A stretch of 64,000 nt of DNA from Aspidapion aeneum (taxonomy: Eukaryota > Arthropoda > Insecta > Coleoptera > Brentidae). Location of the stretch: NCBI GenBank assembly GCA_963576565.1, contig OY755047.1, positions 7,224,931 through 7,288,930 on the forward strand. The letters are read 5' to 3'. This document shows, in pieces, positions 1-64,000 of the stretch (positions are counted from its first letter, which is position 1; the number at the start of each line of letters is the position of its first letter). The position numbers and the translations under genes are program-made. Below the pieces are notes generated by a model, which was not told the DNA's origin, did not search any database, and saw only the letters and a list, made by a program, of their open reading frames with translations.

Positions 1-384
1 CTATGGTATTTTGTACTCTGCCTAGTGACTTTCGTCATAGAATCACAGATATCTTGTTGCCGATAGATATACAGTATACTTACACTAAACATGAGCTAGA
101 TTCTGGTATTACAAAATACGGACATTTTATATTAAGATGTAGATCCCATTTATTTTGGATTTTTTTCGTCACCCATGTGTGAAATAGTTGTGGAACTTTT
201 TTGCAGTGATTTAGTAAATTTTTTCGTGCTATTCTTTTGCTAGGTTGTAAAAAACGCTCTAGATCTTCAAAGACTTGCTAAAAATAAGAAAAAAAACTGT
301 AACTAAAATATTAGTTTTGTGATTTTTTTTTCAAAATTACGTCGTTAAATATTACCATATTAATCTATAACACCCTGTATATAC
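1..384. other. AT-rich intronic DNA with a mobile-element terminus
   Basis: No exon is recognised here. The terminal motif AACACCCTGTATATA at 370-384 is the same as the ends of many fold-back elements in this window. It abuts Vps13 exon 8, so the rest of that element probably lies towards or beyond position 1. Confidence 0.5.
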
Positions 385-753
385 ATGCCTTATTATAGAT
401 TAACTCCACAGAATCCAAAGCAACTTGTAATCTATGAGAAAAAATTTCATTTCTTGCTAGTTTTTCTAAATTCAATTTGAAAAAAAATGCTGGACTATCT
501 TTCAAATGTTCGCTGCTTAAAATTGAGGTTAAGGTGTTCTCAGGGCCGTTGCCTTCTACGATCAATCCTTCAATTTTGACAGATAACGAGTACGTCGTTC
601 TGTCACTACTTGGCTTATACCCAATGATTGTCTGAGTTACAGTAGCTGTTAAAACTTCAGTTTTCTCTGTTGATAAGAAGAGGTTGAAGTTGCCTAGTTT
701 GAAGCTGTAGTTGTGTTCTACAAAAAAAGATGTGTAGTTTCGCAGTTTAAAAC
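385..753 (-). CDS. Vps13: Vps13 coding exon 8 (3' border uncertain)
   Basis: Entered with 2 nt after TACTTAG. It encodes YSFKLGNFNLFLSTEKTEV, then SLSVKIEGLIVEGNGPENTL and RLQVALDSVELIYNK, the VPS13 pattern ending (Q/S)-x-x-x-x-x-x-E-I-Y. The border is unclear: AATAAGGCATGTATATACAG offers a GT donor after 385 or a GC donor after 389, and it runs straight into an AACACCCTGTATA mobile-element terminus. Confidence 0.78.
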
Positions 754-3700
754 CTAAGTACTTCAAGATGGTAGTTTGTAGAAAATATGAAATATTCTAG
801 TTATTCCTAGATATCTATGGGTACAATAGATAAATAATATGGATCGTTTCCAAAAACACATTTTTCTAGTTAAAACCGGGAAAATATAAAATATTCTAGT
901 TTTTTCTGGATATCTTTGGTATTGTTATAATCTGCCTAAACAATGTAGAAAAGAATTGTAGATATCTACGGTAGAAAATAGATTAATAGTAGGTTTTCTT
1001 CACAAAAAATATTTTTTTTATATTTTGATGGAATGAAGCTTTTGGATCTCACCTATTTTATAACATTTGAGGTTTTTTTCGCCTTCAGAGTATCCGATTT
1101 TTTCGCATAGTACAGTTTTTTCTGGTGTAGGGAGTAATGACCAAAAGCTTTTTTCAGTCATACTGCAAGATCTCATCTAAAAATTAAATAATTTTCTAAA
1201 AATTATACAGTTTTTAGCGTATTTTGGGGGGCAGAAGGCCGCTCCGCCCCCTCGAGACCGTAGAATCACTACAACAATTTTGAAAGCCTGCACCAATACC
1301 TTGAAACATCTTAAATTTGTAAGCAGGAAAAAGTTGCTAAACTTACCAGTAGTCTGCTGTATTGTCTGGCAATAATGACATTAACAATGTTCAAATTATC
1401 TTCGTGTTTTTGAAGATCCAACTTCAATTCGGTGTCATTAGGATTTTCTATGATTTTCTTATAAGTTTGCACGTATTTTTTGTAGTTTTTTCGAACTTTT
1501 TTTATTTTGCTCCAAGTTAGAGGGCGGACGCGTTGTTCAAGAGTGGCCCAGTAGGCGTAACTAAAATAAATGGTTAAGTTATATTAAATTTTTAAAGTCT
1601 CAAAAACTAATTTTTAAAAATAAATTTTTTTAAATAATTGTCAAAATTCTAAAATGGAAATTTAATTTTTTCATTATATTTCAAAAATTGTCAAAATTTA
1701 AAAAAAAATCAATTTATTTTCAAGTTTATAAAAGTTTCTTTTATACTTAATTTTTTTTTTAAATTCGCAAAACTTTCTTTTATATAAGCACAAAAAGAAT
1801 GAAAAGTTACACAATGAATTCTCAAAATTACATTACAATTTTAAATTTTTTTAAAAATTCTCAAAATTCAAAAAAATGTCAAGTATCCAAATTTTAAGAA
1901 ATGTTTATTAACTTAAACTTTATCACAAAATGTATGTAGCATAAATTAAACAAATTAGCTAAGCTACACTTAGCTACACTTTCTTTTGATTTTGTTTATA
2001 GTATTTTGAATTATTTTTGATATTTATCTCTACTCACTTCCACCAAACCTTCTCATTCGTCAAAACCTTCTCAGTGGGTCTCTTTTCCAAAAACTGCCAC
2101 GCTGTCAACATCCTGTCAAAACTGTCAAAAACCGCTATCATGGAGTCGTACTGAGTTTTTGTCAGTTGCAAGTTACAATCTTGGATGATAAATTCAGTAT
2201 CGATTTTTGAGATTTGGTTGTTCGTCTTCGATTTTTGGATTGTCAGACGAATTTTTGTTGTCATAGGATTGAGAACTGAAATTAAATTAACATATTTAAG
2301 TCATGGGCGCACCGGGGTGGGGGGGTGGGGTGGTTTCGGGAAAGTCAGCCTAGGATGGTAATAATTTGTTGTTATGTTGTCTTACCAAACTTAAAATTTT
2401 CTCCGTCAAAACTATAGTTCTCCATACTTTTGACCATGGAATTTCTCCATTGATAATACTCGGAAGGAATGTCCCAAGTTTTTAGTTTGACATTATTATT
2501 CCAATAGACAGAGATGGCTTCAAATTTAATTTGATAGTAGGCCTTGTCTGACGTAGGATCAAACCCACTTTTTCGCCATTTACTGTTAAAATAATTTAAG
2601 AAAATTAAAATCTCTAGTTTTTTATGTTTTATCTATGCTATTTTCAATGTTATCTGGTTTGAAACGTTATATGACCACAGATAAATACTAAAAGGATAGA
2701 TAAATATTGAAGTAAAATTGATTAGTGTGTTTAAGTTGAATAGGTTTCAAAAATATATTTTTAAAGTGCATTTTTAATGTAATTTTTAGTTTCAGTTTTT
2801 GTTCTGTATTGTAAGAAATGCAAGTAACTTAATTTCATTAATAAAAAAGTATTTTAGAACATTCTATTGTAGATCTAGTTTTCTATGTTTTATCTATGCT
2901 ATTTTAAGTTTTGCCGGGTTCAAAACGTCATAGGGCCATAGATAAATACTTCAAGAATAGACAAATAGTGCAGTAAAAGTTATTAGGGTCTTTAGGTTAA
3001 ATAGGCTTTAAAAATATATTTTTTTTAAATGTAATTTTTAATTTTAGCTTTGGTTCTGTGAGAAATGAAAGAGAACTGGACACACACACACAAGTGGTAA
3101 GTTATATTGTATACAGGGTGTTCCAAGTAAAGTGTCCAACATTGCTAACTTTGTTATTATCAACGATAGAAAATAGTTCAAATGAGCAAACTAGTAGAAT
3201 TTTTGACGCTTTTTATGATGCTTAAATCGAAAAAAAAAATCGAACATCGCGGTTTTGAGTTTTTTCAAAAAACATAAAGCAAATTTTAATTACCAAAGGT
3301 GGACACTTAACTTGGAACACCCTGTATAGACATTTTTGTTGTCTTAATTAAATAAGGTAGTCCATATACTTACCTATTAGTTGTCTGGGCAATTATAGAG
3401 CCTATACACAACCCGGCGCTTATGGGAGACTCATAGCTGTGGCTGTCTTCATATCTAATATGTATATTGGTTATGTTAATCTGAATGTAGCTTAGTATAT
3501 TTGATATTAGGTGATCTGCGAATGATTCTGAACCTAAAAATATCAATTTTTAAAGGATTTTTTAGCTGAGGGGAAACATATATATAATAGTCCAATACCC
3601 ACGGTAACTGCCCATTCATGATGCAAAGATGAGGGCCTTGGGGTCTTTAAGCAAAAAAGACCTGATTGGTTGCTTTCAAAGACATATGGATGATTCTACG

Positions 3701-6700
3701 AAAATAGTGCTGTGAAGTGGGAATGCATATTTTTCAAACACAGACTGCAAATGAAGCATAGTTTTAGTTATAAGATTTAAAACGAAATGTTTTCTTTATG
3801 GAGCATTTGAGTTTAATGTATAAAAAAAATTACAAGTTAAATAAATAATTTTTTTGATTACAAAATACCTCATTCCTCTGGTGTAGTCCCAAACCAAATA
3901 TTAAAAACTCAAATTAAAAAAAATATCCTAATAAATAATATTTAACCAAGTCTTAACTATTTATCAAAAAATTGATAAAACTTAAGTTTGCATTCCTATT
4001 TTTGAAAATCCGAATTTACATCTTCTCCGGAAAATTTTACAATTTTAAACGTGCTCCATTTTTAATAACACAATATTTGTGAATACCACCGGTTAATTTC
4101 TAGAGAAAGAGACGGCCCTGGATATCTAATTTACTTGTGAGGGTGACAAGTTGTGACAGATAATGTCAACTTTAGTTTGGTTTAAGTTATAGATCTTTTT
4201 ATTTTCGGCAGAAAATTAGTTTTTTTCAGAGAAATCAAAAAGAAACGCTTCAATTATCATCTCTCTGGTAAGTAAATATTCGACTGATATCAATAGTATA
4301 ATTTTTTTTTTGATTGTTTTAAAATTAAGTATAGGAACTTTGTTTATATAAAACTTAAGTTGAGTACTCTATATAGATTTTGATTTAAACTGGAAAACCA
4401 TTAAAAAACTCATTCCTCTGGTACTCATTCCTCTGGAATTTTTATGCAATAATTCCTAAAATTCGGGAAAATAAATGTTTCTTAGCTTACACCTAATTAG
4501 TTACATAAATAAAAAAAAAACAATTATTTACTGTGCTGTACTGTTATTTAAAGGCAACGAACAAAAATGATTTATAGATATAGATCTACAAAAATGGTGC
4601 TGTTGAGTGGGAATGCATATTTTTCAAACACAGACTGCAAATGAAGCATAGTTTTAGTTATAAGATTTAAAACAAAAGGTTTTCTTTATGGAGCATTTGA
4701 GTTTATAAATTTTAGCTCACACTACTACTATAAGTAGTGTGAGCTATGGTGATCCTAATTTTTTCGAGAAAAAAAAAGTTGCTCCGATTTCAAAAATTTT
4801 TACATATCTTTGCGTTTCAGATGATTTTGAAACTTTTTTGTTTTGCTGTCTGTCTGTCTGTATGTCTGTCTGTCTGTATCTCTGTCTGTAACGACCAACC
4901 CGCATAACTCAAAAACCGCTTGTCCGATTTTAATGAAATTTGGTACCTAAGTTGGGTCTTGGGCCGTGATGGTCCCATTTAAAGATGAACAAAATCCACC
5001 GAACGCAAGCCAAATAAAAGGGTGGGGGTAGATTCCAAAAATTAGAGTTTATGTGAAAATATGGCGTGTGTGATATCAAACGAAAGGTAATTAAGTCTGG
5101 AGTTAAAAAAAAATGACTTTTAGTTTATTTTTAAAAAAAGGGTGGGGGTAGATGTCAAAAATTAGAGTTTAAGTGAAAATATGGCGTGTGTGATATCAAA
5201 CGAAAGGTAATTGAGTTTGGAGTTAAACAAAATACATTTTAATTTTAAAAAAAAGGGTGGGGGTAAATTTCAAAAATTAGTGTTTAAGTGGAAATATGGA
5301 GTGTGTGATATCAAACGAAAGGTAATTGAGTCTGCAGTTAAACAAAATACATTTTAGTTTTTTTCAAAAGGGTGGGGGGTAGATTAAAAAAATTTGAGTT
5401 TAAGTCAAGTCAGTTTTTGATTATATTAGCTCACACTATAACTATAGTACCTAGTGTGAGCTTAGGTGCCCATAGATTGGCAGAGTATTTTTATTACAAA
5501 GCAAATACCTCATTCCTCTGGTGTAGTCCCAAACCAAATATTAAAAACTCAGATTGAAAAAAATATCCTAATAAATAATATTTAACCAAGTCTTAACTAT
5601 TTATCAAAAAATTGATAAAACAGTTTGCAGTCGCATTTTTGAAAATCCGAATTTACATCTTCCCGGAAAATTTTACAATTTTAAACGTGTTCCATTTTTA
5701 ATAACACAATATTTGTGAATACCACGAGTTAATTTCTAGAGAAAGAGACGGCCCTGGATATCTAATTTACTTGTGAGGGTGACAAGTTTTGACAGATAAT
5801 ATCAACTTTAGTTTGGTTTAAGTTATACATCTTTTTATTTTCGGCAGAAAATTAGTTTTTTTCGGAGAAATCAAAAAGGAACGCTTCAATTATCATTCCT
5901 CTGGTAAGTAAATATTCGACTGATATCAATAGTATAATTTTTTAAATGATTGTTTTAAAGTATAGGAACTTTGTTTATATAAAACTTAAGTTAGTTAAGT
6001 AGTCTAAATAGATTTTGATTTAAATTGGAAAACCATTAAAAAACTCATTCCTCTGGTACTCATCCCTCTGGAATTTTTATGCAATAATTCTTAAAATTTG
6101 GGAAAATAAATGTTTCTTAGCTTACACCTAATTAGTTACATAATTTTAACAAAACAAAATTATTTACTCTGCTGTACTGTTATTTAAAGGCAATGACCAA
6201 AAATGATATCCATATAGCCCACTTTTGAATGGTAGTTTTTGATTACCTTCCTAGCCCTGCGCAATGACTAGAAAAATTATTGTATGAAGAAATTTAGGAG
6301 GAAAATGTGTTATTTGGTTGTATTTTGACCTATCTTAGCAATATTGTCGTGACGTCTGTCCATGTGTGTTTGTATGTATGTCTGTCTGACCCACGATAGC
6401 TCCTAAACCGCTGAACCAATTTTCATGACATTTTCATGAAAAATAGGGCTCAATACTGTAACGAGCTGATTGGATTTTGGTCAAAATCTGTTGCTCGATT
6501 GCAAAAATTACAGAGGACTTTCACTAACCAGTACTCTCAAGTAGATTGTACGGTGGGATTCTTAGAGATCTAATAGAGAATGATTTTCATGAACCAGAAG
6601 AAGAAGAGCAAAGTTGGTTTCGTGCAGGCAGATCTTGTAGTATTAATGTTTTTCGTTTTAAACAAGTAATTAAGAAAATGACTGCCAGAACTATAGAGAC

Positions 6701-9143
6701 TCATGTTATCTTTGTGCACCTACAAAGAGCATATGATACCGTTCCAATAGAAAAATTATGAATAGTGTTAGAACAAACTAATCATACATACATAAAAGCA
6801 ATAAAAGAACTATACTGAGGGTTAATATCTAAAATTAAAATTGGAAATCTACTTCCAAAAGAATTCCTGGTAACAAAAGGCTTAAAACAGAAATATTGTA
6901 TCTCTTCAAGTCTTTTTAAAATATATATTATCGCAGTAGCTCTAAAAAACTGGAAACGTAAAGTGCACGGCATGGGAATACAAGTTAACGACCAATTTAC
7001 CATATACACAATACAGTTTGCTGACGACCAAGTAATTGTAGCTAATGATAAAGAAGACATGGAGTATATGATGAGAAAGTTAACAGAAGAATACCAAGAG
7101 TGGGGATTGACAGTGAACCTGAACAAGACACAGTACTTATGTATTGGAAACAAATCAAGTGAGTTAGAACTAGACAATGGACAAACAATATCTCCATGCA
7201 ATGAGTATGTATACTTGGGTGTCACATTTGATAAAACACGAACTGTAAAGAACTAGAAAAAAGAATAGTAAAAGCAAAAAAGGTTATTGGATGTCTTAAC
7301 AGTATTTTATAGAACAAAGAATTTAAAATATAACATAATGTATGAAACAATGGTAAAAAGCATGCTGTTGTACGGAACTGAACTTACCTCCAAGAATGCC
7401 ATTGGAGCTTTCTAATTTTTCCAAAATTGCTTTTTTAAAAGCTCTAATCAATTTTTTGTTATTTTCTAAGTCTACTGGCTCATTTCGGACTACCGGGTTA
7501 GCTACTAAATGTATATCTTCAATGTTGACGTCTATAGTTTGAGTCCAGAGGGCGTTCCAGGGTATTTGAAGCCATATTTTACCTACTGTGCCAGTTTTTA
7601 CCTCTATCGGAAGGTTGAGTTCATACTAAAATTTAAGGAAAAATATGAAAAAGGAAAATATACAGGTTGTCCCATAACAGGTGATAGAGGAGGTTATTTC
7701 CGAGAAAAAATTTTGTATAACATGGGGTCAACATGCATCTGTTTTTAAGGTATAGGATTTTTAAAATTAGAGGAGTAGGGGGAAAAAGGGTTTTAGAAAA
7801 GAAATAAAATCTGTGACAGCCAGCTGAATACTCAACTTATTGTGATTCAAAAATGTGTTATTCTTTTTTTTGATAAAATTACAAGTTGAGAAGATACTGG
7901 CTGTCAAATATCCTCCAAAAATGTATAAAAAGTAATAATTTTAAAAAATAATAATTTTTGCTTAACTATTTATTAAAAAAATATCATGAATGTTATATTA
8001 CTTTGTCTCGCTAGAGACTTGTTTTTATTAACAAATTATACCAAAAAAATAGTTTTTTCAAAAAAAAATTGACCGACTAATTTTTTTCAAAATTATTTTT
8101 ATTTCAATTGTTTGCTATTGTTCTAATACACGACTTTACCCAATTTCATATTTTTACTGCGTTTTTTTAAAAAGTTATTTTCAAGAAAGTTTAAAAAATC
8201 GCCAACATTAATGCTCTGTATCTCGACAAAGAAAGAGTTTTGATCCATGCATTATAGGAACTTTTTTATCAGACATGACCTCCTCTATCACCTGTTAGCC
8301 CATAGTCCCTAAGTTATGGGACAACCTGTATATTCGGAAACATTGCCAAAAACTTGATAGTTTCCTTTTTGTTCCTGTCCTCTAACCCACGAATAGTCAA
8401 ATACAAAAATTTTAAATGGATCAGATTCAGAGCAAATTTTTTGTGTTTTTTTTAACTACTCTACTAACATACATAATATATAGGGTGTTGTTGAATAACA
8501 TCCTAATATTTAAGTACCTAATTATTTAGTCCATTTTAAGAAAAAAAGCTTTATTTAAACATAGGTGTGTCCTAAACTTTTTCAATTTTAAGATCTATCT
8601 ATCTATCTATAACAAAAATGGAAAGTGTCGAAGTAGATGCAATAAGATCAATCAGAATATCTAGAACAGATCATATAAGAAATGAAATCATAAAAGAAAT
8701 AATGGGAATCGAGGAAAGCATAACGGATGACATCACTAAAAGACAACTGATGGTTGCACATGTACAGCCATCTACAACGGATGAACGACGAAAGATTACC
8801 AAAGCAGGTCCTAAAATGGCAATCAGTAGGGCGCAGAAAAAGAGGGTGTTTTAAACTGAAATGGTAAAAGTCAATCCAAAGATCAATGAGTCAAAAAAAT
8901 CTGACAGAAGATGATTGTCAGGATCGAAGGAGGTGAAGAATAGGCGTCGGAGAACATACAAAAACATTCTAAACTGACATAGTAGTTGTATAAAATACTT
9001 ACAAGTGCCTCTGCTTTCAGTTTTAAATCCGTAAGTTGTACTTTTCCAGAAAATATTCCTACATTCAAATTTTCTGTGTCTAAATCAACCACATATTTTC
9101 CCAATAGTTGGTTTAGTATTCGAGCCACTGTGCTTTCTAACAT
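385..9143 (-). CDS. Vps13: VPS13-family lipid-transfer protein, N-terminal part (8 coding exons, gene continues off the left edge)
   Basis: VPS13 proteins are very long rod-shaped bridges that move phospholipids between organelle membranes at contact sites. Joined minus-strand exons: 9143-9003, 7625-7388, 3533-3374, 2582-2386, 2275-2038, 1560-1347, 1176-1053, 753-about 385. All internal borders are GT/AG and every phase joins in frame, giving about 560 residues. The start MLESTVARILNQLLGKYV is a chorein N-terminal domain. Further family hallmarks are the LNLPIEVKTG segment (about residue 50), NIHIRYED (about 145), SVYWN (about 200), VWWN-Y (about 324), ARQ (about 391) and TPEKTVLCEKIGYSE (about 415). 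The A/C clade fits better than B or D. The reading frame is undamaged. The ATG is the first base after an acceptor (TTTTTTACAG), so an untranslated leader exon should lie further right. Introns 1-3 are loaded with transposons. Confidence 0.88.
1053..1176 (-). CDS. Vps13: Vps13 coding exon 7
   Basis: 124 nt, 41 codons plus 1 nt. Acceptor ATTTTTAG, donor ATAG|GTGAG. It encodes FWSLLPTPEKTVLCEKIGYS, matching the conserved VPS13 segment with L-x-P-x-E-K-x-x-L and IGYSE. Predicted from splice sites and homology because the open frame is short. Confidence 0.82.
1347..1560 (-). CDS. Vps13: Vps13 coding exon 6
   Basis: 214 nt, 71 codons after a 1-nt entry, leaving in phase 0 at CTACTG|GTAAGT. It encodes YAYWATLEQRVRPLTWSKIK, a lysine-rich helical stretch, and VNVIIARQ near the end. 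The family has W-x-x-I-K and ARQ at the same spacing. The exon is too short of stop-free flanks to appear as a long open frame. Confidence 0.86.
2038..2275 (-). CDS. Vps13: Vps13 coding exon 5
   Basis: 238 nt, 78 codons plus 2 nt each side. Acceptor TTTAATTTCAG, donor AA|GTGAGT. It encodes LNPMTTKIRLTI, then LTKTQYDSMIAVFDSFDRM, ending in VWW; the family shows the same Q-Y-x-x-I-x-x-x-x-(D/E)-S and WW pattern. Confidence 0.88.
2386..2582 (-). CDS. Vps13: Vps13 coding exon 4
   Basis: 197 nt, 65 codons flanked by 1 nt each side. It encodes KWRKSGFDPTS and FEAISVYWNNN, which correspond to the VPS13 segment in which a conserved YWN is found. Acceptor TTTAACAG, donor G|GTAAG. Confidence 0.86.
3112..3326. 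mobile_element. Short TIR element (MITE) in Vps13 intron 3
   Basis: About 215 bp bounded by TACAGGGTGTTCCAAGTAAA and the inverted TTAACTTGGAACACCCTGTA. Outer bases are TA on both sides, as expected of Tc1/mariner-type insertion. There is no coding capacity. A short (CA)n run lies just to its left. Confidence 0.75.
3374..3533 (-). CDS. Vps13: Vps13 coding exon 3
   Basis: 160 nt, entered with 2 nt and left with 2 nt. It contains the family motif NITNIHIRYED, and SPISAGLCIGSIIAQTTN follows. The acceptor is TTTTTAG and the donor GTAAGT. Confidence 0.88.
3688..4583 (+). mobile_element. CATTCCTCTGG-type TIR transposon, copy A (right end lost)
   Basis: It begins with GGATGATTCTAC, the terminus seen intact in the copy at 19097-19986. 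It carries internal repeats of CATTCCTCTGG and no coding region. The right terminus is missing: after about 4583 a second, head-to-tail copy starts. The 100 bp to its left (3585-3687) belongs to another repeat, also at 56780-57010, with CCAATACCCACGGTA. Confidence 0.65.
4584..6236 (+). mobile_element. CATTCCTCTGG-type TIR transposon, copy B, split by a Helentron-like element
   Basis: The left part is 4584-4713 and the right part 5492-6236; both align with copies A and C. The Helentron-associated-like element at 4714-5491 separates them within a T-run, so it inserted later. No protein can be read in this copy. Confidence 0.65.
4714..5491 (+). mobile_element. Helentron-associated-like (HINE/mini-me-like) element, copy 1
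   Basis: It begins with a hairpin (AGCTCACAC ... GTGTGAGCT), followed by a GTCT/GTAT microsatellite, the core AAAACCGCTTGTCCGATTTT, and four roughly 100-bp tandem repeats containing GGCGTGTGTGATATCAAACG. It ends with a second AGCTCACAC/GTGTGAGCT hairpin and GGCAGAGTATTTT. There is no coding region. This layout matches non-autonomous Helentron relatives; that assignment is by architecture only. Confidence 0.6.
6245..6510 (+). repeat. Second GTCT-microsatellite repeat family (HINE2), copy 1
   Basis: Contains CTTAGCAATATTGTCGTGAC, a GTCTGTC/GTATGT microsatellite, then the core AACCGCTGAACCAATTTTCA. The same arrangement recurs at 57225-58110, inverted at 48851-49015, and split at 13270-14765. 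It may be a second family of small Helentron-like elements. Confidence 0.5.
6540..7380 (+). mobile_element. RTE-like LINE family 2, reverse-transcriptase fragment (decayed)
   Basis: Broken open frames show FRAGRS, an RAYDTVP motif A at about 6730, and the RT catalytic loop FADDQVIVAN at about 7018-7047, followed by WGLTVNLNKTQYLCIG. Stops and frameshifts are present. It lies in Vps13 intron 2 in the opposite orientation to the gene, and its right end stops just short of the exon 2 donor. Confidence 0.7.
7388..7625 (-). CDS. Vps13: Vps13 coding exon 2
   Basis: 238 nt between ATTTTAG acceptor and GTAAGT donor, 79 codons plus 1 nt. It encodes YELNLPIEVKTGTVGKIWLQ and then IPWNALWTQTIDVNIEDIHL, which continue the chorein N-terminal domain. 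A family 2 RTE fragment (plus strand) begins within about ten bases of its donor. Confidence 0.87.
7661..8330. mobile_element. Inverted-repeat element (670 bp) in Vps13 intron 1
   Basis: The left end TACAGGTTGTCCCATAAC and GGTGATAGAGGAGG are repeated inverted at the right end (CCTCCTCTATCACC ... TTATGGGACAACCTGTA). No coding region. It is a relative of the CAGGGTGT fold-back class, with TTG replacing GTG in the terminus. Confidence 0.7.
8590..8975 (+). mobile_element. RTE-like LINE family 2, C-terminal fragment
   Basis: A frame starting at 8618 encodes DAIRSIRISRTDHIRNEI and a QLMVAHVQ segment, followed in broken frames by ESKKSD. The same C-terminal region is found on the minus strand at 26965-27570 and 62075-62400. 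Preceded by a short (TCTA)n run. It lies in Vps13 intron 1. Confidence 0.6.
9003..9143 (-). CDS. Vps13: Vps13 coding exon 1 (start codon, chorein N-terminus)
   Basis: 141 nt, 47 codons, ending in phase 0 at donor CTT|GTAAGT. It encodes MLESTVARILNQLLGKYV followed by a GIFSGKVQLTDLKLKAEAL stretch, which is the amphipathic opening of the VPS13 groove. The ATG sits directly on an acceptor AG, so this is not the first transcribed exon. Confidence 0.88.
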
Positions 9144-9605
9144 CTGTAAAAAAATTGAGATAATTAAACATATAGTTCAGGCCCTACATCCCAGATTCAA
9201 GCGATATGCTGCGTTTAATGAAAGAAGCAACACACTTAATATGGATAGACAGAATCGCCCGAACATTTTACGAAAGGGAACCACCCACTAACATTGGCAG
9301 GGGCCCCTTAATCGTGCTTTTTGATAGTTTTTTGCTAATAACTCAAAAACAGTCAACTTTTTCAAAAATCTTTGAAGATCATTTTTTAAGCGGATACAAT
9401 TTTCTGTTCAACGATGTACCTTAGTACCCTCTGACGGCACTAGTGCACGTTCCATTAGCGTACGAAAAAAGGGGAAATTTTGAAAATATTTGTTTATATA
9501 TTTTTTTGTGGTATTTTTTATCCTTAACACTATTTTTTCTCAAAAAAATATTTTTAGTTAAAAGCCCATTGTATACAATTAAACACTTATTAACCTAGAT
9601 GTATT
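9144..9605. other. No gene recognised upstream of Vps13 exon 1
   Basis: An untranslated leader exon of Vps13 would be expected here or further right, but nothing marks it convincingly. Short open frames in this stretch show no family features. Confidence 0.4.
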
Positions 9606-10343
9606 AGCTCACACATATACTATACTATAGTAGTGTGAGCTATGGTGATCCTAATTTTTTCGATTTCAAAAATTTTTATATATCTTTGCGTTTCAGATGA
9701 TTTTGAAACTTTTTTGTTGCGCCGTCTGTCTGTCTGTCTGTCTGTCTGTATGTCTGTCTATCTGTCTGTCTGTCTGTCTGTGTGTCTGTATGTCTGTCTG
9801 TAACGACCAACGCGCATAACTCAAAAACCGCTTGGCCGATTTTAATGAAATGTGGTACCTGGGCTGGGTCTTGGGTCGAGATGGTCCCATTTAAAAAAGA
9901 ACAAAATCCACCGAACACAAACCAAATAAAAGGGTGGGGATAGATTTCAAAAATTAGAGTTTATGTGAAAATATGGCGTGTGTGATATCAAACGAAAGGT
10001 AATTGAGTCTGGAGTTAAACAAAATACATTTTAATTTATTTTAAAAAAAGGGTGGGGGTATATTTCAAAAATTAGGGTTTAAGTGAAAATATGGCATGTG
10101 TGGTATCAAACGAAAGATAATTAAGTCCGGAGTTCAACAAAATACATTTTAGTTTTTGTTTTTTTTAAGGGTGAGGGTGGATTTCAAAAATTTGAGTTTA
10201 AGTCAAAACACGGCTTGTGTGGTATCAAACAAAAGGTAATTTAGTGTGGAGTTGAATAAAATATATTTCAGTTTTTAGTTATATTAGCTCACATAACTAT
10301 AGTACCTAGTGTGAGCTTAGGGGCCCATATATTGGCAGAGTTT
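9606..10343 (+). mobile_element. Helentron-associated-like element, copy 2
   Basis: Same layout as copy 1: 5' hairpin, (GTCT)n at 9724-9800, core AAAACCGCTTGGCCGATTTT, about 100-bp repeats with GTGTGATATCAAACGAAAGG, 3' hairpin, terminal ATTGGCAGAG plus T-run. The 5' flank is TATT and the 3' flank a T-run. Confidence 0.6.
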
Positions 10344-11159
10344 TTTTTTAAATAGCCGCCTTGAAATGAAAATAAATGTGTTTGTAGAAATCCTTAAATC
10401 AAACAAAGATGTTGTTCAAAAATTCATTTTTGTAACTCAGTAAATAATTATAAGAGTGAGTAAAAATTATTTTTGGTTAGTAAGAAAAAACTATATTTTT
10501 TTAATTTTCTTGAATTTTATTGTCCCACATGTCTGGTTTTAAAACTTATTTTTAAAGCTGAAGAAATTTCCTTTCCAACGATGTATATAACTCCCTCCTC
10601 AAGGCAACGGTAGATCTAGCATAGACGCACGAAAAATGGTCATTAAACGCAGAATCGGACCCCCAAATTGGTGAATCTGACAAACTTTAACGATATGAAA
10701 AATTTTTGAATCCAAATTTGAAAGTCGCGTTTTGCTATTGTGGTTCTCGAATTATAATTTGTTGAAATACTTCAAATCCTTTGACTTGCAGTCCTCCCAT
10801 CCCCACCAAAAACTAATTGTCTTTTCCATGGGCACTGGAAAAATTTTAACTCAAATTTGGGTAAAATTGGTTTATTAGTTTTTAAGCTATTGTGTCCCAG
10901 ACGGACAGATCACAAAATTTGGTGGTTATATGGGCCTTTTTTGTCTCAAACAAAACGAGAAATATTAATTAAAAAAACAGGATGTTTCGTTTAAATTAAG
11001 AAACTCCTTTTGAAAATTTGACAATTACTAAAAATTTTGATATTTTCACCTAAAAAATCTTAACACTCATACAAAAACATGAAACTTTTATATGTATTTA
11101 ATACATTTGCATTTATTTTTAAATTATATAATAAAAAAACTCTTATAAATAAACTATAA
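10344..11159. other. AT-rich intergenic DNA, no gene seen
   Basis: No splice-bounded or long open reading frame with recognisable features. It leads gradually into the 350-bp tandem array, and a degenerate extra monomer may start inside it. Confidence 0.4.
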
Positions 11160-12727
11160 TCTTTTTTTTTTAATATTAAAAGTCTTATGAATTTCACAAT
11201 TGTTTTTTACTGTCGAAAACTATCTTCTAAAAATCACCGATTGATTCGCCTAAAAATAACCCGGGAAAAATTCTAAAATCATAAGGTTTTTCACATTTAC
11301 ACCTACTTTATGCTATTTTTCACGTATTCCCAGTGAAAGAAACACCCTGTATAATTTGTTTTTGATACATTTTGATATTTGTTGTAATAAACTCTTTATG
11401 GAGTGTAATAGGCAGCCAAAATTCGAACTACGGCCGAAAAATTTTTATTTAAAATTTATTAAAAATCTTATGAAGTTAAGCATAGTTTTTTAATAAATAA
11501 TAATTACGAAATATAATCATACTTGCCTGTATAAATTGTATATTTTCCTAAAACCAAAACTATCGAAAACTATCTCCTAAAAATCACCGATTGATTTCCC
11601 TAAAAATAACCCGGGAAAAATTCTAAGATCATAAGGTTTTTCACATTTACACCTAGTTTATGCTATTTTTCACGTATTCCCAGTGAAAGAAACACCCTGT
11701 ATAATTTGTTTTTGATACATTTTGATATTTGTTGTAATAAACTCTTTATGGAGTGTAATAGGCAGCCAAAATGCGAACTACGGCCGAAAAAGTTTTATTT
11801 AAAATTTATTAAAAATCTTATGAAGTTAAGAATAGTTTTTTAATAAATAATAATTACGAAATATAATCATACTTGCCTTTATAAATTGTATATTTTCCTA
11901 AAACCAAAACTATCGAAAACTATCTCCTAAAAATCACCGATTGATTTCCCTAAAAATAACCCGGGAAAAATTCTAAGATCATAAGGTTTTTCACATTTAC
12001 ACCTAGTTTATGCTATTTTTCACGTATTCCCAGTGAAAGAAACACCCTGTATAATTTGTTTTTGATACATTTTGATATTTGTTGTAATAAACTCTTTATG
12101 GAGTGTAATAGGCAGCCAAAATGCGAACTACGGCCGAAAAAGTTTTATTTAAAATTTATTAAAAATCTTATGAAGTTAAGAATAGTTTTTTAATAAATAA
12201 TAATTACGAAATATACTTGCCTATATACTTGCCTATATAAATTGTATATTTTCCTAAAACCAAAACTATCGAAAACTATCTCCTAAAAATCACCCACCGA
12301 ATTGCCTAAAAATCGCCCTGGAAAAGTACTGAAATTATATGGTTTTTCACATTTTTACCTATTTTTTGCGATTTTTCATTTATTCCGAGTTAAAAAAACA
12401 CCCTGTATAATTTTTTTTAATACATTTTGATACCTGTTGAAATAAACTCTTAATCAGGTGCAATAAGCAGCCAAAATTCGAACTATGCCAGAAAATCTTT
12501 TATTTAAAATTTATTAAAAATCTTATGAATTTTTTAATAAATAAAATAATTACGAAATATAATCATACTTGCCTTTATAAATTGTATATTTTTCTAAAAC
12601 CAAAACTATCGAAAACTATCTCCTAAAAATCACGGATTGAATTGCCTAAAAATCACCTCGGAAAAATTCTAAAATCATATGGTTTTTCACATTTTCACCT
12701 ACTGTATGCGATTTTTCACGTATTCTC
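11160..12727. repeat. Tandem array of about 350-bp units (about 4.3 copies)
   Basis: The landmark AACACCCTGTATAATTTG occurs at 11341, 11691 and 12041, exactly 350 bp apart, and a diverged copy at 12397. Copies 2 and 3 are nearly identical, the outer ones diverged, as expected of unequal exchange. Each unit also holds CCTAAAAATAACCCGGGAAA and GGCAGCCAAAA. Every monomer contains one mobile-element terminus. Confidence 0.85.
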
Positions 12728-12988
12728 AGTAAAGTAAAGGGCTTGTTGCGAATTGGAGTTTGAAATATCGATTCAGACGCAACTCCCTGCGTCACTGGGG
12801 AACTTCTGAAGTTGGCCTCGAGACCAGGCAACTCAGTTTCTATTTTTAACCGACTTTCTGTATACAGAGTAATCCAAATTCCGCACTTTTGGGGGGCGAA
12901 GGTAAAGGGTTTCCCAAATTTGATGGTTTTGTCGGTTTTCTGGTTCATTTCTAGGGGCGATCCAAAAAAACTGCCCTTTACTTTTACT
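12728..12988. mobile_element. Small TIR element (261 bp)
   Basis: AGTAAAGTAAAGGGC at the left is repeated inverted as GCCCTTTACTTTTACT at the right. It interrupts or caps the last monomer of the 350-bp array. No coding region is recognised; open frames on both strands here overlap and look spurious. Confidence 0.55.
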
Positions 12989-13418
12989 CAGGCTCCAGTT
13001 GCAAAAAAAACTTAATAGTCCAGTCATTATAGAATTTTAGCTTGAAAAAGGTGGTGTAGTCGCGATTTTGACATATGTTGTTGACATTGTAATCCTAAAA
13101 ACAAATTTGAGTTTTCGACCTTGGTGATGGCGGGCTCCCCTCACCATCTTGGATTTAGTGTGCACAAAAAGGGTTTTTTTAAAATTGCTTGGTTACTGTA
13201 CGTTTTACAAAAAAAAGTTTTAAACAAAAGTTGAAGATAATAAAATTTCCTACAAAAACGCTTTATTACGTTTTTTTGTCAGACGAATGGTTTTCGAGTT
13301 ATGACGCTAAACATTTGGAACAGTACTTTTATGAAAATTTCACGAAAATTAGTCGAGCGGTTCCCGAGCTATCGTAAGCCGGACAGACACACACATACGT
13401 CATGACGAGATCTCTAAG

Positions 13419-14728
13419 TAGTAGTAGTAGTGGTGGGGGGGGTTGACCCGCAGGTCTGACAAGTAGGCCAGAGTAGGCCCTTTTTGCCATGCCCCAAGTC
13501 TGTCCCTTAAACAACTCTCTGCACTTCCCTTTAATCGTCGGGTAACTCATTGGGCCTTCCTGTTCTCTTTACAAAGTCCAGTAAGTCTGCCCATTTGAGC
13601 ATGTGCAGTTTTTCCTCGCTCAGAGTTGGCGCTCCGAGTGCCTGTTGTCTCATCCTTGCGTAGGCCTCGCATTCTGCCACGAGGTGTCTTGATGTCTTTT
13701 CTTCCTGTCCACAGGCTGGGTAGGTAGGGTCATTCTCGACTCCTATACGTGTCATGTGCTTCCTCAACCGGTTATGTCCGGTTAGAGTACCTATCAGCAG
13801 TCCGAGGTCTTTTCGTGTCCGTCCCAGCATCCATCTTATTCTGGTCGCTTTTGGACGGTCTACGAATTCTCTGGTCTGTCTGCAACCCGTTCCTGTTTCT
13901 CAGGAGTTTAATAGCGCGTCCTGGGCCCATTTGTTGAGTCCGCTTTGCACTACATAGGCGGTTCCTGCCCCGAGTCGTGCGAGTTCGTCCGCCTTCTCGT
14001 TGCCTGGTACCCCCGTATGTCCCGGAACCCAAACCAGCGTCACCCGTTTGCCATCGCTTAGGGTCTCCAGCGCCTCTGCGCATTCTTCCACCAAGCCGTC
14101 AGCAATCTTGGGTGCGTTTAGCGCCTTCAGGGTGGCTTGACTGTCAGAGCATATATATATATATATATATATATATAAGCTCCTCTTCGCTGTTCCGAAC
14201 CTCTTCTAGGGTTGCCGCCATTATTATGGCGTAGACTTCTGCTTGAAAAACAGTAGCCTGCTCACCGAGCGAGTAGCTCTTCTGAACTTCTAGTTTTTCC
14301 ACGTATACTCCCGCTCCTGTGGTTTGCCTCTCTGATAGTTTGGATCCATCAGTGTAGCAAACTAAAGCGCTCTCTTCAAACATCATTTCGTCTCTCTGCC
14401 ACGCTTCCCTGTCTGGGATGTGGATTTTGTACCTCTTCTCGAGCCTCCAAGGTGCGTGTGCTCTGCTGACCGTCATTGACGTGAGGGGGATTTCTCTAAT
14501 TGTCAGCTCTTCTATAGCTAGATGACCAGCTGTTTCCCCTCTTCCTCTCCACTGACCCGTGTCCCTTAGACGTAGGTAGGTCCCCATCGCCTCCCTCTTG
14601 ATCCAAGTTGGTAGCGATGGTAGTCCCAGAATTGTCTCTAGGGCCAGGATCGGGGTAGTTCTCATAGCTCCAGTTATTCCTCTACACATCAGCCCCTGTA
14701 GGCTTCTGAGTTTTAGGGATGTGGTCGT
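13419..14728 (-). mobile_element. RNase-H-containing LINE (I/R1-like), 5'-truncated, with 10-bp target-site duplication
   Basis: GATCTCTAAG at 13409-13418 is repeated at 14729-14738. On the minus strand the element encodes an RNase H domain (CYTDGSKL at about 14340, QATVFQAEVYAI at about 14240, VTLVWVPGHTG and NEKADELA at about 14000-14040), then a CPAC...H...C knuckle in a frame ending at 13531. Its 3' tail is a TAC-type repeat. Frame breaks and a (TA)n insertion at 14151-14177 interrupt it. The reverse transcriptase part is absent through 5' truncation. Confidence 0.72.
14151..14177. repeat. (TA)n microsatellite inside the RNase H region
   Basis: About 13 TA units break the RNase H reading frame of the LINE. 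Similar (TA)n tracts elsewhere here are the 3' tails of family 1 RTE elements. Confidence 0.8.
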
Positions 14729-14765
14729 GATCTCTAAGATCTAAAGTCCAAACACACCCAAATAA

Positions 14766-16094
14766 CAATTTTTTTTTTTCATTTAAAACAATTACAGTAA
14801 TAACGCATCTCAAAAACTTTATCATTTATTTGATTAATCGTTCATAATTTTATACAAAAAAACTACTACGTACAAATATACATAAAATATCGCTTAAAAT
14901 TATTAATATATACAATCATTAATTACAGCATAGGCGTAGACAGGAAAGGGGCTTGGGGTTCATGAATTGACCCACCAAACATGCTTGTAAATCTAAACTT
15001 GTCACTTTTTTAATTCTATAACTTTTACCACAATTATCATAAAATTAATTCTAGAAAAGCTTATAATTAATTGAAAAAATAGTCCATTTCTCAAAGTGGA
15101 GTTTGCAAACTACAAAGAAAAAACTCAACGTCTTCTCCACTTAAGTTATAAATAATTATAAAAATGCGTTTATTTTGATTCGTAACAAAGAAATGTTAAT
15201 CTTTTTTACTTTGTCTCATTTTATATGCATAAAAGGGGGGGGGACCAATTTGAAACTCAAGCTCCTTACCAAAAAATAATTGGACACACCACTGTTATTA
15301 ATAAATATACCTATCTAAAAACTAAATTTATTTTATTCTATCAAAAAAATATTAAGTACAAAAGTCAAAATTATAAAATCATACATATTTTACACAAACT
15401 AAAAATAGTGAAAAATAAAAAAATAATAATGAGTATATCTAAAAATAAAGTAATTTATAGCTCATCGCTTCAACCTTTTTTTCGTTACTTAGCCTAAAGT
15501 GTTCCTTATTACGTCATATTATGCTATGCTTTAAGCTATGGAACCGAAAAAAAAGACGGTGAGATGGACCCTTAGAGTATTTTAAGACAATGTCTGATAA
15601 TAATAATATAAAACACAATTTTTTTTACAAAAATATTATTCTATGTGATCTACTATATTCAGTGTCAATATGACATTTTTCAAAATAAATATACCTACTT
15701 ATAATTTTTTAAGTACCTAAATTTTAATGTCAGGTAGACAAAAAAATTACTTGTTTATAACTTTTTACTACTTAACCCACTTTGATATAGCAGACAAAAT
15801 CCTGTGAAAACAAAAGTCCCATGAAAAAAATATTTAGGGGTCATTTGTCAACCTTTTTTTAAAACCTAAAAACAGGATGATATTTTTTTTTCAAAAATCG
15901 TTTTTTGAAAAATCAAAATTTTAAATGATTTTTTTTCAAATTAAATTTTTTTGTAAACTTTTTTTGAAATCATTTTTTATGATAAATTTGAAAAATTATA
16001 TCCTTGAACTAGTTTTCTTGTCCTTCTTTTATGCAGACACCCCCCTGACCTTTAGCACAGGATATATTTGCGATCAATTTACAAACACATTTTT
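14766..16094. other. AT-rich DNA without recognised genes
   Basis: Long A/T runs and short open frames (for example 15225-15497) with low-complexity lysine/isoleucine-rich translations. No homology or splice pattern is recognised. Confidence 0.4.
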
Positions 16095-16816
16095 AGCTCA
16101 CACATATACTATACTATAGTAGTGTAAGCTATGGTGATCCTAATTTTTTCGAGAAAAAAAAAGTTGTTCCGATTTCAAAAATTTTTATATATCTTTGCGT
16201 TTCAGATGATTTTGAAACTTTTTTGTTGCGCCGTCTGTCTGTCTGTATGTCTGTCTGTCTGTAACGACCAACGCGCTTAACTCAAAAACCGCTTGGCCGA
16301 TTTCAATAAAATTCGGTACCTAGGCTAGGTCTTGGGTCTAGATGGTCCCATTTAAAAATGAACAAAATCCACCGAACACAAACCAAATAAAAGGGTGGGA
16401 ATAGATTTCAAAAATAAGAGTTTATGTGAAAATATGGCGTGTGTGATATCAAATGAAAGGTAATTGAGTCTGGAGTTAAACAAAATACATTTTAATTTAT
16501 TTTAAAAAAGAGTGGGGGTATATTTCAAAAATTAGAGTTGAAGTAAAAATATGGCGTGTGTGATATCAAACGAAAGGTAATTGAGTCCGGAGTTTAACAA
16601 AATACATTTTAGTTTTTGTTTTTTTTTAAGGGTGGGGGTGGATTTCAAAAATTTGAGTTTAAGTCAAAACATGGCTTGTGTGGTATCAAACAAAAGGTAA
16701 TTTAGTGTGGAGTTGAATAAAATATATTTCAGTTTTTAGTTATATTAGCTCACACGTACACTATAACTATAGTACCTAGTGTGAGCTTCGGGGCCCATAT
16801 ATTGGCAGAGTATTTT
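16095..16816 (+). mobile_element. Helentron-associated-like element, copy 3
   Basis: 5' hairpin, short (GTCT)n at 16233-16262, the same core and tandem internal repeats, 3' hairpin with AGTACCTAGTGTGAGCT and terminal GGCAGAGTATTTT. T-runs on both flanks. Confidence 0.6.
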
Positions 16817-17328
16817 TTGAGGTAAGCTACGATAATACCGATTTTAAACTTTCAAAAAAAGCTAGGTCAAGGATATAATTTTTCAAAAAATTTGGAAAAA
16901 AGGTTTCAAAAAAAAAACTTTTTGAAAAAAAAAATTGATTAAAAAAATGTTTTTCGAAAAAATTCCCATTTGAAATAAAAGTTAAATAATAATAAATTGT
17001 TTATCCAAAAAAAGTGTTTTTTTAATAAATGTTTTTAAAAAAGATTCAGTGACCCAAATCCGCCACTTGACGCCTACACATCTCTATAAAAATAAGAACA
17101 CTGACAGCCTAAAATTCTTAACGTTTTTTAATTTGTGAAGTATCAAGTCTTAAGGCACTTTAGTTAAAAGGCTGAGGTATAGCCAAAAGAGTCACGAGTC
17201 GTTAAATACCGAGATGAATTCCAAAACGTGCGCAAGCGTTGATCTGTCACTTTTGCCAACCAATCAACTGAGAGATATTTCAGTATGGTTTTATACAGCA
17301 AAACTTTAATAATTCCCAGTTCTTTTCG

Positions 17329-17538
17329 ATGAAAATTCGTCGTTTTTGTGCTGTGAAAATGCCGGTGACGTGCAAGTTGTGTGACAAATTATTTAGTGCC
17401 CAATTTAATTTGAATAAACACTGTCATCGGGGTTCTACTGTATGTCTATGCTACGATAAACATTTTTTAAAAGATTTAGCGCATTTAAATTTGTCAATAC
17501 TCCCATGGCAAAACAAAATAAACGTGAAATGCATATAG
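17329..17538 (+). CDS. Small open frame with one zinc-finger-like motif, unknown
   Basis: 69 codons from the first ATG; the later MPVTCKLCDKLFSAQFNLNK, followed by HCH, could be the true start. It has C-x2-C, a hydrophobic core (F, L) and H, as in a C2H2 finger, but the second histidine is misplaced. It could be the 5' end of a lost transposase or a captured exon. I do not recognise the family. Confidence 0.3.
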   Translation: MKIRRFCAVKMPVTCKLCDKLFSAQFNLNKHCHRGSTVCLCYDKHFLKDLAHLNLSILPWQNKINVKCI

Positions 17539-17689
17539 AAGAAATACTGCATATACCTCAAAAAATATAAATCGCAGCACATAGATATTGTATATTTTTG
17601 AAATCAAAAAGAAAAGACGAATCTTAAAATGCAAAAATTTACAGGGTGTTCCCTCTCAAAAAATCGACTTTATTGTCACACCCTGTACA

Positions 17690-18527
17690 GGGTGTCCCAA
17701 ATTCGTTGTTTTTTTGTGGTGTCGGGTATTTCTAGGGGAGAAAGAAAAAAACTGAGCCCCCTTTGCGACGCTCAAATTTTAAGAGAAGCCTAAAGGTGAA
17801 AACTACATTTAGATATAGCAAGCCGTTTTTAAGCTACGGAGTGTTTTTGTCTGCATTTTGCTTTTGTGTAAATAGCTTTCTTATAGATCTTTTCTTGAAG
17901 AATTGAGATGTAAACGGTTTTTATTTATCTCTTTTGGTTTTTAAAATATTGCATAAAGTTGTTATTTTTCTTACAGAATAACTCTAAAACTCTCCCTAAA
18001 ATTTCCTTAAAATGATCACACCCGATATTTTAATTTTTAATTTTTTTTATTGTTTTCTTTATTTTTATTTTTTAATCACCTCTTTATTATTATTTTTTTA
18101 ATTTTATAATATTAAAATATTTTTAACCCATTAAGCAAACTAAAATATGTGGTAAAAATAAAAAAAAACAAAAATATAAAGAAATCCCACTAATCCCATA
18201 AAGAAAAATTAATTTTATGTGATATCTCAAAAACTAACCGTGACAAATGAAATTTAATTTAACAGTTGAATTTCTCTTAAAAAAGTGTCTAAAGAATGTT
18301 TTCACAGAAATAAAAATATTAATAAATAAACAAGTTATAGACCCCTTCCCAAAATGCACTTTTTAAAAACACCCCGTAGTTTAAAAACGGCTTGCTATAT
18401 CAAAATGCGATTTTCACCTTTAAGCTTCTTTTGAAATTTGAGTGTCGCAAAGGTTGATCAGGTTTTTTAGCCCCTCTAGAAATAACCGAAACTCCCCAAA
18501 AACATCGAATTTGGGACACCCTGTACA
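17690..18527. mobile_element. Fold-back element with CAGGGTGTCCCAAATT termini (about 840 bp)
   Basis: The left TACAGGGTGTCCCAAATTCG and the right inverted CGAATTTGGGACACCCTGTA bound long imperfect arms that include TTTCTAGGGGAGAAAG and AAGCCGTTTTTAAGCTACGG. No coding region. The same family hosts the P-like element at 49119-50536 and is related to the element at 31387-32670. Confidence 0.75.
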
Positions 18528-18732
18528 TGGTGACGGATAGAAAAAAATTATGTTGGCTTTTAAAGTTCATCATCATCATAATTAACCAAAAAAAATCTCT
18601 GCTCCTTTGATGGAATTCATCTCGGTATTTAACGACTCGTAAAGAGTCTACTTGCCGGACCTACGGCCCCTCCTCCCCCAACCGCACTATTACTACTACT
18701 ACACTGCTTTCGACCGCTCAGGCTAATTATTC

Positions 18733-19045
18733 TCGTACTTGAACGATGTGATGGTTCCCCCCCTTTGGCCATTGGCAAGCTTTAAATTAGCTCCAAGCCG
18801 TCATGTGCTGTGTGAAAAGACCTCCATTGGGCAAGCTTCTCCTACGATCCGACCAAGAAACATTCAGTAGGTACGGGGCAGGAAAACAGATCTCACTTCA
18901 AACGCGTAAAATTCACTAACTGTGAAGAGCGGGCAACTACGCCATTGGTCGAGACAAGTCATTTCGCAACACGCGACCACAAACAGTTTGCTATTGGCCA
19001 AAGCGTGTGATGTAGACGATCACATCGTTTAAGTACCAGAATAGA
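18733..19045. mobile_element. Probable GC-richer MITE (about 310 bp)
   Basis: TACTTGAACGATGTGATGG near the left and GATCACATCGTTTAAGTA near the right are inverted relatives. The interior is markedly richer in G+C than its surroundings. No open frame stands out. Confidence 0.45.
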
Positions 19046-19096
19046 GCCCCAGAAATCGCTCCTTGGTGGAGGAGATTAGAGACCCTATATGTATAA

Positions 19097-19986
19097 GGAT
19101 GATTCTACAAAAATGGTGCTGTGGAGTGGGAATGCATATTTTTCAAACACAGACTGCAAATGAAGCATAGTTTTAGTTATAAGATTTAAAACGAAATGTT
19201 TTCTTTATGGAGCATTTGAGTTTAATGTATAAAAAAAATTGCAAGTTTATAATTTTTTTTATTACAAAGCAAATACCTCATTCCTCTGGTGTAGTCCCAA
19301 ACCAAATATTAGAATCTCAGATTGAAAAAAATATCCTAATTTAACCAAGTCTTAACTATTTATCAAAAAATTGATAAAACCTAAGTTTGCAGTCATATTT
19401 TTGAAAATCCGAATTTACATCTTCCTGGAAAATTTTACAATTTTAAACGTGCTCCATTTTTAATAACACAATATTTGTGAATACCACCGGTTAATTTCTA
19501 GAGAAAGAGACGGCCCTGGATATCTAATTTACTTGTGAGGGTGACAAGTTTTGACAGATAATGTCAACTTTAGTTTGGTTTAAGTTATAGATCTTTTTAT
19601 TTTCGCCAGAAAATTAGTTTTTTTCGGAGAAATCAAAAAGGAACGCTTCAATTATCATTCCTCTGGTAAGTAAATATTCGACTGATATCAATAATATAAT
19701 TTTTTTGTTGATTGTTTTAAAATTATAAGTATAGGAACTTTGTTTATATAAAACTTAAGTAGTCTAAATAGATTTTGATTTAAATTGGAAAACCATTAAA
19801 AAACTCATTCCTCTGGTATTTTTATGCAATAATTCCTAAAATTTGGGAAAATAAATGTTTCTTAGCTTACACCTAATTAGTTACATAAATTTAACAAAAC
19901 AAAATTATTTACTGTGCTGTACTGTTATTTAAAGGCAATGACCAAAAATGATATCCATATATAGCCCACTTTTGGTAGAATCATCC
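19097..19986 (+). mobile_element. CATTCCTCTGG-type TIR transposon, copy C (complete, 890 bp)
   Basis: GGATGATTCTAC at the left and GTAGAATCATCC at the right form the terminal inverted repeats; flanking ATAA on both sides suggests a 4-bp target duplication. It contains several CATTCCTCTGG motifs. Non-coding. It lies about 60 bp past the stop codon of the transporter gene, so it probably forms part of that gene's 3' untranslated region; an AATAAA on the minus strand lies at 19601-19596. Confidence 0.7.
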
Positions 19987-20047
19987 ATAACATATATTTC
20001 TTTAAAATATGTCATACATACAGGATCTCTAGTATTAGTTAAAGGGA

Positions 20048-20263
20048 TCACTGTGCGCAGCAGTTGTTGTTTGACACTTGTTTGTCATTTCTGCCACTCT
20101 CGATGGTGCCATCTGAAATTCTTGCGTTTTGACAGTGCTCCTCCTCCTTCAAAGTGTCGACCAGTTTACCGCAACCAGTTTCTGGTAGGAGTAGCACCGA
20201 CGCGCCCCCTACAAGTCCAAATACTGCTAACGTTAGGAGAGGGACACCAGCGTGAAGCCGTTC
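20048..20263 (-). CDS. SLC22-type transporter last exon: helix 12 and C-terminal tail
   Basis: 216 nt including the TGA at 20050-20048. It encodes ERLHAGVPLLTLAVFGLVGG, ASVLLLPETGCGKLVDTLKE and a polar tail ending NNNCCAQ. LPET is the family ending. The intron before it is 3.5 kb and contains RTE family 3 and family 1 insertions. Confidence 0.87.
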   Translation of the reverse strand, partial: ERLHAGVPLLTLAVFGLVGGASVLLLPETGCGKLVDTLKEEEHCQNARISDGTIESGRNDKQVSNNNCCAQ

Positions 20264-22095
20264 CTGAAAAAAAATATTTTTAAGATCAATATACTTCTTT
20301 AACAATATTCATCAAAATCCACGAAGGGACCAAGTCAATCTGCATAAGAAGAGGTGTTAGCCAGGGAGACACAATATCCCCTAAACCTTTAACACTGCAA
20401 ATAACCAAATTTAATACATATCGGTTAATAAAAGGAAAAATCCGCCATATTGAATCGCTATTTTGATTTTTTGCAAGTTGAATTTAAAACTCATAATCTT
20501 ATCCATCCCAAAGTTCCCAATTTAATTCATAACGGTTCATAAAACAATCATAATTAACGCCGTTAAACACTGCAAACTTTAAAAATAATTCATATCGGCT
20601 TATAAATGAAAAAGTCCGCAATTTCGGATCCGCCATTTTGATTTTTCAAATATAGTACGTATCCGTTTTAGGTTTAATTCGAAAATCACAATCAGCAACC
20701 TTTAAGATCTAAAATTTATTAAATATCGGTTTTAAATGAATAGTCCGCCAATTTTGGATCCACTATTTTGGTGAAGGAACCAAGCCAATCCGCATAAAAA
20801 GGAATGTTAGGCAGGGGGACACAATTTCCCCTAAACTATTTAACCAGGCCCTAGAAGAATTTTTTAAAAACTTAGATTGGGAAGAAATAGGCATCAAAGT
20901 AAACGGACAATACTTGCACCACCTAAGATATGCTGATGATATTGCCTTAATAACTGATAAGAAAGAAGAACTGATAAACATACTGGAGCAATTGGATACA
21001 GGATGAGTATGAACTGCACTAAAACTAAAATCATAATAAACACAGATGAGGATATCACGATCAGAATAAACCAAGAGCCATAAACTAATAATATAATTAT
21101 TAGTTTATGCAAGAGCAAATAGAACAAGTAGAGGAATATATATACTTGGGACAAATTATTAAACTAAAAAAGGAAAACCAAACGGCTGAAATCAAGAGAC
21201 GAGTAAGATTGGCCTGGGCAGAATTCGGTAAATTAAACTACACATTAAAAAATTAAAAATATCCTCAGTACCTCAAAACAAAAGTGTATAACCAATGTAT
21301 CCTTCCTGTACTAAGATATGGATCCCAGACCTGGAGACTTACACAATCAAACATGGATAAGGTAACAAAAGCCCAAAGACCAATGGAAAGACAAATGTTA
21401 CATGTAAAGCTAACAGATAAAAAAAGAAATGAATGAATAAGAAATAAAACAAAAGTAGGGAAAGACTCTAAATGAGATGGACGGACGATTTGAAGACACA
21501 TGCTGGGACTAGATGGATAAAACACGGCGACAGACAGAGAATGTGGAAGATATTTGGGGAGGCCTATGTCCAAAGATGGATTGAAGAAGGCTAAATAAAT
21601 AGAGATAGATAGATTTTGACTTTTATTATAAGTTTAAGACCTTAAATTAAAATTACAGATTATTTTAACATGTTATGTTATAAATAAATAAAACACCCCA
21701 AACTCTAAATTGGATATACCTATACCGGTTAATAAATGGAAAATTTCATTCTTTTTAGGATATTATTATATTAACATCGTATTTTCAAATTTGAGGCAAA
21801 TGGGTTTATAAATAAAAACTTCGCCAACTTGGATTCGCTATTTTAAATTTTTTCACTCACTTACTAAGATGGCGACCATATTTTCAACTTGGTTACCATC
21901 TTCGGCTTGTCTGACCAGAATAAAATGAGGCACACAAGAGAAGGCTTCAACATCTTTCTCTGTCCAGTGGCGTGCTATAATTTTTTAATTCATCATTATT
22001 AAGTTTTAATTTTATGTTTTACTCCTAAGCCTTTTTTGCTAGAAAACTCCATACCTTCTTTTTCTTAAAAAGAAATATTTTTTAAAAACTTTTAT

Positions 22096-22161
<66 letters not shown>

Positions 22162-25100
22162 CGGGTTTACAACGTTCAACGTCTTCCGATACCCAATCTC
22201 CACTCGTTTCTATTTGCCTATAATTCACCATCTAGTCATCATCCTTCTCTCCAGCTTCTCCTTGACCGTCCTCGTTTTCTTCGGCCAGTTGGTTTCCATT
22301 GTAGTATTTGTTTAGGTAGTCTTTCATCATTCATTCATGGTACATGTCCGTACCACACCAATTGTTTTTTTCTTTTATCATCCACTAAAGTACGTTCAGC
22401 CACTGTCATAATTTCTCTTATTCTTTGATTTGTAACTCTTTCTCTTTTTGATTTCCTTGCTGCTCTTCTCCAATAGTCCATCTCCGTAGCGGAAAGCATT
22501 TTTTCTGTTCTATCCTTGATTGGCCATACTTCTGAGCCGTATGTAGTAATACTTTTTACAATGGTGTTATATATAAGCTTTTTGTTATGTTTTGATATAC
22601 TTTGGTCCCAAATTATTCCATTTTATAAAGTTATTGCTTTTCTTCCTTGTACGTTTCGATCTTTTATAGCTTTGTCTAGTGTTCCGTCAGCTGTAATTTT
22701 TAGACCTAAGTATTTATACTCATCACAGGACTGAATTCGCTGCCCGGTATTTAAGATTAGATCCTGTTTCATTCCACCCATACATATATACTCTGTCTTA
22801 TTGAGATTAACCTCTAGTCCCCACTTATTGTACTCTTCTATTAGTTTTCGTGTCATATATTCGAGGTCGTCATAATCCTGAGCCACTACTATCTGATCAT
22901 CGGCAAAACATAAAGTATACAAGGTGGTTTCGTCCAACGAAATTCCCATGTTTTGGCATTTTCTCTTCCATACTTTAAGGACTTGTTCCAAGTATATCTT
23001 GAAGAGCGTAGGCGAGATACAGCAACCTTGTTTAAGACCTTTATTTACTTGAAAGCCTTTGGTTAGTTTTGATTTTATTTTAACTTTTGCCTTACTATTG
23101 CGGTATAACTCTTTGATAGCCTTAATTAATTGTACGCTTATGTTTGTGTTGTCCAACGCTTTCCAAAGTAGATTTAGTGGTATACTATTATTAAAAACTT
23201 TTATACTTATTATATTATATAGGTAATTATCTATTTCATTAGGTAGGTACGTACGAATATAGAAACCTAAAAAAATACCAATTGGCTATCTAAAAATTGC
23301 AAAAATCCAAAACCATTCGTTATATCATTAAAAATGGAACTCCACACAGTTTTATTAAAAAATTAAAAAAGGGTAAATGATTCTCCACTGTTTCTTTTTC
23401 TTGGTATAGAATGTGTATGATAACAATAGAAACCCAATAAAAAGGTGTGCATTGTGAACGGGCCGGAGTCGTTTTCAGGCCACCGGTAACAATAGAAACC
23501 CAATAAAAGAGTGTGAATTATGAACGGGCTGGAGTCGATTTCGTTAAACGAACTAGAGGAGTACCGTTTTTGCTTGTAATATTAAAATTTTGTTCATGGT
23601 AAATTTACTAAAAATGAAGACCACCCAGTAAGACCAAAGTGCTGTAAACAGAAGGAGATAGATTGAGTTCAGCCATCTCTTTTGAGCCTCATTTTATTCT
23701 GGCCGGACTTATCAGCCGCCTAATTACCTATTAGACCTAGACTTAGACTTACCGATTCCCACAGATAAGGCACCAACATTAGGGCAATACCAGCCGACAC
23801 ATTTGCTGCCCCCACTCCTATATTTCTGATTGTGGTGGGGTACAGTTCGGCCGTATACACGGGCATAATAGCATTGGACGAACTTATGCAAAATTTGGAT
23901 GCCATCATTAATGAAGTAGTCAACCATTGGAGGTCACCTAAAACAGTAAAGTTTTCCTGTAAACAGGTGTGGGATCTCAAAATATTAATATTAAAATCAA
24001 AGAAATAAATAAAATTGGAAAACTAAAAAAAAGGAAACATCAACAATAAAAAATTTCCTCTAATCCAGTATCGTCTGGGATTGTTTCAAGAATGGAAGCT
24101 GTGTTGCCGCGTTGAATCGCAAGACCTATTTGTTGCTTAATTAAGCAATTTGCATTTTTATTATTTATTAATTTTGATAATTTTTTAACAAAAGATTTAG
24201 CTTCTTCACCCCAGGATTCCAATGTTTCAATTCTGAAGGGTACGAAAATGTACCCTTTGCCTTCCAGCTCTTCGTATTTTTTTTGCTTTTGTTTTTCTCC
24301 ATTACGGGCAGCTTCTTCTGATTTTATTGATGTTTTGTCAAGATAAGAAAATGCGAAAGTATCTTTGCAAGTGGCGTCCCAAATTAGGGATTTTCTTCTG
24401 CACCAAGGAAACAAAGACAAATCATCTACTCGCTTTCCATCTCCCCTGCATATACCAGGAGATTCAAGCACTGAGGGTATTCCTGCAGATACAAGAGCCT
24501 TCCTGATAATGTTGTTGATATTTTTTGTGTTGTTGCTTCTTTATATATTAGCTATTAAGTCTGCGTATCTGTGATCTATTTGGCTATTAATTAAAGATGC
24601 TTTTACTGCCTAGCTTTTTCGCTCTCTCTATGGGTATTAAAGGATAAATAAGGCGACCAGACAGTGTTTTTTTAGACGTTGTGACCCTCACTTTGAACTC
24701 CAAATCAAAAGAATCACTTACCACCATTTGTCCAGGAGACCGGTATTGCCAATGCCGCAAAAATACCAGACACCATCATAGTTAAAGCTAAAGGCCATCG
24801 TCTTCCTCCTTTAACTAAGATTAAAATTGAGATTGCAATGGCTGGCACCTCTACTAGACCTGCCAATATCTAAAAAAAAGATCAAAGGAATAAATAGTTT
24901 TATAATTATTCTATTTTTTCGTTTTTATCTATGACCTAATTGACGTATAACGTAGGCGATATTCAAAATATCATAGATAACTTACCGAATTGATGTACAG
25001 ATTTCCTCCAATGTTCTGTAAATTTAACACCAAACCATAGTAGTCCAAATAAACACTGAACCAAATTAGGAAGTTGATTAACGTCTTTTTTCTCATACTA

Positions 25101-28100
25101 GGCGTCTTCCAAAGGTCTGTTACACCTGCATTTTCTGTCACCTGATTTTCTTTGCCCATTGGACTTAGTTGTTTGTCCAAGTTAGGTGGAAGAATTTTTT
25201 TGTTGTATTTCGCAGCTGTTTCCAATATTTGTATAACTTGTTTGGTTTTACCCAAAGCTAGGAGCCATCTGGGGGATTCTGGAATCAACCACCTGCAAAA
25301 TAAAATGTTAGCAAGAGTTAGGTTTACTGCAGTAAAGTGCCAGATCAACAACTAGCTCCTAGAGATTTTGCAAAAGTTTGTAGGTCCTAAATTCTGAGGG
25401 CTCTGGATTTTTTTGTTGTATTTTGCGACTGTTTCCAATATTTGTATAACTTGCTTGGTTTTACCCAAAGCTAGGAGCCATCTGGGGGATTCAGGGATTA
25501 ACCACCTGCAAAATAAAATGTTAGCAAGAGTTAGGTTAACTGCAGTATAGTGACAGATCAACAACTAGCTCCTACAGATTTTGCAAAAATTTATAGGTCC
25601 TAAATTCTGAGGGCTCTGAATTTTTTTGTTGTATTTTGCGGCTGTTTCCAATATTTGTATATCTTGCTTGGTTTTACCCAAAGCTAGGAGCCATCTGGGG
25701 GATTCAGGGATTAACCACCTGCAAAATAAAATGTTAGCAAGAGTTAGGTTAACTGCAGTATAGTGACAGATCAACAACTAGCTCCTACAGATTTTGCAAA
25801 AATTTATAGGTCCTAAATTCTGAGGGCTCTGAATTTTTTTGTTGTATTTTGCGGCTGTTTCCAATATTTGTATAACTTGCTTGGTTTTACCCAAAGCTAG
25901 GAGCCATCTGGGGGATTCAGGGATTAACCACCTGCAAAATAAAATGTTAGCAAGAGTTAGGTTAACTGCAGTAAAGTGACAGATCAACAACTAGCTCCTA
26001 GAGATTTTGCAAAAGTTTGTAGGTCCTAAATTCTGAGGGCTCTCAAAGACTGGATACCCAAGGAGACATGGACTTACCATAAGCCCAAAAACAGGAATCC
26101 AGGTAAACTAATGGCCAATTGAAACTGCCTCCAATTGGTCAGCAAATAGCCAAGTCCGGCGATCATGCAGTACCCCACTGACACCGGAAATAGATAGGAT
26201 ATCCCCGCTATGGTACGCCAGTTGCCTCCTACTAGTTCTATTGAGAGGATGAACCCGCTGAAGACCACTGAGACTGAGATGAAACCCAACATACATCTCA
26301 GAACCACGTACATCTCGAACCAAGGTGCCAAGGCTATGCTACTTCCTGAAATCAAAATAGAAAAAATTGTTCTAGCCTTGGTGTGGATGTCTATTATTTT
26401 TTTGAGTTGGCCTATGTTTGAGACATAGATAAATACTAAACGTTACATAACTAAAATAATTTCAAAAAGTGTCAATTTCTTTTTCCATCAAACCGTGACT
26501 TTTTCGTTGACACTAAGCTCGCACTTTTGGTACCCTTATCGACAGAGGGAGACAAAATATAAAAAAAAATTATCAAAGTTTCAAATTAAGAACCTATTTT
26601 ACAATATCTAACACTTGTTCTATTTAAACACTAAATTATCTAAGTTTCTATCTAGATTTCCTGAACTAAACGTCAATTATGCCATAGATAAATACCAAAA
26701 TTAGACAAAAAACTTACCAAGTGTACTTTGAATAAATATAGACGCGAAAAGCGTCTTTTTTCTTCCATATTTGTCCGAAATAATTCCACAGACAAGGCCG
26801 CCTAGGGCCACTCCTGCCAGAAACATCATTTCTGATAAGTTTATGAGACCTTGTCTATCACAGAGTAAGTTGAATTCTGAGATGATGGTTTCCCCTAAAA
26901 ATAAAGGAAAAACATGACACATTAACACTTGATTTAAAATTATATAAATGTATACTACTATGTCGGTTTAGAACATTTTTCTACGTTGTCCGACGCCTAT
27001 TCTCCACCTCATTCGATCCTGAGAATCATCTTCTGTCAGGTTTTTTTGACTCATTGATCTTTGGATTTTTCTGCTTTTCTGCGCCCTATTTGTTGTCATT
27101 CTAGGTCCTGCTTTGGTAATCTTTCGTCGTTCATCCATTGTACATGGCCGTACCATATCAGTTGTCTTTTAGTGATGTCATCCGTTTACACCTCGATTCC
27201 CATTCTTTTGTTTATGATCTTATTTCTTATGTGATCTGTTCTAGATATTCTCATTGATCTTCTTATTGCATCCATTTCGACACTTTCCATTTTTGTTTTG
27301 TATTTTTCTGTTACGCGACAAGTTTCTATTCCATACAACAGCGTGCTTTTCACCATAGTTTCATATATGTTAAATTTTACATTATTTTTTATGTCTCTGC
27401 TCCATAAAATACTGTTAAGTCATCCAATAACCTTTTTTGCTTTTACTATTCTTTTTTCCAGTTCAGAGATATTGTTTGTTCATTGTCTAGTTCTACCTAA
27501 CTGGATTCGTTTTCAATACATAAGTACTGTGTCTTGTTCACGTTCACTGTTAATTAAGTTAAGATTGACACTTGATTTTAAAATGTATAAAAGTATAATA
27601 TATTTATATTTTTCAAAATCCTTTTTACATACCCCCCTGTAAAAACTCCCAAGCTTCGCATCTAATTCGGCTCAAATTTGCTGTGTTTTCGCAAAGACCC
27701 ACTTGGCTCCGGTTATCTGATAACACATCTAGAATCGTACAGAATTCTTTTTCTGTTTGACCTGTACAGTTTTTCCAAAGAACCTGAAAGAACAAAAAGA
27801 TTTTGCGTATTATTAGTTGCCTTGTAGAAATAAAATTTCGGACTTCCATTGTCTTTATTTATTTTAAACACGACGTTTCGGTTAGTAAGTACCTCTAACC
27901 GTTTTCAAACTAATCTTCCATTGTACATTTGATTGTTGGTCGAATACCGTTCAGATAGTGTGAAAAAGTCTGCAGTTCGTCATCATTTTCTGGCCATATA
28001 ATAAATGTGTCATCCATGTATAGTAGCCATAGTTTTGGCTTAACTCTTGCTGTGTTGATCGCATGGTCCTCGAACCACTCCATGTAGATGTTTGCTACCA

Positions 28101-28940
28101 CTGGCAATAGAGATGAACCCATTGGAAGTCAATTATTTTGCGCGTAAAACTTATCTTTCACTGCTAAAGGCCTTCACACACACAATTTACGTAATCCGTA
28201 GCATGGCGCATAGCGGGCTTTCAACCAATCAGCGATCGAATAGCAGCGGCCATATTGGATTTACGTAAGAAAGGTCCATAAGGTTGAACTTCTAACGCGT
28301 TATGTTTTTTTGTGTGTGATCGGCTTAAGTAAAGTTACGGAGACAGAGCTCCAATATTTCCATCACCCCTCCCACCCATAGCGTTGTTCTTTAGTAAAGT
28401 GTATCATCGGTTTGCAATTGGTTTATGATGATACTGAGTGACTCATTTATTGGGATGTTGGTGTGCAGACTTTCTGCATCAAAACAATAATAAATAAAGA
28501 CAAAGGAATTCCGAAATTTTATTTTTACTCAATCATCATGTGTTTCAAACAATTAGTTGCCTTATTAAATAAATTTTGGGTTATGGGCCCAAGAGTGAAA
28601 CCGTGAATTTGTAGACCAATTAAAAAAAATGTAAATCACTCAACAATTATTTATAAAGACATTTGCCAAATATTTTTGCATTATGTTCAGCAGTTTTTGA
28701 GATATTGATATATTTTTAAAAAGCTTACCGGTGCAACGTCGTGAAACTTGTTCGGTCTCGCACACCACACGTCCCGGTCCCGCGCGTGAAACGTCGGTGC
28801 GAATATGTGAAACGTGCATGGTATGTTGACCAGTGACAGGAGGAACGTCAAAAGAAGTTGCCATCTGCCGTAGACTCCGATGGCGTCCGATATCGGGTCG
28901 TCTTCTTCCGGGGATGACTGGCTTTTCTTTCGCGGCTGTT
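20048..28940 (-). CDS. SLC22-type organic ion transporter (major facilitator superfamily), 8 coding exons, first exon not found
   Basis: A 12-helix plasma-membrane transporter for organic cations, anions or carnitine-like solutes; the substrate cannot be told from sequence. Exons: 28940-28729, 27783-27633, 26894-26718, 26345-26078, 25292-24986, 24869-24722, 23937-23753, 20263-20048. All borders are GT/AG, phases join perfectly, about 554 codons with the stop, the usual family length. Visible features: helix 1 (WQLLLTFLLSLVNIP), a cysteine-bearing extracellular loop, the MFS signature SDKYGRKK, the family signature LIPESPRWLLALGK, YTAELYPTTIRNIGVG, and LLLPETGCGKLVDTLKE at the end. The first coding exon, supplying the Met and one base of a split codon, must lie right of 28942. 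Introns hold Penelope and RTE insertions and a tandem duplication of exon 5. Confidence 0.9.
20309..21600 (+). mobile_element. RTE-like LINE family 3, 3' part, interrupted by a small repeat
   Basis: The first piece (20309-20400) and the second (20772-21600) share the RT-flanking text GGGACACAAT and CCCCTAAAC. Readable pieces in shifting frames: NVRQGDTISPKLFN, RYADDIALITDKKEEL at about 20930, EYIYLGQIIKL at about 21130, MERQMLHVKL at about 21390. It is decayed. The tail is GATA-like (AGATAGATAG). The insert 20400-20771 holds three or so diverged copies of a unit with ATATCGG...GTCCGCCA...TTTTGGATCC; relatives continue at 21700-21850. Lies in the last transporter intron. Confidence 0.68.
22096..23190 (-). 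mobile_element. RTE-like LINE family 1, 5'-truncated copy with 14-bp target-site duplication
   Basis: TTAAAAACTTTTAT at 22082-22095 and again at 23191-23204 bounds the element. The minus-strand frame 23156-22623 encodes NKGLKQGCCISPTLFKIYLE and TLYTLCFADDQIVVAQDYDD (RT motifs B and C), then the C-terminal domain in broken frames, and a short 3' end that runs into (TA)n at 22098-22157. It lies in the last transporter intron in the same orientation as the gene. Confidence 0.82.
23205..23740. other. Intronic DNA with a short two-copy repeat
   Basis: A unit with AATAGAAACCCAATAAAA, then GTGTG, AACGGGC and GGAGTCG occurs twice between about 23426 and 23545. Otherwise no feature is recognised. Confidence 0.45.
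23753..23937 (-). CDS. SLC22-type transporter exon: helices 10-11
   Basis: 185 nt, entered with 2 nt after CTGTTTTAG, left in phase 0 at TCG|GTAAGT. It encodes LMMASKFCISSSNAIMPVYT, AELYPTTIRNIGVG and LMLVPYLW. YTAE(L/I)(Y/F)PT-x-x-R-N is diagnostic for the family. Confidence 0.9.
24040..24522 (-). mobile_element. Transposon-derived restriction-like endonuclease domain fragment
   Basis: The minus-strand frame from about 24520 to 24040 reads ALVSAGIPSVLESPGICRGD, GKRVDDLSLFPWCRRKSLIW, DATCKDTFAFSYL, then FVPFRIETLESWGEEAKSFV. The arrangement G-K-R-(P)-D ... WDATC is widespread in repeated arthropod and cnidarian proteins and resembles a PD-(D/E)XK nuclease fold of mobile elements. Here the usual P is V. 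It has no splice sites of its own and sits in an intron of the transporter on the same strand, so it is taken as a passenger fragment. Confidence 0.5.
24523..24612 (-). mobile_element. RTE-like LINE family 3 fragment
   Basis: A 90-bp piece with TTGTTGCTTCTTTATATATT, GCTATTAAGTCTG and GGCTATTAATTAAAG, matching 58570-58670 and 48705-48830. Non-coding remnant next to the nuclease fragment. Confidence 0.55.
24722..24869 (-). CDS. SLC22-type transporter exon: helices 8-9
   Basis: 148 nt, 49 codons plus 1 nt. It encodes ILAGLVEVPAIAISILILVK, GGRRWPLAL and a helix with VSGIFAALAIPV. The L-x-G-x-(V/A)-E-(V/L/I)-P-A motif and G-R-R are typical of the family. Acceptor TTTTTAG, donor GGTG|GTAAGT. Confidence 0.88.
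24986..25292 (-). CDS. SLC22-type transporter exon 5: family signature, cytoplasmic loop, helix 7
   Basis: 307 nt, 102 codons after a 1-nt entry. It starts WLIPESPRWLLALGKTKQVI, includes a polar loop and MRKKTLINFLIWFSVYLDYY, and ends INS|GTAAGT. It is the only one of four tandem acceptors followed by a full-length exon with a donor, so it is the functional one. Confidence 0.9.
25352..25990 (-). pseudogene. Three 213-bp tandem decoy copies of the 5' half of transporter exon 5
   Basis: Units 25352-25564, 25565-25777 and 25778-25990 are nearly identical. Each carries the last about 50 intron bases, the acceptor TTTATTTTGCAG and the start of the exon (LIPESPRWLLALGKTKQ), then switches after AAGAAAAT to intron sequence (CCAGAGCCCTCAG) and soon meets a stop. 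None has a donor. The remaining unit boundary sequence continues to about 26044, where the exon 4-proximal intron starts. Confidence 0.88.
26078..26345 (-). CDS. SLC22-type transporter exon: helices 3-6
   Basis: 268 nt, entering with 2 nt and leaving with 2 nt. It encodes GSSIALAPWFEMYVVLRCML, VELVGGNWRT-like IELVGGNWRTIAGI, and NWRQFQLAISLPGFLFLGL. It leaves as TG, completed by the G of the next exon to give the tryptophan before WLIPES. Confidence 0.9.
26718..26894 (-). CDS. SLC22-type transporter exon: helix 2 and MFS signature
   Basis: 177 nt. It encodes ETIISEFNLLCDRQG, then MMFLAGVALGGLVCGIISDK and YGRKKT. The D-(K/R)-x-G-R-(K/R) loop between helices 2 and 3 is the superfamily hallmark. 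Donor CTTG|GTAAGT. Confidence 0.9.
26965..27570 (-). mobile_element. RTE-like LINE family 2, C-terminal part
   Basis: The minus strand encodes a C-terminal segment with DERRKITKAGPRMTTNRAQK and SMSQKNLTEDDSQDRMRWRI-type sequence ending near 26970; further right come pieces matching KVIGxLNSI and YETMVKS of family 2. Several stops. It lies in the transporter intron between the MFS-signature exon and the loop exon. Confidence 0.65.
27633..27783 (-). CDS. SLC22-type transporter exon: large extracellular loop
   Basis: 151 nt, 50 codons plus 1 nt. Acceptor TTCTTTCAG, donor GGGG|GTATGT. It has cysteines at NCTG, EFCTI, GLCEN and IRCEAWEF, matching the disulfide-bonded loop between helices 1 and 2, and leads into the E(T)xxSE(F/W) segment of the next exon. 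Confidence 0.83.
27845..28500 (-). mobile_element. Penelope-like element fragment (reverse transcriptase and terminal repeat)
   Basis: Minus-strand frame 28122-27910 encodes MGSSLLPVVANIYMEWFEDH and LWLLYMDDTFIIWPENDDEL, with the YxDDT RT motif and the L(S)PVVAN(I) motif typical of Penelope-like elements. Further 5' (28395-28500) FDAESLHTNIPINESL fits the upstream RT region. An unrelated GC-richer insert separates them (28130-28390). At the 3' side lies a terminal-repeat segment with AACCGAAACGTCGTG. It sits in an intron of the transporter. Confidence 0.75.
28729..28940 (-). CDS. SLC22-type transporter exon (first recognised): helix 1 and extracellular loop
   Basis: 212 nt, entered with 2 nt after TTTCAG and left in phase 0 at CACCG|GTAAG. 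It begins QPRKKSQSSPEEDDPISDAI, then GVYGRWQLL and VNIPCTFHIFAPTF, then a DRDVWCARP segment. The SLC22 family shows G-x-(F/Y)-G-(R/K)-(F/W)-Q and DHWC at these places. Confidence 0.87.
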
Positions 28941-28999
28941 CTGAAACAAATGGAGATTTTTAAACATTTACCTCTACTTTGCCAAAATTATCACGTCCT

Positions 29000-30362
29000 T
29001 GAAATTTAACTACTCGTATCCCAGCTGAACTTATTAAATATGGCACTAAAGAACTGTTTTGGAGATTACGGAATCTTTTCCAAAAATATTTAAATGGAAC
29101 TGTAGTACCAACTGAGTGGAAAACGTCATATATATCCACAATACACAAAAAAGGACGGAAAGATATGTGACAATTATAGAGGTATATCTGTGACTAGTAC
29201 GCTGAGCAGAATATACGGTAAAATAATAAGAAATAAAGTGGAAAGCGAATATAAAGACATGGAGGCAGAAGAACAAGCCGGTTTCAGGGCGGGTAGATCG
29301 ACTTCTGATCATCTCTTTTGTATAACCCAAGTTATTCAAAAGAAAATGGCATACGGACAAGAGCTGCATCTGCTTTACGTCGATTTGGTGAAGGCATATG
29401 ATAGTATACCACTAAATCTACTTTGGAAAGCGTTGGAAAACACAAACATAAGCGTCCAACTAATTAAGGCCATCAAAGAGTTATACCGCAATAGTAAGGC
29501 AAAAGTTAAAATAAAAGCAAAACTAACCAAAGGCTTTCAAGTAAATAAAGGTCTTAAACAAGGTTGCTGTATCTCGCCTACGATCTTCAATATATATTTG
29601 GATTAAGTCCTTAAAGTCTGGAAGAGAAAATGCCAAAACATGGGAATTCCGTTGGATGAAACCACCTTGTATACTTTATGTTTCGTCGATGATCAGATAG
29701 TAGTGGCTCAGGATTATGACGACCTCGAATATATGACACGAAAACTAATAGAAGAATACAATAAGTGGGGACTAGAGGTTAATATCAATAAGACAGAGTA
29801 TATGTGTATTGGTGGAACGAAACAGGATCTAATCTTAAATACTGAGAAGCGAATTCAGTCAGTCCTGTGATGGTATAAATACTTAGGTCTAAAAATGACA
29901 GCTGACGAAACACTAGCCAAAGCTATAAAAGATAGAAACGTACAAGGAAGAAAAGCAATAACTTTATTAAATGCAATAATTTGGGATCAAAGTATATCAA
30001 AACATAACAAAAAGCTTATATATAACACCATTGTACAAAGTATTATTACATACGGCTCAGAAGTATGGCCAATCAAAGATAGAACAGAAAAAATGCTTTC
30101 CGCTACGGAGATGGACTATTGGAGAAGAGCAGCAGGGAAATCAAAAAGAGAAAGAGTTACAAATCAAAGAATAAGAGAAATTATGACAGTGGGTGAACGT
30201 ACTTTAGTGGATGATATAAGAACAAAACAACTGGTGTGATACGGACATGTACAAAGAATGGATGATGGAAGACTACCTAAACAAATATTACAATGGAAAC
30301 CAACTGGCTGAAGCAAACGAGGAAGGCCGAGGAGAAGCTGGAGAGAAGGAATAGACAGTGAA
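29000..30362 (+). mobile_element. RTE-like LINE family 1, long decayed copy
   Basis: Plus-strand frames show IPAELIKYG, EWKTSYISTIHKKG, DNYRGISVTSTLSRIYGKI, QAGFRAGRSTSDH, YVDLVKAYDSIPL, GCCISP, CFVDDQIVVAQ and YGSEVWPIKDRTE. The RT catalytic FADD is FVDD here, and at least three in-frame stops occur. This copy extends furthest 5' of the family in the window and is cut at about 30362, so it lacks the (TA)n tail. It probably lies in intron 1 of the transporter. Confidence 0.75.
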
Positions 30363-30439
30363 ATCTTCCCTTACGACATGATTGTCTAGTTCTTTTTGTT
30401 ATCTGTGGTTAACAACGAGCGGTTAATTGGGTGAACTTC

Positions 30440-30660
30440 TGGACCGTAAATAATTACAAGCCGGCAGCGCGGGGCAAGGTTTTAATTTCACCCGTTTTTA
30501 TGCGGTGTATGGGTTCTGTTCTGCATATGGCTGTTCTCCCGCGGGGGCGGGAGGAATGTTTGTTTTAGTTGACGTCGGCCATCATCATCGTGCCTAAACT
30601 TTTGTTGCCCTTTCTACTGTTGCCGGTTCTATCCTTAGTGAAGATGTATGAATTTGTTTT
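30440..30660 (-). promoter_or_regulatory. Isolated GC-rich island, possible promoter/leader of the transporter gene
   Basis: Non-repetitive GC-rich stretch in otherwise AT-rich DNA (for example GCCGGCAGCGCGGGGCAAGG, CTCCCGCGGGGGCGGGAGG). It lies 1.5 kb right of the first recognised transporter exon on that gene's upstream side. The minus strand contains an ATGATGATGGCC start-like triplet at about 30584, but its frame closes soon and no donor with the required phase is evident. Confidence 0.25.
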
Positions 30661-31386
30661 AATTTGGGTTTGTCATTAGTAAAAAGTGTTGTTTTCGTTA
30701 TTGTTTGTTTATAAAATGACATGAACTTCGATTACAAATAAAATCTTTAGTGCCACATAGACTGGATCTAAAAATAAACCAAAATTTAAGTAAGTAATGC
30801 CGAGGGGTGTTCCATAAAAAAGATTAATAGAAAATTTAATAAAAAATTATACGATGCTCAAAACTGGTTGTGCGGTTGTGAAAAAAGAAATGCTTTTTTT
30901 TGCTTTATTTGTCTTGTTATGAACAAACGACAAAGTGATCCTGAGTGCAAAGGGAATGTGTGATATCAAGCAGTTTAGTAAAAAGTTAAAAAGGTACAAA
31001 GTAAGTGGTACTTAATTTAAATACCCACATAGAATTTTCTATGCTGCCAATTGAATAGTGCCAATTGGGAAAACAAACATGACCGAACATTAGAAAAATT
31101 TGGCAAAAATTAGACATATACTTAGTAGGTTAATAGACTGTTTAAAATTTTGTGAGATTTTTGAGGTTGCTCTACGGGTCCATAAAAAAGTAAGGCGAAT
31201 GGACTTTATCTATAAACAAATAAACTAAAAACTACACCAAGTAGCTGCTTGTTTGGAAAATACTAAAATAAAATTGTTTCGGTAAGTTTTTATCTCATTT
31301 TTCATGCAATTTAAATTTCTGCCCCCCCAATTTATAACGTCACCAGCCGCCACTGAAATTATGGGGTTCCAATTTGGGAGACCCTG
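30661..31386. other. AT-rich DNA without recognised genes
   Basis: No convincing exon. The stretch ends with AGACCCTGTACAGGGTGTCC, where another mobile-element terminus abuts the fold-back element that follows. Confidence 0.4.
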
Positions 31387-32670
31387 TACAGGGTGTCCCA
31401 AATTGGGTACTTTTAGGGGGTTTAAGGTACTTCTAGGGGAGACAGAGAAAAACTGACCACGCATTGCGAGGCTCAAATTTCAAGAGAAGACTTATAGTGA
31501 AAACCGCATTTTGAAATATTGTCTCGTCTTTGAGCTACGGGGGCTTTTTGAAAAGTCTGCATTTTTGAAGGGGGTCTATAACTTCGTTATTAGTGGAAAT
31601 TTTGATTTAGAGTAAATTGCAGTTTTATAGACTTTGTCACGAGGAATTCACTCGCTAAATTATATTTTTACTGTCACTTTTAGTTTTTGAGATATGACAT
31701 AAAGTTGCATTTTTTCTTATGGAATGGCCTATATTTTAATTAATTTTCGAATTCGTCATTGAATTCTTTTCAAAATGATGTATCATATGTCATAGTTTGA
31801 TTGAGCGGTTTAGGAGATATTCAGCTTTTTCACTTAGTTCTAGTGCGCTATGATTTCCTGCTGAGGCAGGTAAAGGCACTCCAGTATTTTTATTATTTTA
31901 CACAGTCACAAATATAGTAAGGCTGGTTTGGAAAAATTATAATTCAGCTGACGGCCCTCAAAGCCTAGTTATAAAAAGTAAAAAAAAAATGATACATATT
32001 TCAAAATAAAATTAAAACGCTTTTGTGCAAAATAATTTCATATCAAAGCGTAATGTCAAATTATTTAAACAATTAAAAACAATGACAAAACGCCAAAATA
32101 AGAGGCCAACTTGATTTGCATAGTACAAGACAACAAAACTATAGGTGCATTGAAGTAGGATTTGACCGCAAGGCTTTCACGTCAATGGCGCATGACGTCA
32201 TTCAACGCACACTAGACACAAATAAAAATTTTTAATTATCTCCGAAACCGCTCAATCAAACTATGAGATATGATACATCATTTTGAAAAGAATTCAATCA
32301 CGAATTCGAAAATTAATTAAAATATAGGCCATTCCATAAGAAAAAATGCAACTTTATGTCATATCTCAAAAACTAAAAGTGTCAGTTAAAATTTAATTTA
32401 GCGGTTGAATTCCCCGTGGCAAAGTCTATAAAATTGCAATTTACTCTAAATCAATATTTCCAATAATAACGAACTTATAGACCCCCCTCCAAAATGCAGA
32501 CTTTTCAAAAATCCCCTGTAGCTCAAGGACGAGACGATATTTCAAAATGAGGTTTTCATTATAAGTCTTCTCTTGAAATTTGAGCCTCGCAATGCGTGGT
32601 CAGTTTTTCTCTGTCTTCCCTAGAAGTACCTTAAACCCCCTAAAAGTGCCCAATTTGGGACACCCTGTAC
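31387..32670. mobile_element. Large fold-back element with about 440-bp inverted arms
   Basis: The left arm is about 31387-31830 and the right arm about 32235-32670. Both contain CAGGGTGTCCCAAATTGGG-type termini, CTTCTAGGGGAGACAGAG, TTGCGAGGCTCAAATTTCAA and ATTGAGCGGTTT in mirror order. TA flanks both ends. The 400-bp loop has no open frame. It is non-autonomous, related to the 17690 element. Confidence 0.82.
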
Positions 32671-32908
32671 ATATTGAATCGCATTTTGTTTTAAAACTCT
32701 TGTGTCTCTTATTTTCCTAAAATGCTTTTTTTTAATTATAACACGAGCTTTTTAATTGTTGTTAATTGATATTAAAAACAATTTCCTTATTAATATTTAA
32801 AGCATCACGCCAAATGTTTTCAACTTTTATACGCAGCAAAAATTAGAATTAATAATTTTTAGTACTTAGAACTAACTGTTTTTGTACGCACAACGAAAAT
32901 TACTTCAA

Positions 32909-33621
32909 TATATATATTTATCGGTTTCACAACGTTCTACGTCTTCCGATACCCAATCTCCACTCGTTTCTGTCTGCCCATAATTCACCATCTGGGCCTC
33001 TCCTCGTTTTCTTCGGCCAGTTGGTTTCCATTGTAGTATTTGTTTAGGTAGTCTTTCATCATTCATTCTTTGTACAGGTCCGTACCACACCAGTTGTTTT
33101 GTTCTTATATCATTTACTAAAGTACGTTCACCCACTGTCATAATTTCTCTTATTCTTTGATTTGTCAAATCAAATCAAGCATTTTTTCTGTTCTATCCTT
33201 GATTGGCCATACTTCTGAGACGTATGTTATAATACTTTTTATAATGGTGTTATCTATAAGCTTTTTGTTATGTTTTGATATACTTTGGTCCCAAATTATT
33301 CCATATAAGAAAGTTATTGCTTTTCTTCCTTGTACGTTTCGATCTTTTATAGCTTTGTCTAGTGTTCCGTCAGCTGTAATTTTTAGACCTAAGTAATTAT
33401 ACTCATCACAGGACTGAAATCGCTACCCGGTATTTAAGATTAGATCCTGTTTCATTCCACCGATACACATATACTGTCTTATTGAGATTAACCTCTAGTC
33501 CCCACTTATTGTACTCTTCTATTAGTTTTCGTGTCATATATTCGAGGTCGTCATAATCCTGAGCCACTACTATCTGATCATCGGCGAAATATAAAGTATA
33601 CAAGGTGGTTTCGTCCAACGG
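32909..33621 (-). mobile_element. RTE-like LINE family 1, internally deleted copy with 12-bp target-site duplication
   Basis: AAATTACTTCAA at 32897-32908 is repeated at 33622-33633. The minus strand gives DETTLYTLYFADDQIVVAQD near the 5' end and VTNQRIREIMTVGERTLVND, then KQLVWYGPVQRMND towards the 3' end. A short (TA)n tail lies at the left. Parts of the C-terminal region are missing. Confidence 0.8.
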
Positions 33622-33764
33622 AAATTACTTCAAAAAGCATTAAAAGATTTATCAAGCCAAAAATCTATTCATTTTACGGGGTGCCCTAAACAAGAGTTAC
33701 TATATGAGTTCTCTGTACGCTGATATGGGGCTTTATATGGTTGTTTTGGAAACGGTCTATCCAT

Positions 33765-34870
33765 TTATTTATTTAGCCTTCTTCGATCCATCTTTGGCCA
33801 TAGGACTACCCCAGTATCTTCTACTCTTCTTTGTCTGTCGCTGTGTTCATCCGTCTAGTTCCCGCCTGTTTCTTCAAATCGTCTGCGCATCTCATTTTAT
33901 TCCTCTGCTTCTTTTATTTTCCCAAGCTCTCCAGTTTACAATACATTTCTTCCATTGATCGTCTTTTTGTGTGATATTATGACCGGAAAATGTCGATTTT
34001 AATTTTGCCACATCTCCTCTGACATCCCTTACTTTTGTTTTATTTTTTATCCATTTATTCCTTTTTCTATATGTTAGCTTTACATGTAACATTTGTTTTT
34101 CCATTGATCTTTAAGCTTTTGTTACCTTATCCATGTTTTATTTTGTAAGTGTCCAGGTCTGGGATCTATAGGTAAGTACAGGGAGGATACATTGGTTATA
34201 TACTTTCGATTTGAGGTACTGTAAGTATTTTTTATTCTTAAATATGTAGCTTAATTTGCCAAATGCTGCTCAGGCCAATCTTGCTCGCCTGTTGATTTTA
34301 GATGTTTGGTTTTCGTTTTTTTGGTTTAATAATTTGTCCCAAATATACCTATATATTCCTTTACTTGTTCTATTTTTTTCTTGGTTTATTCTGTGTTGGT
34401 TCTTATTTTAGCTTTAGTGTAGTTCATACTCAAACCTATCTGTTTAGCTGCTGTAACTAGTTCTTCCAGCATTTTTATCAGTTCTTCTTTCTTATCTGTT
34501 ATTATGGGAAAATCATCAGCAAATTTTAAGTGGTTTAAGTTTTCTGCTGGCCTTAAGCTAGAATGCCGTTAACTACCTATAAAATTTTCCTAATTTTGAT
34601 TAAAAAACCCTGAAAATACTAAACAAATGATGCTCCTTAATAACTGTAAGTTTTTTATTTCTTCAAAGCCATAAAAGCTAATGAAGATTTGCTTATAAAA
34701 ATTGATGTAGAATAATGTTGTGATTGAGAGGCATTATAACTTATGCACGGCAGTATTGTCCGCTTACTTTGATGCCTATTTCTTCCCAATCTAAGTTTTT
34801 AAAAACGTCTTCTAGGGCCTGGTTCGTCTCGGGATATTGTGTCGCCGTGTCTGACACCTCTTCTTCATTG
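33765..34870 (-). mobile_element. RTE-like LINE family 3, decayed copy
   Basis: The minus strand carries MEKQMLHVKLTYRKRNKWIK, then NKTKVRDVRGDVAKLK, and upstream broken pieces of the RT region (NGQY, ADDFPIITDKKEEL). The left end has (AAAT)n-like bases and the 3'-end motif CTTCGATCCATCTTTGGCC. Multiple stops. Confidence 0.65.
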
Positions 34871-35050
34871 TAAGGGTTTAAGGTTGTAACACTTTTTTGG
34901 GCAGTTTTGCAAATTTTTAAACAATCTTTGTTGCACTTTTAAGAAGAGACTTAAAGGTGCATTTAACATCCCATTGCAATAAAAAACGGTTCTAGACAAA
35001 ATAATGTATCAAAGATAATCTAGGCACGTTTTTTTTATCTAGGACACCCT
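34871..35050 (-). repeat. Fragment of the repeat that flanks the 435-bp array, with a mobile-element terminus
   Basis: It is the reverse complement of about 42800-42990 (CTAGAACCGTTT, TAAGTCTCTTCTTA, GTGCCTAG in the opposite sense) and ends with GGACACCCTGTATA. No coding region. Confidence 0.6.
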
Positions 35051-35439
35051 GTATAATAATAAAGCCAGTAGTAGTAACGTGGTAATATTTATATAAATCA
35101 TGGGTCTTTACAGATTCAAATATAAAAAACAATTCAAAATAAATAGCTATTTAAAAAAAAATCTCATAGAACTACGTTTGTTCAGGCCACACCGATATCA
35201 TTGTCATATCCCAAACAATGATCTAACTAAAATAAATGACTCAAAAACAAATAAAACACTTCAATTATGTAAAAAATTCATGGATTATCTCATGAATTTC
35301 TTTGCCAGACAGACGACATATGGTCCATCGTATACAAAGAAAAAATCTATCGAAATAATAATAAAAATGTTAAAAAAGACATTAATATTTGTCCTAACTA
35401 AAGTGATGTGGAGATATACAGGGTGTCCCAGATAAAAGT
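35051..35439. other. AT-rich DNA ending in a mobile-element terminus
   Basis: An open frame at 35100-35435 is lysine/asparagine-rich with no recognisable domain, and its end lies in TACAGGGTGTCCCAGATAAA at 35418. Considered non-coding. Confidence 0.4.
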
Positions 35440-35965
35440 AACTATATGGGGTTTTCGGAAACGGTGCTTTGTTTCCAATACATAAGTACTGTGTCTTGTC
35501 CATGTTCACTGTTACTCCCACTTTTGGTATTCTTCCGTTAACTTTCTCATCATATACTTCATGTCTTCTTTATCATTAGCTGCAATTACTTAGTCGTCAC
35601 CAAACTGTACTGTGTAAATGGTAAATCGGTCGTTAAGTTGTATTCCCATGCCGTGTACTTTATGTTTCCAATTTTTTAGAGCTACTGCGATATATATTTT
35701 ATAAAGAGTTGGAGAGATACAACATCCCTGTTCTAAGCCTTTCGTTACAAGGAATTCTTTCAAAAGTCGATTTCCAATTTTAATTTTAGATTTTGTATAT
35801 TTCTTTTATCGCTTTTATGTATGTATGATTGATATTAGTTTGTTCTAACACTGTCCATAATTTTTTCTACTGGAACGGCACCATATGCTTTTTGTAGGTC
35901 CACAAAGGTAACATGAGTCTATATTTCTGGCACTAATTTTCTCAATTACTTGTTTAAGACACAGA
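35440..35965 (-). mobile_element. RTE-like LINE family 2, RT fragment
   Basis: The minus strand has VNMDKTQYLCIGNK, GD(D)xVIAANDKEDMKYMM-like, and upstream a GLEQGCCISPTLYKIYI-like and YGAVPVEK-like segment in different frames. Heavily mutated. Confidence 0.6.
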
Positions 35966-36175
35966 CTGTATTGAAACACCTCCTCAAAAGAAAACAAACA
36001 TAGAGTGCAAAATGGATAGTTAACAAGGTGAGACCTTAGCTGACAAATTTCAACGAACCGTCAAAATAAAGCCAAGTTACATAAATACTGCATGACTTTA
36101 TTTTTGTGCACTAATAGTCTTGCACAACTCTTATTAAAGTCTACCGTATTTCACTGCACAACTGCAGCAACATTG

Positions 36176-36449
36176 AGGACTTATTGCAATAAAGCCAGGC
36201 AGTAATTGTGCTGGGCACTATTCTGACAGTTTCGCATTATAAGAACAGCTGTCTTCTTTCAAAATTAGGCCTTTGTGTATTATGAGAGCCGGAATTAATA
36301 GCGTCGCCACTATTAATCGAAAATAAACGACTGAATTTATAAATTCGACTGGTATGTCAATTTTGAAAGATCAACTGCCAGTTTTCAATGGAAAACTGTC
36401 AGAATAGTTTCCGGCACTATTATTGCCTGGCTTTATTGCAATAAGTCCT
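36176..36449. mobile_element. MITE with 26-bp perfect terminal inverted repeats
   Basis: AGGACTTATTGCAATAAAGC plus CAGGCA at 36176-36201 is exactly inverted at 36424-36449. Internal mirrored pieces include CTGTCAGAATAG. A related, more diverged element is at 58710-58975. Non-coding. Confidence 0.75.
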
Positions 36450-36723
36450 TATCACTGCTAGACCTTATTTTATTTCGAATAAGATTAGTCTCTATTAACG
36501 GTGAATCACTCGGTACCTATCTATAGTGTCATAATTGGTAATTGAATTTAGGACCCCTTTAGCAACGAATCAACACGGGGACATCATGTGAACTGAGTCA
36601 GTGGCGTACACAATGTGACGGAGGATTTAAACTTTCCTTTCAGTCATTCTTGAAAGCTTCTTCTATTGAAATGCGAGAAAAAAATCCGAAATATATCATA
36701 ACAAAAACATTTCATGTAAAAAA

Positions 36724-38337
36724 GAGCCATCGAAGACCATATTAAGCTTACATCACCAAAAGAAATATTAACAGAAATCAAAAATATTAATTCGAAAAAA
36801 GCCCCCTTATTAACTTATTAACGGGGTAGTCATAAAACAACTCCCCACAAAAGCTATCGTAAAACTATGCAACCTAATTAATGCGTCCTTTAGGCTCAGG
36901 TATGTACCTAAACTGTGGAAAGTTGCAGAAGTTATCATGATTCCAAAACCGGGAAAACCACTCCAAGACGTGTCATCTTACAGGCTAATATCTTTGCTGC
37001 CAATTATATCCAAGCTCTATGAAAAATTATTGCTTAAAAGAATAAAACCCATTATAGAAAGACAAGAATATATTCCATCTCATCAATTTGGTTTTCAAGA
37101 TAAGCATTCCACGATAGATCAAGTACACAGAATTACCAATGTAATAGAAAAAGCACTAGAAGAGGGAAACGTTTGTTCTGCAGTTTTTCTAGATGTAGCA
37201 CAAGCATTTGACAAAGTGTGGCATGAAGGCCTTAATTTTAAACTAAAACGGTTTCTGCCAAAACAATATTCGGATATTTTGGAATCAGACATATCTGATA
37301 GACATTTTAGAGTAAAACAGGAAGACTCATACTCAAATTTAAGAGAAATTCAAGCAGGCGTGCCCCAGGGTAGCGTACTAGGCCCTTATCTATACTTATT
37401 ATTCACTTGCGATATCCCAAAGCCAGAAAATTGTCACTTAGCAACATTTGCCGATGATACTGGTTCATTAACGGTAGAAAAATCTATTGAAAAATGCATA
37501 GAAAACTTCAGGATGCAGTCACCGAAAGTTCACAGTTGGACCACAAAGTGGCGAATAAAATTAAATGAAACTAAATCATTTCATATTGATTTTACAAACA
37601 AAAATATAAATCACATACAAATAACAATTAACAACATTTCCGTACCATATTCAAATCAGGCAAAATATCTCGGTATCACACTTGATGCCAAATTGCGCTG
37701 GAAAGCACATGTTAAGAAAAAAAAGAAGAACTTGAGATAAGGTATCGAAAAATAAAATGGCTAATTGGAAGGAAGTCCAATTTAACAATTCATAATAAGT
37801 TACTGCTTTATAGACAAATACTGAAACCAGTATGGACATATGGTATTCAACTATGGGGTTGTGCTAAAGAGAGTAACATTCTAGTTTTACAAAGATTTCA
37901 AAATAAAGTATTAAGAAACATTGTGAATGCACCTTGGTACGTTCGAAATAGTGACCTTCATCCAGATCTAAAAATCGAAACTGTAGCAGAGACTATAAAA
38001 AAATGCGCAAAGAGCCATGAAGATAGACTTCATCGGCATGTGAATGTGGAAGCAATTCAGCTTCTAGACAATACTATGCTCGTTCGAAGACTAAAAAGAG
38101 TGAAGCCGTTTGAGCTAGTAAACTAAGTGAATTACATAAAACAAAATAATGCTATAAACACAACACAATTGTGAGTTACAGACTAAACAAAGCGGGGAGA
38201 ACTGTTGAGTGAACCCTAAGTTTAAATTTGACTTTTCTAGTGAATTAAGTTAAAACAAAATTGCTAATTAGTCTTACTGACTAGATTGTAATACAATAAA
38301 CACAGTGTGTTTGACAAATAAAAAAAAAGAAATTAAA
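36724..38337 (+). mobile_element. Jockey-clade LINE, 5'-truncated, with A-rich tail
   Basis: The RT frame 36937-37740 reads MIPKPGKPLQDVSSYRLISL, SHQFGFQDKHSTIDQVHRIT, VFLDVAQAFDKVWHEG (motif A), GVPQGSVLGPYLYLLFT (motif B) and TFADDTGSLTVEKS (motif C). After a frameshift at 37740 it continues IHNKLLLYRQILKPVWTYGI and VLRNIVNAPWYVRNSDLHPD, then ends FELVN at 38126. Jockey-type GSVLGP and the NAPWYVRN ending support the clade. A deletion near 36800 breaks the upstream frame. The 3' end is A-rich (38310-38337). Confidence 0.82.
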
Positions 38338-38665
38338 AAAGAGCCAAGTACTCGAAAATGATATTCCGTAAAAAGAATAAAGATAAAAGTAAAGCCAAGT
38401 TCTCCAATATAAATTTTAAAATGAAAGGTTCTTACTAGTTTGGAAATGTTTTTTTTTTAAACTTTGCTATTACAGCCAAACTTTTTTATGTTCAATTTAG
38501 CACTGTGCCTAAGAGTCATTTGCAGCCATAATAGCCAAGTTTAAAAAAACATTTCCAAACTAGTAAGAACCTTTCATTTTAAAATTTTTATTGGGGAACT
38601 TGGCTTTACTTTTATCTCAATTCTTTTTACGCAATATCATTTTCGCGTACTTGGCTCTTTTTTAC
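38337..38665. mobile_element. Fold-back element at the Jockey tail
   Basis: About 135-bp arms with GAGCCAAGTACTCG / CGCGTACTTGGCTC, AAAGCCAAGTTCTCC / GGGGAACTTGGCTT and TTCTTACTAGTTTGGAAATG inverted, around a 60-bp loop. No coding region. It directly follows the Jockey poly-A tract. Confidence 0.75.
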
Positions 38666-40029
38666 ATTAAATGTTTTTGTTTTGGGTACGCCATTGACTA
38701 AATAGATACTTAACTTGTTTAGGGTTAAAGACCTATTAATTTATATTAAAAATTATGGCCCTATATGTTGACAAGGTTGTGATTTATGGTTTTTGCTTTG
38801 TCCTATGAATCAGCAGAAAGCATTCTGACCAGTAAAAACGTTTCATTTCTATTTTACCACCATAAACCAAAAAGTTTTTGTCCGGTTTTAAGCAAATTTC
38901 GCGGGTGAGTCACTAATTGTAGCAAGTAAAGATCTTATTAGAGAAATATAACGACCATTTAAAAATTTAATTTTTATGACACGTATTTATTCTGCTTCTT
39001 ATTCGATAACTTAAAAACCGATTAACCGATTTTAACCAAATTTGGCACAAAAATGTTGCCACATCTGCGGATAAAGCCTTTCAATTTTTGTGCGTGTGGG
39101 GGGCTGCAAGGGGGTCGTAGGGGGATTCAAATACTTTTAAAAATTAGAATCAGTTGTTGAGAACTACAAAGTTATCAAAACGAGGTTTTGAAAGTTTGAT
39201 TATTAATTTTCAACAAAATTTGTTAGAATCAAAGATTGCCAGTAACAATATAAAAAAAAATTGTATATATCTCAAAAACGGTAGAAGCTAGAGTAACGTA
39301 GTTTTCAAAAATTGATTTAAAATTTTTATTTCAACAAAATCTTATCACTTTTTTATTCGTAATAAAAGGTTTTAATTCCCTTGACTGGATTTCTTTATAA
39401 ACTTACGCAATAATCGCTCCTCCACCATAACATCTCTATCCATAATAAAAATTTCACCCATTTTTTTTTAAAGAATTTTTTTTATTATTTTTTTAAAAAT
39501 ATTTTTAAATATTTTCACATAACGCTCACAAAAGTCCCACATAAACTAACAAGATTTTGATTTATATCTTAAATAATTCGTTGAAAAGTACGTGCAAATT
39601 AGCTTGTGTCTGATGTTGTAATTTTTTTTAAACCATATGTTTAGGGGGGCGTCCTAATTTTTTTTGGTTTCGAATTTCACAATTTTAAACAGTTTTTGCC
39701 ATTTTTGGTTCCACACGTATTTACACATATTTTACAAAATTAAACTTGATTACGTTTTATCTTTGAACGTTTAATTAGAAAAAGACACATTATACACCAA
39801 TATTGTTTTCTTTTTTCACTTTTTACTAATAAAATTTAAAAACAAAGATAAAATATGCAAAAAAGAAGGTAACAAAGTAAAACAGAGAAATATAAAATGG
39901 CACGTGGGATAGATTAACTGTATTTAGGTAGTCTTCTAAAAAAAAATCATTATTTTAGTATTTAAATTTGAATTTTAATGATTAAAGATTTAGTTTTAGT
40001 TCTTATTTTTCTTCTTTTATCCTTTTTAA
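38666..40029. other. AT-rich DNA, no gene recognised
   Basis: It includes at about 38998-39060 another variant of the ACCGATTAACCGATTTTAAC core shared with the microsatellite-bearing repeats. Otherwise long A/T runs and no convincing open frame. Confidence 0.4.
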
Positions 40030-40450
40030 GAGGTTAAGCTTTCAAGCTACCCACGGAAAAATATAAGGGAAACAAAAAACTCCTTTTTGCTCGATTAGCC
40101 ATGAAACTTGTTTGATTTTTAAATTCACGGGTATGAAATTTCACGTTTGTTAGTATTATTTGGCTTAAAAATTCCGTTGATTGACGCTCACTGTCTTGAT
40201 GACGGGTAAAAATGCAAAATGCGTTGATCCGGCCTGAAAAGACAAAGAGCTGTCGTAGGTCACGGACTATAGTTGTTTTCTTTTATTTGCATTCGATCTT
40301 TTCATTGATCGATATTGTATAGCAGTGTTTTCCCTGCTTTTGGTTTTTTGTTTCTCTCGTATCTCGGTAGATGGCGCCTCTTGCTATAGTTCGCTCACTA
40401 ATTACATTTAATTAGAGACAAAACCGTCTGATTAACTTCGCAAGATTTGT

Positions 40451-40519
40451 CACTTGACCAGCAGTGTTCTGAGGAGTCCCATAAGGACGAAACGGTTAAC
40501 TGTCAACACTTATTAGGTG
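40451..40519 (+). ncRNA. Type I hammerhead ribozyme 1
   Basis: Core CTGAGGA at 40469-40475, stem II GTCC/GGAC (40476-40479 with 40485-40488), GAAA at 40489-40492, a short stem III with a TTAA loop (40492-40503), then the cleavage-site C at 40504. Stem I pairs AGTGTT (40463-40468) with AACACT (40505-40510) and extends through an internal loop to CACTT / AGGTG (40451-40455 with 40515-40519). All invariant hammerhead positions are present. The short stem III suggests activity as a dimer. Confidence 0.87.
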
Positions 40520-40963
40520 TCCATTAGATCTTGGACCCCCGTGAGGTTAAGCTTTCAAGCTACCCACGGAAAAATATAAGGGAAACAAAAAACTCATTTT
40601 TGCCCGATTAGCCATGAAACTTGTTTGATTTTTAAATTCACGGGTATGAAATTTCACGTTTGTTAGTATTGTTTGGCTTAAAAATTCCGTTGATTGACGT
40701 TCACTGTCTTGATGACGGGTAAAAATGCAAAATGCGTTGATCCGGCCTGAAAAGACAAAGAGCTGTCGTAGGTCACGGACTATAGTTGTTTTCTTTTATT
40801 TGCATTCGATCTTTTCATTGATCGATATTGTATAGCAGTGTTTTCCCTGCTTTTGGTTTTTTGTTTCTCTCGTATCTCGGTAGATGGCGCCTCTTGCTAT
40901 AGTTCGCTCACTAATTACATTTAATTAGAGACAAAACCGTCTGATTAACTTCGCAAGATTTGT

Positions 40964-41032
40964 CACTTGACCAGCAGTGTTCTGAGGAGTCCCATAAGGA
41001 CGAAACGGTTAACTGTCAACACTTATTAGGTG
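40964..41032 (+). ncRNA. Type I hammerhead ribozyme 2
   Basis: Identical to ribozyme 1, shifted by exactly 513 bp: core CTGAGGA at 40982-40988, GAAA at 41002-41005, predicted cleavage after C at 41017. Cleavage at both sites would release a 513-nt linear monomer. Confidence 0.87.
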
Positions 41033-41147
41033 TCCATTAGATCTTGTACCCCCGTGAGGTTAAGCTTTTAAGCTACTCACGGAGAAATATAAGGGAAACA
41101 AAAAAACTCCTTTTTGCCCGATTAGCCATGAAACTTGTTTGATTTAT

Positions 41148-41560
41148 TTTTTACCTTTATGTCATCGACGGTAATAATTATTCGAGAACCACAGATTAAG
41201 ACTTATATTTTCAACAATATTTTTTGCCTTATCTTTGACTTCAGCTATAGTAACGTAGTTTTAAAAAATTTAATAAAAATTTTATTTAAAAAAAAATAAA
41301 GCTATTTTAGCACCTATAACGAATAGGTCTTACGGATGGCTGTAGGTACCTACTGGCGTCAATTCTTGTCTATTAATTCCTCTGTTTTAATTTTAATTTT
41401 TATCTTTGTTTTAATTTTATTAAAAAAAAAACTAATTTTTTTTTTTCAAATTCATAATTTACAAGCTTCTGAAAATGGATAGCGTTAAGAGGGAGCTCTG
41501 AGGGAACGCGTAAGGGTTTTGAAATAACATTTTTATGGGAACAGTATTTAATATTTTTTT
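41148..41560. other. AT-rich DNA, empty-site relative of the RTE insertion
   Basis: No gene. Its right end (from about 41510, GGGTTTTGAAATAACA) is the pre-insertion sequence also present at 45095-45180. Confidence 0.5.
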
Positions 41561-41571
41561 ATGAAATTTTG

Positions 41572-42667
41572 CGAAAAGAAAGCTCCATCTGCTTTACGTA
41601 GATTTGCAGAAGGCATATGATAGTATACCACTAAATCTACTTTGGAAAGCGTTGGAAAAGACAAACATAAGCGTACAACTAATTAAGGCCATCAAAGAGT
41701 TATACCGCAATAGTAAGGCAAAAGTTAAAATAAAAGCAAAACTAACCAAAGGCTTTCAAGTAAATAAAGGTCTTAAACAAGGTTGCTGTATCTCGCCTAC
41801 GCTCTTCAAGATATATTTGGAACAGGTCCTTAAAGTCTGGAAGAGAAAATGCCAAAACATGGGAATTCCGTTGAATGAAACCACCTTGTATACTTTATGT
41901 TTCGCCGATGATCAGATAGTGGTGGCTCAGGATTATGACGACCTCGAATATATGACACGAAAACTAATAGAAGAGTACAATAAGTGGGGACTAGAGGTTA
42001 ATATCAATAAGACAGAGTATATGTGTATTGGTGGAACGAAACAGGATCTAATCTTAAATACTGGGCAGCGAATTCAGTCCTGTGATGAGTATAAATACTT
42101 GGGTCTAAAAATTACAGCTGACGGAACACTAGACAAAGCTATAAAAGATAGAAACTTACAAGGAAGAAAAGCAATATCTTTATTAAATGGAATAATTTGG
42201 GACCAAAGTATATCAAAACATAACAAAAAGCTTATATATAACACCATTGTAAAAAGTATTATTACATACGGCTCAGAAGTATGGCCAATCAAAGATAGAA
42301 CAGAAAAAATGCTTTCCGCTACGGAGATGGACTATTGGAGAAGAGCAGCAGGGAAATCAAAAAGAGAAAGAGTTACCAATCAAAGAATAAGAGAAATTAT
42401 GACGGTGGGTGAACGTACTCTAGTGGATGATATAAGAACAAAACAACTGGTGTGGTACGGACATGTACAAAGAATGGATGATGGAAGACTACCTAAACAA
42501 ATATTACAATGGAAACCAACTGGCCGAAGAAAACGAGGAAGACCAAGGAGAAGCTGGAGAGAAGGAATAGATAGTGAAATAAGAATAAGAGGCCTAGATG
42601 ATGAATTATGGGCAAACAGAAACGAGTGGAGATTGGGTATCGGAAGACGTAGAACGTTGTGAAACCG

Positions 42668-42719
<52 letters not shown>
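41572..42719 (+). mobile_element. RTE-like LINE family 1, youngest copy, with 11-bp target-site duplication
   Basis: ATGAAATTTTG at 41561-41571 is repeated at 42720-42730. A single open frame of 352 codons (41604-42662) covers RT motif A (QKAYDSIPLN), motif B (NKGLKQGCCISP), catalytic FADDQIVVA, the thumb, and the C-terminal WKPTGRRKRGRPRRSWREGI ending GRRRTL. About 8 bases of 3' sequence then lead into (TA)n at 42672-42719. Strong 5' truncation with intact reading frame and perfect duplication indicates recent insertion. A short 3' end with microsatellite is typical of the RTE clade. Confidence 0.88.
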
Positions 42720-42726
<7 letters not shown>

Positions 42727-42730
42727 TTTG

Positions 42731-43080
42731 ACAATTAATAAAGAATAGAATTCCTTAGCGCGCATTTAAATCCTCAATAAAAAAAAATAAACCTCAACCC
42801 TCAAAAAACTTGCCTAGGTTACCTAATTTTGAGTCATTTTTTGATACATTATTTTGTCTAGAACCGTTTCACTTATCGCAATGTTGTTTAAAATACGCGG
42901 TGCACTTAAGTCTCTTCTTAAAAATGCAAAAAATATTTTTTCAAAATTTGCAAAACTCTGCACAAAAAAAGTGTTGTTTCAAAACCCTTAGAATTAGAGT
43001 TTTGTGTACGCATACGCATAGCTCCTTCTTAACTACAAATCTAGATAATTTTTTAAAACTCATTTAAACTTGAAATCACA
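42731..43080. repeat. Left flank repeat of the 435-bp array
   Basis: The sequence with CGCATTTAAATCCTC, CCTCAACCCTCAAAAA, GAACCGTTTCACTTATCGCA recurs at 45165-45345, right of the array, in the same orientation, and inverted at 34871-35050. No coding region. Confidence 0.65.
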
Positions 43081-44990
43081 AAAAAATTACTATTAAAAAA
43101 CTTAACTTTTATTTATTTTTAAATATGAATCGTTTTTTATTTTGCCATTTTGAAGATGTACTATGTTATATACACACATACCACAAAAAGAATATACTAG
43201 ATGATTATTTTTAAACTTTTGTTGTAATAAATAATAATCATGTAATTGATCGCCCATACAATCCACTAGATGTGTTAATTAACAATTATTTAACAATTAG
43301 CTTGAATTAGAATTTTTTACTATTTTATTTTTTTTTTAACAAATTTTTAAAAATACTTGAGTGGTCCTAAACATAACTGACCACAATTTGTATTATGTTT
43401 TCTTTAAATACTACATTTTAAAAAAGTCACTTTTATTTTTTGAATCACCTATTAACACCTCTTTTCTTAATTTCCCAAAAAAAAACAGTACAGTAACACA
43501 ATTTAGTCATTGGTCAAATTTTTGTTAACAGTATATTACACAAAAAGTTAATCATACACTCACGAAAAAATTCCAGTACTTTTTTACTACAATGTTGCAA
43601 TAATATTGGTATTTTTTTAAAAAATCGAAAAAGTATGTATTTATACTTAGTTTTTTGTTTTGCTTTATGAATTATCAAACACCGTGCCTAAATTACCTAA
43701 TTTTTAGAAATGTTTTGATATATGTTTTAACAATTAGCTTGTATTAGGGTTTTTTAATATCGAATTTTTTATTTATTATTTTTTAAAATACTTAATTGGT
43801 CCTAAACGTAACTGACCACAATTTGTGTTATGTTTTCTTTAAATACTACATTTTTGAAGTCACTTTTATTTTTTGTCACCTATTAACACCTCTTTTCTTA
43901 ATTTCCAAAAAAAATAGTACAGTAACACAATTTAGTCATTAGTAAAATTTTTTTAACAGTATGTTACCTAAAAAGTTAATCACACAATCACGAAAAAATT
44001 CTAGAACTTTCTTACTACAACGTTGCAATAATATTGGTATTTTTTTTTTAATCGAAAAAATATGTATTTTTACATAACTTTTTGGTTTGCTTTATGGATT
44101 GTCAAAAAAACGTGCCTAGATCCTAATTTTTAGTAATGTTTTGATAAATTTTTTAACAATTGGAATTTTTTATTATCGAATTTTTATTTTTTTTTAAACA
44201 AATTTTGAAAAATACTTGGCCGTTTCTTAACGTAACTGACCACAATTTGTCTTATTTTTTGTTTAAATACTTCATTTAAAAAAGTCACTCTTATTTTTTG
44301 AATCACCTATTAACACCTCTTTTCTTAATTTCCCAAAAAAAAAAACAGTACAGTAACACAATTTAGTCATTGGTCAAATTTTTGTTAACAGTATGTTACA
44401 CCAAGAATTAATCACACACTCACGAAAAAATTCCAGTACTTCCTTACAACTATGTTGCAATAATATTGGTTTTTTTTAACCGAAAAAATATGTATTTATA
44501 CGTAGTTTTTTGGGTTTACTTTATGGATTATCAAAAAACGTGCCGAGTTCACTAAATTTTTAGTAATGTTTTGATATATTTTTTAACAATTATCTTAAAT
44601 TAGAGTTTTTTATTATCGAATTTTTTATTTATATTTTTTTAACGAATTTTTAAAAATACTTGACTGGTCCTAAACGAACTGACCACAATTTGTACTATGT
44701 TTTCTTTAAATACTATATTTTAAAAAAGTCACTTTTATTTTTTGAATCACCTATTAACACCTCTTTTCTTAATTTCCCAAAAAACAGTACAGTAACACAA
44801 TTTAGTCATTAGAAATTTTTTTTTAACAGTATGTTACACAAAAAGTTAATCATACACTCACGAAAAAATTCCAGTACTTTGTTGCTACAATGTTGCAATA
44901 ATATTGGTATTTTTTTAAAAAATTGAAAAAATATGTATTTATACGTAGTTTTTTGGGTTTGCTTTATGGATTATGTACTATTAGGGACCA
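43081..44990. repeat. Tandem array of about 430-440-bp units (about 4.4 copies)
   Basis: ATTAACACCTCTTTTCTTAA recurs near 43451, 43881, 44309 and 44751. Other landmarks per unit are CAGTACAGTAACACAATTTA, CACGAAAAAATTC and ACTGACCACAATTTGT. Units are diverged by small indels, so the array is older than the 350-bp one. Each unit also contains a GTGCCTAGxTTxCCTAA variant. Confidence 0.8.
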
Positions 44991-45094
44991 AGTGTGAAGT
45001 TTACTAAAATTTCAAAGTCAAGACCAACTTGAATAATCAGCTGAGTAGTCCAGAAGAATATTTGAGTGTAATATTTAGGCGGAGATGAAACGGG

Positions 45095-45345
45095 TTTTGA
45101 AATAACACTTTTTTGGGAAATATATTTAATATAATAATAATAACTTATATATAACTTTTGACAATTAGTAAAGAAAATAATTCGTTAAAGCGCATTTAAA
45201 TCCTCATTAAAGAAAATAAACCTCAACCCTCAAAAACCGTGCCTAGATTACCTAATTTTTTGTAATTTTTTGATACATTATTTTGTCCAGAACCGTTTCA
45301 CTTATCGCAATGGGGTTTAAAATGCGCGGTGCCCTTAAGTTCTAA
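45095..45345. repeat. Right flank repeat of the array, with the RTE empty site
   Basis: GGGTTTTGAAATAACAC, ATATTTAATAT, TTTTGACAATTAGTAAAGAA and CGCATTTAAATCCTC align across the RTE family 1 insertion point at 41571/42720 without the element. Confidence 0.7.
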
Positions 45346-45499
45346 AACTCGCAACACAATGCTTGATTGTTTTTTTGATATGACCATCTTAAAGAGCGTC
45401 AAAAATTCTACTAGTTTCCCAATTTAAACTTTTTTTCTATCTTTAATAATAACAAAGTTAGCAATGGTAGACACTGAACTTGGAACACCCTGTATATAT

Positions 45500-46200
45500 G
45501 CTAGTACGAAAACACAAGACGCTAGCGCTACCAAGTCCACTTCCAATCCCTGGCTTAGCATGCGTAGATCTACCAATATTATTTACCTCATGTATTAGAA
45601 TCGATGTACAGGGTGATTTTCACTTGAATGATTCTAACCACATGAAAATAGAAAGTTTCAAAAACCTAACCTAACGAAACCTAATCAGATCTAACCGAAC
45701 CGAACCAAAGCAAACTAAACCAATATTTTTTTTCAAAAAAAAAACTTTCCTGACTTCCTACCTGGGATGCTAGAGGATGTGAATCCGAACCGGACCGTAC
45801 CGAACCGAACCTATCCAAACCTAACCCTACCCAACTAAACCTAATTAGCAGTACGTGTTGTAGTTTAGTTTGGTTAGGTTAGGTCTGGTTCAGTTTAGTT
45901 AGGTTCGGTTTGGTTCGGTTCGGATTCACATCCTCTAGGATCCCGGGCAGGAAGTCAGGAAAGTTTTTTTTTTGAAAAAAATTATTGGTTCAGTTTCCTT
46001 CGGTTCGGTTAGATTTGATTAGGTTTTGTTAGGTTAGGTTTTTGAAACTTTCTATTTTCATGTGGTTAGAATCATTCAAGTGAAAATCACCCTGTATGCA
46101 TCTATTCTAAGACATGAGGTAAATAATATTGGCAGATCTGCGCTTGCGAAGCCAGGGATTGAAAGTGGACTTGGTAGCGCTAGCGTCTTGTGTACGAAAA
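45500..46200. mobile_element. Long palindrome with degenerate (GGTTA/GGTTC)n, probable nested fold-back element
   Basis: Arms of about 340 bp. The outer part contains AAGACGCTAGCGCTACCAAG mirrored at about 46167-46187; inside are TACAGGGTGATTTTCACTTG and its inverse, AAGTGAAAATCACCCTGTA at about 46079-46097. Between these are degenerate pentamers AACCT, AACCG, AACCA. No coding region. Confidence 0.75.
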
Positions 46201-46314
46201 CATCTATAGCTACCTATTTTTTCTTGTAATTTGACCTACCATTATAAGCTTTCTAACATTTTTTAAAATAAAGTTTGCAATATTGCAAAATTTTCAAGGG
46301 TCACCCTGTACATT

Positions 46315-48700
46315 ATTTATAGTACCTTTTGGTGTTTGTGTGTACTTTATTAGGTGGTGACCTAAATAAAGGTCTCAACGTAGGCATTTTATACCTGTAA
46401 ACTTAATGTCCTAGTTATTTTATTCAACTAAAAAAAACCTAGTTTAAAATAAGTATACGTATATTTTTAAATAAAAATTCGTTTTAAACTTTACTTTTCT
46501 AGATTCTAGAGCAATTGCAAAAATTTGTTACTTTCAATAAAGTCGTTTTTCTAACTCAAAGCTTCGAATTAATTAAAAAAAGAGGTCTTTCCCATACAAT
46601 ATAATGCGTTTTTGTCCTTGTTTTGCCCTCACTAGCCCCATCCCACTTCAATTAACGGACGCCGCTGAAGAGTTTATAAATAGTTGACCCCCATCAAGTT
46701 GTACCTTTTTCAAAAGGAAATTTCATTGTCTACAATATAGTATATCACACATTTTTCTCTTAGAAGCGTATTTTTTGAGAAAATTTGAGAAAACCTAAAT
46801 ATGTTAGATTTTGGGGGGTCTGGGGGGGTTTTTGAAGAGGTGGTTAGTTTAAGGAGGTGTTTGACCCCTAAGCTCTCTTACCTTTTTGTACGTCACTAAA
46901 TTTACATAAAAAAATAAAAATAAATAAAAAACGTTCCGTTTAAAGCACTAAATTTAAAAAAATGATTATTTTCTAACTTACTTATTTTAAGTTAAAAGTT
47001 ACTCTCACTCCATTACAATATTTAAAAATACATTTAAAGAATGGATTTTGTACCTGATAAAATTCTCTACAAGATATGTTCTTAGGACTTTTACCCTAGA
47101 ACAAAGTATTTCGGAGCTTATGCCGTCTAAAGTAGAAAAAATCTGAAAATTTGCCCAAGCACGTGATTTTAGTCATTTTTGGAAATTACCTAGCTCCGTT
47201 ACTACTGCTCGCAGAACAACCATGGTACCACCCGATTGTAGATAATTATATCCCCTAAAAAATTTCGTATAACTCTTTTTGCGATTCAGTGTACTGGAAC
47301 GAAGTTACAGGCAAAAACTACAAAAAGTGCCAATTTTTGATGGTTTTTTCTAGATGGCGGAGGAAGCACAGGGGTTGGGTGACGAAAACTCAGATTTTTA
47401 ACTACCCTTTCGACCTTAATAACATATCCAAAATTCGGAACTACCGGACCTTTTGTAGGGTAAAACTCCTCTATTCATTGTACTACTAGGGGAAGGGACT
47501 AAAGTGGCAGCAAACCTCAAAATATTCTTTATTAGCGGTTTTTGATAGATGTGAGGTGTGAAATTTAGTGTCTAAGGGATATTTATGGCGCCGCAGGCGA
47601 AATTTAAAAAAAAATAAGTAGAATTTGGGACAAATTTTAAATAAGTGATGCTGTAAACTAAAAAATAAGTTATATGTCTGAAAGAGGGGGGTGGACGAAC
47701 CGGGCCCCTCTGGGCTCCCCCCTGCATGTGCTTTGACACACTGAAAAATTAATTTGTCTCTTTTTAACCGAGCTATCCTATGGACAGTAAAGTTTTTTAT
47801 CAATATTGTATATGGATGCGCGCTGAAATACCGTGTCATCATCATTAGTGTGTGTATGGGTCTAGTATTCACTGGACTATTATTGGTAAACAAAAAATTT
47901 ATTATTATGTTAAAAAGACTTGACAAATGATATACGGTTTTACGTCAAAATTATGGACGCATGACTGCTATTTTAGTTTTAATTTTATACAACATAAAAC
48001 GAGAAAAAAAAACAAAAGAACGTAACGTAGTACTTATAGTATGACGTCACCCGTCTTCTATAGCTAGTATACGGATCACCAAACAAATAGTGATCCGTGG
48101 CCATATTACATACAAGATTAAAAATAGTATATTTATAAGAAGAAACTTTTATTCATTAAAAAATAACTGACTTGGTATTGGATTGCGTTTTACAAGTTAT
48201 CGCGGATCTGGGTTAAAAACTACGGGGGGGGGGGGGTTAATAGTCGAAAAATTATTTGTAATGCATTTTTTAGGGGGGGGGGGGTAATTCTTCTGTTTTC
48301 CCTTTAATTGTTAGCAAAAAGTGAATTTTTTTTTAGAGGGGGGTAATTACCACGTTACCCCACTGATAAAATAAAAATTTAATTAGAAAATTATTATTTT
48401 TCGCATTTAATTTTTATTTTATCATTCCATGTTAAGTTTGGAAATTTGAAAGCAAATATCTCAAAAACTAATCGATGGATTTTGAAAATTTTTACACGTT
48501 TGTAAAGATTATCAAAAGGCCTTCAAAACAAGATATCACTAGACCCATTCTCCCTATTTAAAATATAGAGGTAAAGTATCCCCTCAAAGGGGGTGCGTGC
48601 TACAAAAATTTCAAGATAGCCAAATAGCCCTTGCAAACAAACTCGACGTGTCCGAGGGTTTTTCCAAATTCGTTATCGGTTTTCGGTGGAACACCGTGTA
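46315..48700. other. AT-rich DNA with G-runs, no gene recognised
   Basis: Open frames at 47289-47489 and 47926-47486 overlap on opposite strands and show no family features. Poly-G tracts occur at 48222-48236 and 48275-48285. Confidence 0.45.
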
Positions 48701-48850
48701 TATATTGGCTATTAAGTCTGGGTATTTATGATCTATTCGGCTATTAATTAAATCTGTTTTAACTGCCCAGTGCTCAATGCTATCGAAAGCTTTTTGAAAG
48801 TCTATTAACGCAATATATAGTGGAATGTTGTATTTGTTGACTCGTTATAT
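48701..48850 (-). mobile_element. RTE-like LINE family 3 fragment
   Basis: Matches 58600-58690: GGCTATTAATTAAA, CAGTGCTCAATGCTATCGAA, then GTCTATTAACGCAATATATA. Minus-strand text corresponds to the FQKAFDSIEH-like RT motif A region (ALIDFQKAFDS pattern). Truncated both sides. Confidence 0.6.
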
Positions 48851-49015
48851 TAACCATGCTCTTTACAGTACTGTACACTATTTTACCTGAAAATTTCATG
48901 AAAATCGGTTCAGCGGTTTAGGAGCTTACGGACACACGTACACACACACGGACAGACGTCCCGACGATATTGCTAAAATAGTCAAAATACACCCAAATAA
49001 CACATTTTAGGAAAG
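48851..49015 (-). repeat. HINE2-type microsatellite repeat, inverted copy
   Basis: Reverse-strand copy of the 57900-58110 segment: TGAAAATCGGTTCAGCGGTT, an ACAC/ACAGACG microsatellite, CGACGATATTGC and CACCCAAATAACACATTTT. Confidence 0.55.
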
Positions 49016-49301
49016 TAAAAAGTTGTAGGCCCTCTCCCAAATGCAGATATTTCAGAAACAGCCCATAGCTTAAAAACGATTTAAGGCCCACAAGTGGGAG
49101 TACCTCCCCTAGAAATACCGCAGCCCACGAGAAAGACCAGCCCGGGCGCGGAAATATCACGTGACCGTAGGAGGCTCACAAAAAAACGCCTCACGGCCCG
49201 CTGTCATTCTAAAACATGTGTGTGTTCAGTTTTGGTATGTTTGTTTACGTCGATTTTTTTTTAATTCGGGCACAAATTTTATGTGAATTTTATCAAAGTT
49301 A

Positions 49302-49351
49302 TTAAAATAACGCAGCCCACGAAAAAGACTGTAGTGGGCTGCGTTAAAATA
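49302..49351. mobile_element. Minimal P-type TIR-TIR palindrome with an 8-bp duplication
   Basis: CGCAGCCCACGAAAAAGACT directly followed by GTAGTGGGCTGCG, flanked by TTAAAATA at 49302-49309 and 49344-49351. It looks like two P-type ends with nothing between, inserted inside the larger P-like element. An internal inverted repeat of the element is the alternative. Confidence 0.5.
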
Positions 49352-49400
49352 ATTAATGGCTAATGAGTAAATTATAAAGAAAATACCTATAAGATAAACA

Positions 49401-50410
49401 ATGCCGCGAACGTGTAATTAGTGTTGTTCCATGTCGGTCCAACTATAAAACTGAAACCTAATATGCAAACGGGAAAAAAGTGGTAAAAGATAAGATCTTG
49501 GATAAGATTGATCAAGTAATAGACATCCTTAGTGACATTTTCGATAGTGAGTGTGAAAAATGTGTTCAGTTGTCATTTCTTATTGAACAATTAGGTCTCT
49601 TGAAAAGGTAACCTGAGAATCGAAGATATGGTGGATACACTTTAATGTTGGCTTCATCTTTGTTTATCCAGTCATCCAGTGCATACACGTCAATTTACAA
49701 TTCTAAGGTAATATGTCTTCCGCACCCTCGCAATATTAAAAAACTGATTTGTAAAATATTGTTAACAGATAGTAATCTCTCTGGTAGTGTGAAATATTTA
49801 AAAAGTAAGATACAGCTTTTAAAAGAACATGAGTTGGTAGTTAACTTACACTTTAATGAAATATATATTAAACTTTGTGCTGGGTAATTTTTCAAAAAAT
49901 TATTGACGACCACTACATTCAGTTCACTAAATGTGAAAACCATCTCACTTATTCACAAAATCACTTATTTCTTTTTAATAAATTATTGTGAAATGTTTTA
50001 TATTGAAAATTTTTCTTCAGATAACTCTAGCGCGTGTTTTTGTGGAGAAAAACTATTGTCAAAGCTTGAAAAAATTAGTTTAAGGGCATGTAAAGTTTTT
50101 TAAAATAATTTAATTAAAAAGCACAATGATTTAATGTCTGCTAATAAATCTTTGAATAAGAACTCAGACAAAGATGATAACACTCAATAAAAATTAAAAA
50201 ACTAAAAGCTTAGATTTGATATGTCCAATTTTGAAAGACTTGTATAGATTTGAAGTTACTAACGATATTATGTACCTGAAGATATTAGAGTGCAAATTTT
50301 GTATAATTTTTTATTTTATAGATTCAGTTCTTTTATCCATAATAAAGACATATATCAGCAAAATATTTTTTTCAATTTTTGCCTGTAAAAGATCAAAAAT
50401 TTTTTGTTAA
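49401..50410 (+). pseudogene. Decayed P-type (THAP9-like) transposase
   Basis: ATG at 49401 opens MPRTC, then a stop; another frame continues VVPCRSNYKTET, the beginning of a THAP zinc finger. Frame 49645-49887 has SSSAYTSIYNSKVICLPHPR, SGSVKYLKSKIQLL and NLHFNEIYIKLCAG, matching the transposase region with CLPHPRT and the DE-I-x-(I/V)-K acidic motif (D replaced by N here). Frame 49903-50103 has SSLNVKT. At least three breaks. Replication-incompetent remnant. Confidence 0.65.
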
Positions 50411-50739
50411 TTTATTTAAATTGTCTAAAAACATATAATATATTAAGCAATACAATAAGAATCCTGGGACTCCTAAGATCACGTGACCGCCGACTTGCTT
50501 ATAACGCGCCATGACCGGTCTTTATCGTTGGCTGCGAGAAATACCCAAAAACCTCCCCAAAACGTCGAATTTGGAAGACCCTGTATATTTAGATGAAGGG
50601 CTATTAAAAAACTGAGTAATCGCTTGCTTATGCTTCGGCATTATACTTTCATTGTCGCTTCTCATAATTTAAGAATCGATGCTAGTCTTTTGCGGTGTTT
50701 ATGGTATCATCCGATTATTTTGATTTGATTTTATAGGCC

Positions 50740-51250
50740 TTGATGATGATTCATATGTTAGTGGACTTTGCAGCCCTTCTACTGCGACCACCTTTCTATT
50801 GTGTGGCTCATTTTTGAGTAGTTACTCACCACTGTATGCCTAATCCTCCAAAGAGAACGGCTATCAGTTTGGGTGAGACACTGTTCAGATCTGAGTCAAT
50901 CTGAGGTTTACCGAAAGTGTTCTGAAGTAAACGTGCAATAGCCGGACATTCGCACAGTACATGTCTGACTGTTTCTTCATCCTCCATACAGAGTCTACAT
51001 TCGGTCTCTTCTGTTATTTCCTTTCTGTGTATGGGTACTCTCAGTCGACCGTGACCCGTAAAAAGACCAGTCACTATACGTATCTCCTGTCTGTTAAGTC
51101 CAATGATGTTCCTGGCTCTGTTTCTACAAGTTCCTTTAATTAACTCTTTAGAGTGAGCCAGTTCTGGTATATTTATCCAGTATTGTTGGAAGCTATTCTC
51201 CATCCATTTTTAATATGGTTGATTTAGTAGCATTGTATGATATCCTCAGG
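50740..51250 (-). mobile_element. RNase-H-class LINE 3' fragment, copy 1
   Basis: Frame 51203-50826 reads ENSFQQYWINIPELAHSKEL, ARNIIGLNRQEIRIVTGLFT, CRLCMEDEETVRHVLCECPA. C-x2-C ... H-x4-C (a zinc-knuckle-like end) is the C-terminus of this LINE class. The 3' tail at the left is ATC-rich (GATGATGATT on the plus strand). Confidence 0.65.
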
Positions 51251-51539
51251 GCTGGTTCGGTTGGCCTTAGTGTCGGCGAAAAAATCACAGTTATTAAAAA
51301 TTTTAAAAATATTTGAAATATAATTTTATTTAAACTCTCAAGATCGAAAGATTATAAGCAAATTAGATAAAAAAACTTTTGTAGGTAGTAGAAATTTACC
51401 CATGTACAATGACGTGCAAACGGCATTGAACATGACAGTCAAAAATCGGTTTTCGAGAAATATTGTGACCGGCAAAATAAAAGTGATCATGACCTCCTTT
51501 GAATATTATTACGGACAAGTTGATTTTTCTTGTTGTGCA

Positions 51540-51760
51540 TTTTTTCTTTCAACCGATTAAACGAACACCTCTTATTAACGGACATTTTCCAATAATGAGC
51601 GCTGCCTATTATTGGACAGCTCCAATTACCGGACATCTCTCATTTCCGGACACCTCCCATTACCGGACACCTCATTTCCGGACACCTCCCATTACCGGAC
51701 ACTTCCTATAAGCGCACATCTCCCATAAACTAACATTTTTTAATACCGGACATGTTGGGT
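51540..51760. repeat. Cluster of ATTACCGGACACCTCCC repeats
   Basis: About nine imperfect short repeats of (TTA/TTT)CCGGACA(C/T)CTCCCA. They resemble the subterminal CGGACAC repeats of the pogo-type element at 54774-55385. Open frame 51499-51711 is only a by-product of the repeat. Confidence 0.6.
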
Positions 51761-52150
51761 TAGGATTAAAATTGTATTTTTTTTAGGTAAAACCTAAGCG
51801 ACCTCCCTGACCGTCTTCTAAGTGTGTATACCTATGTGTTTGCGAAATTATAATTTCTTGAAAAAAAAACCGGTGTTTACTGACTTATAACGATATTGTG
51901 CAAAGTTCTAGTAATTGACAAAATAAACACAAAAATAAACACCCACAAAATCACAGAATAGATAATTATATATAATTATCTTAAAATTTTTGAAATAGTG
52001 CTATTTCAAAATATTATCGTAATAGTAGTAATAATAATGGTAATTGTTGGTATCCGGCGTCAATAAGTGATTAAAGATCAAATTTGGGGTATTTGATCTC
52101 TATTAAGTCAGTTCTTATTAATTCTTATAGTTACAGATCATTAGTCTCAA
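51761..52150. other. AT-rich spacer, nothing recognised
   Basis: No open frame or repeat of note between the CGGACA repeats and the LINE fragment. Confidence 0.4.
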
Positions 52151-53220
52151 AATGGTTGATGATGATGATTCATATGTGAGTGGGCCTTGCAGCACTTCCA
52201 CTGCGACCACTAGTGGGTCTTTGTGGCTCACTTTTGAGGGGTTTCTCTCCACTGTATGCCTAATCCTCCAAAAAGGTTAGCTATTAGTTTGGGTGAGACA
52301 CTGTTCAGATCTTCTGAATCAATCTGAGGTTTACCGAAAGTGTTTTGACGTAAACGTGCAATAGCCGGACATTCGCACAGTACATGTCTAACTGTTTCGT
52401 CATCCTCCATACAGAGTCTACATTCGGTATCTTCGGTTATTCCCATTCTGTGCATGGGTACTCTTAGTCGACAGTGACCCAAAGAGTCCAGTCACTATAC
52501 GGATCTCCTGTCTGGTAAGTCCAATGATATTCCTGGCTCTCTTCTGACAAGGTCCTTGAATGAACTCTTTAGAATGAGCCAGTTCTTGTATAAGCATCCA
52601 GTATTGTTGGAAGCTGTTCTCTATCCATCTCAATATGGTTAATTTAGCAGCATTGTATGATATCCCCAGGCCTGGTCTGAGGCCTCATTTCCCTCGTGTC
52701 CAGAATGCCCTGGTATCCATACTAATGACACCTTATTAGCGCTACCAAGCTCATTCAGCGAGTCCCTACAGTTCCTCACGGTTCTTGATGAGACCGTGTA
52801 AGAAACAAACGCTTTTAAGGCTGCTTGACTGTCGGAGAGGATTTTTATTCTCCTGTTGGTCCATTCGTGGTCAGTAATCCACCGGGCACACAGTTCAGTG
52901 GCTACGAGTTCAGCCTGAAATATAGTAGCCAATTGGCCGAGACTATGTTGAATCTCGACTTTTTCTTCGATACCAACGCCTGATGGCAATTTGGATCCGT
53001 CGGTATACCATTAGCTATCGTTGTTTGAAAAATTGGTCCTGTTCTTTAACCATTCTTTCCTTTCTGGGAGTATAATGTTGTATAGCTTTCTGCCGTACAC
53101 CGTGTTCGGCATGACGACGAATATCATTCCTAGAGTTGCATCCAACTCCAGTTATTGATATCACTTTGTTTGCCCTGCCATCCTGTGGTTGGCTCTTATT
53201 CTATAAGTTGTTCTTCGTGC
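52150..53220 (-). mobile_element. RNase-H-class LINE 3' fragment, copy 2
   Basis: Frames 52989-52639, 52633-52418 and 52482-52228 together give the end of RNase H (QLATIFQAELVATELCARWI, KILSDSQAALKAF, KVSLVWIPGHSGHEGNEASD) and then ENSFQQYW, ARNIIGLTRQEIRIV, CRLCMEDDETVRHVLCECPA. Two frameshifts. The RT part is missing. The tail is ATC-rich, as in copy 1. Confidence 0.72.
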
Positions 53221-53309
53221 CTCCGCCTGTATATTAATTCTTATAGTTACAGATCATTAGTCTTAAAATAGTCAAAATGGTTGATAGTAATATGTAATAA
53301 TTTTCAAGA

Positions 53310-54250
53310 ATATATTTAGCGAAGCAACAACATCAATCAAAATCCACGAAGGAACCAAGCCAATCCACATAAGAAGAGATGTCAGCCAGGGTGACACAAT
53401 ATCCCCTAAACGATTTAATCAGGTCCTAGAAGATGTTTTTAAAAACTTAGATTGGGAAGAAATAGGCATCAAAGTAAACGGACAATACTTGAACCATCTA
53501 AGATTTGCTGATGATATTGCCTTAATAACAGATAAGAAAAAGCAGCTAAAAAAATAGGCTTGAGTATGAACTCCACTAAAACTAAAGTCATAACAAACAC
53601 AGATGAGGATATCACGATCAGAATAAACCAAGAGAAAATAGCACAAGTAGAGAAATATATATACCTGGGACAAATTATTAAACTAAAAAAGGAAAACCAG
53701 ACAATGAAATCAAGAGACGAGTAAGATTGGTCTGGGCAGCATTCGGTCAATTAAGCTACATAATAAAAATAAAACATATCCGCAGTACCTCAAAGCGAAA
53801 GTGTATAACCAATGTATCCTTCCTGTACTTACCTATGGATCCTAGACCTGGACACTTACAAAATCAAACATGGATAAAGTAACAAAAGTCCAAACACCAA
53901 TGGAAAGACAAATGTTACATGTAAAACTAACAGACAGAGAAAGGAGTGAATGGATAAGAAATAAAACAAAAGTAAGGGATGTCAGAGGAAAAGTAGCAAA
54001 ATTAAAATGGAAATTTGTCGGATATAATTTCCGACAGAAAGACGATTGATGGAACAAATGTATTGTAAACCGGAGACCTTGGGAAAATAAAAAAAGTAGG
54101 GAAAGACCCCAAATGAGATGGGCGGACGATTTGAAGAGACATGCAGGAGCTAGATGGATGAACACGGCGACAGACAGTGAAGAATGAGATAGATATTGGG
54201 GAGGCCTATGTTCAAAGATGGATCGAAGAAGACTAAATAGATAGATAAAC
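53310..54250 (+). mobile_element. RTE-like LINE family 3, 3' part
   Basis: Plus-strand pieces: EATTSIKIHEGTKPIHIRRD, VSQGDTISPKRFN, RFADDIALITDKK at about 53500, KYIYLGQIIKL, ERQMLHVKLTDRERSEWIRN, PQMRWADDLKRHAGARWMN. Frame breaks at several points. The tail has AGATAGATAAAC. Best-preserved C-terminus of family 3 in the window. Confidence 0.75.
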
Positions 54251-54773
54251 ATATAGATAATTAACATAGGCTTATAATTTTCAAGGGAATATTATTTGTC
54301 TGCATTAGTTATTCATCTATGACTTGACATTAAGGCAAACTAGAAAGTTCCATAGATAACAAACAAGTTGTCAAAAAACGAAGGTTAGTTCATAAACAAT
54401 AGTTTATTGAATGAAATTTAATGCAATATGCAAAATTGTTTTTAAACTGGGTAACTATATTTGTTTTAAAAAAGTGAATTTAAGTTGGTGAGTGGCCTTT
54501 ACATTGAAAAAAAATTGTATGTACCTGTAAACGTAAAGTTGATTTAGGTTAAATTGATTTGATTAATTGCCAATTGATTGGATTGATTTTATCACTTTTG
54601 GATTTAATTAGTGGTGATTTTTTGATCTTGATGCATTTTTTTTATTCAAGACATTATTAAGGATAAGACCCTGTAGGTATATCCTATTTTGAGTATGTTT
54701 TTAGCACAAGAAAGAAAAGAAAAATTGGTTTATTAATGTATTAGTGGAGTCACTACATCTATTTAATCATATA
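54251..54773. other. AT-rich DNA, nothing recognised
   Basis: No exon-like frame or repeat family member seen. Confidence 0.4.
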
Positions 54774-55385
54774 CAGTGAAACCTCTCCTTGCGGACACCT
54801 TTATTAAGCGGACACTCCCTTTAGGCGGACAAATTGTTGAAACCAAGCTTTTGCCTAGTTCTTTACATGTAAAATTTACTCCTATAACCGGACACTCTAA
54901 TAACCAGACGCGGAGAATTTTTTTTTGGTTAAAAAATTTTGAAACCTCCCTTAACCGGACGCGAACCTCTGACAACGGGACGGAGCGCTGCTCGACATGG
55001 GCATAAATATTATGTTGTATGTTGGCAACAACGCACTCTGCAGCTAGGGAATTACCTCTTTCCGTTTTAATGCGGAGACTAAATACTTCTGTCGTAACGG
55101 CGGGACTGTTGTAATTTATTTTCATTGTTCAGTTGGGTAGTAATTAGATCTCTTTAAAATGGCGCCTAGTAAAAAACTTCTTAGTTTAGGTGAAAAAATG
55201 GAAGTTTCGTTTCGGAGAAGGATGGATCAGCACGAAAGATCGCCTAAAAATTTATTATCGCAAAATCTCAAGCAGCGGAAATTATTAATAAATATATATC
55301 AAAATTTCGCAGATCACTCTCTTAAGCGGACACCTCCAATAAGCGGACGGAACCGTGAGTGTCCGCTTATAGGAGGTTTCACTGT
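54774..55385 (+). mobile_element. pogo/Tigger-type non-autonomous transposon
   Basis: The left end TACAGTGAAACCTCTCCTTG and the right end CTTATAGGAGGTTTCACTGTA form terminal inverted repeats with TA at both edges, as in pogo. CGGACAC-type subterminal repeats are near both ends. A remnant frame from 55159 reads MAPSKKLLSLGEKMEVSF, and in another frame KSQAAEIINKY, similar to the CENP-B-type helix-turn-helix at the N-terminus of pogo transposases. The transposase catalytic part is absent. Confidence 0.72.
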
Positions 55386-56775
55386 ACAGGGTGTCTCATT
55401 ATATTTTTCCCACCCTTTTAGACCATTAATAATTGATATAGGAATATACAAGAAATTGTGTTTGAATTCGCGAAATTTTTACTTTTAAATTGCATCTGGA
55501 CTTTATTCCTGATGCTTACCATATTTGACAGGCGCTCAAATTTATAGTTTTTGTAAATTGGATGCTCCTTTTATTATTTAATTAATAGACTTGGAACATA
55601 TTTTCCAAAAATACCCGATATGCCGTAGTTTAGAGTCATAGTTTCTGAGATATTAGCAATTATAACAGTACCGCTCTTGTGTTAATTTTAGTATCCTTAT
55701 TCCAAATTATGTTAGTCCCCATGTATCAACAGTGACTTTGTTGTCGTTACCGGTTGTCATTCTGAGCGTCATTCAGGGCTATCAAAACGGACGGGCCACG
55801 ATCCTCCACTTTGTTGACGTCACATCCGGGGCTGATTTTTTTTTGATGGCCACGTTACGACACAGCTGATTGTCTTTAAAATATTGAAGTTGGAATGACG
55901 GTTCATGAATATTTGTTTTTTTTTTAATAAAGCCGTTTTTGAGATTGTTTTTACTTTATTTTGGCAGAACAATTTTTTTGAAATGTATAGTAATCCTTAA
56001 TTTTTCAGAGCCGCTTCATTAGCTCACACAAAAATTAAGTTTAAAGCAGAAGCGAATGTGACAATCACAGATGACAAAGTCAAATACATGTCAAATATAA
56101 CAGTTGGCATATGGTACATGGCGGGTAATTTGAATTCAAAATAAGGAATGCTAAATCTTGAAGATTCTAACCTTTTAATCATGTTGCTTCCTTACAAAAC
56201 TTTGGTGGAATATCGGGATGGTGTCTGAAAATATTTCACTAAAATTTTGCGGAAATCTGTAGTGCCATTTTGAAAATATCATAAAAAAACGTCTGACCTC
56301 CCATAAGACCCAATGTAAAATTCAGCCCCGGGAGAACAGCTGATTTTTTCAGGGTCGTTGCCTCTATTTTTGTGTTGGCCTTGCGTCATTTAAAAAAAAT
56401 AGTTGTCATTGTCACTGTTTATACATGGGGACTAACATAGTTCGAAATAAGGACACTGAAATTAACATTAAAGTGGTAATGTTATTTTTTTATCATTAAA
56501 AAATTTATTGCTAATATTTCAGAAACTATATACATATGGGGTATTTTTGGAAAGTATATTCCAAGCCTAATCTATTAATTAAATAATATAAGGAGCATCC
56601 AATTTAAAAAAACTATAAATTTGAGCGCCTGTCAAATACGGTAAACATCAGGAATAAAGTCAAGATGCAATTTAAAAGTAAAAATTTCGCAAATTCGAAC
56701 ACAATTTCTTTTATATTCCTATATCAATTATTAATAGTCTAAAATGATGGGAAAAATATAATGAGACACCCTGTA
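55385..56775. mobile_element. Large fold-back element (1.39 kb, arms about 380 bp)
   Basis: TACAGGGTGTCTCATTATAT at 55385 and the inverse at the right end (ATATAATGAGACACCCTGTA, to 56775). Arms share GGCGCTCAAATTTATAGTTT, CCAAAAATACCC, TTAGTCCCCATGTAT. No open frame in the loop. It shares the TA at the right end of the pogo-type element. Confidence 0.8.
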
Positions 56776-57010
56776 CATAATATGCCCAACGATAATTACC
56801 AATGCATGATGCAAACATAAGTCCTCGTGGTCCTTAAGAAAAAATGTCCTGATTGGTTGCTTTCAAACATATATGCATATTATTTCAATATAGTACGGAT
56901 TATTCCAATACCCACGGTACCTTAGGATGCATGATGCAAACATATTTGAAATAGCAATATCAATGGACATAAGTCTCTCCTTTTTGCGGTCCTTAAGATG
57001 AAATCTTCTG
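56776..57010. repeat. Repeat with CCAATACCCACGGTA
   Basis: Two head-to-tail partial copies of a unit containing TGATGCAAACATA, TCCTTAAGA and CTGATTGGTT; a third is at 3585-3687. Function unknown. Confidence 0.5.
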
Positions 57011-57224
57011 ATTGGTTATACTTTTACACATGCATATTATTTTATTCGTGTATTCGTCACGTCAAATCATCGGCGTACAGTTGACAAAAACTCTATCTAT
57101 GTAAATTTGGTATCTATGCATTTTTCGTATCTTTATTTCTGAATGTTTGCATCAAACGATAGTCATTGTGTAAATGGGTAACAGGGAGTATTGGAATATT
57201 ACCTACTGGGTTGGTTGGAACAAA

Positions 57225-57979
57225 TTTTTTTGAAAAAACCCTTGAATTTACCTTCCTGGCCTGCGCAGCAATGGCTAGAGAAGGTATTGTTTTTAATGAA
57301 TTGTAGATTTCTCCAGGGTCAAGTCCTTGAACCATTGTTAAAGGAGAAGAAACGAAAAGTCCTGCTTACTTCACAAATATTTTATTGTCTAACCACGACG
57401 CGTTTCAGTTTTTAAAAAACCATTATCAAGTGGTCTGGTAGACAGTTAAGAATCATCTTTGAAACAAATGAAAAACTGGAACACACAAAAATAAAAAATT
57501 AAAAAACATTTAAAATAGTTTAAAACAACATACAGATTAAAAATCAGTCAAACATAAACACGTAATTTTTATAAAATACAATAATAATTGTATTTTATAA
57601 AAATTACGTGTTTATGTCTTAATTGTATTTTATAAAAATTACATGTTTATGTCCGTTTGACTGATTTTTATTCTGTATGTTGTTTTAAACTATTTTAAAT
57701 GTTTTTTAATTTTTTATTTTTGTGTGTTCCAGTTTTTCATTTGTTTCAAAGATGATTCTTGACTGTCTACCAGACCACTTGATAATGGTTTTTTTAAAAC
57801 CGAAACGCGTCGTGGTTAAACAATAAAATATTTGTGAAGTAAGCAGGATTTTTCGTTTCTTCTCCTTTAACAAAGGTATTGTTTTTGACAAAAAATTTTT
57901 GTTGAGATAGCGCCCGAAAATGTGTTATTTGGGTGTATTTAGACCTATCTTAGCAATATCGTCGTGACGTCTGTCCGTC

Positions 57980-58012
<33 letters not shown>

Positions 58013-58110
58013 CTATGTCTGTCCGTAACACGATAGCTCCTTAACCGCTGAACCGATTTTCATGAAATTTTTCAGGTAAAATAGTGTACAATACTGTAAA
58101 GCGTACTGCT
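57225..58110 (+). repeat. HINE2-type repeat split by a Penelope-like inverted repeat
   Basis: Left part to 57294 (TTCCTGGCCTGCGCAGCAAT), right part from 57873 with CTTAGCAATATCGTCGTGAC, a GTCCGT/(GT)n microsatellite at 57974-58012 and the core AACCGCTGAACCGATTTTCA. AAGGTATTGTTTTT is duplicated at the junction. Confidence 0.6.
57295..57872. mobile_element. Penelope-like terminal repeats in inverted orientation, 14-bp target-site duplication
   Basis: AAGGTATTGTTTTT at 57281-57294 and 57873-57886. Two arms (about 57345-57520 and 57690-57868) are inverted copies containing GAAACGCGTCGTGG, CACTTGATAATGG and GTCTGGTAGACAG, typical of Penelope terminal repeats. The centre has nested palindromic ATTTTATAAAAATTAC segments. 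No RT is left. Confidence 0.62.
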
Positions 58111-58690
58111 GCCCAGTCCAATTTTACTCGTCTCTTGATTTCAGCGGTTTGGTTTTCTTTTTTTAGTGTAATAATTTGTCCCAGGTATTTGGTTTATTAT
58201 CTGTGTTTGTTATGATTTTAGTTTTAGTTTAGTGCATTTTCAAGCCTATATTTTTAACTGCTGTATCCAGTTTTTCTAGCATTTTTATCAGTTCGTCTTT
58301 CTTATTTGTTATTAAGGCGATATCATCAGCATATCTTAGGTGGTTCAAGTATTGTCCGTTTACTTTGATGCCCATTTCTTCCCAATCTAAGTTTTTAAAA
58401 ACATTTTCTAGGGCCTAGTTAAATAGTTTAGAGTAGAGGCCCTCGATACATTTGATAATTGTTTTAAAACAATTGTCAAATGTATCGAGGGCCTCTAGTT
58501 TAGAGGATATTGTGACACTCAGCTGACACCTTTTCTTATGTGGATTGGCTTGGTTCCTTCGTGGATTTTGAAGGATGTTGTTGCTTCGCTATATATATTG
58601 GCCATTATTAAATTTGTGTATCTGTGATTTATTCGGCTATTAATTAAAGAAGCTTTTACTGCCCATTGCTCAATGCTATCGAAAGTCTAT
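58111..58690 (-). mobile_element. RTE-like LINE family 3 fragment with inserted palindrome
   Basis: Minus-strand pieces match family 3 (LNxDLMSLITDKKDELIKML-like, HLRYADDIALI-like, then the QGDT region at about 58520 and YSEATTSFKIH-like at 58570). A 60-bp palindrome at 58436-58495 interrupts it. Confidence 0.65.
58436..58495. repeat. 60-bp near-perfect palindrome
   Basis: Two 30-bp arms starting GAGGCCCTCGATACATTTGA, matching at 29 of 30 positions with no spacer. It can form a long hairpin. Confidence 0.85.
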
Positions 58691-58709
58691 AAACGCAATA
58701 GAAAATTAT

Positions 58710-58975
58710 TGAAATACAGCCAGGGTATAATTGTGCCAGGTACTATTTTGACACATTCACATTGAAAACTGACAGTTGATCCTTCAAAATTGACATACCA
58801 AAGTCGAATTTAAAACTTTCGTCGTTTATTTTCAATTTATAAAAGAAGGCACTACTTATTCCGGTTCATATAGTAAACAAAGGCCGTGTGTTGAAAGATC
58901 ACAGCTGATATTACAATGTGAAGGTGTCAAAATTGTGCCTGGCACTATTACAGCCTGGCTTTATGTCAATAATTC
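58710..58975. mobile_element. MITE related to the 36176-36449 element
   Basis: CAGCCAGGGTATAATTGTGC and, inverted, GTGCCTGGCACTATTACAGC with AGCCTGGCTTTAT. Same internal mirrored sequence (CAATTTTGAAxGATCAxC). Diverged. Confidence 0.6.
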
Positions 58976-59529
58976 TCTAATATTAACAAATAGTTGGTTA
59001 CTGATTCATTACTGTAAGTTTTTTCATCTCGTAATTTATAAAGTGCGAAAAGTATCAATAAAGAATTGGTAACCGGCTATTTTTCTTGTGTGGCTTAAAA
59101 AATGTGTTTAAAAAAGTAAACGGCAACATGGTCTCCAAAATCGCGTGCTTGAATTAGTCAGTCCGAAGCTCAAAAAATTTATTTTCCCGCGCAATCTGTT
59201 AGGAATCACTTTCCAGAATTTTTGCAGAGGAAAAAGTAGGGCATCTCGGCAAAATAAAGCTATGTATAGTCGCGGACTTTTTAAATTGACGTAAAAAAAT
59301 TTTTTCTGTCAAAATTAATCAAAGAAATCAAAAAAATATATATTTTTAAATATTTATGTACACGGACAAAGGTAAGGTTCACAATTTTTTTGTTTTGGTT
59401 GAAACTACTTTTCCGATTTTCAAATAGGAATTTTTTTTATTTTTCAGGGCGGCAATTTAAAAAGTCCCCGACTGTACAAAAATTCAGCCTGTTACACTTA
59501 AAAAATATACCGATGTACTGTGGACTATT
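58976..59529. other. AT-rich DNA, nothing recognised
   Basis: No exon, RNA gene or known repeat detected by eye. Confidence 0.4.
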
Positions 59530-60262
59530 AGCTCACACATATACTATACTATAGTAGTGTGAGCTATGGTGATCCTAATTTTTTCGAGAAAAAAAAAAAG
59601 ATGCTCCGATCTCAAAAATTTTTATATATCTTTGCGTTTCAGATGATTTTAAAACTTTTTTGTTGCGCCGTCTGTCTGTATGTCTGTCTGTATGTCTGTA
59701 TGTCTGTCTGTAACGACCAACGCGCATAACTCAAAAACCGCTTAGCCAATTTTAATGAAATTTGGTACATAGGCTGGGTCTTGGGTCGAGATGGTCCCAT
59801 TTAAAAATGAACAAAATCCACGTAATACAAGCCAAATAAAAGGGTGGGGGTAGATTTCAAAAATTAGAGTTTATGTGAAAATATGGCGTGTGTGATATCA
59901 AATGAAAGGTAATTGAGTCTGGAGTTAAGCAAAATACATTTCAGTTTTTTTTTAAAGCTGGGGGTAGATTTCAAAAATTAGAGTTTATGTGAAAATATGG
60001 CGTGTGTGATATCAAACAAAAGGTAATTGAGTCCGGAGTTAAACAAAATACATTTTGGTTTTTGTTTTTTTTTAAGGGTGAGGGTAGATTTAAAAAATTT
60101 GAGTTTAAGTCAAAACATGTCTTATGTGGTATTAAACGAAAGGTAATTTAGTCTGGAATTGAATAAAATATATTTCAGTTTTTAGTTATATGAGCTCGCA
60201 CGTACACTATAACTATAGTACCTAGTGTGAGCTTAGGGGCCCATATATTGGCAGAGTATTTT
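59530..60262 (+). mobile_element. Helentron-associated-like element, copy 4
   Basis: 5' hairpin, GTCT/GTAT microsatellite at 59671-59712, core AAAACCGCTTAGCCAATTTT, three internal repeats, 3' hairpin and GGCAGAGTATTTT. Faces copy 5 tail to tail. Confidence 0.6.
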
Positions 60263-60765
60263 GTTAGTTTTGCTGTTTGGACACCATTGCAAGAAATAAT
60301 TAGTTTTATTGCAATTATATTACCTCAAGTTAAACTTGAGTTAACCTTCCTATCAAATGGTTAAAACAGGCTGAAAATTCATGCAAAGTAATAAGATCCG
60401 TTTAAGCGAAAGCCATTTGCATAATTTTATGATTTATGAGAAAAACAAGCTTAATTTTCATCCGGAAAAGTAGTGTGTTATTTCTATGAAGAAAAAATAT
60501 TCTGTTTTTAACTTAAAGGTGATTTAGCATTGATTAGATTAGTGCAGTTACCTTAAATGGTTTTTTTTAAAATTGGAAATTTCTGAGCGAAAAATGTTTC
60601 CCGCACAAGTCCGGAAACATTTTACCACACTAGTGCAGCAAAGTAGAATTTGCTGCACTAAAAAGTGTGGAAAATCACATATTCCACTCACTTGTGAAAA
60701 TAATATTTTGATTAAAAAAATAATACAACGTGCGTGGTAAGTTTTCGCCAAATTTCGTGAAAGAC
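60263..60765. other. Spacer between two oppositely oriented Helentron-like elements
   Basis: No coding potential seen; it includes a small inverted motif (TAGTGCAGCAAAGTAGAATT, TTTGCTGCACTA). Confidence 0.4.
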
Positions 60766-61320
60766 AAAAATACTCTGCCAATATATGGGCCCCTAAGCTC
60801 ACACTAGGTACTATAGTTATATTGTACGTGTGAGCTAATATTACTAAAAACTTAAATATATTTTATTCAACTTCACACTAAATTACCTTTTGTTTGATAC
60901 CACACAAGCCATGTTTTGACTTAAACTCAAATTTTTGAAATCCACCCCCACCCTTAAAAAAAATAAATTCTAAAATGTATTTTGTTAAACTCCGGACTCA
61001 ATTACCTTTCGTTTGATATCACACACGCCATATTTTCACTTAAACTCTAATTTTTGAAATATACCCCCACCCTTTTTTAAAAATAAATTAAAATGTATTT
61101 GGTTTAACTCCAGATTCAATTACCTTTCGTTTGATATCACACACGCCATATTTTCACATAAACTCTAATTTTTGAAATCTATCCCCATCCTTTTATTTGG
61201 TTTGTGTTCGGTGGATTTTGTTCATTTTTACATAGGACCATCTCGACCCAAGACCCAGCCTAGGTACCAAATTTCATTGAAATCGGCCAAGCGGTTTTTG
61301 AGTTATGCGCGTTGGTCGTT

Positions 61321-61683
<363 letters not shown>

Positions 61684-61685
61684 GC

Positions 61686-61740
61686 CGAACCGAACCGAAC
61701 CGAACCGAACCGAACCGAACCGAACCGAACCGAACCGAAC
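61686..61740. repeat. (CGAAC)n minisatellite, 11 units
   Basis: Pure pentamer directly next to the ACAG tract. Absent from the other four copies of the element. Confidence 0.95.
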
Positions 61741-61974
61741 AAGAAAGTTTCAAAATCATCTGAAACGCAAAGATATATAAAAAATTTTGAAATCGGAGCA
61801 ACTTTTTTTTTCTCGAAAAAATTAGGATCACCATAGCACACACTACTATAGTATATGTGTGAGCTAAAAAATGTAGAAGATAAAAATTCAAAACAAAAAT
61901 AGAGGCTTTTCGATTTTTCTTGGATAATTTTAATTTATGTATGAAAATTGTTTATACCTTGGAAATATTTTTTT

Positions 61975-62060
61975 TTACTCACTGCAAATACTTGCAAATT
62001 TTTTGCAAATCGGTTTAGCGGTTTAGGAGCTATCGTGGACCGGACAGATAATATATACCC
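61975..62060 (-). repeat. HINE2-type core fragment
   Basis: AAATCGGTTTAGCGGTTTAG, GAGCTATCGTGGACCGGACAG: the inverted HINE2 core. Truncated on both sides. Confidence 0.5.
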
Positions 62061-62074
62061 CCACATACACAGTT

Positions 62075-62800
62075 TAATACGCGCTCTTTTTCTGCGCCCT
62101 ATTAGTTGCCATTAGTAATCTTTCGTCGTTCACCCGTTGTACATGGCCTTACCATAAAAGTTGTCTTTTAGTGATGTCATCCGTTATGCTTCCTTCGATT
62201 CTCATTCTTTCTTTTGTGGTCTCATTTCTTATATGATTTTCTTATTGCATCCATTTTGACACTTTTCCTTTTTTGTTTTGTATTTTTCTGTTACGCGACA
62301 AGTCTCTATTCTATACAACAGCGTGTTTTTCGTCATTGTTTCATATATATAAAATTTTACATTCTTTTTATCTCTCTGCTCCATAAAATACTGTTAAGAC
62401 ATCCAATATCTTTTTTTTGCTTTTACAATTCTTTTTTCCAGTTCTTTACCGTCTGTTTCTGTTATCAAATATGACACCCAAATATACACACTCATTGCCT
62501 GAAGATATTGTTTGTCTATTGTCTCACTTGATTCGTTTCCAATACATAAGTACTGTGTTTTGTCCACGTTCACTGTTAACCCCCACTTTTGGTATTTTTC
62601 TGTTAACTTTCTCATCATATACTCCATGTCTTTTTTATCATTAGATACAATGACTTGGTCGTCAGCAAATTGTAGTGTGTATATGGTAAGTCGGTCGTTA
62701 AGTTGTATTCCCATGCCGTGCACTTTACGTTTCCAGTTTTTTAGAGCTAATGCGATATATATTTTAAAAAAAGTTGGAGAGATACAACATACCTGTGACG
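62075..62800 (-). mobile_element. RTE-like LINE family 2, RT and C-terminal fragment
   Basis: Frame 62723-62394 reads MHGMGIQLNDRLTIYTLQFA, DDQVIVSNDKKDMEYMMRKL, WGLTVNVDKTQYLCIGN. FADD is intact here. C-terminal text continues at 62090-62390 in other frames. The upstream part is cut at about 62800. Confidence 0.72.
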
Positions 62801-63126
62801 TGATGCAACTTTTATAAAAAAAACAAATTTAAAATTCAAAGTATTTATTTTTTATTATTTGTAATTGTTCATATATTCATAATATAATCAGCTTACCACC
62901 TACATAACATCTTCAAATATTATTAGAAAGACTAAACCACATGAAGAAGGTAACTAAACCATTGCTTAATTTTGTGTAGACGGTGACTAAACGGAGCTTA
63001 ACTGAATGATGGATTGATGGACTGAAGATCAATCATAATAAAATCTGACTATCAATAATAATATACCAACATCCCAGATAAACTGTGGGTCTATCTGGGC
63101 CAGTTGTGAAAGTGAAAGTTGAAGAA
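62801..63126. other. AT-rich DNA, nothing recognised
   Basis: No coding feature or repeat recognised. Confidence 0.4.
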
Positions 63127-63548
63127 AAAATTAGGGGTTATACCCCTTTTTCCCCCAAAACTTTTTTGCAGTAAGCCAATGGCAGATTCAAAAATATAAA
63201 ATGGATTCTTTGTTTTATTTAGAAACTATTTGATTTGTTGCAATTTTTTGTACCTCTAACCGTTTTTGAGACAAAAGACAAGAAAGGAAATTTTGTACCT
63301 TGCTAAATGACTTGACTAAATTTAAGATAGTCACTACACAACATTTTTATTTTATGCGAGTTTTATGTAATTTCTGAATAGCAATTGAAGATACAAATTA
63401 TCTTTTTTTGTCTTTTTTCTTAAAAACGGTTGGAGATACAAAAAAATTGCAAAATGTCAAAAGTTTCAGAATAAAACAGGGAATCTATTTTATATTTTTG
63501 ACAGTGACTTACTACAAAAAAGTTCTAGGGGAAAAAAGGGGGTAGGAC
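63127..63548. mobile_element. Fold-back element near the right edge
   Basis: The arm about 63127-63265 (CCCCCAAAACTTTTTTGCAG, CAAAAATATAAAATGGATTC, CCTCTAACCGTTTTTGA) is inverted at about 63415-63548. No coding region. Confidence 0.65.
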
Positions 63549-64000
63549 CTTGGAAAAAATATTACCCTGTAGTTTTATCCTAATATTTGGCATGCTTAAT
63601 GATGTATGTCTTGTAGTTAAATACACGTTTAAGATTTGAGCTAAACATGTCAAAAACTGCACGAGTTATAAAGAAAAAATAAACAAAAAATTTTAGCCAC
63701 TTACTTTTTTAACACCCTGTATGTAAATGAAGAATTTTTGTAGAATTTTTAAATGTTCCTGATTATAATTAGTGTAAAATTTCTTTGAAGCCATTCTTAA
63801 TTATTTCAAGAAATACGCTTAAGAAAAAATTGTTACAAGGTTCAGATGCCGGAAGGATATATTACATTTATATACATGTATCTGTTAACATTAACATTTT
63901 AGAATAACGTTTTTGAATTCGTTGTTTAGAATGTTTTTAAATTGTTTAATTTAGAACAAAATATATGCGCGAAATAAATAAACAACGATTCTCGCTAAAC
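63549..64000. other. AT-rich DNA with one mobile-element terminus
   Basis: TTTTTTAACACCCTGTATGT at 63705-63724 is another right-hand terminus of the CAGGGTGT class, perhaps the end of the element that contains the fold-back to its left. No gene is seen up to the window end. Confidence 0.45.

What the first reader, a model, noticed from the sequence alone, without database searches (positions are those of the whole stretch)
40030..41147. Tandem 513-bp repeat in which every full monomer carries an apparently intact type I hammerhead ribozyme
Seen: two units exactly 513 bp apart, each with CTGAGGA, GTCC/GGAC, GAAA, a short TTAA-capped stem III, C before the cleavage point and a 6-bp stem I (AGTGTT/AACACT) plus outer pairing. 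All invariant core bases are present and the spacing is correct. Known: animal retrozymes are tandem repeats that self-cleave into monomers and circularise; Penelope-like terminal repeats carry similar minimal hammerheads. Inference: transcription through this array would release 513-nt RNAs. The monomer lacks an open frame and no Penelope RT is next to it, so it may be an undescribed insect retrozyme.
Basis: partly seen in the sequence, partly recalled or inferred. Interest (0 to 1): 0.9.

Follow-up and report, generated by a model that had tools for sequence, protein, structure and literature searches.

The report
Beetle retrozyme bearing Penelope insertion marks
In what is likely a beetle genome, a 513-base repeat with a hammerhead motif (predicted to let its RNA cut itself) occurs at many places, and those of the examined insertions that have a target-site duplication nearly always show the same unusual pair of ends as a Penelope-type retrotransposon in that genome, so it likely spreads as a small RNA circle copied by Penelope-type enzymes, a link that the papers seen here give only as a proposal.

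Summary
In detail: window 40030-41145 is 475 + 513 + 128 bp of one 513-bp unit with two identical type I hammerheads (cleavage predicted after C40504 and C41017). Rfam Hammerhead_1 matches both at 24.7 bits, below its cut-off of 34. The genome holds 11,093 exact matches to the core pattern (reversed control 0). Among 57 insertions examined, 36 have two arms head-to-head. Arms end mainly at two sites about 30 nt apart (S, 124-137; T, 154-170 nt past cleavage). Of 28 insertions with an 11-16 bp target duplication, 26 have one S arm and one T arm. A Penelope-like element (RT, GIY-YIG) of the same genome obeys the same rule in 7 of 7 insertions examined (duplication 12-14 bp). Units within an insertion look copied from one template, which favours a circle without proving it. 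Best reading: a retrozyme inserted by Penelope-type target-primed reverse transcription on both target strands. The window copy is one-armed, 5'-truncated and lacks a duplication. RNA cleavage, circles and the serving enzyme are untested; the Penelope family found shares no detectable sequence with the unit, and a search for other families did not complete.

The parts
40030..41145 (+). whole insertion: one-armed array, 5'-truncated at monomer position 39, 3' end at the S site (monomer position about 127)
   Evidence: blastn of the monomer; boundaries and no target duplication (longest shared flank word 6)
40030..40504 (+). first, 5'-truncated unit (monomer positions 39-513)
   Evidence: 4 differences to the next unit
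40505..41017 (+). complete 513-nt monomer from predicted cleavage site to predicted cleavage site; predicted RNA circle
   Evidence: 4 differences to the consensus of 146 monomers
41018..41145 (+). 3' partial unit (monomer positions 1-127), ending at the S site
40463..40510 (+). type I hammerhead ribozyme 1, predicted cleavage after C40504
   Evidence: RF00163 24.7 bits; letters of each part
40976..41023 (+). type I hammerhead ribozyme 2, predicted cleavage after C41017
   Evidence: RF00163 24.7 bits; letters of each part
40628..40641 (+). S site inside the complete monomer (positions 124-137), where one class of arms ends; predicted RT start
   Evidence: arm ends
40658..40670 (+). T site inside the complete monomer (positions 154-166), where the other class of arms ends; predicted second RT start
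   Evidence: arm ends (up to 170, where flank letters also match)

Best explanation
The array is one copy of a likely retrozyme that is predicted to be cut out of its transcript by its hammerhead, likely closes into a 513-nt RNA circle, and would then be reverse-transcribed into the genome by a Penelope-type enzyme that primes on both strands of a staggered target cut. Steps: (1) an array is transcribed (inferred); (2) two successive hammerheads cut a 513-nt RNA free and it is closed into a circle (predicted); (3) a Penelope-type RT/GIY-YIG protein cuts the target with a stagger of about 12 bp (the duplications are shown, the enzyme is inferred); (4) one target end primes at site S and the other at site T, about 30 nt further downstream (the end positions are shown, the priming is inferred); (5) the RT may run round the circle several times, giving head-to-tail units within an arm (one-template origin is supported statistically, the circle is inferred); (6) the two arms are joined 5' end to 5' end with little or no extra sequence (shown). 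One-armed copies such as the window's would be incomplete versions.
For: Ribozyme; 131 of 146 complete monomers from 35 loci keep CTGANGA/GAAA/UH. Copy number: 11,093 core matches, reversed control 0. Anatomy, high-scoring sample: 37 recent insertions (40 clusters, less two old fragments, the two pieces of L018 merged; duplicate locus L020 dropped beforehand): 22 two-armed; all 16 with an exact flank repeat of 11-13 bp have one S end (124-137) and one T end (154-166); L018 fits by eye. Random pairings of flanks reach 11 bp or more in 11 of 3000. Anatomy, first 20 clusters of core matches in genome order: 14 two-armed; 12 have a repeat of 11-16 bp, 10 of them S+T; random pairings 3 of 2000. Orientation among the first 100 core matches: 13 head-to-head adjacencies, 1 tail-to-tail. 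Penelope comparison: RT (PF00078) and GIY-YIG (PF01541, 22.7 bits against a cut-off of 22.6) pieces at L010; that copy and six two-armed copies chosen all have one S-type and one T-type end, 28-34 nt apart where the script placed both, with duplications of 12-14 bp: 7 of 7, one of them (L054/L055) placed by eye. Published Penelope biochemistry: RT starts at two adjacent internal RNA sites, both target strands are cut and extended, and the 30-40 bp optional tail lies between the two starts (PMC11167929, parts 1-2 of 4); head-to-head pLTRs with a 31-bp tail on one of them and duplications of 8-10 bp in a rotifer (PMC3846280, passages). One template: mean distance within loci 6.2 against 9.8 between, 0 of 2000 permutations as low; in 6 of 11 loci with four or more complete units no informative site at all; locus-unique variants in 34 loci: 13 in all units, 233 in one, 20 in some.
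Against: No RNA data. The Rfam score is below the curated cut-off, and the lowest-energy folds bury the ribozyme. The L010-type Penelope element shares no significant sequence with the unit (best E 0.96; a similar T-end word is reached by 80 of 2000 shuffles), so the serving enzyme is not identified. Five of 22 two-armed insertions lack a duplication and do not have one S and one T end (L016b 126/132, L023 161/163, L024 132/74, L037 132/130, L038 369/128). In the genome-order set L067 has a duplication with ends at 126 and 65, L076 a duplication with one arm, and L058, L060 and L072 are two-armed without one. The circle test is limited: only 12 of the 34 loci have complete units on both arms, and of the 20 partly shared variants only the 6 of L023 could have shown up in both arms (none did). 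L021, L023 and L028b show alternating unit types, and in L028b five units share a changed core base (GAAA to AAAA), so some templates were dimeric, were not processed by a normal hammerhead, or the arrays were rearranged later. Ribozyme constraint is weakly supported: 1 of 82 template-level differences but only 24 distinct sites, 1 of them in the ribozyme, against about 2.3 expected by length. In vitro, Penelope hammerhead mutants still insert, and no difference in start site between the two strands was seen (PMC11167929).
Confidence: 0.74

Rival explanations
1. The arrays come from linear multimeric transcripts of older arrays, reverse-transcribed by a Penelope-type enzyme; the hammerhead is not needed and no circle is involved.
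For: In vitro, Penelope hammerhead mutants still insert and unprocessed RNA was the main substrate (PMC11167929). L028b carries five units with a changed core base, and L021, L023 and L028b have mixed unit types.
Against: In L011, L013, L017, L018, L019 and L030 no site is informative among 5-9 units, against means of 3.4-7.4 for random units from different loci (that control mixes subfamilies and so overstates the contrast; the other five loci tested had 1-12 informative sites). 13 locus-unique variants are in every unit of their locus (10 loci, three of them with only two units); in the 12 loci with complete units on both arms, 4 variants are in all units, 127 in one and 6 (all L023) in some, none of the 6 in both arms (counted).
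Confidence: 0.2
2. The 513-bp unit is the pseudo-LTR of an autonomous Penelope-like element whose coding copies were missed.
For: Same end signature as Penelope insertions. The DNA search scored only 40 of 2419 candidates, and the search for other Penelope families with the RT protein did not complete.
Against: Arms meet directly in 36 of 36 two-armed insertions. The Penelope family found has a different terminal repeat and a minimal hammerhead without the TTAA-capped stem III.
Confidence: 0.08
3. An ordinary satellite DNA spread by unequal crossing over, with a hammerhead that does nothing.
For: Head-to-tail units of constant length in some places; hints of local homogenisation in L021. A cricket hammerhead repeat of about 500 bp has been described as satellite DNA (PMC2837043).
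Against: Dispersed insertions with 11-16 bp target duplications, two preferred 3' ends and inverted arms are not products of unequal crossing over.
Confidence: 0.03
4. The family is mobilised by a non-LTR retrotransposon (LINE) rather than a Penelope-type enzyme.
For: LINEs are named beside Penelope elements as possible drivers (PMC7229834), and RT fragments of LINE type are frequent in the window's ORF list (my reading of the translations).
Against: The 3' ends show no poly(A) by eye, and the two-site, two-arm rule equals that of the Penelope family in the same genome in 7 of 7 copies and the published Penelope tail. No LINE family was tested for the same ends.
Confidence: 0.04

Closest known systems
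Metazoan non-LTR retrozymes (Cervera and de la Pena 2020, PMC7229834; parts 2-4 of 6 read)
   Same: Type I hammerhead per unit, no ORF, GC below 50%, dimers to longer arrays, thousands of copies, target duplications longer than 4 bp, Penelope elements in the same genome.
   Different: 513 nt, against repeats of 150-450 bp and circles of about 170-400 nt reported for animals; the parts I read describe no head-to-head arms, no S/T ends and no tail, and leave the mobilising enzyme as a proposal.
Penelope-like elements, Penelope/Poseidon type (PMC11167929 parts 1-2 of 4 read; PMC3846280 passages)
   Same: Head-to-head arms, two 3' end classes about 30-40 nt apart with the tail on one arm, short target duplications, a type I hammerhead upstream of the ends.
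   Different: No RT/GIY-YIG frame in the 513-bp unit; a hammerhead with a TTAA-capped stem III; the whole 513 nt is the repeating unit, not a terminal repeat around an ORF.
pDo500 hammerhead satellite of Dolichopoda cave crickets (PMC2837043, Background section and passages read)
   Same: Insect repeat of roughly 500 bp with a hammerhead that processes multimeric transcripts.
   Different: Treated there as satellite DNA; sequences were not compared here; no insertion anatomy in what I read.
Plant LTR retrozymes (PMC7761336 passages)
   Same: Non-coding elements moving through hammerhead-made circles.
   Different: Those have LTRs with PBS and polypurine tract, 4-bp duplications, likely Gypsy machinery, and type III hammerheads.

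Membership tests
Metazoan non-LTR retrozyme | type I hammerhead in the units of a short tandem repeat | tested here: met
   131 of 146 complete monomers keep the core; Rfam score below the curated cut-off
Metazoan non-LTR retrozyme | no coding capacity | tested here: met
   longest ORF wholly inside the window array 36 aa
Metazoan non-LTR retrozyme | GC below 50%, target duplications longer than 4 bp when present | tested here: met
   GC 39%; duplications of 11-13 bp in 16 of 37 insertions and 11-16 bp in 12 of 20; none at the window copy
Metazoan non-LTR retrozyme | animal units of 150-450 bp (circles about 170-400 nt) | tested here: not met
   513 nt. The paper gives this as the observed range; I treat it as descriptive and file the family as a larger variant
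Metazoan non-LTR retrozyme | expressed as linear and circular RNA | not testable with these tools
   no RNA data
Metazoan non-LTR retrozyme | no LTR, primer binding site or polypurine tract | not tested
   no dedicated search was made
Metazoan non-LTR retrozyme | Penelope-like elements in the same genome | tested here: met
   RT and GIY-YIG pieces in L010; 86 matches with 40 of 1556 candidates scored
Penelope-like element | ORF with RT and GIY-YIG endonuclease | tested here: not met
   no such ORF in the unit; arms meet directly in 36 of 36 two-armed insertions
Penelope-like element | inverted arms, two 3' end sites with a 30-40 nt tail on one arm, short target duplication | tested here: met
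   26 of 28 insertions with a duplication; tail 24-36 nt, mean 29.6, in the 16. Not at the one-armed window copy
pDo500 satellite family | sequence identity with pDo500 | not tested
   no pDo500 sequence was at hand

The most novel reading that the evidence does not exclude
Retrozymes of this kind are circular-RNA parasites of Penelope elements, inserted by a two-sided reaction in which the two ends of one staggered cut each prime on a different, fixed site of the same small RNA circle, run round it, and are joined head-to-head; the long-known Penelope tail on one inverted end would then be the footprint of a division of labour between two RT subunits rather than of self-priming.
Probability: 0.5. 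Interest if true: 0.85.

Novelty: new variant of a known kind. Interest (0 to 1): 0.72.

Why it matters
Which enzyme moves animal retrozymes is given as a proposal (LINEs or Penelope elements) in the two 2020 papers and the 2024 review that I read in part. This family offers a sharp genomic test that can be repeated in any genome: do retrozyme insertions show the Penelope two-site, two-arm signature? Here they do. If true it also gives thousands of natural insertion records from which the priming of the two target strands can be read, and a substrate (a 513-nt circle with two mapped end sites) for testing it in vitro.

Tried and rejected
Satellite DNA and LINE mobilisation were considered and are disfavoured (see rivals). 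I looked for sequence similarity between the unit and the L010-type Penelope element and found none beyond chance. I first read the alternating unit types of L021, L023 and L028b as dimer circles; neighbours in L021 share variants at the same site, so later exchange is as likely, and I make no claim from them. I checked whether the ribozyme is more conserved in templates than after insertion; the direction fits but distinct sites are too few. The control mixes subfamilies. L039's right end coincides with the end of the fetched stretch, so its end position is not evidence. Target sites are AT-rich, but so is the window (GC 33%) and no control was run, so I make no claim from that. Species: LINE and transporter relatives point to a beetle (best gene match Rhamnusium bicolor, 63% identity), no closer name. 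Nothing was gained from Rfam at gathering thresholds or from PDB sequences for the RT.

Full report
What is there. The window lies in an unnamed 1.286-Gb genome at C10:7224931-7288930, likely a beetle by the relatives of its transporter and LINE proteins. Window 40030-41145 consists of three in-register pieces of one 513-bp unit. Both hammerheads are letter-for-letter the same and complete. Rfam finds them only below its curated cut-off. Cleavage is predicted after C40504 and C41017, so a transcript through the array would release one 513-nt RNA; this was not tested.

The family. A DNA search returned 136 matches with 40 of 2419 first-look candidates scored. The core pattern CTGANGAGTCCN{3,8}GGACGAAAC occurs 11,093 times (5,487 and 5,606 on the two strands; reversed control 0; only the first 100 places are listed). 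Older relatives exist: in L012:5953-7229 monomer positions 463-513 match at 90% and two other stretches at 71-73%; it keeps a hammerhead match (23.7 bits) and is split by other sequence. Complete recent monomers: 146 from 35 loci, of which 131 keep the core letters.

Insertion anatomy. I mapped arms in 37 recent insertions fetched because they scored high (analysed) and in the first 20 clusters of core matches in genome order on C1 (these are chosen for an intact core). In the first set 22 are two-armed: a minus-strand arm on the left and a plus-strand arm on the right, 5' ends meeting with -8 to +14 bp between them. Outer ends fall mainly at monomer positions 124-137 (S) or 154-166 (T). All 16 with an exact 11-13 bp flank repeat have one S and one T end; random flank pairs reach 11 bp in 11 of 3000. 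L018 also fits once its interruption is bridged by eye. The other five two-armed ones (L016b, L023, L024, L037, L038) have no duplication and break the rule. None of the 15 one-armed insertions, the window's included, has a shared flank word above 7; 10 end at S, 3 at T, 1 elsewhere (L016a), and L039 is cut by the fetched stretch. In the genome-order set 14 of 20 are two-armed, with -16 to +21 bp between arms; 12 have a repeat of 11-16 bp, 10 of them S+T (T up to 170, where flank letters also match), one with ends at 126 and 65 (L067), one single-armed (L076); L058, L060 and L072 are two-armed without a duplication; random pairs reach 11 bp in 3 of 2000. Among the first 100 core matches, 70 clusters, 13 adjacent opposite pairs are head-to-head and 1 tail-to-tail; 8 clusters have two or more hammerheads on one strand.

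The Penelope comparison. L010 contains a Penelope-like element with an RT piece (PF00078, E 5.3e-13) and a GIY-YIG piece (PF01541, 22.7 bits against a cut-off of 22.6); the 120 best of 3676 relatives of the RT piece include many insect proteins and an Anolis one. Its 3' terminal region carries a minimal hammerhead-like motif (read by eye); an inverted copy of that region forms the other end; a 14-bp duplication flanks it, and one end is 33 nt longer. Six more two-armed copies, picked because both arms were listed there, show one S-type and one T-type end and duplications of 12-14 bp: five by script (ends 29-34 nt apart), one (L054/L055) where the script's alignment stopped early and I placed the end and the 12-bp duplication by eye, the duplication being found again. 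This matches published findings: internal RT starts at two adjacent sites, both strands cut and extended, tail equal to the sequence between the starts (PMC11167929), and head-to-head pLTRs with a tail on one of them (PMC3846280, where self-priming was proposed). So the retrozyme's ends are of Penelope type. The unit and this Penelope family share no detectable sequence, so the enzyme that serves the retrozyme may be this family's or another's; my search for other families did not complete. One point in the published assay speaks against a strict division of labour: no difference in start site between strands was seen there.

Circle or linear template. Units in one insertion are closer to each other (6.2 differences) than to units elsewhere (9.8; 0 of 2000 permutations); opposite-arm pairs of one locus average 6.4 against 9.9, though L018 and, less so, L023 show little or no such closeness. 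In 34 loci with two or more complete units, variants unique to the locus were in all units 13 times (10 loci), in one unit 233 times and in some 20 times. A linear multimer would carry its unit differences into both arms; a monomer circle would not. But only 12 of these loci have complete units on both arms: there 4 variants are in all units, 127 in one, 6 in some (all in L023), none of the 6 in both arms. The other 14 partial cases lie in one-armed loci (L016a, L021, L028b, L031, L036). L028b's shared core change shows that a normal hammerhead was not always needed. I hold the circle as likely, not shown.

Constraint and fold. Substitutions private to one unit fall in the hammerhead in 24 of 254 cases, its share by length; template-level differences in 1 of 82, but over only 24 distinct sites. 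The circular fold of 513 nt is -132.1 kcal/mol, z -2.9 against 60 shuffles, with a paired fraction (0.60) no higher than the shuffles' (0.61) and a pairing that competes with the hammerhead. A Penelope hammerhead that cleaves only when protein is added has been reported (PMC11167929).

Literature scope. Read: PMC7229834 parts 2-4 of 6; PMC11167929 parts 1-2 of 4; passages of PMC3846280, PMC7761336 and PMC11722881; Background and passages of PMC2837043; other papers only as search listings. In these I found the Penelope link for animal retrozymes stated as a proposal and met no description of two-arm, two-site retrozyme insertions; that covers only open-licence papers, those nine searches and the parts read.

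Noticed in passing
window 25192-26043: A 213-bp unit in four tandem copies includes an exon-like piece (WLIPESPRWLLALGKTKQV...) of a major-facilitator transporter-like gene on the minus strand.
   Followed up: no
window 5012, 9928, 16389, 59840, 60854: Five copies of a 114-120 bp x 3 tandem repeat, each within about 500 bp of a CTGT/GTCT/ACAG run, suggesting one module.
   Followed up: no
window 11209-12734 and 43285-44974: Two further tandem arrays, 350 bp x 4.4 and 428 bp x 3.9, not examined.
   Followed up: no
L010:3493-7560: A retrozyme insertion and a Penelope insertion, about 600 bp apart, both appear to sit inside one Gypsy-type element (my reading of the ORFs).
   Followed up: partly
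L027:3089-5427: The right flank of this retrozyme insertion reads, by eye in one frame of the letters, like an RT of a second Penelope family; not searched.
   Followed up: no
L015 and L020: Insertions on C4 and C78 share flanks, so C78 is probably an allelic or duplicated contig.
   Followed up: partly
L028:2966-5528: Five retrozyme units share a changed hammerhead core base and alternate in length 513/512.
   Followed up: partly
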